This document shows, one piece after another, positions 1-64,000 of a stretch of DNA of 64,000 nucleotides. How positions within the stretch are numbered: the first letter of the stretch is position 1; every line of letters starts with the position of its first letter. The notes under the pieces are model-generated. The model was not told the origin of the DNA. It did no database searches and saw only the letters and a list, made by a program, of their open reading frames with translations. The stretch covers positions 310,001 through 374,000 of the forward strand of contig NZ_JAVFWN010000001.1 of NCBI RefSeq assembly GCF_030929495.1, given 5' to 3'. Source of the DNA: Nocardioides sp. LHD-245. GTDB lineage: Bacteria; Actinomycetota; Actinomycetes; Propionibacteriales; Nocardioidaceae. The translations under genes were made by a program, and so were the position numbers.

Positions 1-1
1 C

Positions 2-367
2 TGGTTCTTCGCTGCCTACGACTTCCTGCTGATGCTGCTCATGGTGCCGGCGCTGGTACTGGCCGCCTACCCGGGCGAGTTCAGGCCCTCACCCTTGCGG
101 ACGGTCAGCACGTGGCTGGGGGAGCGAAGCTACAGCATCTATCTATGGCATTTTCCGATCATTCTCGCGGTCTACGAGCGCGGACCGTTCCGATTTGGCC
201 CGGCTCCGGCCGGCTACGAGTGGCGACTTCCGCTGATTCTCCTGCTCACCTTGATCTTCGCTTCGGTGAGTTACCACACCGTCGAGCGTCCTGGGATGGA
301 GTGGGGTCGCCGGCTTGCGCGTAGGTTTGCCGCCCCGACGTCAACAAAGGAGCAAGCACCGTCATGA
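2..367 (+). CDS. Acyltransferase 3 family membrane protein, C-terminal end only
   Basis: Truncated by the window edge: the frame is already open at base 2 and 121 residues are visible. The segment contains the LGERSYSIYLWHFPI motif, typical of the last third of OafA/YrhL-type acyltransferase 3 proteins, with hydrophobic helices on both sides and a short basic tail. Such proteins transfer acetyl or other acyl groups onto surface polysaccharide or lipid across the cytoplasmic membrane. The stop overlaps the start of the following FkbM methyltransferase (ATGA), so the two are co-transcribed and probably decorate the same glycan. The substrate cannot be told from this fragment. Confidence 0.85.
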   Translation, partial: WFFAAYDFLLMLLMVPALVLAAYPGEFRPSPLRTVSTWLGERSYSIYLWHFPIILAVYERGPFRFGPAPAGYEWRLPLILLLTLIFASVSYHTVERPGMEWGRRLARRFAAPTSTKEQAPS

Positions 368-1176
368 GCCGACGTCTCCCGTCCTTCCGCACGTCTCGGC
401 CGGTCGGTCCGGCGATCCCTCCGCCCTACCAGGGCGAGGCCTTGGTCACCTTGCCGACCGAGGCGGGGATGCTGATGATTCCGGCCTCGGACGGCGTGAT
501 CCGGCCCTACCTTGAGCGCAACGGCGACTGGGAGCCGGAGGAGGCGGCCCTGCTCACGCAGTTCTTCCGCAAGGGGTTGCGCTTCCTCGACGTGGGCGCC
601 AACGTCGGGTACTTCTCCATGTACGTCGCCGCGCGGTGCCCCGGCGCCGTGATTCACGCGTTCGAGCCGCACCCCGTCACGAGCCAGGTGTTGGCGCTCA
701 ACGCGTGGGCCTCGGAGGCGGACATCACAACCCACGCCATAGCGCTCTCCGCCGGCGAGCGGATCGTCACGCTGACCACGGCCGAGAGCAACCTCGGCGA
801 CACCCGTGCCTCCGTCGGTGCCGCCGGTGCGATGGTCGCGCCGGCGGCTGCCCTCGACGAGGTGCTGCCCGACGCTGTGTTCGACCTGATCAAGATCGAC
901 GTGCAGGGATTCGAGGGCGACACCATCGCCGGAATGAGCGGAATGCTTGCCCGCAGCCCGGAGGCGGTCATTGTCGCCGAGTTCTGGCCTGCTGCGCTCC
1001 GTGAGCGGGGACTCGACCCCGTCGTGGTGCTGCGGGACTACGAGGAGTCCGGCTTCGATGTCCGGGTCCAGGTCGAGAACGACCTCGCCCGGCGCAAGCC
1101 ACGCGACGTCGTCGCCCTGTGTGACACGGCCGGCGCGAGCGGTCAGGTCAACCTGGTCCTTACCCGCCAGCGCTGA
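364..1176 (+). CDS. FkbM family methyltransferase
   Basis: 270 residues. A class I SAM-binding motif (FLDVGANVGYFS, about residues 75-86) is followed by an acidic motif in AFEPHP, and by LIKIDVQGFEG near residue 175, which is diagnostic of the FkbM family. Members O-methylate sugars or polyketide hydroxyls. Beside an acyltransferase and glycosyltransferases, a role in methylating a surface glycan is likely but inferred. The ATG at 364 overlaps the upstream stop by 4 bp, which fixes the start by translational coupling. The next gene is convergent; the 78 bp between them shows no clear terminator. Confidence 0.88.
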   Translation: MSRRLPSFRTSRPVGPAIPPPYQGEALVTLPTEAGMLMIPASDGVIRPYLERNGDWEPEEAALLTQFFRKGLRFLDVGANVGYFSMYVAARCPGAVIHAFEPHPVTSQVLALNAWASEADITTHAIALSAGERIVTLTTAESNLGDTRASVGAAGAMVAPAAALDEVLPDAVFDLIKIDVQGFEGDTIAGMSGMLARSPEAVIVAEFWPAALRERGLDPVVVLRDYEESGFDVRVQVENDLARRKPRDVVALCDTAGASGQVNLVLTRQR

Positions 1177-1254
1177 TCGCATCAAGTCCGCATAGGGCTC
1201 ACGCCCCTTGTCGCAGCCCACGAAACGATCCATCCAGAGCGCTCAGAACAAGCG

Positions 1255-3123
1255 TCAGCGGTCGACCAAGGACCCGACTTCGAGCGAATCGAGGCACAAC
1301 GTCGTCCCCGGTCGCAACCCAACGAACCGGAACGATCCGACCGAATCGACCGGCGGCATGAAGACGGCGCTCACCTCGCCCTGCGCCCACGTCGTTCGCG
1401 CGGAGGTCGCCGCCACCGGATTGCCCTGTGCGTGGATCACCTGCGGCTCCAATGCTGTTGTCTGACTGACCCACGCTCGTACGGTCACAGCCGGTGTGGC
1501 TGGAGGTTGACCGCGATAGGGAACATCGATACGCGACCTCGATGTCCTCATCACCCAGCAACGACCATCGCCCTTCGGCCGCGCACCGGCCTTGGCCACG
1601 GCTCCGGCCTTGGCCACGGCTCCGGCCACATCCGCACTGCCCGCCGGTTCGAATTCCACCGGCACGAGTTCACCGCTCGGCGTTACCCGCAACAGGTTCG
1701 ATCCGTCTGAGTTCCAGCGGACGTCCGGCCAGAGCACACCCAGACTCCGCTGAAAGTCGTTGTACGGCGCCAGCTGTGGCCACACGATCAGGTTGTCCAC
1801 GGGGCCGCTCGCTACGGTGGCGGCCGCGCCGTAGCGGTCCAAACCTCGCTCGAAGTTGGATGCCGCCTCCCGCGTGGTCGCCTGTGTTCCGTTGGCATCG
1901 GTCGCCCGCGCGGCCTGCAACTGCGTACCCACGACTGACAACGAAGCCACGACAGCGACCGCGAGCAGGACGGTTCGCCGACGCGTTGCGTGGATCGGAC
2001 CCGGCTTGCTCGGTGGGAGACGGATGCCTTCGGCAACGCCGACGAGCAGCCCAAGCAACGGGACGACTGCGTAGAACAAGTCGATCCCGACGTAGACCCC
2101 GTTGATCGCTGTCCGCCCCCATGCGAGCACAAGGACGCTCATCAACCAAGCAACCATGGCGACGCAGATGCAGCCGAGGACGCGGGCCCCACGATGGCGT
2201 GCGGCGACACCTATCACGAGCGCCCAGAGGACAAGCGCCGCAGCTCCCAACGCGGAGACACCGCGGTCGGGCTGGAAGACTCCGAAGGACGCGGGCAACA
2301 GACCCTGCAGCAGGGAATGTCGTACGGTCGCGAGAATCTCGGCCGTGCTGGGGTGGGTTAGCGGCGTCGCGTAGTTGGTCGCGTAGTTCACGGCCGCGGC
2401 GAGGCCTACGGCAGCGAGGGCTAGCCAGTAACCCAGGTGCGACCGCAGCTCAAGGAGACCCTGACGTACGCCGAGCTCTGGCCAGCGGACCGCCAGCCAC
2501 CACGTGCCTACGATGACGGGGAGCAGTATCGCCAGCTCGTAGTCGAGCTGTGCTGCGGCAAACGCGGCTACCGACGCGACGGCATAGCGCGGCCCTCCCG
2601 TTCCTCGCAGGAACGTGAACGCCCAAGCCAGGCACAACGCGCCCAGGGCGAACGCGGGCAACATGTTGAAACTTGCCGTGGTCCACGAGGTGAGCCGCAC
2701 GAGGACCAGGCCCCCGCAGACGGCGAGAAGGAGCGCCGCAGCCTCTGCGGAGCGGCCGAGAATCGTCTTGAGGAGGTAACCGGTCGCGAAGACCGCGGCC
2801 GAGAACAGACCTAGCACCATCAGGTATGCGCCGACCTGGAAGTCGCCGGTCCGCCCCAGAACCCAGAAAAGGAGCCGCGCCACCGGCGAGAAGTGTCCGA
2901 ACAGGTCGCGGCCGAGGTACTCGATGGTGAGCCCCTGGTCTGGGTATCGCCCCGCGGCGAGGGGCGCAAAGCGCGCCTGATCCAGGAACAAGAAGTCGTC
3001 TTGGAACAGCGTGAACCGGCGATTGGCCCAGGCCACGGGAAGGATCGATGCGACGTGGACGACCCACCACGCGGTGGACGAGACGGGATGGACGAACGCG
3101 GGCCTTGTGCCCGCGTCACTCAT
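1255..3123 (-). CDS. Polytopic membrane protein, probable GT-C type glycosyltransferase
   Basis: 622 residues. There are about 9-11 hydrophobic segments between residues 18 and 400, then a soluble C-terminal domain of about 200 residues. An Asp-Asp pair (LFQDDFLFLDQ, about residues 38-48) just after the first membrane segment matches the position of the catalytic acidic motif in GT-C enzymes that use polyprenyl-phosphate sugars. The start overlaps the end of the GT2-methyltransferase gene by 8 bp, so the pair is coupled. A tandem repeat near 1587-1625 gives AVAKAG twice in the C-terminal domain, a likely polymorphic spot. No specific family was recognised; the GT-C call is inferred from topology and motif position. 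Confidence 0.6.
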   Translation of the reverse strand: MSDAGTRPAFVHPVSSTAWWVVHVASILPVAWANRRFTLFQDDFLFLDQARFAPLAAGRYPDQGLTIEYLGRDLFGHFSPVARLLFWVLGRTGDFQVGAYLMVLGLFSAAVFATGYLLKTILGRSAEAAALLLAVCGGLVLVRLTSWTTASFNMLPAFALGALCLAWAFTFLRGTGGPRYAVASVAAFAAAQLDYELAILLPVIVGTWWLAVRWPELGVRQGLLELRSHLGYWLALAAVGLAAAVNYATNYATPLTHPSTAEILATVRHSLLQGLLPASFGVFQPDRGVSALGAAALVLWALVIGVAARHRGARVLGCICVAMVAWLMSVLVLAWGRTAINGVYVGIDLFYAVVPLLGLLVGVAEGIRLPPSKPGPIHATRRRTVLLAVAVVASLSVVGTQLQAARATDANGTQATTREAASNFERGLDRYGAAATVASGPVDNLIVWPQLAPYNDFQRSLGVLWPDVRWNSDGSNLLRVTPSGELVPVEFEPAGSADVAGAVAKAGAVAKAGARPKGDGRCWVMRTSRSRIDVPYRGQPPATPAVTVRAWVSQTTALEPQVIHAQGNPVAATSARTTWAQGEVSAVFMPPVDSVGSFRFVGLRPGTTLCLDSLEVGSLVDR

Positions 3124-4579
3124 GCGTCTTGCTCTCGAAGTTCTTCGGCCGAAGGACTGCGACGAACTGGTAGCCGAAGAGTGTGGGTCGGGTCTTCACC
3201 AGCCAGTGGTCCGCACGGTTGAGCATCTTCGCCTTGGCGCCGACCCGGCCGGGCTGGAGCACCGTGAAGGGCAGACCGGTGTAGTCCAGCGACTCAACGC
3301 GAAGCTTGGCCAACTCGAAGACGCGTTGCAGCCCCTTGCGGGTGAAGAACCGGAGGTGGGTCTCGTCGAGAATCCCGCGCCGGTCGTAGTCGAAGTTGCC
3401 TGAAGCGACCCGGAAGCGCGGGTACCAGTGACCGAAGTTCGGTGTGGAGATGATCAGGCGGCCGTCGGAGCCTAGCTTGCTCGCCATCTCCTCAAGCAGT
3501 TGCTCGGGTCTGCGGACGTGTTCGATCACGTCGGCGGCGATCACCACGTCGAAGTCCGAGCCGACCTCCGGCAGTCCTTCGTCGAGATCGGCGAGGAAGA
3601 ACTCGTCCAGTCGATCGCGCACCCCGGGCTCCTCGGCGTGGTCGACGCCGACCACGGTGTGGCCCATGTCCCGGATCTGGCCCGAGAGAAGGCCAGAAGA
3701 ACACCCGACGTCGAGAACCTTCCCTGGGGGAATCTCCCGCAGCAGTCGCAGGATCGCGGTGTGCGAGGAACCTTCCTCTTCCTTCAGTCCGTACTCGGTC
3801 GCGTTCGAGATCCAGCGTGCCGTCCCGAAGCCCATCTTGGACGTGCGGTACTGCACGACATCCTTGACGACGTCCTTGGCGTACTTCATGCCGTCGACGT
3901 AGCAGATCTCGTCGCCGTAGTAGGTCGGGATCGGAATCTCGACGATGCGTTTTCCTGCGTCCACGAGCTGCACGATGATCTGGGTGTCGAAATCGAACTC
4001 GTCGGTGTTCTCCATGAACGGAACAGCAGCGAGAGCGGCCACGGAGTACGCGCGGTACCCGCTGTGGAACTCAGACAGGTCCGTGCCCAGCAGGGAGTTC
4101 TCGACCCGCGTCAGGATCTTGTTGCCGACGTACTTGTAGAGGGGCATGCCCCCCTTGCGCGCGGCGCCCTTGTCCATCATTCGTGACCCAAAGACAGCGT
4201 CAGCCTCGCCGTTGATGATCGGTGCGACCATCTGGGGAAGGAACTCTGGGGCGTACTGGCCATCGGCGTGCAGCATGACGACGATGTCCAGTTCGCGGTC
4301 GATCGCGAGTTCGTATCCCGCCTTCTGGTTGCCGCCGTAGCCGCGGTTCTCCAGGTGACGGATGACCAATGTCGCCATCTCCGGGTTGTCTCTCCGCCAT
4401 CGAACACCGGCCCCGAAAGTGTCGTCGGCAGACGCGTCGTCGGCAACGATGATCTCGGCGATCTGCGACCGGAAGTCGGCGGGAATGCGATCGAGTGTCG
4501 CCTCGAGGGTCGCCTCCGCGTTATAGGCAACGACGAGGATGCCGATGCGCGGACGTTCGCCACGTTCTGACTCAACCAT
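3116..4579 (-). CDS. Bifunctional GT2 glycosyltransferase / class I SAM methyltransferase
   Basis: 487 residues in two domains. The N-terminal half (about 10-240) is a GT-A fold family 2 glycosyltransferase: IGILVVAYNAEATL start, VADDASADDT nucleotide-binding acidic pair and LHADGQY in the DxD position, like dolichyl-phosphate-mannose-synthase-type enzymes. The C-terminal half (about 285-440) is a methyltransferase with KVLDVGCSSGLLSG (motif I), VVIAADVIEHV and LIISTPN. No membrane anchor is visible. The ATG lies 7 nt after a TATCCT -10 box, so a leaderless mRNA is likely. It is coupled to the membrane protein downstream and probably builds and methylates a lipid-linked sugar; the substrate is unknown. 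Confidence 0.85.
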   Translation of the reverse strand: MVESERGERPRIGILVVAYNAEATLEATLDRIPADFRSQIAEIIVADDASADDTFGAGVRWRRDNPEMATLVIRHLENRGYGGNQKAGYELAIDRELDIVVMLHADGQYAPEFLPQMVAPIINGEADAVFGSRMMDKGAARKGGMPLYKYVGNKILTRVENSLLGTDLSEFHSGYRAYSVAALAAVPFMENTDEFDFDTQIIVQLVDAGKRIVEIPIPTYYGDEICYVDGMKYAKDVVKDVVQYRTSKMGFGTARWISNATEYGLKEEEGSSHTAILRLLREIPPGKVLDVGCSSGLLSGQIRDMGHTVVGVDHAEEPGVRDRLDEFFLADLDEGLPEVGSDFDVVIAADVIEHVRRPEQLLEEMASKLGSDGRLIISTPNFGHWYPRFRVASGNFDYDRRGILDETHLRFFTRKGLQRVFELAKLRVESLDYTGLPFTVLQPGRVGAKAKMLNRADHWLVKTRPTLFGYQFVAVLRPKNFESKTHE

Positions 4580-4586
4580 GGCATCG

Positions 4587-4592
4587 AGGATA
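4587..4592 (-). promoter_or_regulatory. -10 box (TATCCT) of the GT2-methyltransferase gene, leaderless
   Basis: On the minus strand TATCCT is followed by 7 nt and then the ATG at 4579. The spacing places the transcription start at or next to the A of ATG. No Shine-Dalgarno-like sequence is present, which fits leaderless translation. No good -35 box was found. Confidence 0.55.
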
Positions 4593-4687
4593 GACGCAGC
4601 TTCACCGGTACCCGCCCAGGGGGCGTCCGGCGATTCCCGACCCGGGCTAGTGCGTCAGCGCCCCGAACCAGCCCCTTCTCGTTCTCC

Positions 4688-5866
4688 TTACAGCAGGTCG
4701 TCCAGACGGCCGGCGGCCCCCGCCGGTGCGTAGGCCTGGGCGACCTCGCCGGTGCCGATGATGCGCAGCTCGCCGTCGCTGTCGCCGGCGTACGCCGCAT
4801 CGCCTCGGCGCAGGTGGAGCATCTCGTCGCGGGCGTTGAGGACCGCCACCTCACCGCCGGTGCACACCAGCAGGCGTGGCCCGCGGTGGGGGAGGACCGC
4901 CCCGGCCGGGTCGGCCTGGGAGCTCTGCGTCACCGAGAGCGCGAACTCGCGGGTGGGGCTGAACACGTCGGTCGACGTACCGAAGAGCTGGGGGGTGACC
5001 CGAGCGACCCGGGACATCCCCTCCTCCAGACAGGAGACCAGGCCCGCGGGGTCGACGTGCTTCGAGGTCAGGCCGGCGCGCAGCACGTTGTCGGACGACA
5101 CCATCACCTCCAGGCACATGCCGCTGAGGTGGGCGTGGATGATGCCGGTACCCAGGTACGCCGCCTCGCCTGGCTGCAGCGTCAGACGGTTGAGCAGCAG
5201 GGAGACGATCACCCCGACGTCGCCGGGGTGGTGGGCCTCGATCTCGACCGCTGTCGCGTAGGCCCGCTTGATGTCGATGCCCTCGGCCAGCGCTGCGCGG
5301 CACTGCTCCACGATCTCGGCGACCGTGTCGGCCGCCGGCGGCGCGGCCAGCAGGCGCTCGACCAGCCGGACTATGCCCGCGAACCCCGGGGTCTCCCGCA
5401 GCTGCTTCGTCAGCGCCTTCGCGGTGGGGTGACCCAGCGGCATCAGGACTCGCAGGATCTCGGCCGTCGGCCGGAAGCCGACGAGTGTGTCGAACGTGGA
5501 GAGGGCGTAGACCATCTCGGGCTTCGGGTACGGGTCCTTGAACACCCGCGTGGGGGAGTCCATCGGGATGCCGCGCGCTTCTTCGGCCTCGAAGCCGGCT
5601 CGTGCCTGAGCGGCGTTGGGGTGCGCCTGGATCGAGAGCGGTCGGCTCGCGGCGAGGACCTTGAGCATGAAGTCCAGCTGGCCGGCGGTGTCGGTCAGGG
5701 GGCGCCGCTCACCCTGCTCGTCGACGAACTGGGCCGTGCCGAGAGGGTGGGTGCCGACCCACACCTCAGCCACCGGGTCGCCGTTCGGCTGCCGACGCTG
5801 GAACCCGGGGATGGCCTCAGCAGATCCCCAGTCGTAGGACTGGGTCGGGCAATCGAGCGTGAGCAA
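4688..5866 (-). CDS. manA: Mannose-6-phosphate isomerase, class I
   Basis: 392 residues, usual length for the family. It interconverts fructose-6-phosphate and mannose-6-phosphate, the entry to GDP-mannose for glycan synthesis. The opening YDWGS and the zinc-site segment LSIQAHP (Gln and His ligands) are present, with PKPEMVYAL supplying the Glu ligand and GTGIIHAHLSG the later cupin His. The start is a TTG at 5866, chosen because GGAGG lies 5 nt upstream and the downstream N-terminus matches the family. A TAATCT -10 box sits at 5909-5914 on the same strand. Context next to sugar-transfer genes supports a role in mannose supply for the surface polysaccharide. Confidence 0.93.
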   Translation of the reverse strand: MLTLDCPTQSYDWGSAEAIPGFQRRQPNGDPVAEVWVGTHPLGTAQFVDEQGERRPLTDTAGQLDFMLKVLAASRPLSIQAHPNAAQARAGFEAEEARGIPMDSPTRVFKDPYPKPEMVYALSTFDTLVGFRPTAEILRVLMPLGHPTAKALTKQLRETPGFAGIVRLVERLLAAPPAADTVAEIVEQCRAALAEGIDIKRAYATAVEIEAHHPGDVGVIVSLLLNRLTLQPGEAAYLGTGIIHAHLSGMCLEVMVSSDNVLRAGLTSKHVDPAGLVSCLEEGMSRVARVTPQLFGTSTDVFSPTREFALSVTQSSQADPAGAVLPHRGPRLLVCTGGEVAVLNARDEMLHLRRGDAAYAGDSDGELRIIGTGEVAQAYAPAGAAGRLDDLL

Positions 5867-5908
5867 GGGAGCCTCCGAGGGTTCCGGTCGGTTGCGTCGG
5901 ACGAGGCG

Positions 5909-5914
5909 AGATTA
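5909..5914 (-). promoter_or_regulatory. Putative -10 box (TAATCT) for manA
   Basis: TAATCT on the minus strand, about 43 nt before the TTG start. This leaves room for a short leader containing the GGAGG ribosome site. No convincing -35 hexamer at 16-18 bp. Confidence 0.45.
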
Positions 5915-6019
5915 GGGCACCGGGCGTCACCGGCGTCGCCATTCCGGGCGTGCCAGGCCGAAGACCGGGCGGGCGGGGTGCTCCGGGTGCCGGCTGCCCG
6001 GTACGCCGAGCGGACTCGG

Positions 6020-6025
6020 TAACCT
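6020..6025 (+). promoter_or_regulatory. -10 box (TAACCT) giving a leaderless TIGR03936 mRNA
   Basis: TAACCT is followed by 6 nt and then GTG at 6032. The position supports both the GTG start and leaderless transcription. Confidence 0.55.
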
Positions 6026-6031
6026 CCCCGA

Positions 6032-6751
6032 GTGAGTCGTCAGCAGCCCGAACAGCAGGCACCGCCGGTCCAGCGGATCCGGATCCGGTACGCCAAACGC
6101 GGCCGACTGCGCTTCACCAGCCACCGCGACGTCAGCCGCGCCATCGAGCGCGCGGTCGTCCGGGCCGGGATCCCGATGGCGTACTCGTCCGGTTTCCATC
6201 CCCACCCGCGGATCTCGTACGCCGGCGCCTCGCCGACCGGAGCCGCCAGCGAGTCGGAGTACGTCGAGCTCGGGCTCGCGGAGGTCCGGGAGCCGGGCGA
6301 GGTCGGTGCCGCCCTGGACGCCGTCCTGCCCGACGGGCTCGACGTCGTCGCGGTCGTCGATGCCGCGCAGACCGTCGCCGGGTCGCTGTCCGACCTGCTG
6401 ACGGCCAGCCACTGGGTGATCGATCTGGGCGACACCTCCGACGGGCGTGCGGTGGAGGCCGTTGCGGCCTTCCTGGCGACCGACTCGGTGATCGTGGAGC
6501 GGATGACGAAGAAGGGGCTGCGGTCCTTCGACTGTCGGGCCGCGGTCGTACGGCTCGCCGTGACGGCCGATGGCGACCTGGACCTGCTCCTGGAGCACAC
6601 CGTCCCCGCGGTGCGCCCCGACGACGTGCTGACGGGGCTGCGCCAGGCGGGCGGCGAGGAGGTGTCGGCGACCGGGCTGCTGACCCGCGTCGCGCAGGGC
6701 GTCCTGGACCGGGCGACCGGTGCGATCGGGGATCCGCTCGCGCCTCGTTGA
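6032..6751 (+). CDS. TIGR03936 / DUF2344 family radical SAM-associated protein
   Basis: 239 residues. The N-terminal pattern [18 protein letters not shown], then [16 protein letters not shown] and ESEYVELGL, identifies the DUF2344 family. This protein is normally encoded directly after, or fused to, a B12-binding-type radical SAM protein (TIGR03960) and just before rne-rplU-rpmA. Its biochemical role is not established, though the conserved position suggests a link to ribosome or RNA metabolism. Here the expected radical SAM gene is absent: manA on the opposite strand lies upstream. The GTG start is supported by the TAACCT box 6 nt before it. Confidence 0.88.
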
Positions 6752-7092
6752 GCCCCGGCGGCGACGCGCTGGCGGCGCAGGGATGACGGCGGGGTGACGG
6801 CCGTGTGCGATACTCGCCACAGATCTAACTCCGCGCGCGTCCCCCCAGGGGCAGCGTGCGGCGAGATCGACGACGTTCTCGCCGGACGGCAGGTGACAGG
6901 CCGCCCGGCACGGTGGAGACGGACCCACCGCCCGACGCGACGCGCACCGCGACCGCGGCAGGCGAGGGGCTCGCCTCCGGCGACGCAAGGCCGCGGAGGG
7001 TGTCGTCCCACGAAGGCTTGTGGCGCCGCCCCGCGCGTGCGCCGACGACACCCCGGGCACGTGAGAGCGCGCCCGGGTGGAGGAGTAGCGCA
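6752..7092 (+). other. 341-bp non-coding leader region of rne
   Basis: No credible gene. The open frame extending upstream from rne to 6856 lacks a start with a ribosome site and its composition is unlike the protein. An extended -10 element (TGC then GATACT) lies at 6806-6814, which would give a 5' untranslated region of about 270 nt. Several GC-rich inverted segments could fold. A good GGAGGAG ribosome site sits at 7079-7085, just before the ATG at 7093. Long rne leaders are known in mycobacteria, and E. coli rne is autoregulated through its leader, so regulation here is plausible but not shown. Confidence 0.55.
6806..6814 (+). promoter_or_regulatory. Putative extended -10 promoter of rne
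   Basis: TGC directly followed by GATACT. The nearest -35-like hexamer (TGACGG at 6784) has a 19-bp spacer, so the call rests mainly on the extended -10. Confidence 0.35.
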
Positions 7093-10038
7093 ATGACCGA
7101 CGCGCCCACCGACATCCCGACCGCGAAGCCGGCCGACGCTGCGACGGACGCTTCCCCGCCCGCGGAGAAGTCCGAGAAGCCGACGGCCAAGAGGGCCGCG
7201 GCCAAGAAGACGGCCGCCAAGAAGACCGCGGCCAAGAAGGCCCCCGCGAAGAAGGCGGCCGCGAAGAAGACGGCGGCCAAGAAGACGGCCGCCAAGAAGG
7301 CCCCCGCGAAGAAGACCGCAGCCAAGAAGACGACCGCGAAGAAGACCACGTCGCGGGCCAAGGCGAAGACCGAGGCCGAGCCGACCTCCGAGCAGCTCGA
7401 GCTCACCACGGAGCTCGCGGCGGACTCCGCTGTCGATGACGTCGCCGCCCCGGGCGCCGCCACCGCCGTGCTCTTCCGGGCTCCCGTCGTACCCGCTGAG
7501 GAGCCGGTCGCCGAGGAAGACGACGAGACCGTCGACGAGACGGATGGCGACACCGCCGAGACCGATGGCGACACCGCCGAGACGGATGGCGACACCGCCG
7601 AGACCGACGGCGAGACCGCCGAGGCTCCGGAGCTCGAGGCCGACACCGTCGAGGACGAGGCCCCCGAGGCCGAGGCCGCACCTGAGCCGGAGGCCGACGC
7701 CGCCGAGACTGACGCCGCCGAGACCGAAGGCGGTGACGAGGACGACGAGGAGTCCGGCTCCGGATCCGGCAACGCCCGCCGCCGCCGTCGCCGCGGAGGC
7801 CGACGCCGTCGCAAGCCGGCCGCCGGTGCCGACGGCGAGGAGGCCGAGGGCGGCGAGTCCGCCGGCGACAACGACGACACCGACGGCGCCGAGACGGCGG
7901 ACGGCGACGCGGCGACCGCGGACAGTGACGACGCCGAGGACGGCGAGGGCACCTCCGGAGCCGGCGGTTCATCCTCGTCGCGTCGGCGCCGTCGGCGCCG
8001 TCGCGCCGGTGAGGGCGGCGAGGGCGAGGGCGACGACCCCGAGAACACCGTCACCCGGGTCCGCAAGCCGCGGTCGTCGGACGACGAGATCACGTCCATC
8101 TCCGGCTCGACCCGCCTCGAGGCCAAGAAGCAGCGCCGCCGGGAGGGTCGCGAGGCTGGCCGTCGCCGGGCGCCGATCGTGAGCGAGGCCGAGTTCCTGG
8201 CCCGCCGCGAGTCGGTCGAGCGGGTGATGGCGGTCCGACAGCGCAAGGACCTCACCCAGATCGCCGTGCTCGAGGACAAGGTCCTCGTCGAGCACTACGT
8301 CGCCCGCGAGTCGCAGACCTCGCTGATCGGCAACGTCTACCTCGGTCGCGTGCAGAACGTGCTGCCCTCCATGGAGGCCGCGTTCGTCGACATCGGCAAG
8401 GGCCGCAACGCGGTGCTGTACGCCGGCGAGGTCAACTGGTCCGCGCTGGGCCACAAGGATGGCGAGCCGCGCAAGATCGAGTCGGTGCTGCAGTCGGGCC
8501 AGACCGTGCTGGTGCAGGTCACCAAGGACCCGATCGGTCACAAGGGTGCCCGGCTCACCAGCCAGGTCAGCCTCGCCGGCCGCTTCCTGGTCTACGTGCC
8601 CGACGGGACCACCTCCGGCATCTCCCGCAAGCTGCCCGACACCGAGCGCTCGCGGCTCAAGACGCTCCTCAAGGAGATCGTCCCCGACACCGCCGGCGTC
8701 ATCGTGCGCACCGCCGCCGAGGGCGCCTCGGAGGACGAGCTGACCCGCGACGTCGAGCGGCTCAAGGCGCGCTGGGAGGACATCGAGGGCAAGGTCGCCA
8801 AGGGCAACGCCCCGCAGCTGCTCTACGGCGAGCCGGACCTCACCCTCAAGGTGGTCCGCGACCTGTTCACCGAGGACTTCGCCAAGCTGGTCGTCCAGGG
8901 CGACGACGCCTGGAGCACCGTCCAGGAGTACGTCGACCAGGTGGCGCCCGACCTCGCGGAGCGACTCGAGCACCACGAGGCTGGCGACGGCGTCGCGGAC
9001 CTGTTCGCGACGTACCGCATCGACGAGCAGATCGCCAAGGGCCTGGACCGCAAGGTCTGGCTGCCCTCCGGCGGCTCGCTGATCATCGACCGCACCGAGG
9101 CGATGACCGTGGTCGACGTGAACACCGGCAAGTTCACCGGCTCGGGCGGCAACCTCGAGGAGACGGTCACCAAGAACAACCTCGAGGCGGCCGAGGAGAT
9201 CGTGCGCCAGCTCCGGCTGCGCGACATCGGCGGCATCATCGTGGTCGACTTCATCGACATGGTGCTCGAGTCCAACCGCGACCTCGTGCTGCGCCGCATG
9301 GTCGAGTGCCTGGGCCGCGACCGCACCCGGCACCAGGTCGCCGAGGTCACCTCGCTCGGCCTGGTCCAGATGACCCGCAAGCGGATCGGCACCGGGCTGC
9401 TCGAGGCGTTCAGCGAGACCTGCACCCACTGCCAGGGCCGCGGCATCCTGGTCCACGACCTCCCGGTCGAGCCCAAGCGCGGGGGCGGCGAGCCGGAGGA
9501 GTCCCGCCGCGGCAGCCGCCGTCGCAAGGGCAAGGGCGCCAACCAGGCCGAGCCGGCCACCGAGACCCCGAAGGCGGTGCCGTCCCCGAAGGACATCGCC
9601 GCGATGGCCAAGCCGGCCGGCGACGAGCGCGAGCACGCCGAGGACGAGCAGCCGGTCGAGCCCGTCGTGGCCGAGGCCGTCGAGGCCGTCGAGGCAAGGG
9701 AGACCGTTCCGGTGGAGGCGACTCCGACGGAGCCCGAGCCGCAGCCCGAGCCGCAGGCCCAGCAGCCCGAGCCCGAGCCCGAGCCCGAGCCGGAGGCCCA
9801 GCAGCCGGAGCCCGAGCCGGAGCCCGAGCCGGCTCCCGTGGCCACCACGACCGTGGTGACCCGGACCCGGCGCCGTGCGGCCACCCGTCCCGCGGGTCCG
9901 CCGGCCGACGCGACCCCGGAGCCGACGGCGGCCGATCCGGTGGCCGAGCCGGCGGAGGAGCCCGCGGCCGATCCGACGGAGGAGCCGCACGTCGAGCACG
10001 TCCCGATCAAGCGCAAGGGTGGCTCACGCAAGCGTTAG
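7093..10038 (+). CDS. rne: Ribonuclease E/G (Rne/Rng family)
   Basis: 981 residues from the ATG at 7093, which is preceded by GGAGGAG. The endonuclease core lies in the middle: an S1 domain ([16 protein letters not shown]), then the DNase I-like catalytic core with Asp675 (VVDVNTGKF) and Asp719 (VVDFIDM). These align with E. coli D303 and D346 by spacing. A zinc-link motif CTHC (Cys777, Cys780) lies 58 residues after the second Asp, as in E. coli. The N-terminal extension (about 33-93) is a lysine/alanine repeat like histone H1 tails, followed by four ETDGDTA-like acidic repeats and arginine-rich blocks. The C-terminus is Pro-Glu repeats. The disordered arms flanking the core are an actinobacterial arrangement and probably bind RNA and degradosome partners. 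It initiates mRNA decay and rRNA processing. Confidence 0.95.
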
Positions 10039-10071
10039 CCACCCGCCCGGGCCGTGCCGGGAGCCGTGGTT

Positions 10072-10100
10072 TTGGCGGAATCCGGCACGGCCCGTAACAT
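10072..10100 (+). promoter_or_regulatory. Promoter of rplU-rpmA
   Basis: TTGGCG (-35, 10072-10077), a 17-bp spacer, then TAACAT (-10, 10095-10100). This is the best sigma-70-type promoter in the window. The transcript would start near 10107 with a leader of about 114 nt carrying a small hairpin (GCGCC 10112-10116 with GGCGC 10122-10126). Ribosomal-protein leaders often bind their own product, but no known leader family was recognised here. Confidence 0.65.
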
Positions 10101-10220
10101 TGTTCGTCGGTGCGCCGCCGAGGCGCTCCGTTCTGCTGGCACCCGGCATCGCGCGACGTAGCTCGCGACGTGGGATCCGCAGTGTGCCGTAGACCCAGAC
10201 GTTGAACCAGAAGGAGCCCG

Positions 10221-10526
10221 GTGGTGTACGCGATCGTGCGCGCAGGCGCGAAGCAGGAGAAGGTCGCTGTCGGCGACGTCATCGAGATCGACCAGGTCTC
10301 CACCCCGGTCGGCGACACCCTGACCCTCCCGGTCGTGCTCGCCGTCGACGGCGAGAAGGTGACGGCCACCGGCCTCGACAAGGCGGCCGTGACGGTCGAG
10401 GTCCTCGGCGCCACCAAGGGCCCGAAGATCATCATCCAGAAGTACAAGAACAAGACCGGCTACAAGAAGCGCCAGGGTCACCGCCAGAAGTACACCCAGG
10501 TCAAGGTCACCGACATCAAGCTCTGA
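10221..10526 (+). CDS. rplU: 50S ribosomal protein L21
   Basis: 101 residues, normal length. [12 protein letters not shown] at the start and [18 protein letters not shown] at the end are characteristic of L21. It binds 23S rRNA in the large subunit. The GTG at 10221 is preceded by AAGGAG at 10211-10216. A second GTG follows directly, but the first has better spacing. rpmA follows after 38 bp in the usual L21-L27 pair. Confidence 0.98.
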
Positions 10527-10564
10527 GTCCCCACCGGGCTCGACACACTCCGAAGGACTGAAAC

Positions 10565-10819
10565 ATGGCACACAAGAAGGGCGCGGCGTCCACCAAGAAC
10601 GGCCGCGACTCCAACGCCCAGCGCCTCGGCGTGAAGCGCTTCGGCGGCCAGCTCGTCAACGCCGGCGAGATCATCGTGCGCCAGCGCGGCACCCACTTCC
10701 ACCCGGGCTCCGGCGTGGGTCGTGGTGGCGACGACACGCTGTTCGCGCTGGTCCCCGGCGCGGTCGAGTTCGGTCGCAAGCGCGGCCGCAAGGTCGTCAA
10801 CATCGTCCCGGGTGAGTGA
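10565..10819 (+). CDS. rpmA: 50S ribosomal protein L27
   Basis: 84 residues. It begins [18 protein letters not shown], so it carries the mature-type N-terminus that reaches the peptidyl-transferase centre, without the cleavable extension seen in Firmicutes. The core LGVKRFGGQ and [20 protein letters not shown] are typical. A strong hairpin follows 25 bp after the stop. Confidence 0.98.
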
Positions 10820-10844
10820 GCTGACGCTCGCTTGACCCGCGGCT

Positions 10845-10884
10845 TCGAAGGGCGTCCCGGTTCGGGGCGCCCTTCGACCATTTT
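10845..10884 (+). terminator. Intrinsic terminator after rpmA
   Basis: A 15-bp stem (10845-10859 with 10864-10878, one G-U pair) closes a GTTC loop and is followed by ACCATTTT. Because obgE starts only 20 bp further on with no clear promoter, it probably attenuates rather than fully stops transcription, lowering obgE-proB relative to the ribosomal proteins. Confidence 0.8.
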
Positions 10885-10904
10885 CTACTGAAAGACTGAT
10901 CCTC

Positions 10905-12461
10905 ATGGCCGTCCCCACCTTCGTCGACCGCGTCATCCTCTCCGTGTCCGCGGGTCGCGGGGGCAACGGCGTCGCGTCCGTGCATCGTGAGAAGTTCAAG
11001 CCGCTCGGCGGCCCCGACGGCGGCAACGGTGGTCCCGGCGGATCGGTCATCCTGCGCGTCGACCCCGACGTGACCACGCTGCTCGACTACCACCACAGCC
11101 CGCGCCGCAAGGCCGAGCACGGCGGCCACGGTGCCGGCGACCGGCGCAACGGCGCCCACGGGGCCGACCTGGTGCTCCCGGTGCCGGCGGGCACGGTGGT
11201 CAAGCAGCGCAACGGCGAGGTCGTCGCCGACCTGGTCACCGCCGGCGCCGAGCTGGTGATCGCGCAGGGCGGGCGGGGCGGGCTCGGCAACGCGGCGCTG
11301 GCCTCGAAGTCGCGCAAGGCGCCCGGCTTCGCGCTGCTCGGCGAGCCCGGCGACGAGCTGGAGGTCGTCCTCGAGCTCAAGGTGGTCGCCGACGTCGGCC
11401 TGGTCGGGTACCCCAGCGCCGGCAAGTCCAGCCTGATCGCGGCGATCTCCCGGGCGCGGCCCAAGATCGCCGACTACCCGTTCACCACCCTCGTCCCCAA
11501 CCTGGGCGTGGTCACCGCCGGCGAGACGGTGTTCACGGTCGCCGATGTCCCCGGGCTGATCGAGGGCGCCGCGGAGGGCCGTGGTCTCGGCCACGACTTC
11601 CTGCGCCACATCGAACGGTGCGCCGCGATCGTCCACGTCCTCGACACCGCGACCCTCGAGCCGGGCCGCAACCCGGTCGACGACCTCGACGTGATCGAGG
11701 ACGAGCTGCGCCGGTACGGCGGTCTGGACGACCGGCCCCGTCTCGTGGCGCTCAACAAGGTCGACGTGCCCGACGGCCGCGGCATCGCGGAGCTGGTGGT
11801 CGACGAGCTCCGCGCGCGCGGGCTGCGGGTCTTCGAGCTCTCCGCCGTCTCGGGGGAGGGCACCCGGGAGCTGATCTACGCCATGGCCGAGATCGTGTCC
11901 GAGGCCCGGCGCGAGAAGGCCTCGGAGATCCCCGCGCGGATCGTCGTACGCCCCAAGGCGGTCGACGACGACGGCTTCACGGTCAAGCGCACCGGCGCCG
12001 GCTGGCGGGTGGTCGGCACCAAGCCGGAGCGCTGGGTGCGGCAGACCGACTTCAGCAACGACGAGGCGGTCGGCTACCTCGCCGACCGGCTCGACCGGCT
12101 CGGAGTCGAGGCGAAGCTGCTCGCCCTGGGCGCCGAGGAGGGCGACGCCGTCCTCATCGGGTCCACCGACGACTCGGTCGTCTTCGACTTCCGCCCCGGC
12201 ATCGACGCAGGGGCGGAGAACCTGTCGCGCCGCGGTGAGGACGACCGCTTCCACGAGCAGCGTCCCGCCGCCACCCGCCGTCGCGAGATCCAGGAGCACC
12301 TGGGCGACCGGGCGGAGGGCGAGACCCGGGCCGACGTCGCGCGCCGCATCGACCAGCCCGACGTGTACGGCCCGAGCTCCTACGAGATCGGCTCCGAGCA
12401 GGACCCGGACCTCAAGGCGGCCACCGACGACGACTGGCTCCAGGACGACCCCGGTGAGTGA
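10905..12461 (+). CDS. obgE: GTPase Obg (CgtA), ribosome assembly
   Basis: 518 residues. The glycine-rich Obg fold spans about 1-158. The G domain contains [10 protein letters not shown] (P-loop near 168), [11 protein letters not shown] (switch I), DVPGLIEGA (G3) and LNKVD (N284). A C-terminal OCT domain (about 350-420: [13 protein letters not shown]) and an acidic tail follow. Obg GTPases act in 50S maturation and stress or developmental control. The ribosome site before the ATG is weak (AAAG). It forms the common rplU-rpmA-obg-proB cluster, and its stop overlaps the proB start by 8 bp. Confidence 0.97.
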
Positions 12462-13569
12462 CCGGGCGGCCGTCACCGCGGCCCGCCGCATCGTCGTCAA
12501 GGTCGGCTCGTCGTCGCTGACCACCGCGTCCGGGGGCATCGACCCGGACCGAATGCGTGACCTCGTCGACGTCCTCGCCGCCGCACGGGCCCGGGGCGCC
12601 GAGGTCGTGCTGGTGTCCTCGGGCGCGATCGCCGCCGGCCTGGCCCCGCTCGGCCTCCGGAGGCGGCCGCGCGGCCTCGCCGCGCAGCAGGCCGCGGCGA
12701 GCGTCGGCCAGGGGCTGCTCGTGCACCGCTACACCGAGGAGCTGGCCCGCCACGGGCTGATCGCCGGGCAGGTGCTGCTCACCCTCGACGACGTCACCCG
12801 CCGCTCCCACTACCGCAACGCCCACCAGACCTTCGCCCAGCTGCTGGAGCTCGGCGTGATCCCGATCGTCAACGAGAACGACACCGTCGCGACCACCGAG
12901 ATCAGGTTCGGCGACAACGACCGGCTCGCGGCGCTCGTCGCCCACCTGGTCCACGCCGACCTGCTGGTACTGCTCTCCGACGTCGACGGCCTGTACGACG
13001 GACCGCCGACGCGTCCGGGGGCACAGCTGATCCCCGACGTGCGTGCTGCCGCCGATCTCGACCACGTGGTCGTGGGATCCCCTGGCGCGGCGGGTCTCGG
13101 CACCGGTGGGATGGCGACCAAGGTCGACGCCGCCGCGATCGCGACCGGCTCCGGCATCCCGGTCGTCCTCACCTCGGCCGATCGGGCGGGCGAGGCGTTG
13201 GCCGGCAGGCGGGTCGGGACCCTGTTCCACGCCACCGGCAGGCGCCGGCCGACGCGGCTGCTGTGGTTGCGCCACGCCACCGAGGCCAAGGGCTCCCTCG
13301 TCCTCGACGCGGGAGCGGTCCGGGCCGTCGTCGAGCGCCGTGCGTCGCTGCTGGCTGCCGGCGTGACCGGTGTCCAGGGCGACTTCGGTGCCGGTGACCC
13401 CGTCGACCTGCTCGACCCCGACGGCACCGTCGTGGCACGCGGCCTGGTCAACTTCGACGCCGCCGAGATGCCCCCGCTGCTCGGCCGCTCGTCCAAGGAG
13501 CTCAAGCGCGAGCTCGGGGCGGCATACGAGCGCGAGCTCATCCACCGCGACGCCCTCGTCATCCTCTGA
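12454..13569 (+). CDS. proB: Glutamate 5-kinase
   Basis: 371 residues from the GTG at 12454, overlapping obgE by 8 bp. The open frame upstream is antisense-free but out of family, so this start is preferred. The kinase domain shows [30 protein letters not shown] with [12 protein letters not shown], and [21 protein letters not shown] closes the site. A C-terminal PUA domain (about 275-370, ending near [11 protein letters not shown]) is present. It phosphorylates glutamate in the first step of proline synthesis. proA, which often follows, is not in this window; a convergent monooxygenase gene lies downstream. Confidence 0.96.
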
Positions 13570-13657
13570 CGGGCGACTCCTCGCTCGATGCAACGACCGG
13601 ATCTGTCGCTGAGCGGGCCGCCCGGCAGCAGATTCGGTAGTTGACCCGGCTCCTGAC

Positions 13658-14779
13658 TCAGCTGCGGGACCCGCCGATCGCCGCGAGTGCCCGCAGCAGG
13701 AGCGCGTCCGGTACCAGCGCCGACAGGCGGTGCACGGCGGCGGGGGCATCGACCGCCCGCGCGGCGGCCCGGGAGGCCCGCACCACCCGTCCCGTCGTAC
13801 GGCGACGCCGGGCCTCGAACGCCGCGAACGCCTCCTCCGGGGAGCCGGCGTCGGCGAGCAGCGACGCGAGGAGAGCCGCGTCGACGAGCGCCTGGCCGCC
13901 GCCCTGCCCCAGGTGCGGGCGCATCGGGTGTGCCGCGTCGCCGATCACCACCACCGGACCGTCGCGCCAACGCCGGAGGGGCTGGCGATCCATCACGTCG
14001 TTGCGGCTGACCGCGTCCGGGTCGGTGCCGGCGAGCACCCGGGCGACCGGATCCGGCCAGCCCCGGAAGGCCGCTGCCAGGTGGGCCAGCTCGTCGTCGG
14101 CCGCGCCCTCCGCGGGTTCGCGGACGGTCGCGAACCAGTAGGCGACGTCGTCGCCGAGCGGGACCACGCCGAACTCCTGGTGCGCACCCCACAGCTGGAC
14201 GGCGTCCAGCCCCGCGGCCCGGGTCAGGCCGCGCCACGCCGGGTAGCCGGCGTACCTCTCGGCCAGGCCGGGGTGAAGGGCGCGGGCCACCCGCGAGCGG
14301 TACCCGTCGGCGCCGACGAGCGCCCGCGCGGCGATCGGGGCGGTCGAGGTCAGCACCCGGACGCCGCCGTCGGTGCGCTCGTAGCCGCGCACGGCGGCGT
14401 CGAAGGTCACCGTGCCGGGCGCGACCCGGGCATGCAGGATCTCGACGAGGGCACCTCGTCGCACCGCCACCGGCGCCTCGCCGAGTGCGGCCGTGGTGCG
14501 GTCGTGGTCGAGGGTGCGCAGCGTCCGGCCCGAGTTGGTGCGGACCGTGCCCGCGCCCACGGGGTGACCCGCCGCCCGGACGTCCGCGCCGGTGCCGATC
14601 CGATCCAGCGCGGCCAGGGCCGCGGGCCACAGCGTGATCGCGCCGCCGGTGCTGCCCAGCGCCGGCCGTTCGTCCAGCAGCCGGACGCGATAGCTGGAGC
14701 CGGCCCGCGCGAGTCCGGCGGCGAGCGCGAGACCGGAGATCCCGGCTCCCGCGACCACCAGCTCGGGACCGTCGCTCAC
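13658..14779 (-). CDS. FAD-dependent monooxygenase (PHBH-like)
   Basis: 373 residues from the GTG at 14779. It begins with a Rossmann FAD motif (LVVAGAGISGLALAAGLA) and has the GDAAHPMRPHLGQGGGQA motif near residue 285 that contacts FAD ribose, plus ALVGADGYRS in the DG position. This places it with class A flavoprotein monooxygenases and salicylate-hydroxylase-like proteins. The substrate is unknown. A TACCGT box 7 nt before the GTG supports this start over more distal ones, whose translated extension is low-complexity Arg/Pro/Ser. It stands alone between proB and the desulfurase gene. Confidence 0.88.
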   Translation of the reverse strand: MSDGPELVVAGAGISGLALAAGLARAGSSYRVRLLDERPALGSTGGAITLWPAALAALDRIGTGADVRAAGHPVGAGTVRTNSGRTLRTLDHDRTTAALGEAPVAVRRGALVEILHARVAPGTVTFDAAVRGYERTDGGVRVLTSTAPIAARALVGADGYRSRVARALHPGLAERYAGYPAWRGLTRAAGLDAVQLWGAHQEFGVVPLGDDVAYWFATVREPAEGAADDELAHLAAAFRGWPDPVARVLAGTDPDAVSRNDVMDRQPLRRWRDGPVVVIGDAAHPMRPHLGQGGGQALVDAALLASLLADAGSPEEAFAAFEARRRRTTGRVVRASRAAARAVDAPAAVHRLSALVPDALLLRALAAIGGSRS

Positions 14780-14786
14780 GCGGGCC

Positions 14787-14792
14787 ACGGTA
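14787..14792 (-). promoter_or_regulatory. -10 box (TACCGT), leaderless monooxygenase gene
   Basis: On the minus strand TACCGT, 7 nt, then GTG at 14779. It decides the start of the monooxygenase. Confidence 0.5.
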
Positions 14793-14904
14793 GCGCCCGG
14801 ACGGACGCCCGGACGGGAGCCGCCCGACGGCCGGGGCGAGACCGGACGGGCCGGACGGGCCGGATAGGTGGCTCGCGCGGGTGGGTCGTAATCTTGGAGA
14901 CGCC

Positions 14905-16080
14905 ATGAACGACTCCCGGACGGTCTACCTCGACCACGCCGCGACGACGCCGATGACCGACGTCGCGGTGGAGGCGATGACCGCCCGGCTGCGGGAGGTC
15001 GGCAACGCCAGCTCGCTGCACGCTTCGGGGCGCCGTGCCCGGCGGGTGGTGGAGGAGTCACGGGAGACGGTCGCCCAGGCGCTCGGGTGCCGCCCGGGCG
15101 AGGTCGTCTTCACCTCCGGGGGCACCGAGGCCGACAACCTGGCGGTCAAGGGGCTCTACTGGTCGCGTCGTGACGCCGACCCGGCACGGACCCGGATCCT
15201 GGCGACCGCGGTCGAGCACCACGCGGTGCTCGACGCGCTGGCCTGGCTCGAGGAGCACGAGGGAGCCCAGGTCGAGCTGCTGCCGGTCGACGGGCAGGGC
15301 CGCCTCGACGTGGCGGCGCTGCGGGCGACGGTGGAGCGTGACCCCGCCTCGGTCGCCCTGGTCACCGTGATGTGGGCCAACAACGAGGTCGGCACCCTCC
15401 AGCCCGTCGACGACGTCGTGGCGCTCGCGCGCCCGCACGCGATCCCGGTCCACACCGATGCCGTCCAGGCGGTCGGCGCGACGCCGGTCGACTTCGCCTC
15501 CGCCGGGGTCGACGCGCTGTCGCTGTCGGGGCACAAGGTCGGCGGCCCGCAGGGCGTCGGCGCGCTGATCGTCCGGCGCGAGGTCCAGCTGGCCGCGCTG
15601 GTGCACGGCGGCGGCCAGGAGCGCGACGTGCGCAGCGGCACCCTCGACGTGCCGGCCATCGCCGGCTTCGCCGCCGCCGTGGAGCTCGCGGTCAAGCAGC
15701 AGACCGAGCACGCCGCCCGGCTGGTCGCCCTGCGCGACGAGCTCGTGGCCGCCGTACGACGAGCCGTTCCGGATGCCGTCCTCAACGGCGACCCCGTCGA
15801 CCGGCTGCCCGGCAACGCACACCTGAGCTTCCCCGGCTGCGAGGGCGACTCGCTGCTCATGCTGCTCGACGCCCGGGGCATCGAGTGCTCGACCGGATCG
15901 GCCTGCTCGGCCGGCGTGCCGCAGCCGTCGCACGTGCTGCTCGCGATGGGCCGCACGAGTGACGAGGCCCGCAGCTCGCTGCGCTTCAGCCTCGGTCACA
16001 CCAGCACCGCGGCCGACGTCGCGGCGGTCGCCGAGGCCATCGGAGCGTGCGTCGAGCGCGCCCGCGCGGCGCGCGCCTGA
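14905..16080 (+). CDS. Cysteine desulfurase (NifS/IscS-like)
   Basis: 391 residues from the ATG at 14905. Fold-type I PLP enzyme: DHAATTP start, [19 protein letters not shown] with the PLP lysine at Lys211, and [10 protein letters not shown] with catalytic Cys334. It moves sulfur from cysteine as a persulfide. Position directly before mnmA (19 bp) indicates it feeds tRNA 2-thiolation, as IscS does; Fe-S cluster supply is also possible. GGAG at 14896 serves as ribosome site, and a TAATCT -10 box at 14889-14894 leaves almost no leader. Confidence 0.95.
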
Positions 16081-16099
16081 TCTGGTCGGTGCTCGTCAC

Positions 16100-17215
16100 G
16101 TGAAGGTCGTCGCCGCCATGTCCGGGGGAGTGGACTCCGCCGTCGCCGCCGCCCGCGCCGCCGAGGCGGGGCACGAGGTGACCGGCATCCACCTGGCGCT
16201 CTCGCGCAACCCGAAGTCGTACCGCACGGGCGCCCGCGGCTGCTGCACGATCGAGGACGCCAACGACGCGCGCCGCGCGGCCGACGTGATCGGCATCCCG
16301 TTCTACGTCTGGGACCTCTCCGACCGGTTCCACACCGATGTGGTCGAGGACTTCATGGACACCTACGCGGCCGGGCAGACGCCGAACCCGTGCCTGCGCT
16401 GCAACGAGAAGATCAAGTTCGCCGCGGTCCTCGACAAGGCGCTGGCGCTGGGCTTCGACGCCGTGGCCACCGGGCACTACGCCGCCGTCCGTCCGAGCGC
16501 CGACGGCGGTGTCGAGCTGCACCGCGCCGTCGACGGCGCCAAGGACCAGTCGTACGTGCTCGGGGTTCTCGACGAGCAGCAGCTGCGCCACTCGCTCTTC
16601 CCGCTGGGGGGCACCCCGAAGCCGCAGGTGCGGGCCGAGGCGGCTGCCCGGGGCCTGCTGGTCGCCGACAAGCCCGACAGCCACGACATCTGCTTCGTCG
16701 CCGACGGCGACAGCACCGGCTGGCTGCGCGAGAAGCTCGGCGACCGCGCCCCCAACCAGGGCGGCGAGATCCGCGACGACGCGACCGGCGAGGTGCTCGG
16801 GCATCACGAGGGCACCTACGGGTTCACCATCGGCCAGCGCAAGGGCCTGCGCCTCGGGCATCCCGCGCCCGACGGCCGTGCCCGCTACGTCCTCGACATC
16901 GAGCCCGTCTCCGGCACCGTGACCGTCGGTCCGCGCGAGCGGCTCGCCGTCGACCGGGTCGAGGGCGACCGGATCCGCTGGTGCGGCCGCCCGATCGCCA
17001 CCGGCTCCGTCCTCGACGGAGACGGCGTCACTGTGCAGCTGCGCGCCCACGGCGCCGAGCACCGGGCGGTCGTCCACGTGGGCGACGGCTTCCTGCGGGT
17101 CGACCTGCTCGAGCACGCCCACGGCATCGCCCCCGGCCAGGCCGTCGTCGTGTACGACGGCACGCGGGTCGTCGGCTCGGCCACCATCACGGGCACCCGG
17201 CGGGTGACCGGGTGA
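16100..17215 (+). CDS. mnmA: tRNA-specific 2-thiouridylase
   Basis: 371 residues. The N-terminal PP-loop [12 protein letters not shown] binds ATP. The two catalytic cysteines are Cys98 ([12 protein letters not shown]) and Cys198 ([12 protein letters not shown]). It thiolates U34 at the wobble position of Lys/Glu/Gln tRNAs using sulfur relayed from the desulfurase just upstream. The GTG at 16100 starts [10 protein letters not shown], the family N-terminus. The stop overlaps the next gene by GTGA, implying coupled translation. Confidence 0.96.
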
Positions 17216-18222
17216 CCCGGGGCACGGGCGTCGGCTCCTTCCCCGGCGACACCCAGCACGACTACGACGAGGCGCTCGCGATCGTCCTCGGCGAGCTCAC
17301 GGCCGACGAGCACGGGCTGGCCTTCGTGCCCGAGGTGCCCGGCCGTGGCGCGGGCGCCGGCCTGACCGGTCGCACCCTGGGCCTGGTCACCGAGCTCGAC
17401 GCCGACCTGCAGCCCGAGGGCTGGCGGCTCACCGGCACGTCCGGTGCGCCCCCGCTCGACCAGCGCCGAGCCCGCAGCCTGCTCGCCCAGGACCTCGACG
17501 CGCTCGAGGAGCGCGCCGCCGGCCACGCCGGGCCGTTCAAGGTGCAGGTCGCCGGCCCCTGGACCTTGGCCGCCACCGTCGAGCGGCCGCGGGGCGACAA
17601 GATCCTGGCCGATCACGGAGCCCGCCGGGACCTGGCGCAAGCCCTCGCGGTGGCCGTGGGCGACCATCTCGCCGACGTCCGCCGTCGGCTGCCGGGCGCC
17701 ACGGAGCTCATCCTCCAGGTCGACGAGCCGGCCCTGCCGATCGTGCTGGCCGGCGGCGTACCGACGGCCTCGGGGTTCGGCAGGCACCGCACCGTCCACC
17801 CGCCCGAGGTCAGTGAGGCGCTGGCCTGGGTGCTCGAGGCAGCGGCATCGGCCGGCGCGACGCCGTGGGTGCACTGCTGCGCGCCCGGCGTGCCGATCGG
17901 GCTGCTGCGCGGTGCCGGTGCCCGGGGGGTGATGCTCGATCTCGACCTGCTGGACGCCGACGGTCACGACGCCGCCGCCGAGGCGCTGGAGGCCGGGGAC
18001 ACGGTCGTGGCCGGCGTCGTGCCCACGACCGATGTCCTGCCGGGCGACAAGGTGCTCGTCGACCGTGTGCTGCGCTGGCTCGACCTGCTCGGGCTCGACC
18101 CGGAGGTGGTCGGCCCCTCGCTGGCGGTGTCGCCGTCCTGTGGCCTCGCCGGCGCCACCCCGGAGGTCGCCCGCCGGGCTCTTGAGCTGGCACGGGCCGT
18201 CGCGAGGTCCGTGTCAGGCTGA
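17212..18222 (+). CDS. Short MetE-like protein (catalytic half of B12-independent methionine synthase)
   Basis: 336 residues, about half of classical MetE (about 750): the N-terminal barrel is missing. It begins [11 protein letters not shown], has ILQVDEPAL in the middle, and keeps the zinc ligands: His221 and Cys223 in WVHCCAPG and Cys310 in SPSCGLAG. The catalytic zinc site is therefore intact. Without the N-terminal domain, methyltetrahydrofolate-triglutamate use is doubtful, and the methyl donor may differ. M. tuberculosis Rv3015c sits in the same position next to mnmA and ligA. The start overlaps mnmA by 4 bp. Confidence 0.82.
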
Positions 18223-18226
18223 CCGG

Positions 18227-19306
18227 GTGAGTACCCGGGGGTTCCTGCTCAAGAGCATGGTCGCGGCGTTCGTCGTCTTCGTGCTGCTCAGCGGGGTGGT
18301 CGCGCTCGGCAAGCTGTTCGCCGGCCCGGACGACGACCCCGCACCCGCGACGAAGAAGGCGATCGCCGCCGTCACGGTCGAGGTCCTGGGCCTGCGCCCG
18401 ACCTCCTTCGAGGTCAACCCGCGCTACGACGTCGCGGACCCGCTCGGCGTGGAGATCCGGTTCCGCCCGCCGGGGGAGCGGGGCGACTCCCACTATCTGT
18501 ACGTCACGGTGGGGGAGACCGACGCCCGCGACGACGCGGAGTGCGGCGACACCCACGACTGCTCCGCGTGGAGCGACCACGGCGGCGGCTTCGTCCTGTC
18601 CTGGCAGGAGGAGGAGCCCGAGGAGGACCCGGGCATCCTCACGCTGGCGTTCGAGACCGCCGACGGCGAACGGCGCAGCGTGACCTACGCCGGCGCGCTG
18701 ATCGAGGGCGACCCTCGCGCCCAGGACCTGCCGCTGGACATCGACGACGACCTGGTCCGGCTGCTCACCGACGACCGGCTCTCCGCGACCACGACCCAGG
18801 AGATGGTCGACGCGGACCTGCCGAAGTGGCCCGAGGACGACACCCGCGGGGACCCGGTCCCGACGACACCCGAGGCCGTCGCGCAGTGGATGCTTGAGGA
18901 CGGCGTGAGCGAGCCGGAGGACGGCGGGCGACCGGCCGACACGACGGCGTACGGCGCGGGCGCGGTCGGCGCCGAGCTGACCTCCCCGGACCGCACGGTC
19001 ACCGTGGTGCTGGTGCCGCAGGACAGCCCGGCCGTGCCGACGTGCGGCGCGGAGTGGCACTGTGAGACCAGACGCGGCGTCGTGCGCGGCTGGCAGCCGG
19101 GCGCGGCGATCGCGATCCGGCGTACCGACGACGCGGTCGTGATCGCGACCGTCCGTTCGCCGCGGATCACCGCGCTGCCGCGCAACGGCCGTTTCGGCTC
19201 TCCCGGTGCCGACTACGAGTCCCTCGCCGTCGGCTACGCCGCGGACAACCTGGTCACGACGCGGGAGTTCGCCGAGGGCGTCGACCTGTCGTGGTTCCAG
19301 AGCTGA
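18227..19306 (+). CDS. Membrane-anchored protein of unknown function
   Basis: 359 residues. One N-terminal membrane helix (about 10-30, MVAAFVVFVLLSGVVALG) acts as signal anchor, so the rest is extracytoplasmic. The ectodomain is acidic (PEEDPG-type stretches) with two pairs of cysteines (CGDTHDC near 105; CGAEWHC near 265) that could form disulfides. No known domain was recognised. It starts 4 bp after the MetE-like gene and probably shares its transcript, though CAGGCT 6 nt before the GTG could be a weak private -10. Confidence 0.7.
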   Translation: MSTRGFLLKSMVAAFVVFVLLSGVVALGKLFAGPDDDPAPATKKAIAAVTVEVLGLRPTSFEVNPRYDVADPLGVEIRFRPPGERGDSHYLYVTVGETDARDDAECGDTHDCSAWSDHGGGFVLSWQEEEPEEDPGILTLAFETADGERRSVTYAGALIEGDPRAQDLPLDIDDDLVRLLTDDRLSATTTQEMVDADLPKWPEDDTRGDPVPTTPEAVAQWMLEDGVSEPEDGGRPADTTAYGAGAVGAELTSPDRTVTVVLVPQDSPAVPTCGAEWHCETRRGVVRGWQPGAAIAIRRTDDAVVIATVRSPRITALPRNGRFGSPGADYESLAVGYAADNLVTTREFAEGVDLSWFQS

Positions 19307-19357
19307 GCTCGGTGTTCAGATCGTTCGATCGAGCGGTTCGATCGCTCGGGAATGCGG

Positions 19358-19397
19358 AAAACCCCACCAAACCGATCGATCGAGCGGTTTGGTGGGG
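19358..19397 (-). terminator. Intrinsic terminator of the MFS transporter gene
   Basis: A perfect 13-bp stem (19362-19374 with 19385-19397) around a 10-nt loop is followed, on the minus strand, by TTTT (19361-19358). It lies 18 bp beyond the MFS stop. The convergent gene ends at 19306, and a smaller hairpin (CGAGCG 19330-19335 with CGCTCG 19343-19348) may serve it. Confidence 0.82.
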
Positions 19398-19414
19398 CCC
19401 TGGGCCGCCGGGGA

Positions 19415-20971
19415 TCAGCCCACGTGGACGCCCTCGGGCGCGTCGCCCGCGAGCTCGGTGTGCTTGACGTTGAGCAGCAGCCAGATGACCAGGGACGCGC
19501 CCCAGATCATGAACGCGCCCACGAGGAAGGCATGGGTCGCGCCGTCGGCGAACGCCGCGCCCGCGTTGAGCGGGTCGTTGGGGTTGTCCGCCATCAGGCC
19601 GCCGAGCTTCTCGGTCGTGTAATGCGAGGCGACAGCCGAGAGGGTCGCGAGCCCGAGCGCGCCGCCGACCTGCTGCATGGTGTTGAGCACGCCGGAGCCG
19701 ATGCCGGCGTCCTGGGTGCGCACGCCGTGCACCGCGGTCAGCGTCATCGGCACGAAGGTCAGGCCCATGCCGAGTGACATCAGGACGACGAACGGCGCGA
19801 TGTCGGTCCAGTAGCTCTCCTGGCCGAACTCCAGGCGCGAGAACATGAAGAGCGCGAACCCGGCGAGGATGGTGCCGGTGCCGGCGAGGAAGCGTGGGTC
19901 GACCTTGGAGGCGAGCTTCGAGGACAGCGTCGCGCCGAACACCATGCCGACCGCGAAGGGCAGGAACGCGAAGCCGGTCTTGAGCGGTGAGTAGCCCATG
20001 ATGTTCTGGACGTAGAGGGAGAGGAAGAAGAACATCGCGAACATCGCGGCCGGGGTCACCATCATGGCCACGAACGCCACCGCGCGGGTCCGGCTGGCGA
20101 AGATCGACAGCGGCATGAGCGGGTGCTTGATCCGGGTCTCGATGAGGACGAACGCGATCAGGGCGACGACACCGACGACCATCGCGGTGACGGCGAGCGG
20201 GTCGCCCCAGCCGTAGCTGGTGCCGTGCGGGTTGGCGGCCGTGACGGTGCCGGGGTCGACGTTGCTGGTGCGGGTGATGCCGTAGACCAGGGCCAGCAGG
20301 CCGCCGGTGCCGAGGACGGCGCCGGGCAGATCGAGGGTGCCGGCGTGGTGGTCGGTGTCGGGCAGCAGCCGGGGCGCGAAGTACGCCGCCGCGAGGCCGA
20401 TCGGGACGTTGATGAGGAAGGTCAGCCGCCAGCCCCAGCCGGGGTCGAGGTCGGTCAGCCAGCCGCCGAGCACCAGGCCGATCGCGGCGCCGATGCCGGA
20501 CATCGCGGCGAACACGGAGAAGGCGCGGTTGCGGGCCGGCCCGGCCGGGAAGGTCGTCGTGATCAGGGCCAGCGCGGTCGGCGACGCGAGGGCGGCGCCG
20601 AGGCCCTGCAGGCCTCGCGAGCCGAGCAGCATGGCCTCGTTCTGGGCGATGCCGCCCAGCGCCGAGGCGACCGCGAACAGGGCGACACCGGCCATGAACA
20701 CCCGGCGACGGCCGTACAGGTCGCCGAGGCGGCCGCCGAGCAGCAGCAGGCCGCCGAAGGCCAGGGCGTACCCGGTGACGACCCACGACAGGTTCGACGG
20801 GTCGATCGAGAGGTCGGTGCCGATGTAGGGCAGCGCGATGTTGGCGATGGTGCTGTCGAGCACCACCATCAGCTGCGCCACGCAGATCAGGACGAGCGCC
20901 CAGCCGGCATGCTTCACGGCGGGCGCGGCCTGCTCCTTCTCGGGCAGGTCGGAGGCGGTCATTTCGGCCAC
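19415..20971 (-). CDS. MFS drug efflux transporter, DHA2 (14-TMS) family
   Basis: 518 residues with about 14 hydrophobic segments. The DHA2 signature LDSTIANIALP in helix 1, motif A GGRLGDLYGRRRVF and motif C-like GIGAAIGLVLGG are present, as in EmrB/QacA-type proton antiporters that export drugs or toxic metabolites. The GTG at 20971 has AAGGA upstream; an ATG three codons in is a possible alternative. It follows a tetR gene by 43 bp and is almost certainly repressed by it. The substrate is unknown. Confidence 0.92.
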   Translation of the reverse strand: MAEMTASDLPEKEQAAPAVKHAGWALVLICVAQLMVVLDSTIANIALPYIGTDLSIDPSNLSWVVTGYALAFGGLLLLGGRLGDLYGRRRVFMAGVALFAVASALGGIAQNEAMLLGSRGLQGLGAALASPTALALITTTFPAGPARNRAFSVFAAMSGIGAAIGLVLGGWLTDLDPGWGWRLTFLINVPIGLAAAYFAPRLLPDTDHHAGTLDLPGAVLGTGGLLALVYGITRTSNVDPGTVTAANPHGTSYGWGDPLAVTAMVVGVVALIAFVLIETRIKHPLMPLSIFASRTRAVAFVAMMVTPAAMFAMFFFLSLYVQNIMGYSPLKTGFAFLPFAVGMVFGATLSSKLASKVDPRFLAGTGTILAGFALFMFSRLEFGQESYWTDIAPFVVLMSLGMGLTFVPMTLTAVHGVRTQDAGIGSGVLNTMQQVGGALGLATLSAVASHYTTEKLGGLMADNPNDPLNAGAAFADGATHAFLVGAFMIWGASLVIWLLLNVKHTELAGDAPEGVHVG

Positions 20972-21014
20972 AAGGGTTCCTTGAGTGTGAGGAGTTGGGT
21001 GGTGCGTGGAGAGG

Positions 21015-21620
21015 TCAGCCGCGAGTGGCTGCCGGGAGGATGACCTGGTCGACGACGCGGGCGATCAGGTCGGCGGTCGGCGGGTCGCCGAGGAGGAAGC
21101 CGCGGTGCAGCACGATGCCGGGCAGCGCCGCGGTGAGGATGTCCAGATCGATGTCGTCGCGCAGCTCGCCGCGATCGTGGGCGCGCTGGTAGACCTGCCG
21201 GCCCACCGCGACCTTCGGAGCGATGAAACGCTCCCGGAACGCCGCGGCGAACTCCGGGTCGCGTCCGATCGCGGTGACGACGCTGCCGAGGATCGCGGTC
21301 TGGTGCTGGTCGGTGAGGCCCCCGTGCCCGCAGAACATCGCGAGCAGGTCGCCGCGGAGGCTGCCGGTGTCGGGCGGGACCTCCACCGGCGTCTTCTGCG
21401 ACATGAGGGCGTCGATGACGAGCGGTGCCTTGCCGTCCCACTTGCGGTACAGCGTGGCCTTGGACGCCTTCGCCCGGGTGGCGACAGCGTCCATCGTGAG
21501 CCGGTCGTAGCCGACGTCCACGAGGACGTCGAGGGTGGCGTCGAGGATCTCCTGCTCGCGGTCTCCCTCGACCCGGGGTCGGGTCGGTGCTTCGGGGGAG
21601 CTCGGCTTGCGGGGGGACAC
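21015..21620 (-). CDS. TetR family transcriptional repressor
   Basis: 201 residues. The N-terminal helix-turn-helix (about 22-68) is typical: ILDATLDVLVDVGYDRLTMDAVATRAKASKATLYRKW. The ligand domain that follows resembles the TetR C-terminal type found beside efflux pumps. Two copies of a GAACG-N4-CGTTC operator lie 25-68 bp upstream, so autorepression and control of the downstream MFS gene are likely. A promoter-like TTGAAA / TCTGAT pair overlaps the nearer operator copy. The ligand is unknown. Confidence 0.92.
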   Translation of the reverse strand: MSPRKPSSPEAPTRPRVEGDREQEILDATLDVLVDVGYDRLTMDAVATRAKASKATLYRKWDGKAPLVIDALMSQKTPVEVPPDTGSLRGDLLAMFCGHGGLTDQHQTAILGSVVTAIGRDPEFAAAFRERFIAPKVAVGRQVYQRAHDRGELRDDIDLDILTAALPGIVLHRGFLLGDPPTADLIARVVDQVILPAATRG

Positions 21621-21644
21621 GGCGGCCTCCGGAATCAGATGGAA

Positions 21645-24386
<2,742 letters not shown>

Positions 24387-24395
24387 CGTGGGCGC

Positions 24396-24806
24396 ATGCT
24401 GACTCACACCAGACTCTCCTCGATCTTCGTGCTCGACCAGGACCAGGCCGTCGACTTCTACGTCGGTGTGCTCGGCATGGAGGTGCGCACCGATGCCGAT
24501 CTCGGGTTCATGCGCTGGCTCACCGTCGGCGTGCCGGGCGATCCCGATCGCGAGCTCCTCCTGGAGCGGCCCGGTCCGCCCTCGATGGACGACGCGACCG
24601 CGGGCCAGGTCCGCGACCTGCTGACCCGCGGCGCGGCAGGCGGCTGGGTCGCGCTCGCCACCGACGACGCCCAGGCGATGTACGACGACCTGGTCGCCAA
24701 GGGGGTGGACGTCACCGACGAGATCAGCGCCAAGGACTACGGCACCGACTTCGGCATCCGTGACCCGTTCGGCAACAGGATCCGCATCGGGCAGATGGCC
24801 GGCTGA
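24396..24806 (+). CDS. VOC family protein (glyoxalase/dioxygenase superfamily)
   Basis: 136 residues with two beta-alpha-beta-beta-beta modules: SSIFVLDQDQAVDFYVGVLGM at the start and GIRDPFGNRIRIGQ at the end. Metal-ligand positions of true glyoxalase I are not all clear, so the activity may be lyase, dioxygenase or binding only. The pairing with an AraC regulator suggests a response to a small toxic or antibiotic molecule, but this is inference. Confidence 0.85.
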   Translation: MLTHTRLSSIFVLDQDQAVDFYVGVLGMEVRTDADLGFMRWLTVGVPGDPDRELLLERPGPPSMDDATAGQVRDLLTRGAAGGWVALATDDAQAMYDDLVAKGVDVTDEISAKDYGTDFGIRDPFGNRIRIGQMAG

Positions 24807-24843
24807 GAGCGCCGGATCCGCCGTTTCGAGGCACACTGGCCCG

Positions 24844-25878
24844 GTGAGGTGGCTGCGTCGGGTCGTGCCGGTGGTCGTCCTGGCGTCTGCGGTCGCCGGG
24901 TGCTCCGACGGGGAGGATCCAGGCGCCGACCCGGTCCCGTCGCCACCTCGCCCGTCCGCCCCGAGCGGCGCCGCCGCCCCGAGCGAGGAGCCCGCCGGCG
25001 CCGTACCTCACCCGGTGTCGCTGCCGGCGCTCGCGCAGCGAGCCTTCGACGGCGGACGACTGCGCCTGGGTAAGGAGGTGGCACGGACCGGGCGGCACCG
25101 GCAGTACGCCGTCACCTATCGCAGCGGTGGCCTGACGGTCTCGGGCCGACTGGCGGTGCCGGACGGGCCGGGACCGTTCCCGGCGGTCGTGCTCGCCCAC
25201 GGGTACATCGATCCCGCCGTCTACGTCAACGGGCAGGGGATGACCCGGGAGCGGTCCTGGTTCGGAGACCACGGGTACGTCGCGCTGCATGTCGACTACC
25301 GCGGCCACGCCGGCTCGGACGCCGACCCGAGCGACGGTCTCGACATGCGGCTGGGCTACACCGAGGACGTGGTCAACGCGGTTGTCGCGCTCCGTGCCTG
25401 GGACGGCCCCGTCGACGATGACCGGGTCGCCCTGGTGGGGCGGTCGATGGGCGGCGGCGTCGTCTACAACGCACTCGCCGTGCAGCCCGGCCTGGTCGAT
25501 GCGGCCGTGGTGTTCGCACCGGTGAGCTCCGACGCCGTCGACAACTTCGAGCGGTGGATCCGCCCCGACCCGGCGCGGGACGGGGCGTCCCGCCAGATCC
25601 TGCGACGCTACGGCGAGCCGGCCGCGGCGCCGTCGTTCTGGCAGGGCATCAGCGCCCGCACCTACTTCGGCGATGTCACGGAGCCGGTGCTCATCCATCA
25701 CGGCACCTCCGACGACTCCTGCCCGATCCGGTGGAGCCGGGTGACGACCCGACTGATGGAGCAGGCCGGTGTCGACGTGACGCTGCGGACCTACCCCGGC
25801 GAGGAGCACGCGTTCGGTCCGCAGTGGAGCCTGTCGATGGAGCGGACCGGGCGGTTCCTGCGGAGCCACCTCGCCTGA
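24844..25878 (+). CDS. Lipoprotein alpha/beta hydrolase (prolyl-oligopeptidase-like)
   Basis: 344 residues. A lipobox AVAGC puts the lipidated cysteine at Cys20, so the enzyme is anchored outside the membrane. After a Pro/Ser-rich linker the hydrolase domain shows AVVLAHGYI (oxyanion region), nucleophile Ser in GRSMGGG, Asp in HGTSDDSCP and His in GEEHAFG, a complete triad. It resembles S9-family peptidases and dienelactone-hydrolase-like esterases. The substrate is unknown. The GTG at 24844 is needed for the lipoprotein signal; CACACT 6 nt upstream may be a weak -10. It converges with the gene at 25881. Confidence 0.87.
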   Translation: MRWLRRVVPVVVLASAVAGCSDGEDPGADPVPSPPRPSAPSGAAAPSEEPAGAVPHPVSLPALAQRAFDGGRLRLGKEVARTGRHRQYAVTYRSGGLTVSGRLAVPDGPGPFPAVVLAHGYIDPAVYVNGQGMTRERSWFGDHGYVALHVDYRGHAGSDADPSDGLDMRLGYTEDVVNAVVALRAWDGPVDDDRVALVGRSMGGGVVYNALAVQPGLVDAAVVFAPVSSDAVDNFERWIRPDPARDGASRQILRRYGEPAAAPSFWQGISARTYFGDVTEPVLIHHGTSDDSCPIRWSRVTTRLMEQAGVDVTLRTYPGEEHAFGPQWSLSMERTGRFLRSHLA

Positions 25879-25880
25879 GG

Positions 25881-26312
25881 TCAGGCGAGCTCGCGCAGCC
25901 AGCGGTCGGCGGCGTCGGCGTCCGGCAGCCGGACGATCTCCAGGCCGGGATGCTCGAACGGGGCCGAGGCGACCCAGCCGAGGTCGGGAGCGCGGGCCTC
26001 GGAGCGGATCCGGCGCAGTGTCCGGCGTACCCGTCCGGCGAAGCCGGCCGCCTCCAGCTCGACCTGGAGGAGCAGCTCCGCCCGTCCGAGGAGCTGGGGA
26101 CGCGCCCACTCCTCGTCGGCGGTCGTCACCCAGCCGTCGAACGCGGCGAGCCGGGCCACCTCGGCCGGCCCGGACAGCTCGGCGAGCGGGACCAGCGGTA
26201 CGTCGAGGGCGGCCGCGAGCCTCGTCAGGTAGGCCGACAGCTGCTCGCCCGGAGAGCCGGCCACGACCACGCGCTGCGGGAGGCGGCGCGGAACGGGAGC
26301 GAGGGCGTGCAC
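25881..26312 (-). CDS. Kinase-like P-loop protein with degenerate Walker A
   Basis: 143 residues from the GTG at 26312. The layout matches small adenylate-kinase/topology-modulation (FlaR-like) proteins: RVVVAG strand, [20 protein letters not shown] with LLQVELE, then [12 protein letters not shown] and a final [15 protein letters not shown]. But the P-loop position reads [12 protein letters not shown] instead of the G-x-x-G-x-G-K-T/S pattern, so the catalytic lysine and the following Thr/Ser are gone. It is probably a non-catalytic pseudo-kinase. The start is chosen because a TAGAAT box lies exactly 7 nt before this GTG; an ATG at 26357 would overlap gatC. Confidence 0.72.
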
Positions 26313-26319
26313 CCGCCGG

Positions 26320-26348
26320 ATTCTAGGGTGGTCCCTGGCGCCTAGAAT
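26320..26348. promoter_or_regulatory. Divergent leaderless promoter pair for the pseudo-kinase gene and gatC
   Basis: Two TAGAAT hexamers point outward: on the minus strand at 26325-26320, then 7 nt and GTG (26312), and on the plus strand at 26343-26348, then 7 nt and ATG (26356). Only 17 bp separate the two boxes, so RNA polymerases at the two sites should compete. No -35 boxes match consensus. Confidence 0.68.
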
Positions 26349-26355
26349 CGCGGGC

Positions 26356-26655
26356 ATGTCTCAACTCACCCGCGACGAGGTGGCCCACCTGGCCGATCTC
26401 GCCCGGATCGACCTCGACGACGCCGAGCTGGACCACCTCGCCCCCCAGCTCAACGTGATCCTCGAGTCGGTCGCGTCCATCAGCGGTGTGGCCGGCGACG
26501 ACGTGCCGCCGACCTCGCACCCGATCCCGCTGACCAACGTCTTCCGCGACGACGTCGTCGTGCCCGGCCTGACGGCCGAGCAGGCGCTCTCCGGCGCGCC
26601 GGAGGCAGAGGAGCAGCGGTTCCGAGTCCCGCGGATCCTGGGGGACGAGCAGTGA
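26356..26655 (+). CDS. gatC: Asp-tRNA(Asn)/Glu-tRNA(Gln) amidotransferase subunit C
   Basis: 99 residues, typical. [17 protein letters not shown] at the N-terminus and a C-terminal segment ending FRVPRIL are family hallmarks. GatC stabilises the GatA-GatB complex that amidates misacylated Glu-tRNA(Gln) and Asp-tRNA(Asn). The ATG is 7 nt after TAGAAT, so the gatCAB transcript is probably leaderless. The stop overlaps the gatA GTG by 4 bp. Confidence 0.96.
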
Positions 26656-28178
26656 GCGAGCTGATCAAGAAGACCGCCGCCGAGCTGGCCGGCGCCCTGG
26701 CTGCCGGTGAGACCACCTCGGTCGAGCTGACCCGGGCGCACCTCGACCGGATCGCCGCCGTGGACGGCACCGCCGAGTCCGGCGTGCACGCCTTCCTCCA
26801 CGTCGACGCCGAGGGCGCGCTGGCGCAGGCGGCCGCGTCCGACGCACGCCGGGCCGCGGGCCAGAGCCGGCACCTGCTCGACGGCGTCCCGATCGCGGTC
26901 AAGGACGTGCTGGCCACGCAGGGCCTGCCCACGACGTGCGGCTCGAAGATCCTCGAGGGCTGGGTGCCGCCGTACGACGCCACGGTGGTGCGCCGGATCA
27001 AGGAGGCGGGTCTGCCGATCCTCGGCAAGACCAATATGGACGAGTTCGCGATGGGCTCCTCGACCGAGCACTCGGCGTACGGTCCGACCCGCAACCCGTG
27101 GGACCAGACCCGGATCCCGGGCGGCTCCGGTGGCGGCTCGGCCGCGGCCGTGGCGGCCTTCGAGGCGCCCCTGGCCCTCGGCACCGACACCGGCGGTTCG
27201 ATCCGCCAGCCCGGCGCCGTGACCGGCACGGTCGGCGTGAAGCCGACCTACGGCGGCGTCTCGCGCTACGGCCTGGTCGCGCTCGCCAACAGCCTCGACC
27301 AGGTCGGCCCGGTCACCCGGACCGTCCTCGACTCCGCGCTGCTGCACGAGCTGATCGCCGGCCACGACCCCCTCGACTCCACCTCCGTCGACGCCCCCGT
27401 CGGCTCCTATGTCGCGGCCGCGCGCGAAGGTGCGAAGGGCGACCTCGCGGGCCTGCGCGTCGGCGTGATCAAGGAGCTCGCCGGCGACGGCTGGCAGCCC
27501 GGCGTGATGGAGCGCTTCGCCGAGACGGTCGACCTGCTGAAGGAGCTGGGCGCCGAGGTCACCGAGGTGTCCTGCCCGACCTTCGTGCACGCCATGGCGA
27601 CCTACTACCTGATCCTGCCGGCGGAGTGCTCGTCCAACCTCGCCAAGTTCGACGCCATGCGCTACGGCCTGCGTGTCGTGCCCGAGGGCGACCCGTCGGC
27701 CGAGGCGGTCATGAAGGCCACCCGCGACGCCGGCTTCGGCGACGAGGTGAAGCGCCGGATCATGATCGGCACCTACGCCCTCTCGAGCGGCTACTACGAC
27801 GCCTACTACGGTCAGGCGCAGAAGGTCCGCACGCTCATCTCGCGCGACTTCGCGGCCGCCTTCGAGGGGGTCGACGTGTTGGTCTCCCCGACGTCGCCGA
27901 CGACGGCCTTCCCGCTGGGGGAGAAGCTCGACGACCCGCTGGCGATGTACCTGCAGGACCTCGCGACGATCCCGGCCAACCTGGCCGGCGTCCCGGGCAT
28001 CTCGGTCCCCGCCGGCCTCGCCGCCGAGGACGGGCTCCCGGTCGGCTTCCAGGTGCTGGCCCCGGCGCTCGCCGACGACCGGCTCTACCGGGTGGGTGCG
28101 GCCGTCGAGGCCGCGCTGACCCAGCGCTGGGGTGGTCCCATCCTCGGCGAGGCTCCGACGCTGGAGGGTCCGCGATGA
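26652..28178 (+). CDS. gatA: Asp-tRNA(Asn)/Glu-tRNA(Gln) amidotransferase subunit A
   Basis: 508 residues. Amidase-signature enzyme with the Ser-cisSer-Lys triad: catalytic Lys84 in PIAVKDVL, then [12 protein letters not shown] and [11 protein letters not shown] supplying the two serines. It hydrolyses glutamine and channels ammonia to GatB. It starts with a GTG overlapping gatC and ends with ATGA overlapping gatB, so the three subunits are translationally coupled. Confidence 0.97.
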
Positions 28179-29686
28179 GCGAGACGCTGGTTCCGTTCGA
28201 CGAGGTCGTCGAGAGGTTCGACCCGGCCCTGGGCCTGGAGATCCACGTCGAGCTCAACACCAACACCAAGATGTTCTGCGGCTGCCCGGCCGTCTTCGGC
28301 GGCGAGCCCAACACGCAGGTCTGCCCGACCTGCCTGGGGCTGCCCGGCGCGATGCCGGTGGTCAACGGCAAGGCCGTCGAGTCGGCGATCCGGATCGGGC
28401 TCGCGCTCAACTGCGAGATCGCCGAGTGGTGCCGCTTCGCCCGGAAGAACTACTTCTACCCGGACATGCCGAAGAACTTCCAGACCTCCCAGTACGACGA
28501 GCCGATCGCCTTCGAGGGCTACCTCGACGTCACGGTGCCCGATGAGAACGGGGGCGAGGGCGAGACCTTCCGGATCGAGATCGAGCGCGCCCACATGGAG
28601 GAGGACACCGGCAAGTCCAGCCACGTCGGTGGCTCCGACGGCCGGATCCACGGCGCCGACTACTCGCTGGTCGACTACAACCGGGCCGGCATCCCCCTCA
28701 TCGAGATCGTCACCAAGCCGATCCTCGGCACGGGCGACAAGGCCCCGCTGGTCGCGAAGGCCTACGTGTCCGCCATCCGCGACCTGATCGTCGCGCTCGG
28801 CGTCTCCGACGCCCGGATGGACCAGGGCTCGATCCGAGCCGATGTCAACCTGTCGCTGGCGCCCAAGGGCTCCGGCGTCCTGGGCACACGGTCGGAGACC
28901 AAGAACGTCAACTCGCTGCGCTCCGTCGAGCGCGCGGTGCGCTTCGAGATGTCCCGGCACGCGGGCATCCTCGACGCCGGTGGGTCGGTCCTCCAAGAGA
29001 CCCGGCACTTCCACGAGAACGACGGGACCACCTCGTCGGGCCGCGAGAAGTCCGACGCCGAGGACTACCGCTACTTCCCCGAGCCCGACCTCGTCCCGGT
29101 CGCGCCGAGCCGTGAGTGGGTCGAGGAGCTGCGCGCGACGCTGCCCGAGAACCCGGCCGTGAAGCGCACCCGGCTGCAGGGGGAGTGGGGCTTCACCGAC
29201 CTCGAGATGCGCGACACCGTCGGTGCCGGTGCGCTCGACCTCGTCGAGCAGACCGTCGCGGCCGGCGCCGCCCCCCAGGCCGCGCGCAAGTGGTGGCTCA
29301 CCGAGCTCGCCCGGCGGGCCAACGACGCCGGCGTCGAGCTCACCGAGCTCGCCGTCACCCCGGCCCAGGTGGCCGCGGTGCAGGCGCTCGTCGACGCCAA
29401 GACGATCAACGACAAGCTGGCTCGCCAGGTCTTCGACGGCCTGCTCGCCGGCGAGGGCACGCCCGAGGAGATCATCGCCGCCCGCGGTCTGGCCGTCGTC
29501 TCCGACGAGGGTGCGCTGTCCGCGGCCGTCGACAAGGCGATCGCCGAGAACCCCGACATCGCCGACAAGATCCGCGACGGCAAGCTCGCCGCGGCGGGCG
29601 CCCTCATCGGCGCGGTGATGAAGGAGATGCGCGGCCAGGCCGACGCCGGCCGGGTCCGCGAGCTGGTGCTCGAGAAGCTCTCCTGA
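28175..29686 (+). CDS. gatB: Asp-tRNA(Asn)/Glu-tRNA(Gln) amidotransferase subunit B
   Basis: 503 residues. It opens with [12 protein letters not shown] and a four-cysteine zinc site (MFCGCP and [10 protein letters not shown]). The GatB kinase core follows, including [19 protein letters not shown] and HMEEDTGKS, then a C-terminal YqeY-like tRNA-binding domain (about 355-503). It phosphorylates the tRNA-linked Glu or Asp and transfers ammonia. The ATG at 28175 overlaps the gatA stop. Confidence 0.97.
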
Positions 29687-29703
29687 CGCCGGGCTCGCGT
29701 CAG

Positions 29704-29732
29704 GTGTGACACCGGTCATCCGGTGTTACACT
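29704..29732 (+). promoter_or_regulatory. Operator palindrome and -10 box of the toxin-antitoxin operon
   Basis: GTGTGACACCGG (29704-29715) and CCGGTGTTACAC (29720-29731) form a dyad with one mismatch and a 4-nt spacer. The right arm contains TACACT (29727-29732), a -10 box 6 nt before the ATG at 29739. A repressor bound here would block RNA polymerase, the usual autoregulation of type II toxin-antitoxin loci. The operon appears leaderless. Confidence 0.7.
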
Positions 29733-29738
29733 TGGCGC

Positions 29739-30008
29739 ATGCCCACCGTCCGCCCGCGCCACGCGATCACCGAGACCGACGCGGTCACCGCTGCGCTCGA
29801 GGCCGCGGCGCGCAAGTGGCCGGAGGACCGGGACCGGCCAGCGCGGCTGCTGGCTCACTTGGTCGAGGTCGGGTTCCACGCGATCGAGGTCGAGCTCGAC
29901 GAGAAGGCGCTCGCGCGGCGTCGGGCGCTGGAGCAACTCGCAGGTTCGCTGACGGGCGTCTATGAGCCGGGCTATCTCGATGCTCTGCGGGCTGAGTGGC
30001 CCGATTGA
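29739..30008 (+). CDS. Antitoxin of a PIN-domain toxin-antitoxin pair
   Basis: 89 residues, acidic and helical. No clear ribbon-helix-helix or AbrB motif is visible, although PTVRPRHAITETDAVTAALE could form the DNA-binding part. Identification rests on size, overlap with a PIN-domain gene and the operator-like palindrome upstream. The ATG at 29739 is 6 nt after TACACT; an in-frame ATG 33 nt earlier lies inside the operator and is less likely. It should neutralise the toxin and repress the operon. Confidence 0.75.
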   Translation: MPTVRPRHAITETDAVTAALEAAARKWPEDRDRPARLLAHLVEVGFHAIEVELDEKALARRRALEQLAGSLTGVYEPGYLDALRAEWPD

Positions 30009-30415
30009 TCGCACTTGACGCGAACGTGCTCATCGCCGTGACGGACGAACGCGACTCTCACCACCAGGCTGCGAAGAGCCTCCTTGCAGAGCACCTCGAT
30101 CGCGAGTTGGTGATCGGTTCGGTGAACCTTGCGGAGGTGCTGGTCGGTCCGGCAAGGGTGGGGCGAGTCGAACAGACCTTGATGCACCTGTCTCGAGTCG
30201 GCGTCACGGAGCTGCCTTTGCCGGGTGGCGCGGCACCTCGGCTTGCGGTGCTCCGGGCTTCGACAGGTCTCAAGATGCCGGATTGCTGTGTCCTGTTGAC
30301 CGCACAGCATGCCCGGGCAGCGGTCGCCACCTTCGACCGGCGACTCCGCGCCGCCGCTCGCTCCCTCGGTCTCGCCGTCCTTCCCGATGACGACGACCCG
30401 GATCCGCGGAGTTAG
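29996..30415 (+). CDS. vapC: PIN-domain ribonuclease toxin (VapC-like)
   Basis: 139 residues. The four acidic PIN residues are all present: Asp8 (ALDANVLIA), Glu47 (NLAEVL), Asp96 (KMPDCCVLL) and Asp114 (ATFDRRL). It is therefore likely an active Mg-dependent endoribonuclease cleaving tRNA or rRNA. The GTG at 29996 overlaps the antitoxin by 13 bp; a TTG at 30005 (TTGA junction) is an equally plausible coupled start. Its TAG stop is the first half of the next -10 box. The pair sits between gatB and the B12-regulated operon. Confidence 0.85.
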   Translation: MARLIALDANVLIAVTDERDSHHQAAKSLLAEHLDRELVIGSVNLAEVLVGPARVGRVEQTLMHLSRVGVTELPLPGGAAPRLAVLRASTGLKMPDCCVLLTAQHARAAVATFDRRLRAAARSLGLAVLPDDDDPDPRS

Positions 30416-30418
30416 ACT
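30413..30418 (+). promoter_or_regulatory. -10 box (TAGACT) of the cobalamin riboswitch transcript
   Basis: TAGACT includes the stop codon of the PIN toxin and lies just before the P1 stem of the riboswitch (30422), putting the RNA start near 30425. No consensus -35 was found. Confidence 0.5.
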
Positions 30419-30421
30419 CCG

Positions 30422-30553
30422 CAGGACACATCGAGAACACGCCCGTGGTGGGGGAAGCCGGTCCGATCCCGGCGCTGACCCGCAACCGTGGACCGCCTCT
30501 ACGACATCAGTCGTGGGAGCGGTGAGCCGGAGCACCTGCCGCGGCGCGTCCTG
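30422..30553 (+). ncRNA. Cobalamin (B12) riboswitch aptamer
   Basis: The closing stem pairs CAGGAC (30422-30427) with GTCCTG (30548-30553). Inside are the conserved core GGGGGAAGCCGGTCC, then GGCGCTGACCCGCAACCGT (30471-30489), and the 3' B12-box GAGCCGGAGCACCTGCC (30524-30540). These are the invariant blocks of class I cobalamin riboswitches. It binds adenosyl- or methylcobalamin and turns down the downstream genes, so the five genes that follow are predicted to be induced on B12 starvation. Confidence 0.95.
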
Positions 30554-30560
30554 ACACAAC

Positions 30561-30629
30561 GCTGTCGTGGAAAGCAGCGGGTCAGCGGCACAGGAATCTG
30601 GGCCCGCCCGCTGTCGTGCAGCGGGAAGG
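30561..30629 (+). promoter_or_regulatory. Riboswitch expression platform: ribosome-site sequestering hairpin with competing arm
   Basis: CCCGCTG (30607-30613) pairs with CAGCGGG (30619-30625), and the GGGAAGG ribosome site (30623-30629) starts inside that stem. A second CAGCGGG at 30575-30581 could pair with the same CCCGCTG and free the ribosome site. The 9-base GCTGTCGTG is also repeated (30561-30569, 30610-30618). This is a translational on/off switch by mutually exclusive pairing; which form cobalamin favours is inferred. Confidence 0.6.
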
Positions 30630-30635
30630 CCCCAC

Positions 30636-32132
30636 ATGTCCCCCCGTTCTCTCGTACGCCGCACGGTCGCTGCCGTCGCCGGCGGTGCCGTCGTCGCCGG
30701 CGGCCTGATGGCCGTCGCGCCCGTGCCGGCGACCCATGCAGCGCCCGCCGCCCCGAGCGCCGAGGCGAGCGCTGCCGCAGCGTGGCTGGACGGTCGCGTT
30801 GCCGGCGGCCTGATCGACGGCAACGTCAGCGTCACCATGGACTACGCCCTGAGCCTCGACGCGACCGGTCTCGACACCCCGGCGCGGGTCGGCGGGCTCG
30901 TAGCCGGCGTCGACGGCGGTCTGGCGGACTACCTGGCCGGTGCCTTCGACCGCGACGCCAGCACGGCGAAGGCGGCCTACTTCTACGCCGCCATGGAGCA
31001 GGACCCCCGCGACGCCGCCGGTCTCGATCTCGTGGCCGACACCGAAGGCGCGCTCGACGCCGAGGGGCGGCTCGGTGACAGTGGCGTCTACGGCCAGGCG
31101 TGGGCAGTACTCGCGCTGAACGCGGCCGGCAGCGACGACGCGGGCGTGGCGACGGAGGCGCTCATCGACGACCAGTGCGCCGACGGCGCCTGGGGCTGGA
31201 GCTGTGCCGGTGGCCAGGACATCGACTACACCGCCTACAGCCTCCTGGCGCTGCGCGCCGCGCCGGCCACGCCGGCGACTGCCTCGGCCATCTCATCCGC
31301 TGTCGCGTTCCTGAAGTCGAAGCAGGGCGCCACCGGCGGATTCGGGGACAGCGGCGACCCGACGGACGCCTTCTACACGCCCGACAACGCCAACACCACC
31401 GGACTGGCCGCCTGGGCCCTGGGCGCGTCCGGCGAGACCGAGCGCGCGGCGCGGGCGTCGAGCTGGATCGCCGCTCACGAGGTCGTCGCACTGGCCGGCT
31501 GCGGCCGTGGTCTCGACGCCGACCACGGCGCCATCGCCTACTCCGCCGTGACGCTGAAGGAGGCTGTCGACGCGGGCGGCGTCCCGGCCGAGGTGACGGA
31601 GGAGTGGACTCTCGCCAGTGCCCAGGCCCTGGCCGGCCTCGCGTACCTCCCGGCGGCACAGCCCACCGTTCCCACCACGTTCGTCGACGCCGGTACGACG
31701 ACGAGCATCGCGCTCGCGGGCGCCCGCGCCGGCCAGCAGGTCTGCGTGACCGGCCTGGGGGCTCCTCAGCGGCTGATTTCCCCGGCCTCGGCGACCTTCG
31801 CGGTCCCGGCCGGCACCGCCGACCACGCGGTCACGGTGACGTACCTCGGCGGCAGCACGACGACGACCGTCAAGGCACTCGACGCCACCAAGCTCAAGGT
31901 CAAGGTCCCGTCGACCATCAAGGCGAAGAAGAAGGCCACGATCAAGGTCAAGGGTCTCGCGGCCGGCGAGCCGGTCACCGTCAAGGTCGGCAAGAAGACC
32001 GCGACCGGGACGGCCAACGCCAAGGGCGTCGCGAAGGTCAAGGTCAAGGTCAAGAAGAAGGGCAAGGCCAAGGTCAAGGTGGTCGGCGCGTTCCCCGACC
32101 GCAAGGGCAAGGCCACGACCCGGGTCCGTTGA
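30636..32132 (+). CDS. Secreted alpha/alpha-toroid protein, candidate cobalamin-binding (transcobalamin alpha-domain-like)
   Basis: 498 residues. Signal peptide of about 35 residues (cleavage near THA-AP). Residues about 40-345 are repeated helical pairs with the small-residue motif of prenyltransferase/squalene-cyclase toroids: GVYGQAWAVLALNAAG, DYTAYSLLALRAA, NTTGLAAWALGASGE. Catalytic Asp motifs of terpene cyclases are not evident. An Ig-like stretch and a very lysine-rich tail (about 415-498) follow, suited to binding cell-wall polyanions. The same toroid fold forms the cobalamin-binding alpha domain of animal transcobalamin and intrinsic factor. Directly under a B12 riboswitch and ahead of an ECF transporter, corrinoid capture is the likely role (inference). 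Confidence 0.8.
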   Translation: MSPRSLVRRTVAAVAGGAVVAGGLMAVAPVPATHAAPAAPSAEASAAAAWLDGRVAGGLIDGNVSVTMDYALSLDATGLDTPARVGGLVAGVDGGLADYLAGAFDRDASTAKAAYFYAAMEQDPRDAAGLDLVADTEGALDAEGRLGDSGVYGQAWAVLALNAAGSDDAGVATEALIDDQCADGAWGWSCAGGQDIDYTAYSLLALRAAPATPATASAISSAVAFLKSKQGATGGFGDSGDPTDAFYTPDNANTTGLAAWALGASGETERAARASSWIAAHEVVALAGCGRGLDADHGAIAYSAVTLKEAVDAGGVPAEVTEEWTLASAQALAGLAYLPAAQPTVPTTFVDAGTTTSIALAGARAGQQVCVTGLGAPQRLISPASATFAVPAGTADHAVTVTYLGGSTTTTVKALDATKLKVKVPSTIKAKKKATIKVKGLAAGEPVTVKVGKKTATGTANAKGVAKVKVKVKKKGKAKVKVVGAFPDRKGKATTRVR

Positions 32133-33016
32133 TGACCCTCGGCAGCTCTCTGCGCGCGGCGGCCGCGACGATCCTCGTCGCGGCCACTGCCGTGCTGCTC
32201 CCGCAGGGTTCCGCCTCTGCGGCGGCCTGCGGGGGCGCGACCGGCATCACCGTCGTCGTCGACTCCAACCAGCTCGGCGCCGGCATCAGCGCCGGCTGTG
32301 ACGCGGACGGTGGTGGCACAGCGGCCGGCAACTTCGCGGACGCCGGCTACACGATCGAGTACAGCCAGGCCGCCGGCATGAACGGCTTCGTGTGCAAGGT
32401 CAACGGCAGCCCGTCCGACGGCGACTGCACGGAGACCGACGCCTACTGGAGCCTGTGGTGGTCCGACGGGAGGTCGGGGACCTGGACGTATGCCGCCCGC
32501 GGCGTCGGTGGCCTCCGGGTCCCGGATGGCGGGTATCTCGCGTTCGCCTGGCACCAGGGCGGTGGCCGGGCAACCCCGCCCGACGTGGCGCCGACGCCGC
32601 GGATCGCGGAGCCCAAGCCCTCGCCGACGCCGTCCGCCGCAGGCGGGGCGGGCAGCGGCGACAAGAAGAAGCCGTCCGCTGCCACCAAGAAGCCCACGCC
32701 CAAGCCGGCGCCGTCGGCGAGCGCGACCTCCGCGTCTCCGACCCCGAGTCCCAGCGCGGGGACGACGCCGAGTGCGACCGACCCGTCGGCGTCGCCCTCG
32801 GACGCGGCCACGTCGGCGACACCGACCGCTGTGCCGAGCGCGAGCGCGAGCACTGGCGTGCCGTCGATCGACGAGATCACGGACGGCCCCGAGGCGACGT
32901 CCGCGGACGTGGACGAGAAGGACGACGGCGGATTCCCGGCCTGGCTGGGCATCGGCCTGGTCGTCGTCGTGCTGGGCGCGGCTGCGGCCGTCCCGGTCCT
33001 CCGCCGCCGGGCCTGA
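32132..33016 (+). CDS. Surface-anchored DUF4430-like beta-domain protein
   Basis: 294 residues. Signal peptide of about 31 residues. Residues about 32-140 resemble the DUF4430 beta-grasp-like domain: a GITVVVDSNQLG strand, two cysteine pairs, and YWSLWWSDGRSGTWTYAARG with the glycine/aromatic pattern of the family. A Pro/Ser/Thr/Ala-rich spacer (about 140-262), one membrane helix (about 267-288) and RRR follow, tethering it to the membrane across the wall. In transcobalamin the C-terminal beta domain is DUF4430-related and closes over B12; here it is a separate protein. Start and preceding stop overlap by one base (TGATG). Confidence 0.78.
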   Translation: MTLGSSLRAAAATILVAATAVLLPQGSASAAACGGATGITVVVDSNQLGAGISAGCDADGGGTAAGNFADAGYTIEYSQAAGMNGFVCKVNGSPSDGDCTETDAYWSLWWSDGRSGTWTYAARGVGGLRVPDGGYLAFAWHQGGGRATPPDVAPTPRIAEPKPSPTPSAAGGAGSGDKKKPSAATKKPTPKPAPSASATSASPTPSPSAGTTPSATDPSASPSDAATSATPTAVPSASASTGVPSIDEITDGPEATSADVDEKDDGGFPAWLGIGLVVVVLGAAAAVPVLRRRA

Positions 33017-33033
33017 ACGATGGGCGCGGGGCG

Positions 33034-34130
33034 ATGAGGCTGGCCCGGGACCTGCACCCCGTGGCCTGGTGGGCGTGGGCGGTGGGGCTCGCGGTCGCGG
33101 CGTCCTGCACCACCAACCCGCTCCTGCTGCTGGTCCTGCTCGGCGTGATCACCCTCGTCGTGCTGACCTGTCGCTCCGACCAGCCGTGGGCGCGCTCGTT
33201 CCGGCTCTACGTGTGGCTCGGCGTGGTCGTGGTCGTGGTCCGGATCCTGTTCCGGGTCGTGCTCGGCGGCGACGTGCCCGGCCACGTGCTCCTCACCCTG
33301 CCCACGATCCCGCTGCCGGACTGGGCCGCGGGCATCTCGCTGCTCGGCCCGTTCACCCGCGAGGAGCTGCTCGCCGCGACGTACGAGGGCCTGCGCCTGG
33401 CGACCCTGCTCATCGCGGTCGGCGCGGCCAATGCCCTGGCCAACCCGAAGCGGCTGATGAAGTCGCTGCCGCCCGCCCTCTACGAGATCGGTACGGCGAT
33501 GACGGTCGCCATCAGCGTCGTCCCGCAGCTCGCCGACAGCGCGCGGCGGGTGCGGGCCGCGCAGCAGTTGCGCGGGGGACCGCAGGGTCGGTTCCGCCGG
33601 ATCCGCGGAGTACGACGGCTGCTGGTCCCGATCCTCGAGGACTCCTTCGACCGCTCGCTGGCCCTGGCCGCCGGGATGGACGCCCGCGGGTACGGCCGCA
33701 CCGGTGAGCTGACCGCCGCCCAGCGGCGCGGCACCGGCGCGCTGATCATCGCCGGGCTGCTGGGCGTCTGCGTCGGCGTCTACGCCTTCCTCGACAGCAC
33801 CGCGCCGCGGGTCCTCGCCCTCCCGATGCTCGCCGTCGGCACGCTCGTCGCGCTCGGCGGCTTCGCGCTGGCCGGCCGACGGGTGCAGCGCACCCGCTAC
33901 CGCCCTGACCGCTGGCAGGTCCCCGAGATCGTGGTCGCCGCGTCCGGGATCGCCGCAGGTGCGGGGATGTGGGCGCTCCAGCGCTGGGAGACGCTGATCG
34001 CGCACCCCGGCGTTCTGGTCCGTCCCGACGTGTCGCTGCTCGCCCTGGTCGCCGCACTGGTCGCGGTGCTCCCGGTGTGGGCGGCCCCGCTGCCGGTGAC
34101 CGCGCGGCGCCGCGAGGAGGCGCTGGTCTG

Positions 34131-34131
<1 letters not shown>
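33034..34131 (+). CDS. ecfT: ECF transporter transmembrane T component
   Basis: 365 residues with about 6-8 hydrophobic segments, longer than the usual 260 because of an extra C-terminal membrane pair (about 290-350). The family core is clear: ANALANPKRLMKSLPPALYEIGTAMTVAI and, in the cytoplasmic coupling helices, AGMDARGYGRTG with the Ala-Arg-Gly motif that docks on the ATPases. Related to CbiQ, but no CbiM or CbiN is present, so this is not a cobalt importer of that type. It begins 17 bp after the DUF4430 protein and overlaps the ATPase gene by one base. Confidence 0.9.
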
Positions 34132-35779
<1,648 letters not shown>

Positions 35780-35783
<4 letters not shown>

Positions 35784-36610
35784 CCGGGTCCACCGAGCGG
35801 GGCCGCCCGGCCGCGGTGCCGCTCCGGCTGCGCTCGGGCGCGGTGCTCGCGATCACCTCGGTGATCGGGCTGCTCATGCTGGCCTGGCCGCTGCTCCTCG
35901 ACGTCTCGCCCGACGCCGGGCGGGTCGACCCGCCCTTCCTCTTCCTCCTGTTGCTGCCGGTGATCCTCGGCGTGGTCCTCGCCGAGATGAGCGAGGGCGG
36001 CATGGACGCGCGGGTGCTCGCGGTGCTCGGCGTCCTCAGCGCGGTCAACGCCGTGCTGCGCCTGGCCAGTGCCGGCACGGCGGGCCTGGAGCTGGTCTTC
36101 TTCCTGCTGATCCTCGGCGGCCGGGTCTTCGGTGCCGGCTTCGGGTTCGTGCTCGGGTGCACGTCGTTGTTCGCCTCGGCGCTGATGACGGCCGGGGTCG
36201 GTCCGTGGCTGCCCTTCCAGATGCTCGTCGCCGCCTGGGTAGGCATGGGTGCCGGCCTGCTGCCGCGCCGGGTCCGCGGTCGCGGTGAGATCGCCCTGCT
36301 CACGGCGTACGGCGTGGTGTCGGCCTATCTCTACGGGCTCCTGATGAACCTCCAGGGATGGCCGTTCATGGCGGGCGTGCAGGTGCCGGGCCAGGACTCC
36401 ACCGAGATCTCCTACCTCCCGGGCGCTCCGCTGCTCGACAACCTGCACCACTTCGTCGTCTACACCCTGCTGACCTCGACCGGCGGCTGGGACACCGGGC
36501 GCGCGATCACCAACGCGCTCGCCATCGTGCTGCTCGGTCCGGCCGTGCTGGTCACGCTGCGCCGGGCGGCCCGCCGCGCCCGGATCGCCCCGGAGCCCGC
36601 GCCCCGCTGA
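35780..36610 (+). CDS. ECF transporter substrate-binding S component, predicted corrinoid-specific
   Basis: 276 residues with about 6 membrane segments. A long loop before the last helices (FMAGVQVPGQDSTEISYLPG) and the motif FGAGFGFVLGCTSLFASALMT typical of S components are present. Specificity cannot be read from sequence, but control by a cobalamin riboswitch and co-transcription with the toroid and DUF4430 proteins point to cobalamin or its precursors. Starts GTG within the ATPase stop (GTGA). Last gene of the operon; a GC-rich hairpin follows. Confidence 0.85.
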
Positions 36611-36621
36611 CCCAACGCCGA

Positions 36622-36650
36622 CGGCCCGGCCCCCATGGGGGACCGGGCCG
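36622..36650. terminator. GC-rich hairpin between the ECF operon and a convergent gene
   Basis: CGGCCCGG and CCCC arms (36622-36634) pair with GGGG and CCGGGCCG (36637-36650), one bulged A, CATG-centred. No T-tract on either strand. Its position between two convergent genes suggests bidirectional termination. Confidence 0.55.
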
Positions 36651-36678
36651 CAGGTGTGGAGCCGGGTGGACCCGTCGA

Positions 36679-37449
36679 TCAGGGAACGACGGTCACCGTG
36701 AGGAAGTTCGACGAGATGTAGTCGTCGTAGCCCGCGTCCTTGGTGTAGTACGCCTGGAAGGTGTACGTGCCCGGGCCGAACGGGGCCAGGTTGCCGCCGG
36801 CGAGGCCGGTGCCCGAGGTGATCTCGCGGCAGAAGTCCGTCCCGGCGTTGAACTGGCCGGAGCCGGCCGGGTAGAACGACTCGAAGCCCAGGAAGGACGG
36901 CGACTGCGAGCCGCCGGCGACGTTGCCGTTCTGGTAGAAGTCGACGTAGCCGGTCGTCGCGGGCCCGCCCTTGTACTTCACGCTGCCGGAGAGCGGCGTG
37001 CTGCTCGCGGGGGTGCTGATGTCGCAGGTCAGCGTCGTGGTGCTGACGGTCAGGGCCGAGTCGTAGACCTCGAACTTGGTCTTGCCCTTCTGCTTCTTGA
37101 ACTTGACCTTCACCTTGTAGTGGCCGGTGCCGAGGGCCGGAACCGTGTACTTGGCCTTGCCCTTCTTGGCCTTGGCCTTGCCCTTGAGGGTCACGCCGTT
37201 GTCACCGGCGATGGTGAACTTCGCCTTGCCCGAGCCACGGAGCTTCGTGGCGGTCAGGACCAGCTTGCTGATGCCGGGCTGGACGCCGTCGGCGGACTTC
37301 TTGACCTTGATCTTGTTGCCGGCCTTGACCTTCGCCGCGACGACCGGGCCGTCGGTGCCGGGGGCCGCGGTGGCGGCGGACGTCAGGGCCGGCGTGGCGA
37401 GGGCGACCGCGGTGATCGCGACGACGCCAGCGGAGACGAGCCTACGCAT
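36679..37449 (-). CDS. Secreted lysine-rich Ig-like protein of unknown function
   Basis: 256 residues from the ATG at 37449, chosen because AAGGAG lies 6 nt upstream; an ATG 15 nt earlier overlaps that site. Signal peptide of about 28 residues (cleavage near ATA-AP). Residues about 40-130 are strand-rich with Lys-Val-Lys patterns, like the tail of the toroid protein at 30636. The C-terminal half resembles a bacterial Ig/PKD-like beta sandwich with one cysteine pair. Probably a cell-surface or matrix protein. No specific family recognised. Confidence 0.72.
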   Translation of the reverse strand: MRRLVSAGVVAITAVALATPALTSAATAAPGTDGPVVAAKVKAGNKIKVKKSADGVQPGISKLVLTATKLRGSGKAKFTIAGDNGVTLKGKAKAKKGKAKYTVPALGTGHYKVKVKFKKQKGKTKFEVYDSALTVSTTTLTCDISTPASSTPLSGSVKYKGGPATTGYVDFYQNGNVAGGSQSPSFLGFESFYPAGSGQFNAGTDFCREITSGTGLAGGNLAPFGPGTYTFQAYYTKDAGYDDYISSNFLTVTVVP

Positions 37450-37567
37450 GTGGAGCTCCTTCATCGGTAGAGACCGACCACGTGAGCACGAGGTCCCGAG
37501 TCGGCCAGGGGTGAACGCAGGGCCTCCTTCCCCGGCCGACCCGGGGTAAACGCCCGCGTGCCCGCGG

Positions 37568-38746
37568 CTACGGCTCGATGAGCAGGATCCGGTCGTCGTC
37601 GGCGGCCGGGTCGCCGCGGCCGTCCTCGTTGCTGGTGGTCAGCCAGAGCCGGCCGTCGGGCGCGCGGACGACGGTCCGCAGCCGCCCGTAGTCGCCGGTC
37701 CCGCCCTTCCCGGCGAAGTACGCCGTCGGGTCGCTCACCTGGCCGTCGGCGACCTTGATCCGCCACAGCCGCTCGCCGTTGAGGGCCGCCATCCACAGGT
37801 AGCCGCCGGCGTAGGCGAGGCCCGAGGGCGACGCCTCGTCGGTCGACCAGGTCAGCTCCGGCCGGGTGTACTTCGCCGGCCCGCCGGTGCCCTCCACGAC
37901 CGGCCAGCCGTAGTCCTGGCCGGGCACGATCCGGTTGAGCTCGTCGGCCTTGCTGTCGCCGAACTCCGAGGCCCACAGCAGAGCCTCGTCGTCGAAGGCC
38001 AGGCCCTGCACGTTGCGGTGCCCCCAGGACCAGACGGCGTCACCGAACGGGTTGCCGGGAGCGGGCTCGCCATCGGCGGTGATCCGCAGGATCTTCCCGG
38101 CCATCGACGCCCGGTCGCGCGCGAGCTGGTCGTCGCCGATCTCGCCGGTGGTGACGTAGAGGAAGCCGTCGGGGCCGAAGGCGAGCCGTCCGCCGTCGTG
38201 GATCCGCCCGTCGGGGATGCCGGTCAGGACCGGCTCGGTCGCGCCGAGCTCGTCGCCGTCGAGCTTCGCACGCACCACGCGGTTGTCCTCGTCGGTGGTG
38301 ACGTAGAAGTAGATCAGCGCGTCGGTGGCGAAGCCGGGGGAGACGGCGACGCCGAGCAGACCGGCCTCGCCGCCCGGCGCGGTCTCGGGGATCCGGCCGA
38401 TCTCGACGACCTCGCCCTCCTCGTCGCTGGTCTCGCCGTGGCCGGGGACCTCCGGCGGGGTCACGAGGAGCACCCGCCCGCTGTCGCGCTCGGTCACCAC
38501 GCCACGGCCGTCGGGCAGGAAGTCGACGCCCCACGGTGTCGCCAGCCCGGTCGCGACCGTCGCGACGACGTCCGGAACGCCGTCGATGGTGAAGATGACC
38601 TTGCCGTCGACGACCGATCCGGTCGGCGCCGCCGTCGCAGTGCCCATCACGTCGACGGTGCTCACGTTGCCGCCCTGACCGCAGCCCGCGGCGAGGAGCG
38701 TCAGGGCCGAGAGCCCGGCGGCGACGCGGCCGGCCGGGCGCCTCAC
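37568..38746 (-). CDS. Lipoprotein PQQ-type sugar dehydrogenase (glucose/sorbosone dehydrogenase fold)
   Basis: 392 residues from the GTG at 38746. Lipobox LLAAGC places the lipid on Cys22. The beta-propeller shows LATPWGVDFLPDGRGVVTERDSGR, GGEAGLLGVAVSPGF, IHDGGRLAFGPDGFLYVTTGE and HRNVQGLAFDD, the standard blades of this family. Whether it binds PQQ is not certain. M. tuberculosis LppZ is a lipoprotein of this family in the same gatB-ilvB interval, so this is likely its counterpart. The GTG overlaps the stop of the upstream hydrolase by 4 bp, so the two are coupled. Confidence 0.9.
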   Translation of the reverse strand: MRRPAGRVAAGLSALTLLAAGCGQGGNVSTVDVMGTATAAPTGSVVDGKVIFTIDGVPDVVATVATGLATPWGVDFLPDGRGVVTERDSGRVLLVTPPEVPGHGETSDEEGEVVEIGRIPETAPGGEAGLLGVAVSPGFATDALIYFYVTTDEDNRVVRAKLDGDELGATEPVLTGIPDGRIHDGGRLAFGPDGFLYVTTGEIGDDQLARDRASMAGKILRITADGEPAPGNPFGDAVWSWGHRNVQGLAFDDEALLWASEFGDSKADELNRIVPGQDYGWPVVEGTGGPAKYTRPELTWSTDEASPSGLAYAGGYLWMAALNGERLWRIKVADGQVSDPTAYFAGKGGTGDYGRLRTVVRAPDGRLWLTTSNEDGRGDPAADDDRILLIEP

Positions 38747-39678
38747 GCGAGTCCGCCCAGGAACTCCAGCAGCAGGCCGTGCACCCGCTCGGGCTGCTCC
38801 AGCTGCACGAAGTGCGAGCCACGCAGCTCGACGTACGTGCTGTCCTGGCCGCGCGCGGCCAGGCGCCGCGACGCGCTCGCCATGTCGCGGGCGCCGGCCA
38901 GGATGTCCCAGGTCGCCGATACGAACATGGTCGGCACCTCGATCCGGCTCAGCCGCACCCGAGGATGCCGTGAGGTGCTGATCGCGAGGTGGGCGTACCA
39001 GTCGACCGGTGTGGTGACGAACTCCCGCAGGCCGAGCGCCGCGGCCTCGGGATCGGCGACGGGGAACAGGAACCCGGTGCGTCCCAGCAGCCGGACGGCG
39101 GCGGCGTTGACCGGGAGCCGACGGAGGAGCGGGTTGACCGCCCACCCCGTGTGCTTGGCGACGCGGCACGCGTTGACCGTCACCGCCCGGGCCAGCAGGC
39201 GGGGCAGGTGCAGCGGACCGAGCATGGTGGCGAAGGTGTCGCCCGGGACTCCGCACATGGCGAAGATGCCGCGCACCCGCTCGGGGTGGCGATAGGTCAT
39301 CTCGAAGGCGGTGTTGACACCCATCGACCAGCCCATGAGGACCGCACTGTCGATGCCGAAGTGGTCCATGACGGAGAGGCCGTCCTGGACGAAGTGCTCG
39401 ATCTCGACGTGTTTCGGGTCGGCCGGACGCTCCGACCCGCCGACGCCGCGGTGGTTCCACGACACCACGCGCACCCCGCAGTCGGGCTCGAGCAGCCAGG
39501 GCCACAGGTGGGGGTTCGTGCCGAGTCCGTTGCAGAGCACGACGGTCGGGCCGTCGATCTCCCCGTCGGGGTCGTTGGTCCAGGCACGAACGTGGGTCCC
39601 GTCGTCGGACAGGATGTCGCGGAAGGCGATCGACGCGGACCGGACGCGCTGCTCGGGCCGGGGAGCGGAGGTCGACAT
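38743..39678 (-). CDS. Alpha/beta-fold hydrolase
   Basis: 311 residues. VVLCNGLGTNPHLW in the oxyanion region, WNHRGVGGSERP, nucleophile Ser in GWSMGVNTAFE, and a late His in RGSHFVQLEQPERV give a full catalytic triad. The NHRG motif resembles PHA-depolymerase-type and haloalkane-dehalogenase-type proteins. No signal peptide. Coupled to the sugar-dehydrogenase lipoprotein downstream. CAGAAT 6 nt before the ATG may be a weak -10 for a leaderless mRNA. The substrate is unknown. Confidence 0.87.
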   Translation of the reverse strand: MSTSAPRPEQRVRSASIAFRDILSDDGTHVRAWTNDPDGEIDGPTVVLCNGLGTNPHLWPWLLEPDCGVRVVSWNHRGVGGSERPADPKHVEIEHFVQDGLSVMDHFGIDSAVLMGWSMGVNTAFEMTYRHPERVRGIFAMCGVPGDTFATMLGPLHLPRLLARAVTVNACRVAKHTGWAVNPLLRRLPVNAAAVRLLGRTGFLFPVADPEAAALGLREFVTTPVDWYAHLAISTSRHPRVRLSRIEVPTMFVSATWDILAGARDMASASRRLAARGQDSTYVELRGSHFVQLEQPERVHGLLLEFLGGLA

Positions 39679-39718
39679 GGGTCGATTCTGCCGGACCCGG
39701 GCCGGAACGGCGGGACGG

Positions 39719-39922
39719 TCAGGCCTGCAGCGAGACGGAGCTCTCGATCACAGGGGTACGACGGGCGTCGGCACGGGCGGCGAGGAAGGCCTCGACGTCC
39801 TCACGCTCGGCGCGGCGCCGGGTGCATGCGGTGAGCGCGACCATGGCGTTGCGGCGGGCCCGCTGCTGAAGGGCGTCGGACCAGGTGTGGGTGAGGCGGA
39901 TGAGGTGATCAGGCAGTGACAT
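39719..39922 (-). CDS. Small basic hypothetical protein
   Basis: 67 residues, arginine-rich and helical (LQQRARRNAMVALTACTRRR). It lies between an EamA transporter and the hydrolase gene on the same strand, with GGAG about 11 nt before the ATG. No domain or membrane segment. Kept because it fills the interval with normal third-position GC, but it may be spurious. Confidence 0.5.
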   Translation of the reverse strand: MSLPDHLIRLTHTWSDALQQRARRNAMVALTACTRRRAEREDVEAFLAARADARRTPVIESSVSLQA

Positions 39923-39985
39923 GGGGGTGTCGACTCCGGATGGGGGATGGGATCTCCACGCTACGACCGGCAGGCGAGGCGCGGG

Positions 39986-40867
39986 TCACGTCGGGGTGAC
40001 ATCTGGGTGAACCGCGGTCCGGGTGGCGCGGGTCGCGCCCACGCTGGCGACCACGACGCAGCCGATCGCCACCCACTGCACGGGTGCGAGCGACTCGCCG
40101 ACCACGGCGAGGCCGGCCAGGGCGGCGGCCGCGGGCTCGAGGCTCATCAGGACCCCGAAGGTCGCGGCCGGCAGGGTCCGCAGGGCGGCCAGCTCGGCGC
40201 TGTAGGGCACCACCGAGCTGAGCAGGCCGACGGCGGCGCCGAGCAGCAGCACCCGTTGGTCGGCCAGGTCGGCGGTGTCGACGGTGAGCAGCAGCGGGGT
40301 GAGCAGGGCGACCGCGACAAGACTGGCCACGCCCAGCCCGTCGACGCCCTCCCACCGCCGACCGGTGGCGGCACTGGACAGGATGTAGCCGGCCCAGGCC
40401 GCGCCGGCGAGGACGGCGTACGCGACGCCGATCGGGTCGAGATGGCCGCGCTCGAAGCCCAGCAGGAGCACCCCGATCGCCGCCAGCGCGACCCAGCCGA
40501 GGTCGCGGGGGCGACGGAAGCCGATCGCGGCGAGCACCAGCGGACCGATGAACTCGATGGTCACCGCGACGCCGATCGGGATCCGTGAGAAGGACTGATA
40601 GATGCCCCAGTTCATCGCGCCGAGGCAGGCGCCGTACCGTGCCGCGACCAGCCAGTCGTCCCGGCTGCGTCCCCGCAGCCGGGGACGGGCCCACAGCAGG
40701 AGCACCACCGCGCTGGTCGCCAGCCGCAGCCACACCACGCCGTTGGGTGCGATGTCGTCGAAGAGGAGCTTCGCGAACCCGGCGCCGAGCTGCACCGACG
40801 CGATCCCCAGCACGACGAGGCCGATCGCCAGGCCCAGCGGCGGGCCGTGGCGCGACGTCGGGTGCAC
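39986..40867 (-). CDS. EamA (DMT) family transporter
   Basis: 293 residues, about 10 membrane helices in two EamA repeats: LGAGFAKLLFDDIAPNGVVWLR early and SSVVPYSAELAALRTLPAATFGVL in the second half, with GVLMSLEPAAAALAG. Related to RhtA/YddG-type exporters of amino acids or metabolites. Two GTG codons are possible; 40867 is chosen because TAACGT lies exactly 6 nt before it (leaderless), whereas the GTG at 40873 directly abuts that box. Confidence 0.85.
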   Translation of the reverse strand: MHPTSRHGPPLGLAIGLVVLGIASVQLGAGFAKLLFDDIAPNGVVWLRLATSAVVLLLWARPRLRGRSRDDWLVAARYGACLGAMNWGIYQSFSRIPIGVAVTIEFIGPLVLAAIGFRRPRDLGWVALAAIGVLLLGFERGHLDPIGVAYAVLAGAAWAGYILSSAATGRRWEGVDGLGVASLVAVALLTPLLLTVDTADLADQRVLLLGAAVGLLSSVVPYSAELAALRTLPAATFGVLMSLEPAAAALAGLAVVGESLAPVQWVAIGCVVVASVGATRATRTAVHPDVTPT

Positions 40868-40892
40868 GGGCACACGTTAATCGTGCGTCCTC

Positions 40893-40940
40893 GGACGCGA
40901 CGAACCGCCGATCCCCCCAACGGATCGGCGGTTCGCGTCC
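40893..40940 (-). terminator. Long terminator hairpin after the secreted-protein gene
   Basis: Stem of GGACGCG (40893-40899) plus AACCGCCGATCC (40903-40914) with GGATCGGCGGTT (40922-40933) and CGCGTCC (40934-40940); a 3-nt bulge and a 7-nt loop. It follows the stop at 40957 and precedes the promoter of the EamA gene. No T-tract. Confidence 0.65.
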
Positions 40941-40954
40941 CTCGCGGGCCGGCG

Positions 40955-41318
40955 GGCTACTTGGCGGCGACGAGCCCGTCGATGGTGACCTTGCGGCCGT
41001 TCTTGCTGATCACCTTGATCTTGAGCGTGCCGCCCTGGACGCCGGCGAAGTCGGCGAGGGCGACGGTCGCCCGGCCGGTGCCCTTCAGGCTGATCTTCTT
41101 CAGCAGGGTGCCGTTCCAGGTGACCTTGATCTTGCCGCCCTTCTTGGCCTTGGTGACCATGAGGGACAGGTGCTTGGCCTGGATGCCGGAGAGGGCGAGC
41201 TTGCGGCCCTTCTTCTTGGCGGTGGTGGCGGTGTCGTTGAAGGCGCCGGCCTGGGCGATCCGCTTCCACTTCTTGCCGGTCAGGGCGGTGTCGTCGAGCG
41301 GGACCGTGGTGCAGCGCT
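40955..41318. repeat. 364-bp near-identical direct repeat, copy 1 of 2
   Basis: Matches 43042-43405 with a single difference (41302 versus 43389). It covers the C-terminal 120 codons and the stop of paralogue A. Flanking sequence diverges abruptly, pointing to recent gene conversion or duplication. Confidence 0.92.
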
Positions 41319-42870
41319 CGCCCGAGCGGAAGCCGAGGTTGCCGGCCATGTCGACGCCCTGGACCTCGAAGCAGTACGTGCTGCCGAACGTCCCGGCGAA
41401 GGCCTGCGCGGTGGTGGTGGTGTTGTTCGCCATGACCTGCTGGCCCCCGAAGCCGCCGTTCCACGCAGCCGAGCGAACCATGACGTCGCTGCTCTTCACG
41501 CCGGACAGCGAGTCGGTGACGTTCCAGGCGACGTCGAAGCCGGGCGAGGAGACCGAGGTGCCCGGTGCGGTGACCTGGGCGATGGGGCCGGCGACGTCGA
41601 GGAAGTCCGCCTCGACGTACGACGAGAAGCCGTTCTCGACGATGCCGGCGGCGACCACGTTGCCCTCGCGGTCCATGTCGGCGGCGAACGGGCCGTCGGT
41701 GGCACCGGCGTCGTACTCGTTGAAGAGGAAGACCGGGTTCGTCCGGTGGCGCAGGGTGAGCTTCTCGGCATCGTTGTGGACGATCACCTGCGCGGTCCGG
41801 TCGGAGACCAGGTTGAGGTGGCGCTGGTTGGTGACGGTCTTCGGCTCCGCGACACCGGCCCCGCCGAAGGTCTGGTTCGGCTTGGCCACCGCGGAGCGGA
41901 TGACGTAGGTCGTGCCGTTCTCGAAGGCGGTCCAGGTGACCTGCATCGTCCCGTTGGGGCTGACCGAGAGGTCCCGGAAGGCGGTGCCGACGCCGATGGG
42001 GGAGACCAGTTCGCCGCCGCCGAGCCCACCGGCGGCGTCGACCCGCGTCACGACGGCTCGCGCACCGGCGTCCTCCCAGCCGCCGACCAGGACCGCGCCG
42101 CGGCCGTCGTCCGCGAGCCTCGCCACGGTCTCCTCGGACAGGTCGCCGTTCCACAGGACGGGCTTCGGGCCGAGCCAGCCCACGCTCGCGTTGCGTCGCG
42201 TGACCATGACCTGGTCGCCGTCGTCGTCGGTGAAGTACGACATCAGGACATCGCCGGCCGGGTTGGCGTCGATCGAAGGCCGGAAGGTGTGCGCTCCGAA
42301 GGTGGTGAACTGGGGGGTGCCGCCCTTGGCCCACATCGTGGCGGACACGCGGTGGGCGCCGTCGTTCTCGGCCTCGTAGGCGAGGTGCACCCGGCCGGCG
42401 CCGTCGATGGCGGCGTCGATCCACTCGACCGTCTCGACGTCGACGGCGGGGCTGAGCAGGGTCGAGCCGTCCCAGCTGCCGTTGGGGAGGTAACGCGACC
42501 CCCGCACCTTGTGCTCACCGCCGGTGGTCTGGTTCCACACCACCGCGAGGTCGCCGGCGTCGTTGGCGGCCACGCGGACGTCGTGAGCGTCGGTGACGGC
42601 AGCGGCCGTGACCGCCTTCGCCGCGCCCCAGACGCCGTCGGTGGCGATCGCGGCGTACACCTTGGTGCCACCGGGGACCTCGCGGGCCCAGGCGGCGACG
42701 GCGTCGCCGGAGCCGAAGGCGGCCACATCGACGGAGTTGGGTACGTCGCCGGAACCGCTGATGTTGCCGCCGTCGATGCCGCCCACGGCCTGGGCCGGGG
42801 TGGCGACGCCGAGGGACAGGGTGCCGGCGGCGAGGGCCGCCGCGGTCAGTCCGAGGAGCTGGGTGCGCAT
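40957..42870 (-). CDS. Secreted beta-propeller-like repeat protein, paralogue A
   Basis: 637 residues. Signal peptide of about 28 residues (ATPAQA cleavage). The body carries repeats of about 45-50 residues with a GDAVAAW / GDLAVVWNQ / GDVLMSYF strand pattern, suggesting a propeller. An Ig-like region (about 430-515) with a cysteine pair follows, then a basic Lys-rich C-terminal domain of about 120 residues. That domain is identical or nearly identical to the one in the adjacent gene at 43044. Probably exported to the surface; function unknown. CGAAAGG precedes the ATG. Confidence 0.78.
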   Translation of the reverse strand: MRTQLLGLTAAALAAGTLSLGVATPAQAVGGIDGGNISGSGDVPNSVDVAAFGSGDAVAAWAREVPGGTKVYAAIATDGVWGAAKAVTAAAVTDAHDVRVAANDAGDLAVVWNQTTGGEHKVRGSRYLPNGSWDGSTLLSPAVDVETVEWIDAAIDGAGRVHLAYEAENDGAHRVSATMWAKGGTPQFTTFGAHTFRPSIDANPAGDVLMSYFTDDDGDQVMVTRRNASVGWLGPKPVLWNGDLSEETVARLADDGRGAVLVGGWEDAGARAVVTRVDAAGGLGGGELVSPIGVGTAFRDLSVSPNGTMQVTWTAFENGTTYVIRSAVAKPNQTFGGAGVAEPKTVTNQRHLNLVSDRTAQVIVHNDAEKLTLRHRTNPVFLFNEYDAGATDGPFAADMDREGNVVAAGIVENGFSSYVEADFLDVAGPIAQVTAPGTSVSSPGFDVAWNVTDSLSGVKSSDVMVRSAAWNGGFGGQQVMANNTTTTAQAFAGTFGSTYCFEVQGVDMAGNLGFRSGERCTTVPLDDTALTGKKWKRIAQAGAFNDTATTAKKKGRKLALSGIQAKHLSLMVTKAKKGGKIKVTWNGTLLKKISLKGTGRATVALADFAGVQGGTLKIKVISKNGRKVTIDGLVAAK

Positions 42871-42937
42871 CGTGGTGCCTTTCGTGGAGGGTGGGCGCGG
42901 TGCCCGGGGGCGTTGTTCGACGGGGGTAGGAGCGACA

Positions 42938-43002
42938 GGACGCGCGGACCTTGCAGGTTTTTCCGGAGGTCGTCTCGGAGGACCCTGCAGATCCGCGCGT
43001 CC
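42938..43002 (-). repeat. Long inverted repeat between the two paralogues
   Basis: GGACGCGCGGACCTTGCAGG (42938-42957) pairs with the segment 42984-43002 over about 19 bp with small mismatches, separated by 26 nt. It follows the stop of paralogue B. Most likely a terminator or mRNA-stabilising hairpin; no T-tract. Confidence 0.6.
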
Positions 43003-43041
43003 GCGGTCGACGCGCGCGGTGGCGCCGTGGGGCCGGGTGCC

Positions 43042-43405
43042 GGCTACTTGGCGGCGACGAGCCCGTCGATGGTGACCTTGCGGCCGTTCTTGCTGATCAC
43101 CTTGATCTTGAGCGTGCCGCCCTGGACGCCGGCGAAGTCGGCGAGGGCGACGGTCGCCCGGCCGGTGCCCTTCAGGCTGATCTTCTTCAGCAGGGTGCCG
43201 TTCCAGGTGACCTTGATCTTGCCGCCCTTCTTGGCCTTGGTGACCATGAGGGACAGGTGCTTGGCCTGGATGCCGGAGAGGGCGAGCTTGCGGCCCTTCT
43301 TCTTGGCGGTGGTGGCGGTGTCGTTGAAGGCGCCGGCCTGGGCGATCCGCTTCCACTTCTTGCCGGTCAGGGCGGTGTCGTCGAGCGGCACCGTGGTGCA
43401 GCGCT
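43042..43405. repeat. 364-bp near-identical direct repeat, copy 2 of 2
   Basis: Counterpart of 40955-41318, with one base difference. Spacing 2,087 bp. Recombination between the copies would delete paralogue A's N-terminal region and fuse the genes in frame. Confidence 0.92.
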
Positions 43406-44945
43406 TCTGGGTGGTCGTGCCGTTGCCCGCGGTGTCGGTGGCCCGGGCCTGGAAGCAGTAGCTGGTGCCGAGGACGGCCGGGAAGGCGGCCGAGTTCCCC
43501 GGGGCGTTGTCGATCACGACCGCCGGAGCGCCGTGCTGGGCCTGGTTCCAGGCGGCCGAGGTCGCGTAGATGTCCGTCCCGGGCTGCAGGCCGGAGAGGG
43601 AGTCCGTCACGGACCACGCCAACGGGATCGACGTGGACAGGGTGGTGGCGGCACCCGGCTGGCTGAGCGCGAGCGACGGGCCGCCGGCGTCCAGGAACCG
43701 GGCGAAGGCACCCTCGAGCGGCTTGAGACCGATGGTGACCAGGTTGCCTCCGGCATCGACGTCGGCGGCGGTGTCCGGGAGGTGGCCCTGCTCGCTGGTG
43801 ATCGGGACGAACGGCTGGACCTGGGACGTGCGGTAGTGGGTCACCACCCGGCTGTTGCCGCTGTGCTGGATGGCGCGCAGACCACCCGCACCGGTCAGGG
43901 CGATCGGGCGCTGTGCGTCCGGAAGGGTTCCGGTGAGCGTCGCCGGGTTGCCCGGGTACGCGCCGTCGGCCGCGGTGGCGTAGCGGATCGACTTCGTGCC
44001 GTCCTTGGCCACGACGTAGGCGAACAGGGCCTTCCCCTCGTCGTCGATGTCGACGCTCGGCTCCGAGGCGAAGTCCTCGTCGAGGGAGACGAGGTGACCG
44101 GGCAGCGCCGTACCGTCGGTGAGGACCGGGCTGGTCTCGGCACGGTAGTAGGCGTTGGACACCACGGAGTAGATGACCTGGCCCTTGCCGTTCTCGCTGA
44201 TCGCGACCTCGGGGCCCGCGGCGATGTTGCCGGAGTTGGACGTGCTGTCGCCGAGGTTCCAGCCCTGGCCGGGGGTACGGCGGCTCACCGTCATCACGTT
44301 GTTGATCAGGCCGGTGTAGTTGTAGGCGATCAGCGCCTCGCCCTTGGAGTTCACGTCCAGGGCCGGGTTCCAGGCGTCGCTCGCGGAGAGAGTCTTCGGC
44401 GCACCCGGCCCGGCACCCTGCGGCCACTCGGTCACGAGCAGCTTGTTGTCGATGTCCTCGCCGTCGACCGTCGCGGCGGCGATGACCAGGCCGTCGCCGG
44501 CGACCCCGAGCTGGGGCTGTCCGACGACGTCGGTGCCGGAGGGCGTCATGAGGTTCAGGCCGGTCCAGCTCGCCGGACCGGTCTGCCGGCTGACCCGCAG
44601 GCGGTCGACGCCGGCGACGTTCTCGACCCAGCCGACAGCCGCGGCCCCCCGGCCGTTGCTGGCCAGGACGAGCTTCGTCGCATCGACGTCGCTGCGGACG
44701 ACGGCGTGGCCGGACCAGACGCCGTCGGTGGCCGTGTAGGCGTGGACCGCGCCGTCGACGATGGCGGCCGCGACCGCATCGCCGTCGCCGGTCGAGACCA
44801 CGTCGACGTCGGTCATCGTGCCGTTGGGGAAGGGGACCTTCGTCGACGTCTTCCAGGCATCGGCCTGGGCCGGGGTGGCGAGACCGAAGGACAGGGTGCC
44901 CACGGCGAGGGCCGCCGTGGTCAGTCCGAGAAGCTGCTTGCGCAT
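43044..44945 (-). CDS. Secreted beta-propeller-like repeat protein, paralogue B
   Basis: 633 residues, same architecture as paralogue A: signal peptide (cleavage near AQA-DA), WD/propeller-like repeats (GAVHAYTATDGVW, NGRGAAAVGWVEN, NSKGEALIAYN), an Ig-like region with a cysteine pair, and the shared Lys-rich C-terminal domain. The N-terminal two thirds are clearly diverged from A, while the last 120 codons are virtually identical in DNA. The pair is tandem on the minus strand. Expression upstream of both starts shares the CGAAAGGCACCAC leader. Confidence 0.78.
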   Translation of the reverse strand: MRKQLLGLTTAALAVGTLSFGLATPAQADAWKTSTKVPFPNGTMTDVDVVSTGDGDAVAAAIVDGAVHAYTATDGVWSGHAVVRSDVDATKLVLASNGRGAAAVGWVENVAGVDRLRVSRQTGPASWTGLNLMTPSGTDVVGQPQLGVAGDGLVIAAATVDGEDIDNKLLVTEWPQGAGPGAPKTLSASDAWNPALDVNSKGEALIAYNYTGLINNVMTVSRRTPGQGWNLGDSTSNSGNIAAGPEVAISENGKGQVIYSVVSNAYYRAETSPVLTDGTALPGHLVSLDEDFASEPSVDIDDEGKALFAYVVAKDGTKSIRYATAADGAYPGNPATLTGTLPDAQRPIALTGAGGLRAIQHSGNSRVVTHYRTSQVQPFVPITSEQGHLPDTAADVDAGGNLVTIGLKPLEGAFARFLDAGGPSLALSQPGAATTLSTSIPLAWSVTDSLSGLQPGTDIYATSAAWNQAQHGAPAVVIDNAPGNSAAFPAVLGTSYCFQARATDTAGNGTTTQKRCTTVPLDDTALTGKKWKRIAQAGAFNDTATTAKKKGRKLALSGIQAKHLSLMVTKAKKGGKIKVTWNGTLLKKISLKGTGRATVALADFAGVQGGTLKIKVISKNGRKVTIDGLVAAK

Positions 44946-45121
44946 GGTGGTGCCTTTCGTCGGAGCCCGGGGGGTGGGCTGGTGACACCTACGTTCGCCG
45001 CGGGCCGGGGTCGGTCACATCCGCGCACACCACCGAACCAACGCCGGCCACCACCCAGCCACCACGCAGCCGGCACGGAGACAACGCGGAGACAACGCGG
45101 GGTCGCGACCGGCGAAGGCTC

Positions 45122-45127
45122 TACGAT
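45122..45127 (+). promoter_or_regulatory. -10 box (TACGAT) of the LuxR-family gene, leaderless
   Basis: TACGAT, 6 nt, then GTG at 45134. It supports that start. The preceding 188 bp, back to paralogue B, contain the diverged promoters of both genes and a short GGAGACAACGC direct duplication near 45077-45097. Confidence 0.55.
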
Positions 45128-45133
45128 GCCGAC

Positions 45134-47983
45134 GTGCGCTCGCCCGTGCTCGTCTCTCGGACCGCCGAACGCGCGCGCCTGCGGTCGGCGCTCGACGGCC
45201 TGCGCGACGGTCGGGGCGGGCTCTGGGTCCTCCGCGGTGATCCCGGCGTCGGCAAGTCCCGGCTCGCCACCGCGTTGGCCGCCGACGCCGCCGACCAGGG
45301 CCTGGAGGTGCTGTCCGGCCGCGCCGTCCCCTCGGGTACGCCGACCCCGCTGCGCCCGCTCAGCGAGGCCCTGCTCGCGTGGCTGCGCACCCATGAGGTC
45401 CCCGACGACCGGCTGCTGGCGCCGTACCTGCCCACGCTCGCGCGGCTCGCGCCCCAGCTCGGTCCGGTGGCGGCCGACGGCGTCTCGTCGGTGATGCTGC
45501 TGGGGGAGGGCATCCTGCGCCTTGCGCAGACGGTGCCGGCACCGGGCATGGTGCTGGTGATCGAGGACCTGCACTGGGCCGACCCCGAGACCCTGGCGCT
45601 GGTCGAGTATCTCGGGGACAACGCCCGCGCCGTCCCGCTCGTCGTGGTCGTGACCAGCCGGCTGCACGAGTCGCCGGCGGCCAGTGAGCTGGTCCTCGAG
45701 CTGGAGCGGCGGCGCTCCGCCGAGACGGTCGACGTGCTGCCGATGGCCGACGACGAGGTGACCGCGGTCGCCGGTGCCTGCCTGGGCGCGGAGCCGCCGG
45801 TCGAGGTCGTCGGCTGGCTGCAGCGCTACTGCGCGGGCTACCCGCTTCTGGTGGAGGAGATGCTCGCGGATCTGCACGATGCCGGAGTGCTCGCCGAGCA
45901 GGACGGGGTCTGGGGGCTCGCCGGGCCGTTGCCGGTGATGGTGCCGCGCCCGTTCGCCCGCTCCGTCGAGGGGCGCTTGGCCGAGGTCGGTCCGGCCGCG
46001 CGGGAGGTCGCGACGGCGGCGGCGATGCTCGGACCCGAGTTCGACTGGAGGCTGGTGGCCGCCGCGCTCGAGCTCTCCGACAGTGCGGTGGCCGAGGCGC
46101 TGCGCGAGCTGCGGGACCAGCGCCTGGTCGTCGCCGCGCCGCCCGACGGGTTCGCGTTCCGGCATGCTCTCACCCGTGAGGCCGTGTTGACGGGCCTGCT
46201 GGCCCCGGAGCGGTCTCGGCTGGCGGGCCTGCTGGCCGCCGCCCTCGCCGACCGGACGACGGACCAGGCCGTCGCCGCCGAGGACCACCACCAGCTCGCC
46301 GAGCTGTTCGAGGCAGCCGGCGACGACACCCGGGCCGCGGAGCTCTGGCTGGCCACCGCCCGCGACGCGATCGACAGGGGCGCGCTGGTCAGCGCCGGCG
46401 AGGCGATCCGCCGCGCGCTGCGCCGCTGCCCGCCCGGCAGCGGGCTGGAGAGCCGCGCCCGCGAGGCCGAGGTCGAGGTGCACGCCCTCGCGGGCGACGT
46501 ACCACGGGCCCTGGCGGCGGGGGAGCGCCTGGCCGCGGAGCTCGTGGCGGAGCCCGGCCGGTTGGCCGCCGTACGCCTCCGGCTGGCGCGGGCCCTGCTC
46601 GCCGGCGGCCAGTGGGACGAGGCGGACGCGATGCTCGCGAGTGTGGCCGGGCACGATCCCGCTCAGGAGGACGTCCTGGCCGCCCGGCTGGCGTTGGGCC
46701 GGGAGGACGACGTCGCCGCGGCCGAGCGGGCCTCCGCCGCGCTCGCCGCGGTCGGGGAGGACCGTCCCGAGATCGCCTGCGAGGCGTGGGAGGTGCTCGG
46801 GCGGGCGGCCCGGGCCCGCGACTTCGTGGCGGCCGAGGACGCGTTCGAGTCCGGCTACCGGCTGGCCGAGGCGCAGGACCTGCCGCTGTGGCGCTGCCGG
46901 CTGCTCGCCGCGCTCGGGTCGCTCGACCTGGCTGCTCGCCGGCCGACGGAGGACCGCCTGGTCGCGGCGCGACGGGCCGCACTGGACGTCGGCGCGATCG
47001 CGACCGCTGCCCGGATCGAGATCGAGCTCAATCTGGTCCGGGTCCGCTATCTCGAGCTCGACGAGGCCTTGGCCGCCGTCGACAACGCCATCGCGATGAT
47101 GGACCGGCTCCGGCTGCCGGACCTCGCGACGGCGTACCTCCTGCGGGCCGCGACCCACGGACTCGCCGGCCGGGACGAAGCGATGGAGGCCGACGTCGCG
47201 GTGGCCGGTGGGCTGCCGATGGACGAGGCGCTGCGCGCGGTCGGCGTCCCCGGCCACATCCGGTCCTTCGTCGCCCTCGCCCACGGCAGGTACGACGAGG
47301 CGCGGGCCCAGCTCGCCACGGCGATGGAGTACCACCGCCGCTCACCGAGCATGCCGTTCTCCCTGCGCGGCTTCTGGGCGCTCCTGGAGACCGCGCTCAC
47401 CGGCGACGGCGCCGCCGCCCGGGAGGAGGTGCGGACCGGGCCGCAGGCGAACAGCCCGCACAACAGCTTCGCGCTGCGCTACGCCGACGCGATCGCCAGG
47501 GGCCGCGCGGGCGACGCCGCCGAGGCCGAGCGGGTGTTCGCCGACGCCGAGTGGGGCCTGCCCGGCCGGGAGCCGTGGCCGGAGCTCCACGCCCGGCTGC
47601 TCGTCGCGACCGCCGCCGCCCGCGACGGGTGGGGTACGCCTGAGCCGTGGTTCCGGCACTGCCTCGACGGCCTGGTCGGCTACGGCCTCACCGAGGCCGC
47701 GTCCGGCTGCCGGGTCGCGATGCGGGACGCCGGCTTCGCCGTGCCTCGCAAGGCGGCGGGCGCGCAGCGGGTGCCGGTGCACCTCCAGCGGCTCGGGATC
47801 ACCGCCCGGGAGCACGACGTCCTCGAGCTGGTCGCCGAGGGCCTGCAGAACAAGCAGATCGCGGATCGGCTCTATCTCTCGGTCCGCACGGTCGAGACCC
47901 ATGTCGGCCGGCTGCTGCAGCGCACCGGCTGTGGCGAGCGGGGTGAGCTGGCCGCCTATGTCGACGACCGCGGCCCCGGCTGA
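45134..47983 (+). CDS. LuxR-type regulator with AAA/STAND ATPase domain (LAL family)
   Basis: 949 residues. The N-terminal ATPase carries LRGDPGVGKSRLA (Walker A, about 33-45) and MVLVIEDLHWADPETL (Walker B, about 138-153). A large helical TPR-like middle follows (about 390-860). A C-terminal LuxR helix-turn-helix (about 885-940) reads GITAREHDVLELVAEGLQNK then LYLSVRTVETHVGRLLQR. LAL regulators integrate a nucleotide and an inducer signal to activate metabolic or antibiotic genes. The target is unknown; no obvious operon is attached. Leaderless start at GTG 45134. Confidence 0.93.
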   Translation: MRSPVLVSRTAERARLRSALDGLRDGRGGLWVLRGDPGVGKSRLATALAADAADQGLEVLSGRAVPSGTPTPLRPLSEALLAWLRTHEVPDDRLLAPYLPTLARLAPQLGPVAADGVSSVMLLGEGILRLAQTVPAPGMVLVIEDLHWADPETLALVEYLGDNARAVPLVVVVTSRLHESPAASELVLELERRRSAETVDVLPMADDEVTAVAGACLGAEPPVEVVGWLQRYCAGYPLLVEEMLADLHDAGVLAEQDGVWGLAGPLPVMVPRPFARSVEGRLAEVGPAAREVATAAAMLGPEFDWRLVAAALELSDSAVAEALRELRDQRLVVAAPPDGFAFRHALTREAVLTGLLAPERSRLAGLLAAALADRTTDQAVAAEDHHQLAELFEAAGDDTRAAELWLATARDAIDRGALVSAGEAIRRALRRCPPGSGLESRAREAEVEVHALAGDVPRALAAGERLAAELVAEPGRLAAVRLRLARALLAGGQWDEADAMLASVAGHDPAQEDVLAARLALGREDDVAAAERASAALAAVGEDRPEIACEAWEVLGRAARARDFVAAEDAFESGYRLAEAQDLPLWRCRLLAALGSLDLAARRPTEDRLVAARRAALDVGAIATAARIEIELNLVRVRYLELDEALAAVDNAIAMMDRLRLPDLATAYLLRAATHGLAGRDEAMEADVAVAGGLPMDEALRAVGVPGHIRSFVALAHGRYDEARAQLATAMEYHRRSPSMPFSLRGFWALLETALTGDGAAAREEVRTGPQANSPHNSFALRYADAIARGRAGDAAEAERVFADAEWGLPGREPWPELHARLLVATAAARDGWGTPEPWFRHCLDGLVGYGLTEAASGCRVAMRDAGFAVPRKAAGAQRVPVHLQRLGITAREHDVLELVAEGLQNKQIADRLYLSVRTVETHVGRLLQRTGCGERGELAAYVDDRGPG

Positions 47984-48089
47984 GCAGGCGAGCCGGCGGT
48001 GTTGCCGCCATGCGAATCTGACCATCCGCCGGACTCGACGGCGTGCGCGGCAGCGCGGCGGAGCGAAGCGACGACGAGCTCGTGCCGGA

Positions 48090-48395
48090 TCACAGAGTGA
48101 TGCTGGGGCGGGTCGCCAGGCCGAGGTCCTCGACCGTCTCGAGTCGCTCGCACCACCACGACCGGGCCGTGTCGTGGACGCCGGGCCGGAGCGCCGCGTC
48201 GAGCGCCGGGACGGCGTCGGCGCCGGCCAGCTCCACGAGGACCGTGCAGCGGTCGTGGTCGGCGGCCAGCAGCCACCGGCTGGTCACGAACCCCGGCAGC
48301 CGCCGCAGCCAGGGCGCGACCTCGCTCCGCAGTCGGGTCAGCACCTCGTCGCTGCGGTCGGGGACGAGGACCAGGGTGGCCACCAGCGTCGTCAT
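48090..48395 (-). CDS. Small dimeric alpha/beta-barrel-like protein (ABM-like)
   Basis: 101 residues. TTLVATLVLVPDRSDEVLTRL then LPGFVTSRWLLAADHDRCTVLVELA suits the ferredoxin-like fold of antibiotic-biosynthesis-monooxygenase or Dabb proteins. Catalytic residues cannot be assigned. The ATG at 48395 is the natural domain start; a GTG one codon upstream is possible. It diverges from the BNR-repeat gene. Confidence 0.65.
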   Translation of the reverse strand: MTTLVATLVLVPDRSDEVLTRLRSEVAPWLRRLPGFVTSRWLLAADHDRCTVLVELAGADAVPALDAALRPGVHDTARSWWCERLETVEDLGLATRPSITL

Positions 48396-48531
48396 GACCC
48401 CAGCCTCACCCGCGCGGCGCGCGCGTACATCCGTGGCGGCTACGGACTCAAGGAATCGCCGCGCCCCGGGCGATGACTTCGGGCGGTGGCCGGGGTCACA
48501 GTAGGAGGAACGACGACGAGCGGAGGCTGGG

Positions 48532-49611
48532 ATGACGACGATCCTCATGGTGGGGACGCGCAAGGGGCTGTGGGTGGGCCGCTCGGCGGACCGGCAGGAC
48601 TGGCGGTTCACGGGTCCCCATCACGACATGGAGGAGGTCTACTCCTGCCTGGTCGACACCCGCGGCCCGGCGCCACGGCTGTTCGCCGGCGCCTCGTCGA
48701 GCTGGCTGGGGCCCCAGCTGCGCTGGTCCGACGATCTCGGCGACACGTGGCACGAGACGCCCAACGGGGCGGTGCGCTTCCCCGAAGGGGCGGGCGCCAC
48801 CGTCGAGCGGATCTGGCAGGTCGTGCCCGGTGCCGAGGACGGCGTCCTGCACGCCGGCACCGAGCCGGGTGCGGTCTTCACCTCCCGCGACGGCGGGGCG
48901 AGCTTCGCCCTCGAGGAGGCGCTGTGGACCCACCCTCACCGCGCCGAGTGGGGCGCGGGCTTCGGTGGGCAGGCCTTCCACACCGTGCTCCCGCACCCCA
49001 CCGACCCGGCGTCCCTGACCGTCGCCATCTCGACCGGCGGCGTCTACCGCACCACCGACGGCGGCGCCTCGTGGTCGCCGCGCAACCAGGGCATCCGTGC
49101 CGACTTCCTCCCCGAGGACCAGCGCTACCCCGAGTTCGGCCAGTGCGTCCACAAGGTGACCCGCCACCCCTCGCGGCCCGAGCGGCTCTACGCCCAGAAC
49201 CACGGCGGTGTCTACCGCTCCGACGACGAGGGCGGGTCGTGGACCTCGATCGGCGACAGCCTGCCCAGCGACTTCGGATTCCCGATCGTCGTCCACCCGC
49301 ACCGGCCCGACACGATCTGGGTGTTCCCTCTCGGCGGTGGCGAGCGCCGCTACCCGCCCGACGCGCGGGCCCGGGTCTGGCGCTCCGACGACGCGGGCGA
49401 GTCCTGGACGGCGTACGACGCCGGGCTGCCCGACGCGTTCTACGTCGGTGTCATGCGCGACGCCATGGGCGTCGACTCCCACGACCCGGCCGGGCTCTAC
49501 TTCGGCGCCCGCAACGGCTCGGTCTGGGCCTCGGCCGACGACGGCGAGAGCTGGCGGCAGATCGTGGCCGACCTGCCCGACGTCATGTCGGTCAAGGTCG
49601 GTTCCTTCTGA
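48532..49611 (+). CDS. BNR/Asp-box repeat protein (sialidase-like propeller)
   Basis: 359 residues. Repeated Asp-box motifs of the SxDxGxxW type are visible: SDDLGDTWHE, SRDGGASFAL, TTDGGASWSP, SDDEGGSWTS, SDDAGESWTA, SADDGESWRQ. These mark a six- or seven-bladed propeller as in BNR sialidases and photosystem stability factor-like proteins. No signal peptide is seen, so it is probably cytoplasmic and unlikely to be a real sialidase. GGAGG and GGAGGCTGGG precede the ATG. Confidence 0.85.
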   Translation: MTTILMVGTRKGLWVGRSADRQDWRFTGPHHDMEEVYSCLVDTRGPAPRLFAGASSSWLGPQLRWSDDLGDTWHETPNGAVRFPEGAGATVERIWQVVPGAEDGVLHAGTEPGAVFTSRDGGASFALEEALWTHPHRAEWGAGFGGQAFHTVLPHPTDPASLTVAISTGGVYRTTDGGASWSPRNQGIRADFLPEDQRYPEFGQCVHKVTRHPSRPERLYAQNHGGVYRSDDEGGSWTSIGDSLPSDFGFPIVVHPHRPDTIWVFPLGGGERRYPPDARARVWRSDDAGESWTAYDAGLPDAFYVGVMRDAMGVDSHDPAGLYFGARNGSVWASADDGESWRQIVADLPDVMSVKVGSF

Positions 49612-49699
49612 GGCCGGGCTGATCCTGAAACCACCGGTTGGCGGTCAATGGCGCCGATCGCATCAACCAGGTTCATCCGATCCACACCATTGACGAGAT

Positions 49700-49716
49700 C
49701 CCACCGAACTGGTGGG
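49700..49716. terminator. Small hairpin between the BNR gene and ilvD
   Basis: CCCACC (49700-49705) pairs with GGTGGG (49711-49716) around GAACT. No T-tract. Could terminate the BNR transcript before the ilvD promoter; weak evidence. Confidence 0.3.
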
Positions 49717-49756
49717 CTCATGCTGAGATCCCTCCGGGTGGCGTGGCCCACAGGCG

Positions 49757-49762
49757 TAGCCT
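49757..49762 (+). promoter_or_regulatory. -10 box (TAGCCT) of ilvD, leaderless
   Basis: TAGCCT, 6 nt, then ATG at 49769. With a leaderless mRNA there is no room for an attenuator, in contrast to ilvB. Confidence 0.55.
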
Positions 49763-49768
49763 TGGTCC

Positions 49769-51616
49769 ATGCCCACCCTCCGTTCCGCGACGTCCACCTC
49801 GGGCCGCAACATGGCCGGCGCGCGTGCCCTGTGGCGCGCGACCGGCATGACCGACTCGGACTTCGGCAAGCCGATCATCGCCATCGCCAACTCGTTCACC
49901 GAGTTCGTTCCCGGTCACGTCCACCTGCGCAACGTCGGCCAGATCGTCGCGGAGTCGATCGTCGCCAACGGCGGCGTCGCCAAGGAGTTCAACACCATCG
50001 CCGTCGACGACGGCATCGCGATGGGCCACGGCGGCATGCTCTACTCGCTGCCGAGCCGCGAGCTGATCGCCGACGCGGTCGAGTACATGGTCCAGGCGCA
50101 CTGCGCCGACGCGATCGTGTGCATCTCCAACTGCGACAAGATCACCCCCGGCATGCTGCTCGCCGCGCTGCGGCTCAACATCCCGGTCATCTTCGTGTCC
50201 GGTGGCCCGATGGAGGCCGGCAAGACGACCGCCATCGAGGGCATCGTGCACAGCAAGCTCGACCTGGTCGACGCGATGTCGGCCTCGGCCAACGACGCGG
50301 TCAGTGACGAGCAGCTCGACGTGATCGAGCGCTCCGCCTGTCCGACGTGCGGCTCCTGCTCGGGCATGTTCACCGCCAACTCGATGAACTGCCTGACCGA
50401 GGCGATCGGGCTGTCGCTGCCGGGCAACGGCTCGACGCTGGCCACCCATGCCAAGCGCCGCGCGCTCTTCGAGGAGGCCGGCCGGGTCGTCATGGACCTG
50501 TGCCGCCGCTACTACGAGGACGACGACGAGTCGGTCCTGCCGCGCAATATCGCCACCCGGGAGGCGTTCGAGAACGCGGTCGCGCTCGACGTCGCGATGG
50601 GCGGCTCGACCAACACCGTGCTGCACCTGCTGGCGGCCGCTCGCGAGGCCGAGCTCGACTTCAGCGTCCACGACATCGACGCCATCTCGCGACGGGTGCC
50701 GTGCCTGTCCAAGGTCGCGCCGAACTCGCCGAAGTTCCACATGGAGGACGTCCACCGCGCCGGCGGCATCCCCGCCCTGCTCGGCGAGTTGCGCCGCGGC
50801 GGGGCGCTCCACGAGAACGTCCACTCCGTCCACGCGGCCGACCTCGACGAGTGGCTCGGCACGTGGGACATCCGCGGGGAGTCGCCGTCGGCCGAGGCGC
50901 TCGAGCTGTTCCAGGCCGCCCCGGGCGGCGTCCGTACGACCGAGCCGTTCTCGACCGAGAACCGCTGGGGAACGCTCGACACCGACGCCGCCGAGGGCTG
51001 CATCCGCGACGTCGAGCACGCCTACTCCGCCGACGGCGGCCTGGCGATCCTCAGCGGCAACATCGCCGTCGACGGCTGCGTCGTCAAGACCGCCGGCGTG
51101 GCCGAGGAGGCCCTGGTCTTCCACGGCACCGCGATCGTCTTCGAGTCCCAGGACGCCGCCGTCGAGGGCATCCTCGGCAAGAAGGTGGAGGCCGGGCACG
51201 TCGTGGTCATCCGCTACGAGGGCCCCAAGGGCGGCCCCGGCATGCAGGAGATGCTCTACCCGACGGCCTTCCTCAAGGGACGCGGGCTGGGCGCGACGTG
51301 TGCGCTCATCACCGACGGCCGGTTCTCCGGCGGCACGAGCGGCCTCTCGATCGGGCACGTCTCGCCCGAGGCGGCCGGTGGCGGCCTGATCGCGCTGGTG
51401 GAGGACGGTGACCCGATCTCCATCGACATCCCCAACCGGAGCATCCACCTCGACGTCGACGAGCACGTCCTCGCCGAGCGCCGGGTGCTCCAGGAGAAGC
51501 GCGACAAGCCCTACACGCCCCTCGACCGCGACCGCTACGTCTCCGCCGCGCTGCGCGCCTACGCGTCGATGGCGACCGCCGCCTCCGACGGCGCCTACCG
51601 CCGCGTCCCGGACTGA
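49769..51616 (+). CDS. ilvD: Dihydroxy-acid dehydratase
   Basis: 615 residues. It shows NCDKITPGM and the cluster motif [19 protein letters not shown], followed by LGLSLPGNG-type and [19 protein letters not shown] segments typical of IlvD. The cysteines hold an Fe-S cluster. It converts dihydroxy-isovalerate and dihydroxy-methylvalerate to the keto acids of valine and isoleucine, the third step after IlvBN and IlvC, encoded 8 kb downstream. It stands apart from the ilvBNC operon with its own promoter. Confidence 0.96.
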
Positions 51617-51634
51617 CCGGGGCTGATCCGGCGC

Positions 51635-52600
51635 ATGGGCAAGGTGTACGAGCGGGTCGACGGGCGCCTGCGCGCCTTCGTCGAGCGGCAGCACGTCTTC
51701 TTCGTGGGGACGGCGCCGTTGGCGGACGACGGTCACGTCAATGTGTCCCCGCGCGGCATCCCCGGCACCTTCGGTCTTCTCGACGACCGCACCTTCGCCT
51801 GGGTCGACACGTCGGGCAGCGGCAGCGAGACGATCGCCCACGTGCGCGAGAACGGCCGCATCGTCGTGATGTTCTGCGCGTTCGACGGTGCGCCCAATGT
51901 CGTCCGCTTCCACGGCCGGGGACGGGTGGTGACGCGCTACGACGCCGCGTACGCCGCGCTCGCGGCCCGCTTCGACGACCTGCCCGGCGCCCGCGCGGTG
52001 ATCGTGGTCGACATCGACCGGATCTCCGACGCCTGCGGCTACGGCGTACCGCTCATGGACTACGCCGGCGAGCGGGACCTCCTGCCGCGGTACTTCGGTC
52101 GCAAGGGGGTCGAGGGCTCCGCCGACTACCGGCGCCGCAAGAACCGCACCAGCATCGACGGGCTGCCCGCCTACGACTTCGACCCGCTCGACGAGTGGGG
52201 GACGCTCGCGGGGCTGGGCCGGATCCGGGTGCGGCTCGGGGAGCAGATCGAGGGCTGGCAGCAGCCGGTCGGCTACGGCCTCGCGCTCGACGGCGAGTTC
52301 GGGCATGTCAACGCCCCGGGCGGGATGCACGGTCTGCCGGCCGTCGTCCTGGCGACGGTCCTCAAGCACGACGGCTCGACCGCGACGCTCCAGGTGAGTC
52401 CGCAACAGCTCGACGAGGCGATCACCGCCCTCGCCCCGGCCGCGGCCTGCACCGAGGCCGACCACCCGAACCTCGCCGCCTGGCGGGCCCTCCGCGACGC
52501 GTACGACGAGCGCGGCGGCTCGATCGCCGCGGTCTTCGTGCGCGACACGACCGACCCGGTGACCTCCCCGGCCGACGCCGACCTGCGCGGGCGTTGGTGA
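51635..52600 (+). CDS. Pyridoxamine 5'-phosphate oxidase-like flavoprotein with C-terminal extension
   Basis: 321 residues. The N-terminal 150 residues form a split beta-barrel: FFVGTAPLADDGHVNVSPRG, then FAWVDTSGSGSETIAHV and RIVVMFCAFDGAPNVVRFHG, typical of PNPOx-like FMN or F420-binding proteins. It continues to YGVPLMDYAGERDLL. The last 135 residues are an extra domain of unknown function with no clear homologue. It follows ilvD by 18 bp but a functional link is not evident. Overlaps the next gene by GTGA. Confidence 0.85.
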   Translation: MGKVYERVDGRLRAFVERQHVFFVGTAPLADDGHVNVSPRGIPGTFGLLDDRTFAWVDTSGSGSETIAHVRENGRIVVMFCAFDGAPNVVRFHGRGRVVTRYDAAYAALAARFDDLPGARAVIVVDIDRISDACGYGVPLMDYAGERDLLPRYFGRKGVEGSADYRRRKNRTSIDGLPAYDFDPLDEWGTLAGLGRIRVRLGEQIEGWQQPVGYGLALDGEFGHVNAPGGMHGLPAVVLATVLKHDGSTATLQVSPQQLDEAITALAPAAACTEADHPNLAAWRALRDAYDERGGSIAAVFVRDTTDPVTSPADADLRGRW

Positions 52601-53589
52601 GCGCTCCCCACCGCGTCGCCGCGGTCGTCATCGTGGGGCTGGCGCTGATCCTGGCCGCCGTCACCGACCCCGGGCACGGTGCGCGCGACGACTCCGGTGT
52701 GCTGCGGCTGCTGACCGCCCCGACGGCTCCGGAGTCCCCGCAGGGCGCCCAGCCCGCGTCTCCCGCACCGCCCGCTCCACCCGGGCCGCCGGCGCTCGGC
52801 GACGGCACGGCCCGCTGGCAGGCCGAGCGGGTGCTGCCGGACCGCGGGATGCTCGTGGCCTACTACGGCACGCCCGGCACCGGTGCCCTCGGCGTCCTCG
52901 GCGAGACCTCGCCGCGGAGGGCCTTCCGGCGGCTGCTGCGGGCGGCCGGCCCGTTCGAGCGCCCGGGACGCCCGGTGCGCCCGGTGTTCGAGCTGATCGT
53001 CAGCATCGCCGACGCCCACCCGGGCAAGGACGGCGATTTCAGCCACGACGTCCGCAAGGCTCAGGTCCGCCGGTACGTCGAGGCGGCCCGTGAGCTCGGC
53101 GCGCTGCTGGTCCTCGACATCCAGACCGGCCGCTCCGACTTCCTGACGGTGGCGCGGCGCTGGTCGTGGGCGCTCGAGGAGCCGCACGTCGGGCTGGCCA
53201 TCGACCCGGAGTGGCGGATGCGGCGCCACCAGGTGCCGGGGCGCGTGATCGGCGGCGTCGGCGCGGGTGAGGTCAACCGGACCAGCGCCTGGCTCTCGGA
53301 CCTCGTCGTCGCCCACGACCTGCCCGAGAAGCTGTTCATCGTCCACCAGTTCCGCACCTCGATGGTGCGCCACATCGGGCGGATCGAGCCGCGCGACGGC
53401 CTGCAGCTGATTCAGCACGTCGACGGCTTCGGCACCCGTGGCCAGAAGCTCGACACCTACCGCGCCGTCGCCCGGCCCGACATCTTCGCCATGGGCTTCA
53501 AGCTGTTCTACGACGAGGACGTCCACCGGATGGGCGCGAAGGCCGTCCACCAGATCCGGCCGCGCGTGCGGTTCGTGTCCTACCAGTGA
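52597..53589 (+). CDS. Exported protein of unknown function, possible TIM-barrel enzyme
   Basis: 330 residues from the GTG at 52597. An N-terminal signal/anchor helix (about 7-22, VAAVVIVGLALILAAV) and a Pro/Ala linker precede the domain (about 75-330). Alternating strand and helix segments (MLVAYYGTPG, PVFELIVSIADAHPG, LLVLDIQTGRSD, VGLAIDPEWRM, GFKLFYDED) suggest a TIM barrel with acidic residues at strand ends, like glycosidases. The family was not recognised. Coupled to the PNPOx-like gene. Confidence 0.7.
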   Translation: MSAPHRVAAVVIVGLALILAAVTDPGHGARDDSGVLRLLTAPTAPESPQGAQPASPAPPAPPGPPALGDGTARWQAERVLPDRGMLVAYYGTPGTGALGVLGETSPRRAFRRLLRAAGPFERPGRPVRPVFELIVSIADAHPGKDGDFSHDVRKAQVRRYVEAARELGALLVLDIQTGRSDFLTVARRWSWALEEPHVGLAIDPEWRMRRHQVPGRVIGGVGAGEVNRTSAWLSDLVVAHDLPEKLFIVHQFRTSMVRHIGRIEPRDGLQLIQHVDGFGTRGQKLDTYRAVARPDIFAMGFKLFYDEDVHRMGAKAVHQIRPRVRFVSYQ

Positions 53590-53607
53590 GCGGAGCGAGC
53601 GACGACG

Positions 53608-54315
53608 ATGGGCGCGACCAACGAGCACGGCCAGGGCGTCGGCGAGCCGGTGCCCGGCTGGGAGCACCGGCCGCGGCCGGAGCCGGTCGTGCTGCAGGGC
53701 CGCTACGTCGCCGTGGAACCGCTGTCCTCCGCGCGCTACGCCGAGCTCTTCGCCGCGACCTGCGGCGACGGCGACGCCGATCTGTGGACCTACCGGCCGA
53801 TCCCGCGGCCGGCCTCGCTGCCGGAGCTGTGGATGCACCTTGCCGCGCACCTCGATGACCCGGCGCTGGTGACCTTCGCGCTCGTCCCGCTGGAGGGCGA
53901 GGCGGCGGGCACGGCGGCCGGCATCGCGTCGTACCTCAGGATCGAGCCGGCCCACGGTCAGGTCGAGGTCGGCGGCGTCCTCTTCGGCCGCGCTCTCCAG
54001 CGCACCCGTGCCGCGACCGAGGCGATCCACCTGATGATGCGGCATGCGTTCGACGAGCTCGGCTACCGGCGCTTCGAGTGGAAGTGCGACAGCCGCAACG
54101 AGCCCTCGCGCCGGGCGGCGCGGCGGCTCGGGTTCGTCGAGGAGGGCCGGTTCCGCAATCACATGGTCACCCAGGGCCGCAACCGCGACACGGACTGGTT
54201 CTCCGTCATCGACACCGAGTGGCCGGCCGTGCGCTCCGCTCACGAGCGGTGGCTGGACCCCGCGAACTTCGACGACGCGGGGCGTCAGCGCCGCAGCCTG
54301 GACCTCGTCGGCTAG
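53608..54315 (+). CDS. GNAT family N-acetyltransferase (RimJ/RimL-like)
   Basis: 235 residues. VLQGRYVAVEPL start, ALVPLEGEAAGTAAGIASYLRI strand pair, then RTRAATEAIHLMMRHAFDELGYRRFEWKCDSRN with NEPSRRAARRLGFVEEG, the acetyl-CoA pocket and motif B of RimJ/RimL-type proteins. Acts on protein N-termini or small amines; substrate unknown. It converges with the lipase gene, and the two stop codons overlap by 4 bp. Confidence 0.9.
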   Translation: MGATNEHGQGVGEPVPGWEHRPRPEPVVLQGRYVAVEPLSSARYAELFAATCGDGDADLWTYRPIPRPASLPELWMHLAAHLDDPALVTFALVPLEGEAAGTAAGIASYLRIEPAHGQVEVGGVLFGRALQRTRAATEAIHLMMRHAFDELGYRRFEWKCDSRNEPSRRAARRLGFVEEGRFRNHMVTQGRNRDTDWFSVIDTEWPAVRSAHERWLDPANFDDAGRQRRSLDLVG

Positions 54316-56138
54316 GGACAGTTCGGCCGCGCCGGCCGCCCGGCGAGGCGGTCCTGGGTCCAGGCGACGACGTCGTCGTCGAGCGCCGAGCCCGCCTTCA
54401 GCACGCTCATGTGGGTGCCGCCCGGGTAGCCGTGGAACTCGACGTCGATGCCCTGGGCGCACAGGTCCGCGACGTAGTCCTGGTTGATCCGGAACGCGAT
54501 GACCTCGTCCTGCTCGCCCTGTCCGACGAAGAGCGGCGCCGCCCACGGCCCGGCCGGGATGTTCTCCTCCAGGCGTCGACCGAACCGGCCGTCGAGCGCG
54601 CCCGACCGGATCAGCGGGGTGTCGCGGGCGACCGAGAGCCCGGTGAGGATGGTGACGAGCGTGCCGCCCTCGCCGGTGCAGCGCGAGGCCGCCTCCCGGA
54701 TCAGCGTCCGCGCCGATGGCGGCGCAGCATCGGTCAGGCTGAGGTCGGCGTAGTAGTCGGCGTACGCCTGGGCCACGAAGGCGATGCCCAGGCTCGCGCC
54801 CAGCGCGCCGGGACGCGCGGCCACGCGGTCGGCGATGGCCCGCGGGTTGCTGGCGGGCGACAGCGCGGCCGTGCCCACGACGTCGAGGTCGGGCGCGTAC
54901 GACGGTGCGAGCTGTCCCGCCCACAGGGCGCCGTGACCGCCCTGGGAGTGTCCCCAGACCACCGTCCGCCCGTCGAGCTCCACCCCCTCGACCTGTCCGG
55001 CGGCGCGGGCCGCGTCGAGGACGGCGCGGCCCTCGCCCTCACCGACGAGATACGGCGTGGCGCCCTCGGCGCCCATCCCCGGGTAGTCGCTCGACACGAA
55101 TGCCCAGCCGAGCTCGGCGAGACGGTCGGCGCCGGGCTGGTGATCGGGCGTGAGGACGTCCGGGCCCGTGGACGGCGCACAGGCGCGGGCGATGCCCACC
55201 GTGCCGTGGGCCCAGGTGACGAGGGGCAACGGCCCCGTGGCCCGCTCCGGCACGGCGAGGACGCCGGTGCTGGGGATGACCTCCCCGTCCGCGTCGGTGG
55301 TCGTGTAGTAGATCCGGGTGCCGGTCATGCCCCGCGGCAGGTCGCCGTCGTACGGCGCGGTGCGGATCAGCACGCCCGGCTCGTCCGGCAGCGCCGCGGG
55401 AGTGTCGTAGAACCCGTCGAGCACGGGCGCCCCGTCGCGCAGGGTGTGGCTGACCCACGCGGTCCCGACCGCCGCCGCCAGGACGGCGGTGGCCAGCACG
55501 ACCCGCAGGACGGTCCGGGCGCGACCGGGCGGACCGGGGACGCGTCGACGGGGGCCGAGCAGCCCGCGGACGAGGAGGGACGTGCCGAAGACGGCCGTCC
55601 GCCCGCCGAACAGGATGCCGACCACGATCAGGGTCGCGTCGGGCCAGGTCAGGGCGAGGACGCCGAACAGGATCTCGGCGAGGCCGACCAGCGCGCCCAC
55701 CGCGAGGGTCCAGGTCCGGCCCCGGGCGAGGCGGAGCACGGCGAGACCACCGGAGACCAGCAGGACCACGCCGGCGGCCGGGGCGAAGAGGTCGACGTCG
55801 CGGCCCCACCACGCCAGCCCGGTGAGGCCGGCGAGCAGCCACCAGACGCCGGTGGCGACCCGGAACCGGTCGGCACCCTCCCGCCCGTCCTGCCCGTCCT
55901 GTTCGTGGGTGCGGTCGGCGAGCTCGGCGAGGCCGGACAGCAGACAGCTCACCGCTAGGTAGATCCCCAGGAACCCGACCGCGGTCAGCGGCCGGACGAA
56001 CAGGAACAGCCCGAGGGCGAGCAGCACGGCACCGACGACGGCGAGCACCCCGCGGGGCGCGCCGGCGACCAGCCAGGGAGCGGCCCGGAAGCGGGAGCGG
56101 GACGGTGGGGCTGCGGGCTCGGTGGGGCCGGTCGTCAC
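54312..56138 (-). CDS. Membrane DUF308 domain fused to a secretory-lipase-type alpha/beta hydrolase
   Basis: 608 residues. About six membrane helices (35-200) match the HdeD/DUF308 pattern (GVLAVVGAVLLALGLFLF, then ALVGLAEILFGVLAL). After another helix (about 210-228) comes an extracytoplasmic hydrolase (about 240-600) of the LIP type with nucleophile Ser in WGHSQGGHGA, Asp in GEQDEVI and His in GGTHMSV. The fusion tethers a lipase to the membrane. Start GTG 56138 is supported by TAGGTT 6 nt upstream. The substrate is unknown. Confidence 0.85.
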   Translation of the reverse strand: MTTGPTEPAAPPSRSRFRAAPWLVAGAPRGVLAVVGAVLLALGLFLFVRPLTAVGFLGIYLAVSCLLSGLAELADRTHEQDGQDGREGADRFRVATGVWWLLAGLTGLAWWGRDVDLFAPAAGVVLLVSGGLAVLRLARGRTWTLAVGALVGLAEILFGVLALTWPDATLIVVGILFGGRTAVFGTSLLVRGLLGPRRRVPGPPGRARTVLRVVLATAVLAAAVGTAWVSHTLRDGAPVLDGFYDTPAALPDEPGVLIRTAPYDGDLPRGMTGTRIYYTTTDADGEVIPSTGVLAVPERATGPLPLVTWAHGTVGIARACAPSTGPDVLTPDHQPGADRLAELGWAFVSSDYPGMGAEGATPYLVGEGEGRAVLDAARAAGQVEGVELDGRTVVWGHSQGGHGALWAGQLAPSYAPDLDVVGTAALSPASNPRAIADRVAARPGALGASLGIAFVAQAYADYYADLSLTDAAPPSARTLIREAASRCTGEGGTLVTILTGLSVARDTPLIRSGALDGRFGRRLEENIPAGPWAAPLFVGQGEQDEVIAFRINQDYVADLCAQGIDVEFHGYPGGTHMSVLKAGSALDDDVVAWTQDRLAGRPARPNCP

Positions 56139-56144
56139 GGGACG

Positions 56145-56150
56145 AACCTA
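56145..56150 (-). promoter_or_regulatory. -10 box (TAGGTT) of the DUF308-lipase gene, leaderless
   Basis: On the minus strand TAGGTT, 6 nt, then GTG at 56138. Confidence 0.5.
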
Positions 56151-56285
56151 GTGGTCCGCCCGGGTCAGCGGCCACGGCCAGGACCGGCGGTCCGAGCAGG
56201 GCGGACGTACGACGCGGGAGTAAGTTCTCCACAACGGTCGAGGGTGGTCGCGGCCCCTGTCGGAGGGTGCTGCTTGAGTCGACCC

Positions 56286-56702
56286 ATGGATCAACGGATC
56301 AGCTTCCTCACCCTGGCGGTGGACGACCTCGACGCCAGCCGGCGCTTCTACCGCGACGGTCTCGGCTGGACGCCCGAGCTCGACGTGCCGGGCGAGGTGT
56401 TGATGTTCAAGGCGGGCCAGCTCCTGGTCCTGTCGTTGTGGGAGCGCAGCCATTTCGAGGCGGAGGTCGGAGCGACGATGACCGGCCCCGGCGTCGCCCC
56501 GCTGACCATCGCCCACAACCTGCCGACACCGGCGGGCGTCGACGAGGTGCTCGAGGCGGCGCGCGCGGCCGGCGCGTCGTTGGTGCACCCGGCCGAGCAG
56601 CGCGACTGGGGTGGCTACTCCGGCTATTTCGCCGATCCCGACGGCTACCGGTGGGAGATCGCCTTCAACCCGGGTCCGGTGGGAGAGGTGGTGCTGCCCT
56701 GA
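56286..56702 (+). CDS. VOC family protein
   Basis: 138 residues. FLTLAVDDLDASRRFYRDGLGW at the start and SGYFADPDGYRWEIAFNPG at the end mark a glyoxalase/bleomycin-resistance fold with an E in the final metal position. Distinct from the VOC gene at 24396. It stands alone; GGAGGG at 56261 is too far to be its ribosome site, and TTGAGT 6 nt before the ATG is a poor -10. Confidence 0.85.
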   Translation: MDQRISFLTLAVDDLDASRRFYRDGLGWTPELDVPGEVLMFKAGQLLVLSLWERSHFEAEVGATMTGPGVAPLTIAHNLPTPAGVDEVLEAARAAGASLVHPAEQRDWGGYSGYFADPDGYRWEIAFNPGPVGEVVLP

Positions 56703-56827
56703 GCCTGGAGCACCGGTGCGCCGTGAGCCAGGCGACCAGCTCGCCCACCTGACGCCGCGCGACCGGGCCAGTCCGGCTCGCTTCCGTTGACTCGCTGCGG
56801 GGGTGGTGTCCGTCCACACTGGGAGAT

Positions 56828-57622
56828 GTGGCCGACGCTCCGGCAAGCGAGCTGCTGACCGACGTCGTCGGCGGCCTGCTCGCCGATCTCCGCGGCGGAC
56901 GGGGACCGGCGCTCGCCGACGAGCCCGACGCGGTCCACCGCCTGCGCACGTCGGTCCGCCGGCTCCGCAACGTGCTGGCCGCCTTCGGGGGCTACGTCGA
57001 GAAGCGGCCGGCCCGCCTGCTGCGCGACCGCCTGGCGTCGTACGGCGCGCTGCTGGGCGCCGGGCGCGACCTGGAGGTGCGGGCGGAGGACTGTCGGCGG
57101 GTGCTGGCGCAGGTCGGGCGTCCCGACCTGGAGCCGGTCCTCGTCGCCCCGCTCGTGGCCGCCCACGACGGCGCCCACGCGGTCCTGGTCGAGTGGCACG
57201 CCACACCGGACGCCACCGCCCTCGATCGTCTGCTGCGCGACTGGGCGCGGAGCGTGCCGCTGACCTCGCGTGCCGACCGACCGGCCGCCACGGAGGCAGG
57301 GCGGGTCCTGCGACGCGAGATCCGGCGGGTCCTCGATCGCGCGGCGGAGGGCGAGACGTCGCACGAGGTCCGCAAGGCGGCGCGCCGGCTGCGCCACGTC
57401 GCGGATGCGGTGGGCACCGACGAGGCGGCGCGGCCGGGCCGGCTGGGCAAGGACATCCAGGGCCGGCTCGGCGATCACCGCGACGCTCTCCTGCTCGCCG
57501 GGCACCTCTGGTCGGCCGGCGCGCCGGCGGTCGTCGTCGCCCGCGTCGAGGCGTCCGCGAGCCGGGCGCTCGACGGCCTTCCGGAGGCGCTCGCGGCCCT
57601 CCGCGCCGTGGACGGAATCTGA
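56828..57622 (+). CDS. CHAD domain protein
   Basis: 264 residues, all-helical, with conserved basic-His motifs of CHAD domains: AVHRLRTSVRRLRNVLAAF near the start and HEVRKAARRLRHVADAVG in the second repeat, then GDHRDALLLAG. CHAD domains bind inorganic polyphosphate through histidines and arginines. No attached CYTH domain. CACACT 7 nt before the GTG may be a weak -10. Context gives no further hint. Confidence 0.88.
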   Translation: MADAPASELLTDVVGGLLADLRGGRGPALADEPDAVHRLRTSVRRLRNVLAAFGGYVEKRPARLLRDRLASYGALLGAGRDLEVRAEDCRRVLAQVGRPDLEPVLVAPLVAAHDGAHAVLVEWHATPDATALDRLLRDWARSVPLTSRADRPAATEAGRVLRREIRRVLDRAAEGETSHEVRKAARRLRHVADAVGTDEAARPGRLGKDIQGRLGDHRDALLLAGHLWSAGAPAVVVARVEASASRALDGLPEALAALRAVDGI

Positions 57623-57685
57623 GACCGGCGTCTTGCGATCTGGGACGAAGTGCGACACTGGTTCGACGGCACGACGTGCGGCGGC

Positions 57686-57691
57686 TACGGT
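57686..57691 (+). promoter_or_regulatory. -10 box (TACGGT) of the ilvBNC leader transcript
   Basis: TACGGT ends 6 nt before the leader-peptide ATG (57698), so that ORF is probably translated from a leaderless end. TTCGAC at 57662-57667 gives an 18-bp spacer and a possible -35. Confidence 0.55.
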
Positions 57692-57697
57692 GAGTCC

Positions 57698-57739
57698 ATG
57701 CTTGACCTGATTCTCGTACCCTCCGGACGCGCCAGCTGA
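57698..57739 (+). CDS. ilvBNC leader peptide (attenuator)
   Basis: A 13-residue ORF, MLDLILVPSGRAS, too short for ordinary gene finding. Five of residues 2-7 are Leu, Ile or Val (codons 57701-57718), the end products of the pathway. It is followed by alternative stems and a terminator before ilvB. Ribosome stalling at these codons when branched-chain aminoacyl-tRNA is short would change the fold and prevent termination. The same arrangement controls C. glutamicum ilvBNC. Confidence 0.85.
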   Translation: MLDLILVPSGRAS

Positions 57740-57780
57740 GCCTGACCAGGACTTCCGTCAGACGAACGCCAGCGCGTCCA

Positions 57781-57812
57781 CCCCTCGTTGCCCAGCAACC
57801 GAGGGGTTTTTT
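57781..57812 (+). terminator. Attenuator terminator before ilvB
   Basis: CCCCTCGTTGC (57781-57791) pairs with GCAACCGAGGGG (57795-57806), one bulged base, followed by TTTTTT. Upstream GGACGCG (57725-57731) can pair with CGCGTCC (57773-57779), and CTGAC (57742-57746) with GTCAG (57757-57761), as competing leader structure. Confidence 0.88.
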
Positions 57813-57858
57813 GTTGAGTACGACGTAGCCACCACAGCAGAGACAAGGAACGACTCGG

Positions 57859-59643
57859 ATGAGTGAGCAGCAGGCCTCGGGCGCCGATTCCCAGGCAGAG
57901 GGCATCACCGGAGCACAGAGCCTGGTCCGGTCCCTCGAGGCAGCCGGTGTCACCGACATCTTCGGCATCCCGGGCGGCGCGATCCTCCCGGCGTACGACC
58001 CGCTGATGGACAGCAGCATCCGCCACATCCTGGTTCGTCACGAGCAGGGCGCGGGCCACGCCGCCCAGGGGTACGCCGCCGCTTCGGGCAGGGTCGGCGT
58101 GTGCATGGCGACCTCCGGCCCGGGCGCGACCAACCTGGTCACGCCGCTCGCGGACGCCCACATGGACTCGCTCCCGCTGGTCGCCATCACCGGCCAGGTC
58201 GGCGCCTCGCTGATCGGCACCGACGCCTTCCAGGAGGCGGACATCCGCGGCATCACGATGCCGATCACCAAGCACAGCTTCCTCGTGACCGACCCCGCGG
58301 AGATCCCGACCAAGGTCGCCGAGGCGTTCCACATCGCCTCGACGGGGCGGCCGGGTCCGGTCCTGGTCGACGTCACCAAGTCGGCGCTGCAGTCCACCAC
58401 GTCGTTCCGGTGGCCCACGCAGCTCAACCTGCCGGGTTACCGCCCGGTGACCCGGCCGCACGCCAAGCAGATCCGCGAGGCGGCGCGGCTGATCCTCGAG
58501 TCCCGCAAGCCGGTCCTCTACGTCGGCGGCGGCACCATCCGCTCCGGCGCGTCCAAGGAGCTGCTGGCCCTCGCCGAGCTCACCGGCATCCCGGTGATCA
58601 CGACGCTGATGGCGCGCGGCGCGTTCCCCGACAGCCACCCCCAGCACCTCGGCATGCCCGGCATGCACGGCACCGTGGCGGCGGTCGCGGCGCTGCAGAA
58701 GAGCGACCTGATCATCAGCCTCGGCGCCCGCTTCGACGACAGAGTCACCGGCAACCTCGACTCGTTCGCGCCCGGCGCGAAGGTCATCCATGCCGACATC
58801 GACCCCGCCGAGATCGGCAAGAACCGCTTCGCCGACGTGCCGATCGTGGGTGACGTCCGTGAGGTGCTGGTCGACCTGGTCACCACCCTGCGCACCGAGC
58901 AGGAGGCCGGCAACACCGGCGACTACGAGGGCTGGGTGGCCTTCTGCGCCGGGGTGAAGCAGAAGTACCCGCTGGGCTACGACCGGCCGGCCGACGGCGG
59001 CCTCGCGCCGCAGTACGTCCTCGAGCGCCTCGGCGCGATCTCCGGCCCCGACACGATCTACACCGCGGGCGTCGGCCAGCACCAGATGTGGGCCGCCCAC
59101 TACGTCGGCTACGAGCGCCCCAACACCTGGATCAACTCGGGTGGTCTCGGCACCATGGGCTTCTCGGTCCCGGCGGCGATGGGCGCGAAGGTCGCCATGC
59201 CCGACCAGACCGTGTGGTCGGTCGACGGCGACGGCTGCTTCCAGATGACCAACCAGGAGCTCGCCACCTGCGCGATCAACAACATCCCGATCAAGGTGGC
59301 GGTCATCAACAACGAGTCGCTGGGCATGGTCCGCCAGTGGCAGACCCTGTTCTACAACTCGCGCTACTCCAACACGGACCTGCACACGGGCCCGGACCGG
59401 CGCATCCCCGACTTCGTCAAGCTCGCCGACGCCTACGGCTGCGTGGGCCTGGCGTGCGAGTCGCCCGACGATGTCGACGCCACCATCCGCAAGGCGATGG
59501 AGATCAACGACGTCCCCGTGGTCGTCGACTTCCGGGTCCACCGCGACGCGATGGTGTGGCCGATGGTCGCCGCCGGCACCAGCAACGACGACATCAAGTA
59601 CGCGCGGGACCTCGCGCCCCAGTTCGACGAGGACGATCTCTGA
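57859..59643 (+). CDS. ilvB: Acetolactate synthase, large (catalytic) subunit
   Basis: 594 residues. ThDP enzyme with the catalytic Glu in [37 protein letters not shown], and the ThDP-binding [19 protein letters not shown] ending in the second conserved domain. FAD-binding middle domain (about 205-365). It condenses pyruvate with pyruvate or 2-oxobutyrate, the first step to valine, leucine and isoleucine. AAGGA precedes the ATG. It overlaps ilvN by one base. Confidence 0.97.
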
Positions 59644-60182
59644 TGGCGAAGCACACCCTGTCCGTCCTCGTCGAGGACAAGCCCGGCGTCCTGGCCCGGA
59701 TCTCGGCGCTGTTCAGCCGTCGCGGCTTCAACATCGAGTCCCTCGCGGTCGGCCCGACCGAGCACGCCGAGATCTCCCGGATGACCATCGTCGTCAACGT
59801 GGAGTCCTCGCCGCTGGAGCAAGTGACCAAGCAGCTCAACAAGCTGGTGGAGGTCATCAAGATCGTGGAGCTCGACGCGTCCGCGTCGGTCACCCGCGAG
59901 CTGGTGCTCGTCAAGGTCGGTGCCACCGCCGAGAACCGTGGCGAGGTCCTCGACGTCGTCCAGCTCTTCCGGGCGAAGGTCATCGATGTCGCCTCGGACG
60001 CGATCACCATGCAGATCGTCGGCAACGACGGCAAGATCGCCGACTTCCTGCGCGTGCTGGAGCCCTTCGGGATCCGCGAGCTCGTGCAGTCCGGCATGGT
60101 GGCCATCGGCCGCGGACCGCGCTCCATCTCGGAGCGCGGCAAGCCCGTCGCCGTCCCGGTCCCGCCGGCCGCCCACGCCTGA
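59643..60182 (+). CDS. ilvN: Acetolactate synthase, small regulatory subunit
   Basis: 179 residues. An N-terminal ACT domain (HTLSVLVEDKPGVLARISALF, GFNIESLAVG) binds valine for feedback inhibition, and the C-terminal half (about 80-165) is the ALS_ss_C domain that activates IlvB. The ATG shares one base with the ilvB stop. An Ala/Pro tail follows, and 78 bp of spacer lead to ilvC. Confidence 0.97.
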   Translation: MAKHTLSVLVEDKPGVLARISALFSRRGFNIESLAVGPTEHAEISRMTIVVNVESSPLEQVTKQLNKLVEVIKIVELDASASVTRELVLVKVGATAENRGEVLDVVQLFRAKVIDVASDAITMQIVGNDGKIADFLRVLEPFGIRELVQSGMVAIGRGPRSISERGKPVAVPVPPAAHA

Positions 60183-60260
60183 ACCACTCTCGCAGTCCAG
60201 CACCATCCCAACCATCATCACCGAGCCCAACCAGCCCCAACCAGCAAGGAGAAGCCCGAC

Positions 60261-61286
60261 GTGGCTGAGATCTACTACGACGACGACGCCGACCTGTCCC
60301 TCATCCAGGGCAAGCACGTCGCCGTCATCGGTTACGGCAGCCAGGGCCACGCCCACGCGCTGAACCTGCGCGACTCCGGCGTCGACGTGCGCGTCGGCCT
60401 CAAGGAGGGCTCGAAGAGCCGCGCCAAGGCCGAGGAGGAGGGCCTGCGGGTCCTCACCCCGCGCGAGGCGGCGGAGGAGGCCGACGTCATCGTCATCCTC
60501 GCCCCCGACCAGGTGCAGCGTCACCTGTACGCCGACGACATCGCGCCGGCGCTCGCCGAGGGCGACACCCTGGTCTTCGGCCACGGCTTCAACATCCGCT
60601 TCGGCTACATCCAGCCCCCGGCCGGCGTCGACGTCATCCTCGTCGCACCGAAGGCCCCGGGCCACACCGTGCGCCGCGAGTACGTCGCCGGCCGCGGCAT
60701 CCCGGACATCATCGCCGTCGAGCAGGACGCCTCGGGCAAGGCCTGGGATCTCGCGAAGTCCTACGCGAAGGGCATCGGTGGCACCCGCGCCGGCGTCATC
60801 AAGACCACCTTCACCGAGGAGACCGAGACCGACCTGTTCGGTGAGCAGTCGGTCCTCTGCGGTGGAGTCTCGCAGCTGGTCCAGTACGGCTACGAGACCC
60901 TCACCGAGGCCGGCTACCAGGGTGAGATCGCCTACTTCGAGGTCCTCCACGAGCTCAAGCTCATCGTCGACCTGATGTGGGAGGGCGGCATCGCCAAGCA
61001 GCGCTGGTCCGTCTCCGACACCGCCGAGTACGGCGACTACGTCTCCGGCCCGCGCGTCATCGACGCGCGCGTCAAGGAGAACATGCAGGCCGTCCTCGCC
61101 GACATCCAGAGCGGCGCGTTCGCCGAGCGCTTCATCGCCGACCAGGACGCCGGTGCGCCGGAGTTCGTGGCGCTGCGCGAGAAGGGTGCCCAGCACCCGA
61201 TCGAGGCCGTCGGCAAGACCCTGCGCTCGCACTTCTCGTGGGCGCAGAGCGACGACGACTACACCGAGGGCTCGGCCGCGCGCTGA
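60261..61286 (+). CDS. ilvC: Ketol-acid reductoisomerase, class I
   Basis: 341 residues, class I length. NADPH-binding [19 protein letters not shown] near residue 20, then [11 protein letters not shown] and [15 protein letters not shown]. The catalytic core has [14 protein letters not shown] with the metal-binding Asp and Glu, and [17 protein letters not shown]. It isomerises and reduces acetolactate, the second step of the pathway. The GTG start has AAGGAGAAG upstream. A strong hairpin lies 41 bp after the stop. Confidence 0.97.
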
Positions 61287-61327
61287 CCCTCCTCGCGGAG
61301 TCGAGCCTGCCGCGACGTCATCCGTAC

Positions 61328-61360
61328 GACACCCCCGGACCCGTCAGGGCCGGGGGTGTC
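61328..61360. terminator. Hairpin terminator after ilvC
   Basis: A perfect 11-bp stem (GACACCCCCGG 61328-61338 with CCGGGGGTGTC 61350-61360), extended by CCC/GGG. No T-tract. Located between ilvC and a convergent EamA gene. Confidence 0.75.
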
Positions 61361-61427
61361 GGCGTCGGGTGGCACCCACGGCGTCGGCTGAGCCCGCCCG
61401 CACGCAGGGGCCGGGACCGGCGACGGC

Positions 61428-61862
61428 TCAGCCGCTGAGCACGAGTAGCACGGCGCCGGCGCCGACGAGGGCGACGCCGCCCCACTGCAGCGCCGACAGG
61501 CGCTCACCCAGCAGCGTGACGCCGAAGACCGCGACCAGGATGACGCTGAGCTTGTCGACCGGTGCGACGAGCGACGCGTCACCGAGCTTGAGGGCCCGGA
61601 AGTAGCAGATCCAGGACGCTCCGGTGGCGAGTCCGGACAGGACGAGGAACACCCAGGTCCGGGCGCTGATCTCGCCGGGGGAGTGGAACTTGCCGAGCGT
61701 CAGCAGGATCAGGCCGAGGGTCAGCAGGATCACGATGGTGCGGATGAAGGTGGCGACGTCGGAGTCGATCTCCTTCACGCCCACCTTGGCGAAGATCGCC
61801 GTCAACGCGGCGAACACCGCCGACAGGATCGCCCAGAACCACCAGGTCGAGGTCAGGTCCAC
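61428..61862 (-). CDS. Half-size EamA-type membrane protein
   Basis: 144 residues with about 5 helices and a single EamA repeat (AILSAVFAALTAIFAKVGVKEIDSD, SWICYFRALKLGDASLVAPVDK, LLGERLSALQWGGVALVGAG). It is half the size of a normal DMT transporter, so it must work as a dimer if it transports. The GTG at 61862 has GGAG 5 nt upstream. It converges with ilvC. Confidence 0.85.
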   Translation of the reverse strand: MDLTSTWWFWAILSAVFAALTAIFAKVGVKEIDSDVATFIRTIVILLTLGLILLTLGKFHSPGEISARTWVFLVLSGLATGASWICYFRALKLGDASLVAPVDKLSVILVAVFGVTLLGERLSALQWGGVALVGAGAVLLVLSG

Positions 61863-61872
61863 AGGAGCTCCG

Positions 61873-61920
61873 TAACGTCATTCGTTCCGTGGGCTCTAAC
61901 CCACGGAACGAATGACGTTA
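61873..61920. repeat. Perfect 21-bp inverted repeat
   Basis: Arms 61873-61893 (TAACGTCATTCGTTC then CGTGGG) and 61900-61920 are exact reverse complements around CTCTAA. It lies between the PKD-protein stop (61934) and the EamA start (61862), both on the minus strand. It is probably the terminator of the PKD gene, although no T-tract follows. Confidence 0.9.
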
Positions 61921-61933
61921 GCGCAGGGAGACG

Positions 61934-64000
61934 TCAGTGGAGCGCGATCGTGACGCTCGTCCCCTTCGCCGCGGCGTCGGCGGTGGCGACCTGATCGCCG
62001 TACTGGCCGCCCGCGACCGGACCGCCGGTGTCGGCCACCAGGGTGTCGACGTGGCCGCCGCCGGCGCCGATCAGCCGTTGGCGCAGGGTGGACCCGGCGG
62101 GCTCGGTGAAGGCTGTCGTCGTGGACGAGCGGTCCGACCAGACGGTGACCACCCAGTCTCCCGGGGTGGTCACCGCCGGGCTGTGGTGCGCCGTGGTCGC
62201 GGTGGTCTCGCCGCTGCCGGCCATCGCGACCACCGGGCCGCTCGCGGACGTCCCGGAGTAGGCCAGGACCACGAGGCTCGCCTTGACCGCGGTGGCGCCG
62301 AAGCCGACCGAGACGTTGCGCCCGGCGTCGTCCGGCGCCGCGACCCGCTGCCAGACGACGGTGGTGAGCGCGTCCGTGGCGGCCGGGGAGCCGACCTGGG
62401 TCCAGCCCGGTGGTGCCGCCGGCACCGCGGTCGTGGCCGCCGAGACGACGGCGACCAGGCCGTCGCCCGCCTGGACCGTGGCGGGGATGGGCGTCGCGAC
62501 GCTGGTCGCGTTCGTGACCTTGCCGGTCGCGTCGCGGAACCCGACCTGACTGGTGCCGCCCTCGATGACGACCGGCTGGGTGCTGGTGCCGGTGGCGCCG
62601 TCGTCGTCGGTGACGGTGAGGGTGACGTCGTAGGACCCGGGCGCGGCGTACACGTGGTCGGGACGCGCGCCGGTGGCGGTGCCACCGTCGCCGAACGTCC
62701 AGGCGTACGACGTCACGGTGCCGTCCTCGTCGCCGGACGCCCGGCCGTCGAAGGCGCATGTCTGCCCGGAGCAGGAGCTGGCGAAGGATGCCGTCGGCGC
62801 CAGGTTGGCGAGCGGCCCGAGGAACATGGTGCCGCTGGACCACTGGGGGCTCGCGTCGATCCCGGTGCCGCTCACGCGGGTCCACGAGCCGCCGACCACG
62901 CCGTCGGTGACCGGCAGGCGCCAGAGCTGGTTGGTCGACATGCCGGCCCACAGCTGCCCGTCGGCATACACCAGGTTGCGGACGTCCTGGAGCAGCGGGA
63001 AGGTCGACGACGCCACCGTGAACTCCTGCGCGCCGAGGACCATGCTCTCCGGCGAGAACCACCGCCAGAACACCTTCCCCTGCAGTTGGCGGGTGTAGTA
63101 GAGGCGCCCGTCGGCGTACGCGAGGCCGGTCACCGAGGACATCTGCCCGTACAGCCCGGGCACGCGGCCACGGTAGGTCTGCGATCCGCCGCTCGTGGTC
63201 ACCGTGCTCCACAGCGGGTCGTTGTAGGGGTCGATCACGGTGTCGGGGCCGAACGCCGTGCCGTCGAACGTGCGGTGGTGCAGCTTGCCGTCGGTCCATC
63301 CGTAGACCAGCCTCGAGCCGATCATGAACGCGCCGCGCGCGTTGCTCCAGTTGCCCCCACCCGTCGTGGTCACCGTTGTGGGCGGGGTCGCGGAGCTGCC
63401 GGTGAACTGGCGAGCCGTGACGGTCGTGCCGGACAGGCGGTACAGGCTGCGGGGGAGGACCGGATCGGCCTGGGCGACCGGTGCGGAGCCGCCCTCCACG
63501 GGGAAGAAGGCGAGCCGCTCACGGCGGTACTGGCTGTTGCCGACGTACTGCGTGTCACTGCCGACGTAGAGGCCGTTGTCGGTCGCGAGCAGCTCCTCGG
63601 CACCGACGCCGCGGGGGTGCCGGCCCGGGTTCCACGAGAGCGGTACGCCGTTCTGCGGGTCGAGTGCCGCGAGGCCGGGACGCGGCACCTGCCCGGCCTG
63701 CTCGTCGGAGCCGCTCTGGATGGCATTCATCCACTTCTGGTGCCCGCCGACGTAGACGGCGTTGTCGGCGACGGCGACCGAGAGCAGCGAGTCCGCGCCG
63801 GTCGCGGCCTGCCAGGTGGGCTCGACGGCCTGCCCGGTGACGGCGACGTCGAAGCGGGCCGCGGAGTCGCACAGCGTGCCGTTGTAGCCGGCCCCGCTGG
63901 TCGCGATCACGAAGTAGGCGCCGTCGGGGGAGAAGTCGACGTCGCGCATGTAGGAGTCGAAGGCGTTCTTCTGGCAGGCCGGGGTGTAGCGCAACGTCTT
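61934..64000 (-). CDS. Large secreted PKD-domain protein, N-terminus outside the window
   Basis: 688 residues are visible; the frame is open to the window edge, so the start is missing and the TTG at 63994 is not used as one. The visible part begins with a propeller-like region (DVDFSPDGAYFVIATSG, SVAVADNAVYVGGH, GLAYADGRLYYTRQ). A PKD domain (about 400-480: ASGDEDGTVTSYAWTFGDGG, YAAPGSYDVTLTVTDDDG) and a final beta-rich domain of about 190 residues follow. An adhesive or surface protein is likely. The inverted repeat at 61873 follows its stop. Confidence 0.8.
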   Translation of the reverse strand, partial: KTLRYTPACQKNAFDSYMRDVDFSPDGAYFVIATSGAGYNGTLCDSAARFDVAVTGQAVEPTWQAATGADSLLSVAVADNAVYVGGHQKWMNAIQSGSDEQAGQVPRPGLAALDPQNGVPLSWNPGRHPRGVGAEELLATDNGLYVGSDTQYVGNSQYRRERLAFFPVEGGSAPVAQADPVLPRSLYRLSGTTVTARQFTGSSATPPTTVTTTGGGNWSNARGAFMIGSRLVYGWTDGKLHHRTFDGTAFGPDTVIDPYNDPLWSTVTTSGGSQTYRGRVPGLYGQMSSVTGLAYADGRLYYTRQLQGKVFWRWFSPESMVLGAQEFTVASSTFPLLQDVRNLVYADGQLWAGMSTNQLWRLPVTDGVVGGSWTRVSGTGIDASPQWSSGTMFLGPLANLAPTASFASSCSGQTCAFDGRASGDEDGTVTSYAWTFGDGGTATGARPDHVYAAPGSYDVTLTVTDDDGATGTSTQPVVIEGGTSQVGFRDATGKVTNATSVATPIPATVQAGDGLVAVVSAATTAVPAAPPGWTQVGSPAATDALTTVVWQRVAAPDDAGRNVSVGFGATAVKASLVVLAYSGTSASGPVVAMAGSGETTATTAHHSPAVTTPGDWVVTVWSDRSSTTTAFTEPAGSTLRQRLIGAGGGHVDTLVADTGGPVAGGQYGDQVATADAAAKGTSVTIALH

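Follow-up and report, generated by a model that had tools for sequence, protein, structure and literature searches.

A probable translational cobalamin riboswitch of Nocardioides in which two identical arms can pair with the same strand

The window analyzed here is a stretch of 64,000 nucleotides from Nocardioides sp. LHD-245, and it carries on its forward strand a probable cobalamin riboswitch leader followed by an operon. The first regulated gene (gene 1, 30636-32132), whose start codon fits the aligned relatives, is predicted to encode an alpha/alpha barrel with beta domains, while the structure model of gene 2 (32132-33016) predicts a transcobalamin beta-domain-like fold with a C-terminal helix. 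Both products have signal-like N-termini by eye, and a gene 2 homolog follows gene 1 in all 28 loci examined. Downstream lies an ECF transporter (33034-36610) made up of a T component (33034-34131), a double ATPase (34131-35783), and an S component (35780-36610). By sequence, the likeness of gene 2 to transcobalamin was found in neither Pfam nor PDB. Searching with its model (mean pLDDT 69; about 80-94 over residues 41-150), we obtained transcobalamin, haptocorrin, and intrinsic factor in 15 of the first 16 Foldseek rows, with one row only at E ≤ 0.001 (7qbe_C, 9.9e-4), and the comparison with the lone beta domain 5no0 gave a TM-score of 0.66 on the target (E 2.4e-3). The barrel of gene 1 (pLDDT 90) is closest to terpene cyclases (Z about 25), followed by glycosidases (about 20), transcobalamins (4zrp_A, Z 17.5, 3.5 Å over 237 residues), and prenyltransferases (about 17), and, since other barrel families match too, its transcobalamin likeness is not specific; ranked by E-value, Foldseek placed complement, ICAM, and other Ig-type chains on top, with low TM-scores. 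Genes with such folds, lying between a B12 aptamer and an ECF transporter, suggest an operon for cobalamin capture and import. Genes 1 and 2 (30636-33016) could be a transcobalamin-like pair, with barrel and beta domain on separate proteins, ahead of the transporter.

Upstream of the leader, a short ORF and a PIN-domain protein (29706-30415) are possibly a toxin-antitoxin pair. The aptamer itself (RF00174, 30430-30557) was identified with cmscan in E-value mode, matching the full length of the model (positions 1-189) at 31.3 bits (E 3e-6). This is slightly under the curated cut-off, a gathering score of 31.5, and an Rfam scan of the window at that score gave no match. Among the five loci scanned, L123 (37.1) and L029 (33.7) lay above the cut-off, the window's own leader (L002) and L020 (30.0) below it, and L010 had no RF00174 match at E ≤ 0.01. 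The conserved core and the B12-box region are present in the Rfam alignment of the window aptamer and in the leaders of relatives, although the latter were retrieved with a core pattern and hold the core by selection. The aptamer is a short form without the long P8-P12 region, for which it has 20 nt vs. 58 positions in the Rfam model. It thus lacks the P8-P12 extension that serves as a criterion for class I cobalamin riboswitches (PMC11260477), and may belong to class II. A full-text search of an open-licence library found no paper that mentions a cobalamin riboswitch together with Nocardioides, and in the 220 nt after each of the four other RF00174 matches of the same genome we saw by eye no platform such as the one described here.

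Directly after the aptamer comes a P13-like hairpin, in which arm 1 (CGCTG, 30560-30564) is the 5′ strand and pairs with arm 2 (CAGCGGG, 30575-30581) around the loop L13 (UCGUGGAAAG, 30565-30574). Its outer stem consists of CUGAC (30551-30555) and GUCAG (30581-30585), a pairing assessed by comparing cis with permuted duplexes. Arm 2 is therefore either the 3′ strand of P13 or, with arm 3 (CCCGCTG, 30607-30613), an antisequestor, and arm 3 is able to pair instead, as a sequestor, with arm 4 (CAGCGGG, 30619-30625), which overlaps the start of the Shine-Dalgarno sequence (SD) GGGAAGG (30623-30629). These roles of arms 2, 3, and 4 were assigned from the sequence and from the covariation and pairing tests given below. 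In the minimum free energy fold, GGGCC (30600-30604) pairs with 30628-30632 as the outer part of the SD hairpin. The preliminary description of this DNA had listed the two CAGCGGG copies, the single CCCGCTG, and a second repeat, GCTGTCGTG, at 30561-30569 and 30610-30618, and every one of these coordinates proved exact. It had not noticed that arm 2 doubles as the 3′ strand of P13 (arm 1·arm 2), which would couple arm 2 to the aptamer. Its proposal that control is exerted on translation rather than on transcription looks right, as the SD lies within the hairpin of arms 3 and 4 (3·4) and a simple consensus scan for intrinsic terminators gave no terminator-like site in 30350-30750. Taken alone, the repeat pattern is modest evidence, and it is conservation that decides: when 30540-30640 was shuffled 5000 times with dinucleotides preserved, a 7-mer, its complement, and the 7-mer again arose in 2 shuffles and a repeated 9-mer, like GCTGTCGTG, in 142, and the GC-rich window itself has the 7-mer arrangement in 80 of 6390 overlapping stretches of 101 nt.

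To compare relatives, we searched with the gene 1 protein and obtained matches in 76 of 145 genomes, the window's own counted. Leaders were recognized by a pattern that required the B12 core and CGCTG-(U/C)-CGNGG; 81 came from the gene 1 loci and 73 further regions, of which 75, the window's included, are different, six duplicates having been dropped. The pattern gave no leader in 21 of the 73 extra regions, several of which are second genes of tandem pairs or region repeats. As CGCTG is built into the pattern, the presence of arm 1 in 75/75 leaders is no evidence. L13 starts with UCG-N-GG in 71/75 (the pattern required CGNGG only), GGAAGG occurs in 64/75 (SD-like motifs belonged to the search pattern), and the spacing from arm 2 to arm 4 ranges between 15 and 43 nt. 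A second hairpin unit is present in 73/75, the other two, L020 and L025, having one short hairpin directly before the SD. L004 was missed by the pattern though its arms are perfect, and is outside every count. Also missed was L018, which in the 400 bases before gene 1 is without a recognizable B12 core, yet has an intact CAGCGGGAAGG ahead of the start codon. In a separate group (L116, L122, L126, and L132), the SD hairpin is shifted (CCTTCC/GGAAGG), and GUCGG/CCGAC may provide the alternative pairing of arm 2.

As for distribution, L001 is Nocardioides carbamazepini, listed in Nocardioidaceae, and a pattern search across the order gave matches in 63 of 245 genomes. We inspected 10 of the 12 matches that lay outside the family, and none adjoins a recognizable aptamer; of eight inspected in other genera of the family, seven (L150-L156) have the platform and one (L157) does not. 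The platform is thereby found in two other genera of the family, with further ones from a class-wide search with the model R1, which matched 49 of 296 genomes at E ≤ 0.01. Of the 18 R1 matches inspected, 11 are in the family and follow a core of the CCGCA(A/G)CCG type; by eye, no core of this type precedes the seven outside it, of which a loose pattern flagged L186 and L199.

We then asked, in the 73 two-hairpin leaders, for one 7-mer that ends 2-6 nt before arm 4 and forms at least 6 of 7 pairs, G-U included, both with arm 2 and with arm 4. The preliminary description had named lack of conservation of the arms in homologs as what would refute the switch; instead, such a 7-mer is present in 54/73 leaders, compared with 7.5 on average and never more than 16 in 300 sets whose middle regions had been shuffled. 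All seven pairs with both arms are possible in 30 leaders (shuffled mean 0.6, maximum 3). When a loop of at least 3 nt is demanded (a gap of 3-6 nt), 48 leaders remain at 6/7 or better (null mean 6.0, maximum 13) and 25 at 7/7 (0.5, maximum 3). The leaders that fail number 19/73 at 2-6 nt and 25/73 at 3-6 nt, and the close relatives L001, L005, and L006 pass only with a mismatch in arm 3. Two other versions of the test were discarded. Choosing arm 3 without regard to position, by how well it pairs with arm 4, discriminated poorly, with at least 6/7 pairs to both arms in 58/73 leaders vs. 46% of shuffled GC-rich middles, and a first position-limited test (56/73; shuffled mean 10.1, maximum 18) let arm 3 touch arm 4, where the hairpin cannot form.

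Duplex energies point the same way. Arm 2 binds the middle region of its own leader better than those of others (-10.54 vs. -9.82 kcal/mol, the fraction as low being 0.0016), also in the 26 leaders in which it is other than CAGCGGG (-10.20 vs. -8.50 kcal/mol), and so does arm 4 (-16.47 vs. -15.00 kcal/mol). When arm 3 was picked by its fit to arm 4 only, its pairing with arm 2 (2·3) averaged 6.288 of 7 pairs, compared to 6.061 with arm 2 permuted among the 73, and none of 2000 permutations was as high. The outer P13 stem covaries as well (-5.67 kcal/mol in cis vs. -5.07 after permutation, a value matched in 5 of 3000 permutations for the cis set), with CGAAC/GUUCG in L010 and CUGACC/GGUCGG in L014 as examples.

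For column-wise covariation we used alignment A4, that is, the 26 of 73 rows in which arm 3 ends 3 nt before arm 4 and makes at least 6 pairs with it, a choice that favors 3·4 and, arms 2 and 4 being alike, 2·3 too; alignment A1, with all 73 rows, misaligns arm 3 and was left out of the counts. For 2·3, 97.2% of cells are paired, and three pairs and six cells are changed on both sides (shuffles 0.9 and 1.3; 0/500 as high). For P13 together with 3·4, 90.4% of cells are paired and 28 are changed on both sides (shuffled 11.2; 0/500 as high), whereas the number of both-side-changed pairs (3) and that of pair types (11) are within the shuffles (143 and 500 of 500 as high). Helices slid out of register had 28-70% of cells paired. 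On single measures some of these controls exceeded the true helix: for P13 with 3·4, the -1 and +3 slides have 4 both-side-changed pairs, and +3 more pair types (13), and for 2·3 the -3 slide has a covariation score of 0.247 vs. 0.174 and 6 pair types vs. 5, with 64.8% of cells paired. In these 26 selected rows, both helices thus covary beyond shuffles on most measures, which is what the preliminary description had proposed looking for among relatives. Arm 1·arm 2 is nearly invariant on A4 and hence says little. These counts are not counts of independent events; the gene 1 tree covers 28 of the leaders. In a variant group, arm 3 reads CTCGCTG or CTCGTTG, position 6 of arm 4 is A, and arm 2 has either A or a G that forms a G-U pair; 11 leaders in all have this A in arm 4, and 6 have A in arm 2. 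Few leaders of this group are on the gene 1 tree, which places L027, L029, and L031 together, so the A-U rows at position 6 may be a single lineage and independent events may be few. All in all, the pairing and covariation tests agree that one strand, arm 3, can pair with the 3′ strand of P13 or with the SD strand. The earlier idea that two arms vie for one strand, with the SD buried or freed, was borne out by computation, and both pairings are kept and covarying in relatives.

We next compared the energies of an OFF arrangement (1·2 with 3·4) and an ON arrangement (2·3 with 1·4). In nascent RNA reaching to the end of arm 3, 2·3 beats P13 in 53 of the 54 leaders of the joint test, and in the window by -29.0 vs. 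-20.8 kcal/mol. With the full platform, 24 of these 54 leaders, which were chosen for having both pairings, favor OFF and 29 favor ON; the means are -35.8 and -36.3 kcal/mol, and in 35 leaders the states are at most 3 kcal/mol apart. The ON model has the freer SD in 38/54 leaders, while 12 show no difference and 4 the reverse. Over all 73 leaders, for which the energies rest partly on doubtful choices of arm 3, nascent 2·3 is more stable in 57 and full-platform OFF in 35, with means of -32.9 (OFF) and -33.1 (ON); 52 have the freer SD in ON, 15 show no difference, and 6 have it in OFF. For L005, the SD is no more accessible in ON than in OFF. For the window, the full platform favors OFF by 3.6 kcal/mol (-40.3 vs. 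-36.7), and the equilibrium fold of the platform is OFF only, with a probability of about 1.0 for 3·4. Switching in the window would therefore have to be kinetic. Folding successive prefixes gave P13 until 30608, 2·3 at 30612-30624 with 1·4 appearing at 30624, and 3·4 from 30628, so the ON state of the window is predicted to be transient and the finished RNA to be OFF. RNA folding, another check proposed beforehand, supported the switch in part: prefix folding visits 2·3 and then 3·4, whereas at equilibrium only OFF is obtained, and switching is not visible in minimum-energy folding by itself. Forcing arm 2 to pair either upstream or downstream, a loose constraint, told the states apart poorly: the accessibility of the SD was 0.19 in OFF and 0.35 in ON (shuffled 0.33 and 0.38), and it differed by more than 0.3 in 13/73 leaders vs. 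8.3% of shuffles.

From the computed arms, their conservation, covariation, and energies, we infer a ligand response and its direction, a kissing contact, and translational control, and we consider it likely that the platform is that of a translational OFF cobalamin riboswitch with the 3′ strand of P13 as antisequestor. Cobalamin would hold the aptamer folded, so that the adjoining P13 occupies arm 2, presumably stabilized by contact between L13 and the loop L5 (UCCGAUC, 30462-30468, placed by the Rfam alignment and relatives). Arm 3, left free, would pair with arm 4 and hide the SD of the operon. Without ligand, P13 would not be held, and arm 2 could capture arm 3 as soon as this is transcribed; 2·3 would leave the SD open, arm 1 could pair with the first part of arm 4, and translation of the operon would follow. 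As to the putative kissing contact, at least 3 contiguous L5-L13 pairs are possible in 60/75 leaders with Watson-Crick pairs and in 72/75 with G-U included. This exceeds shuffled L13 (0/100 as high) and does not exceed permuted partners, which scored as high in 260 and 263 of 300 permutations, and no L5-L13 covariation was found across leaders. The likeness of arms 2 and 4 would follow from their having to fit the same arm 3, which brings the two states close in energy in many relatives. Tentatively, we would go further and see here a switch that works by strand exchange, each of its four arms having either a single sequence or the complement of it. {1·2, 3·4} and {2·3, 1·4} would be near in energy, so that slight help from the ligand-bound aptamer while the RNA is being transcribed tips the balance, and the antisequestor would closely copy the SD arm whose place it takes. 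Coupled changes in three strands would have preserved this design in at least three genera of a single family.

Other readings of the platform have to be weighed against a translational OFF switch. When the whole window leader is folded, arm 2 pairs neither with arm 1 nor with arm 3 but with the aptamer core, through an exact 11-nt complement (30473-30483 with 30577-30587), a pairing that would leave the SD hidden without ligand. An ON switch could be built on it, in which ligand frees arm 2 for arm 3 and so opens an SD that 3·4 otherwise hides. However, a complement of at least 9 nt occurs in only 4/75 leaders, the window and its close relatives L001, L005, and L006, and we read it as a local peculiarity or a folding trap. 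Moreover, in the bound state arm 2 would be held by the P13 hairpin, and an uptake operon is unlikely to be activated by its own substrate, all of which makes an ON switch very improbable.

The outcome at equilibrium, where the window platform ends OFF, would also suit a static SD hairpin, with 3·4 just keeping expression low and the likeness of arms 2 and 4 having no role in switching. This is hard to reconcile with the covariation of arm 2 with the middle region and with the better fit to their own middles of the 26 leaders with a variant arm 2, and we give it little credence. Equally small is the chance we assign to regulation that is mainly transcriptional, by Rho-dependent termination once translation is blocked, the platform acting indirectly only. 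Such termination has been suggested beside the translational platform of Mycobacterium tuberculosis metE (PMC11260477), but the conserved element here is an SD hairpin, and the terminator scan of 30350-30750 found no intrinsic terminator.

A further claim of the preliminary description, that the switch arose by local duplication, found no support as far as a recent event is concerned. The loop TCGTG of the second unit in the window is absent in L001 and L004-L007 and is outside the conserved pattern, and the second-unit loop is a prefix of L13, short ones included, in 15/73 leaders. On the gene 1 tree (28 proteins), the single-hairpin leaders L020 and L025 sit within otherwise two-hairpin groups (7 rows, 99/98; 5 rows, 100/98), so the short form looks derived, by deletion, and not ancestral; the tree asks for two changes to it, and one is possible. 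As the loop is not shared, the short forms are nested, and the platform occurs in other genera, a recent duplication does not explain the arms. Selection on the shared partner strand, arm 3, would suffice to explain their likeness, and an ancient duplication of the arms is possible. The compact leaders themselves (L020:1448-1500 and L025:3142-3193) are without the second hairpin and probably represent natural deletions.

The logic of the window platform is already known from published platforms, and its particular trait is that arms 2 and 4 are identical in sequence. In the translational OFF switch of M. tuberculosis metE, an anti-TIR hides the ribosome-site strand unless the anti-anti-TIR pairs with it, and the loop of the anti-anti-TIR hairpin can alternatively contact L5 (PMC11260477); the TIR, anti-TIR, and anti-anti-TIR follow the same logic as here. 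It differs in that about 60 nt separate anti-anti-TIR and anti-TIR, against the 15-43 nt between arms 2 and 4, that its authors see a class I switch whereas the aptamer here is short, that the use of one heptamer for both arms is particular to the present platform, and that other genes are regulated (PMC11260477). In P. megaterium, the unbound metE corrinoid riboswitch uses a portion of the 3′ side of P13 as partner for the 5′ strand of a downstream hairpin, but that hairpin is a transcription terminator and not an SD hairpin (PMC10653944). Escherichia coli btuB and env8HyCbl, as described in the same source, are likewise translational cobalamin riboswitches in which P13, held by L5-L13, favors a closed ribosome site, and other models given there involve alternative structures with aptamer bases or other platform parts (PMC10653944). 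L020 and L025, with one hairpin adjoining the SD, may be closer to direct designs of the btuB/env8HyCbl type. The passages considered from PMC9600662 bear no further on this platform logic.

The leader thus offers a clear natural example of a riboswitch platform for which dozens of compared leaders back each of the two alternative pairings, and it points to the regulated genes as a probable system for cobalamin capture and uptake. The natural deletions L020 and L025, together with the variant arms, are a ready set for testing platform energies against the response.
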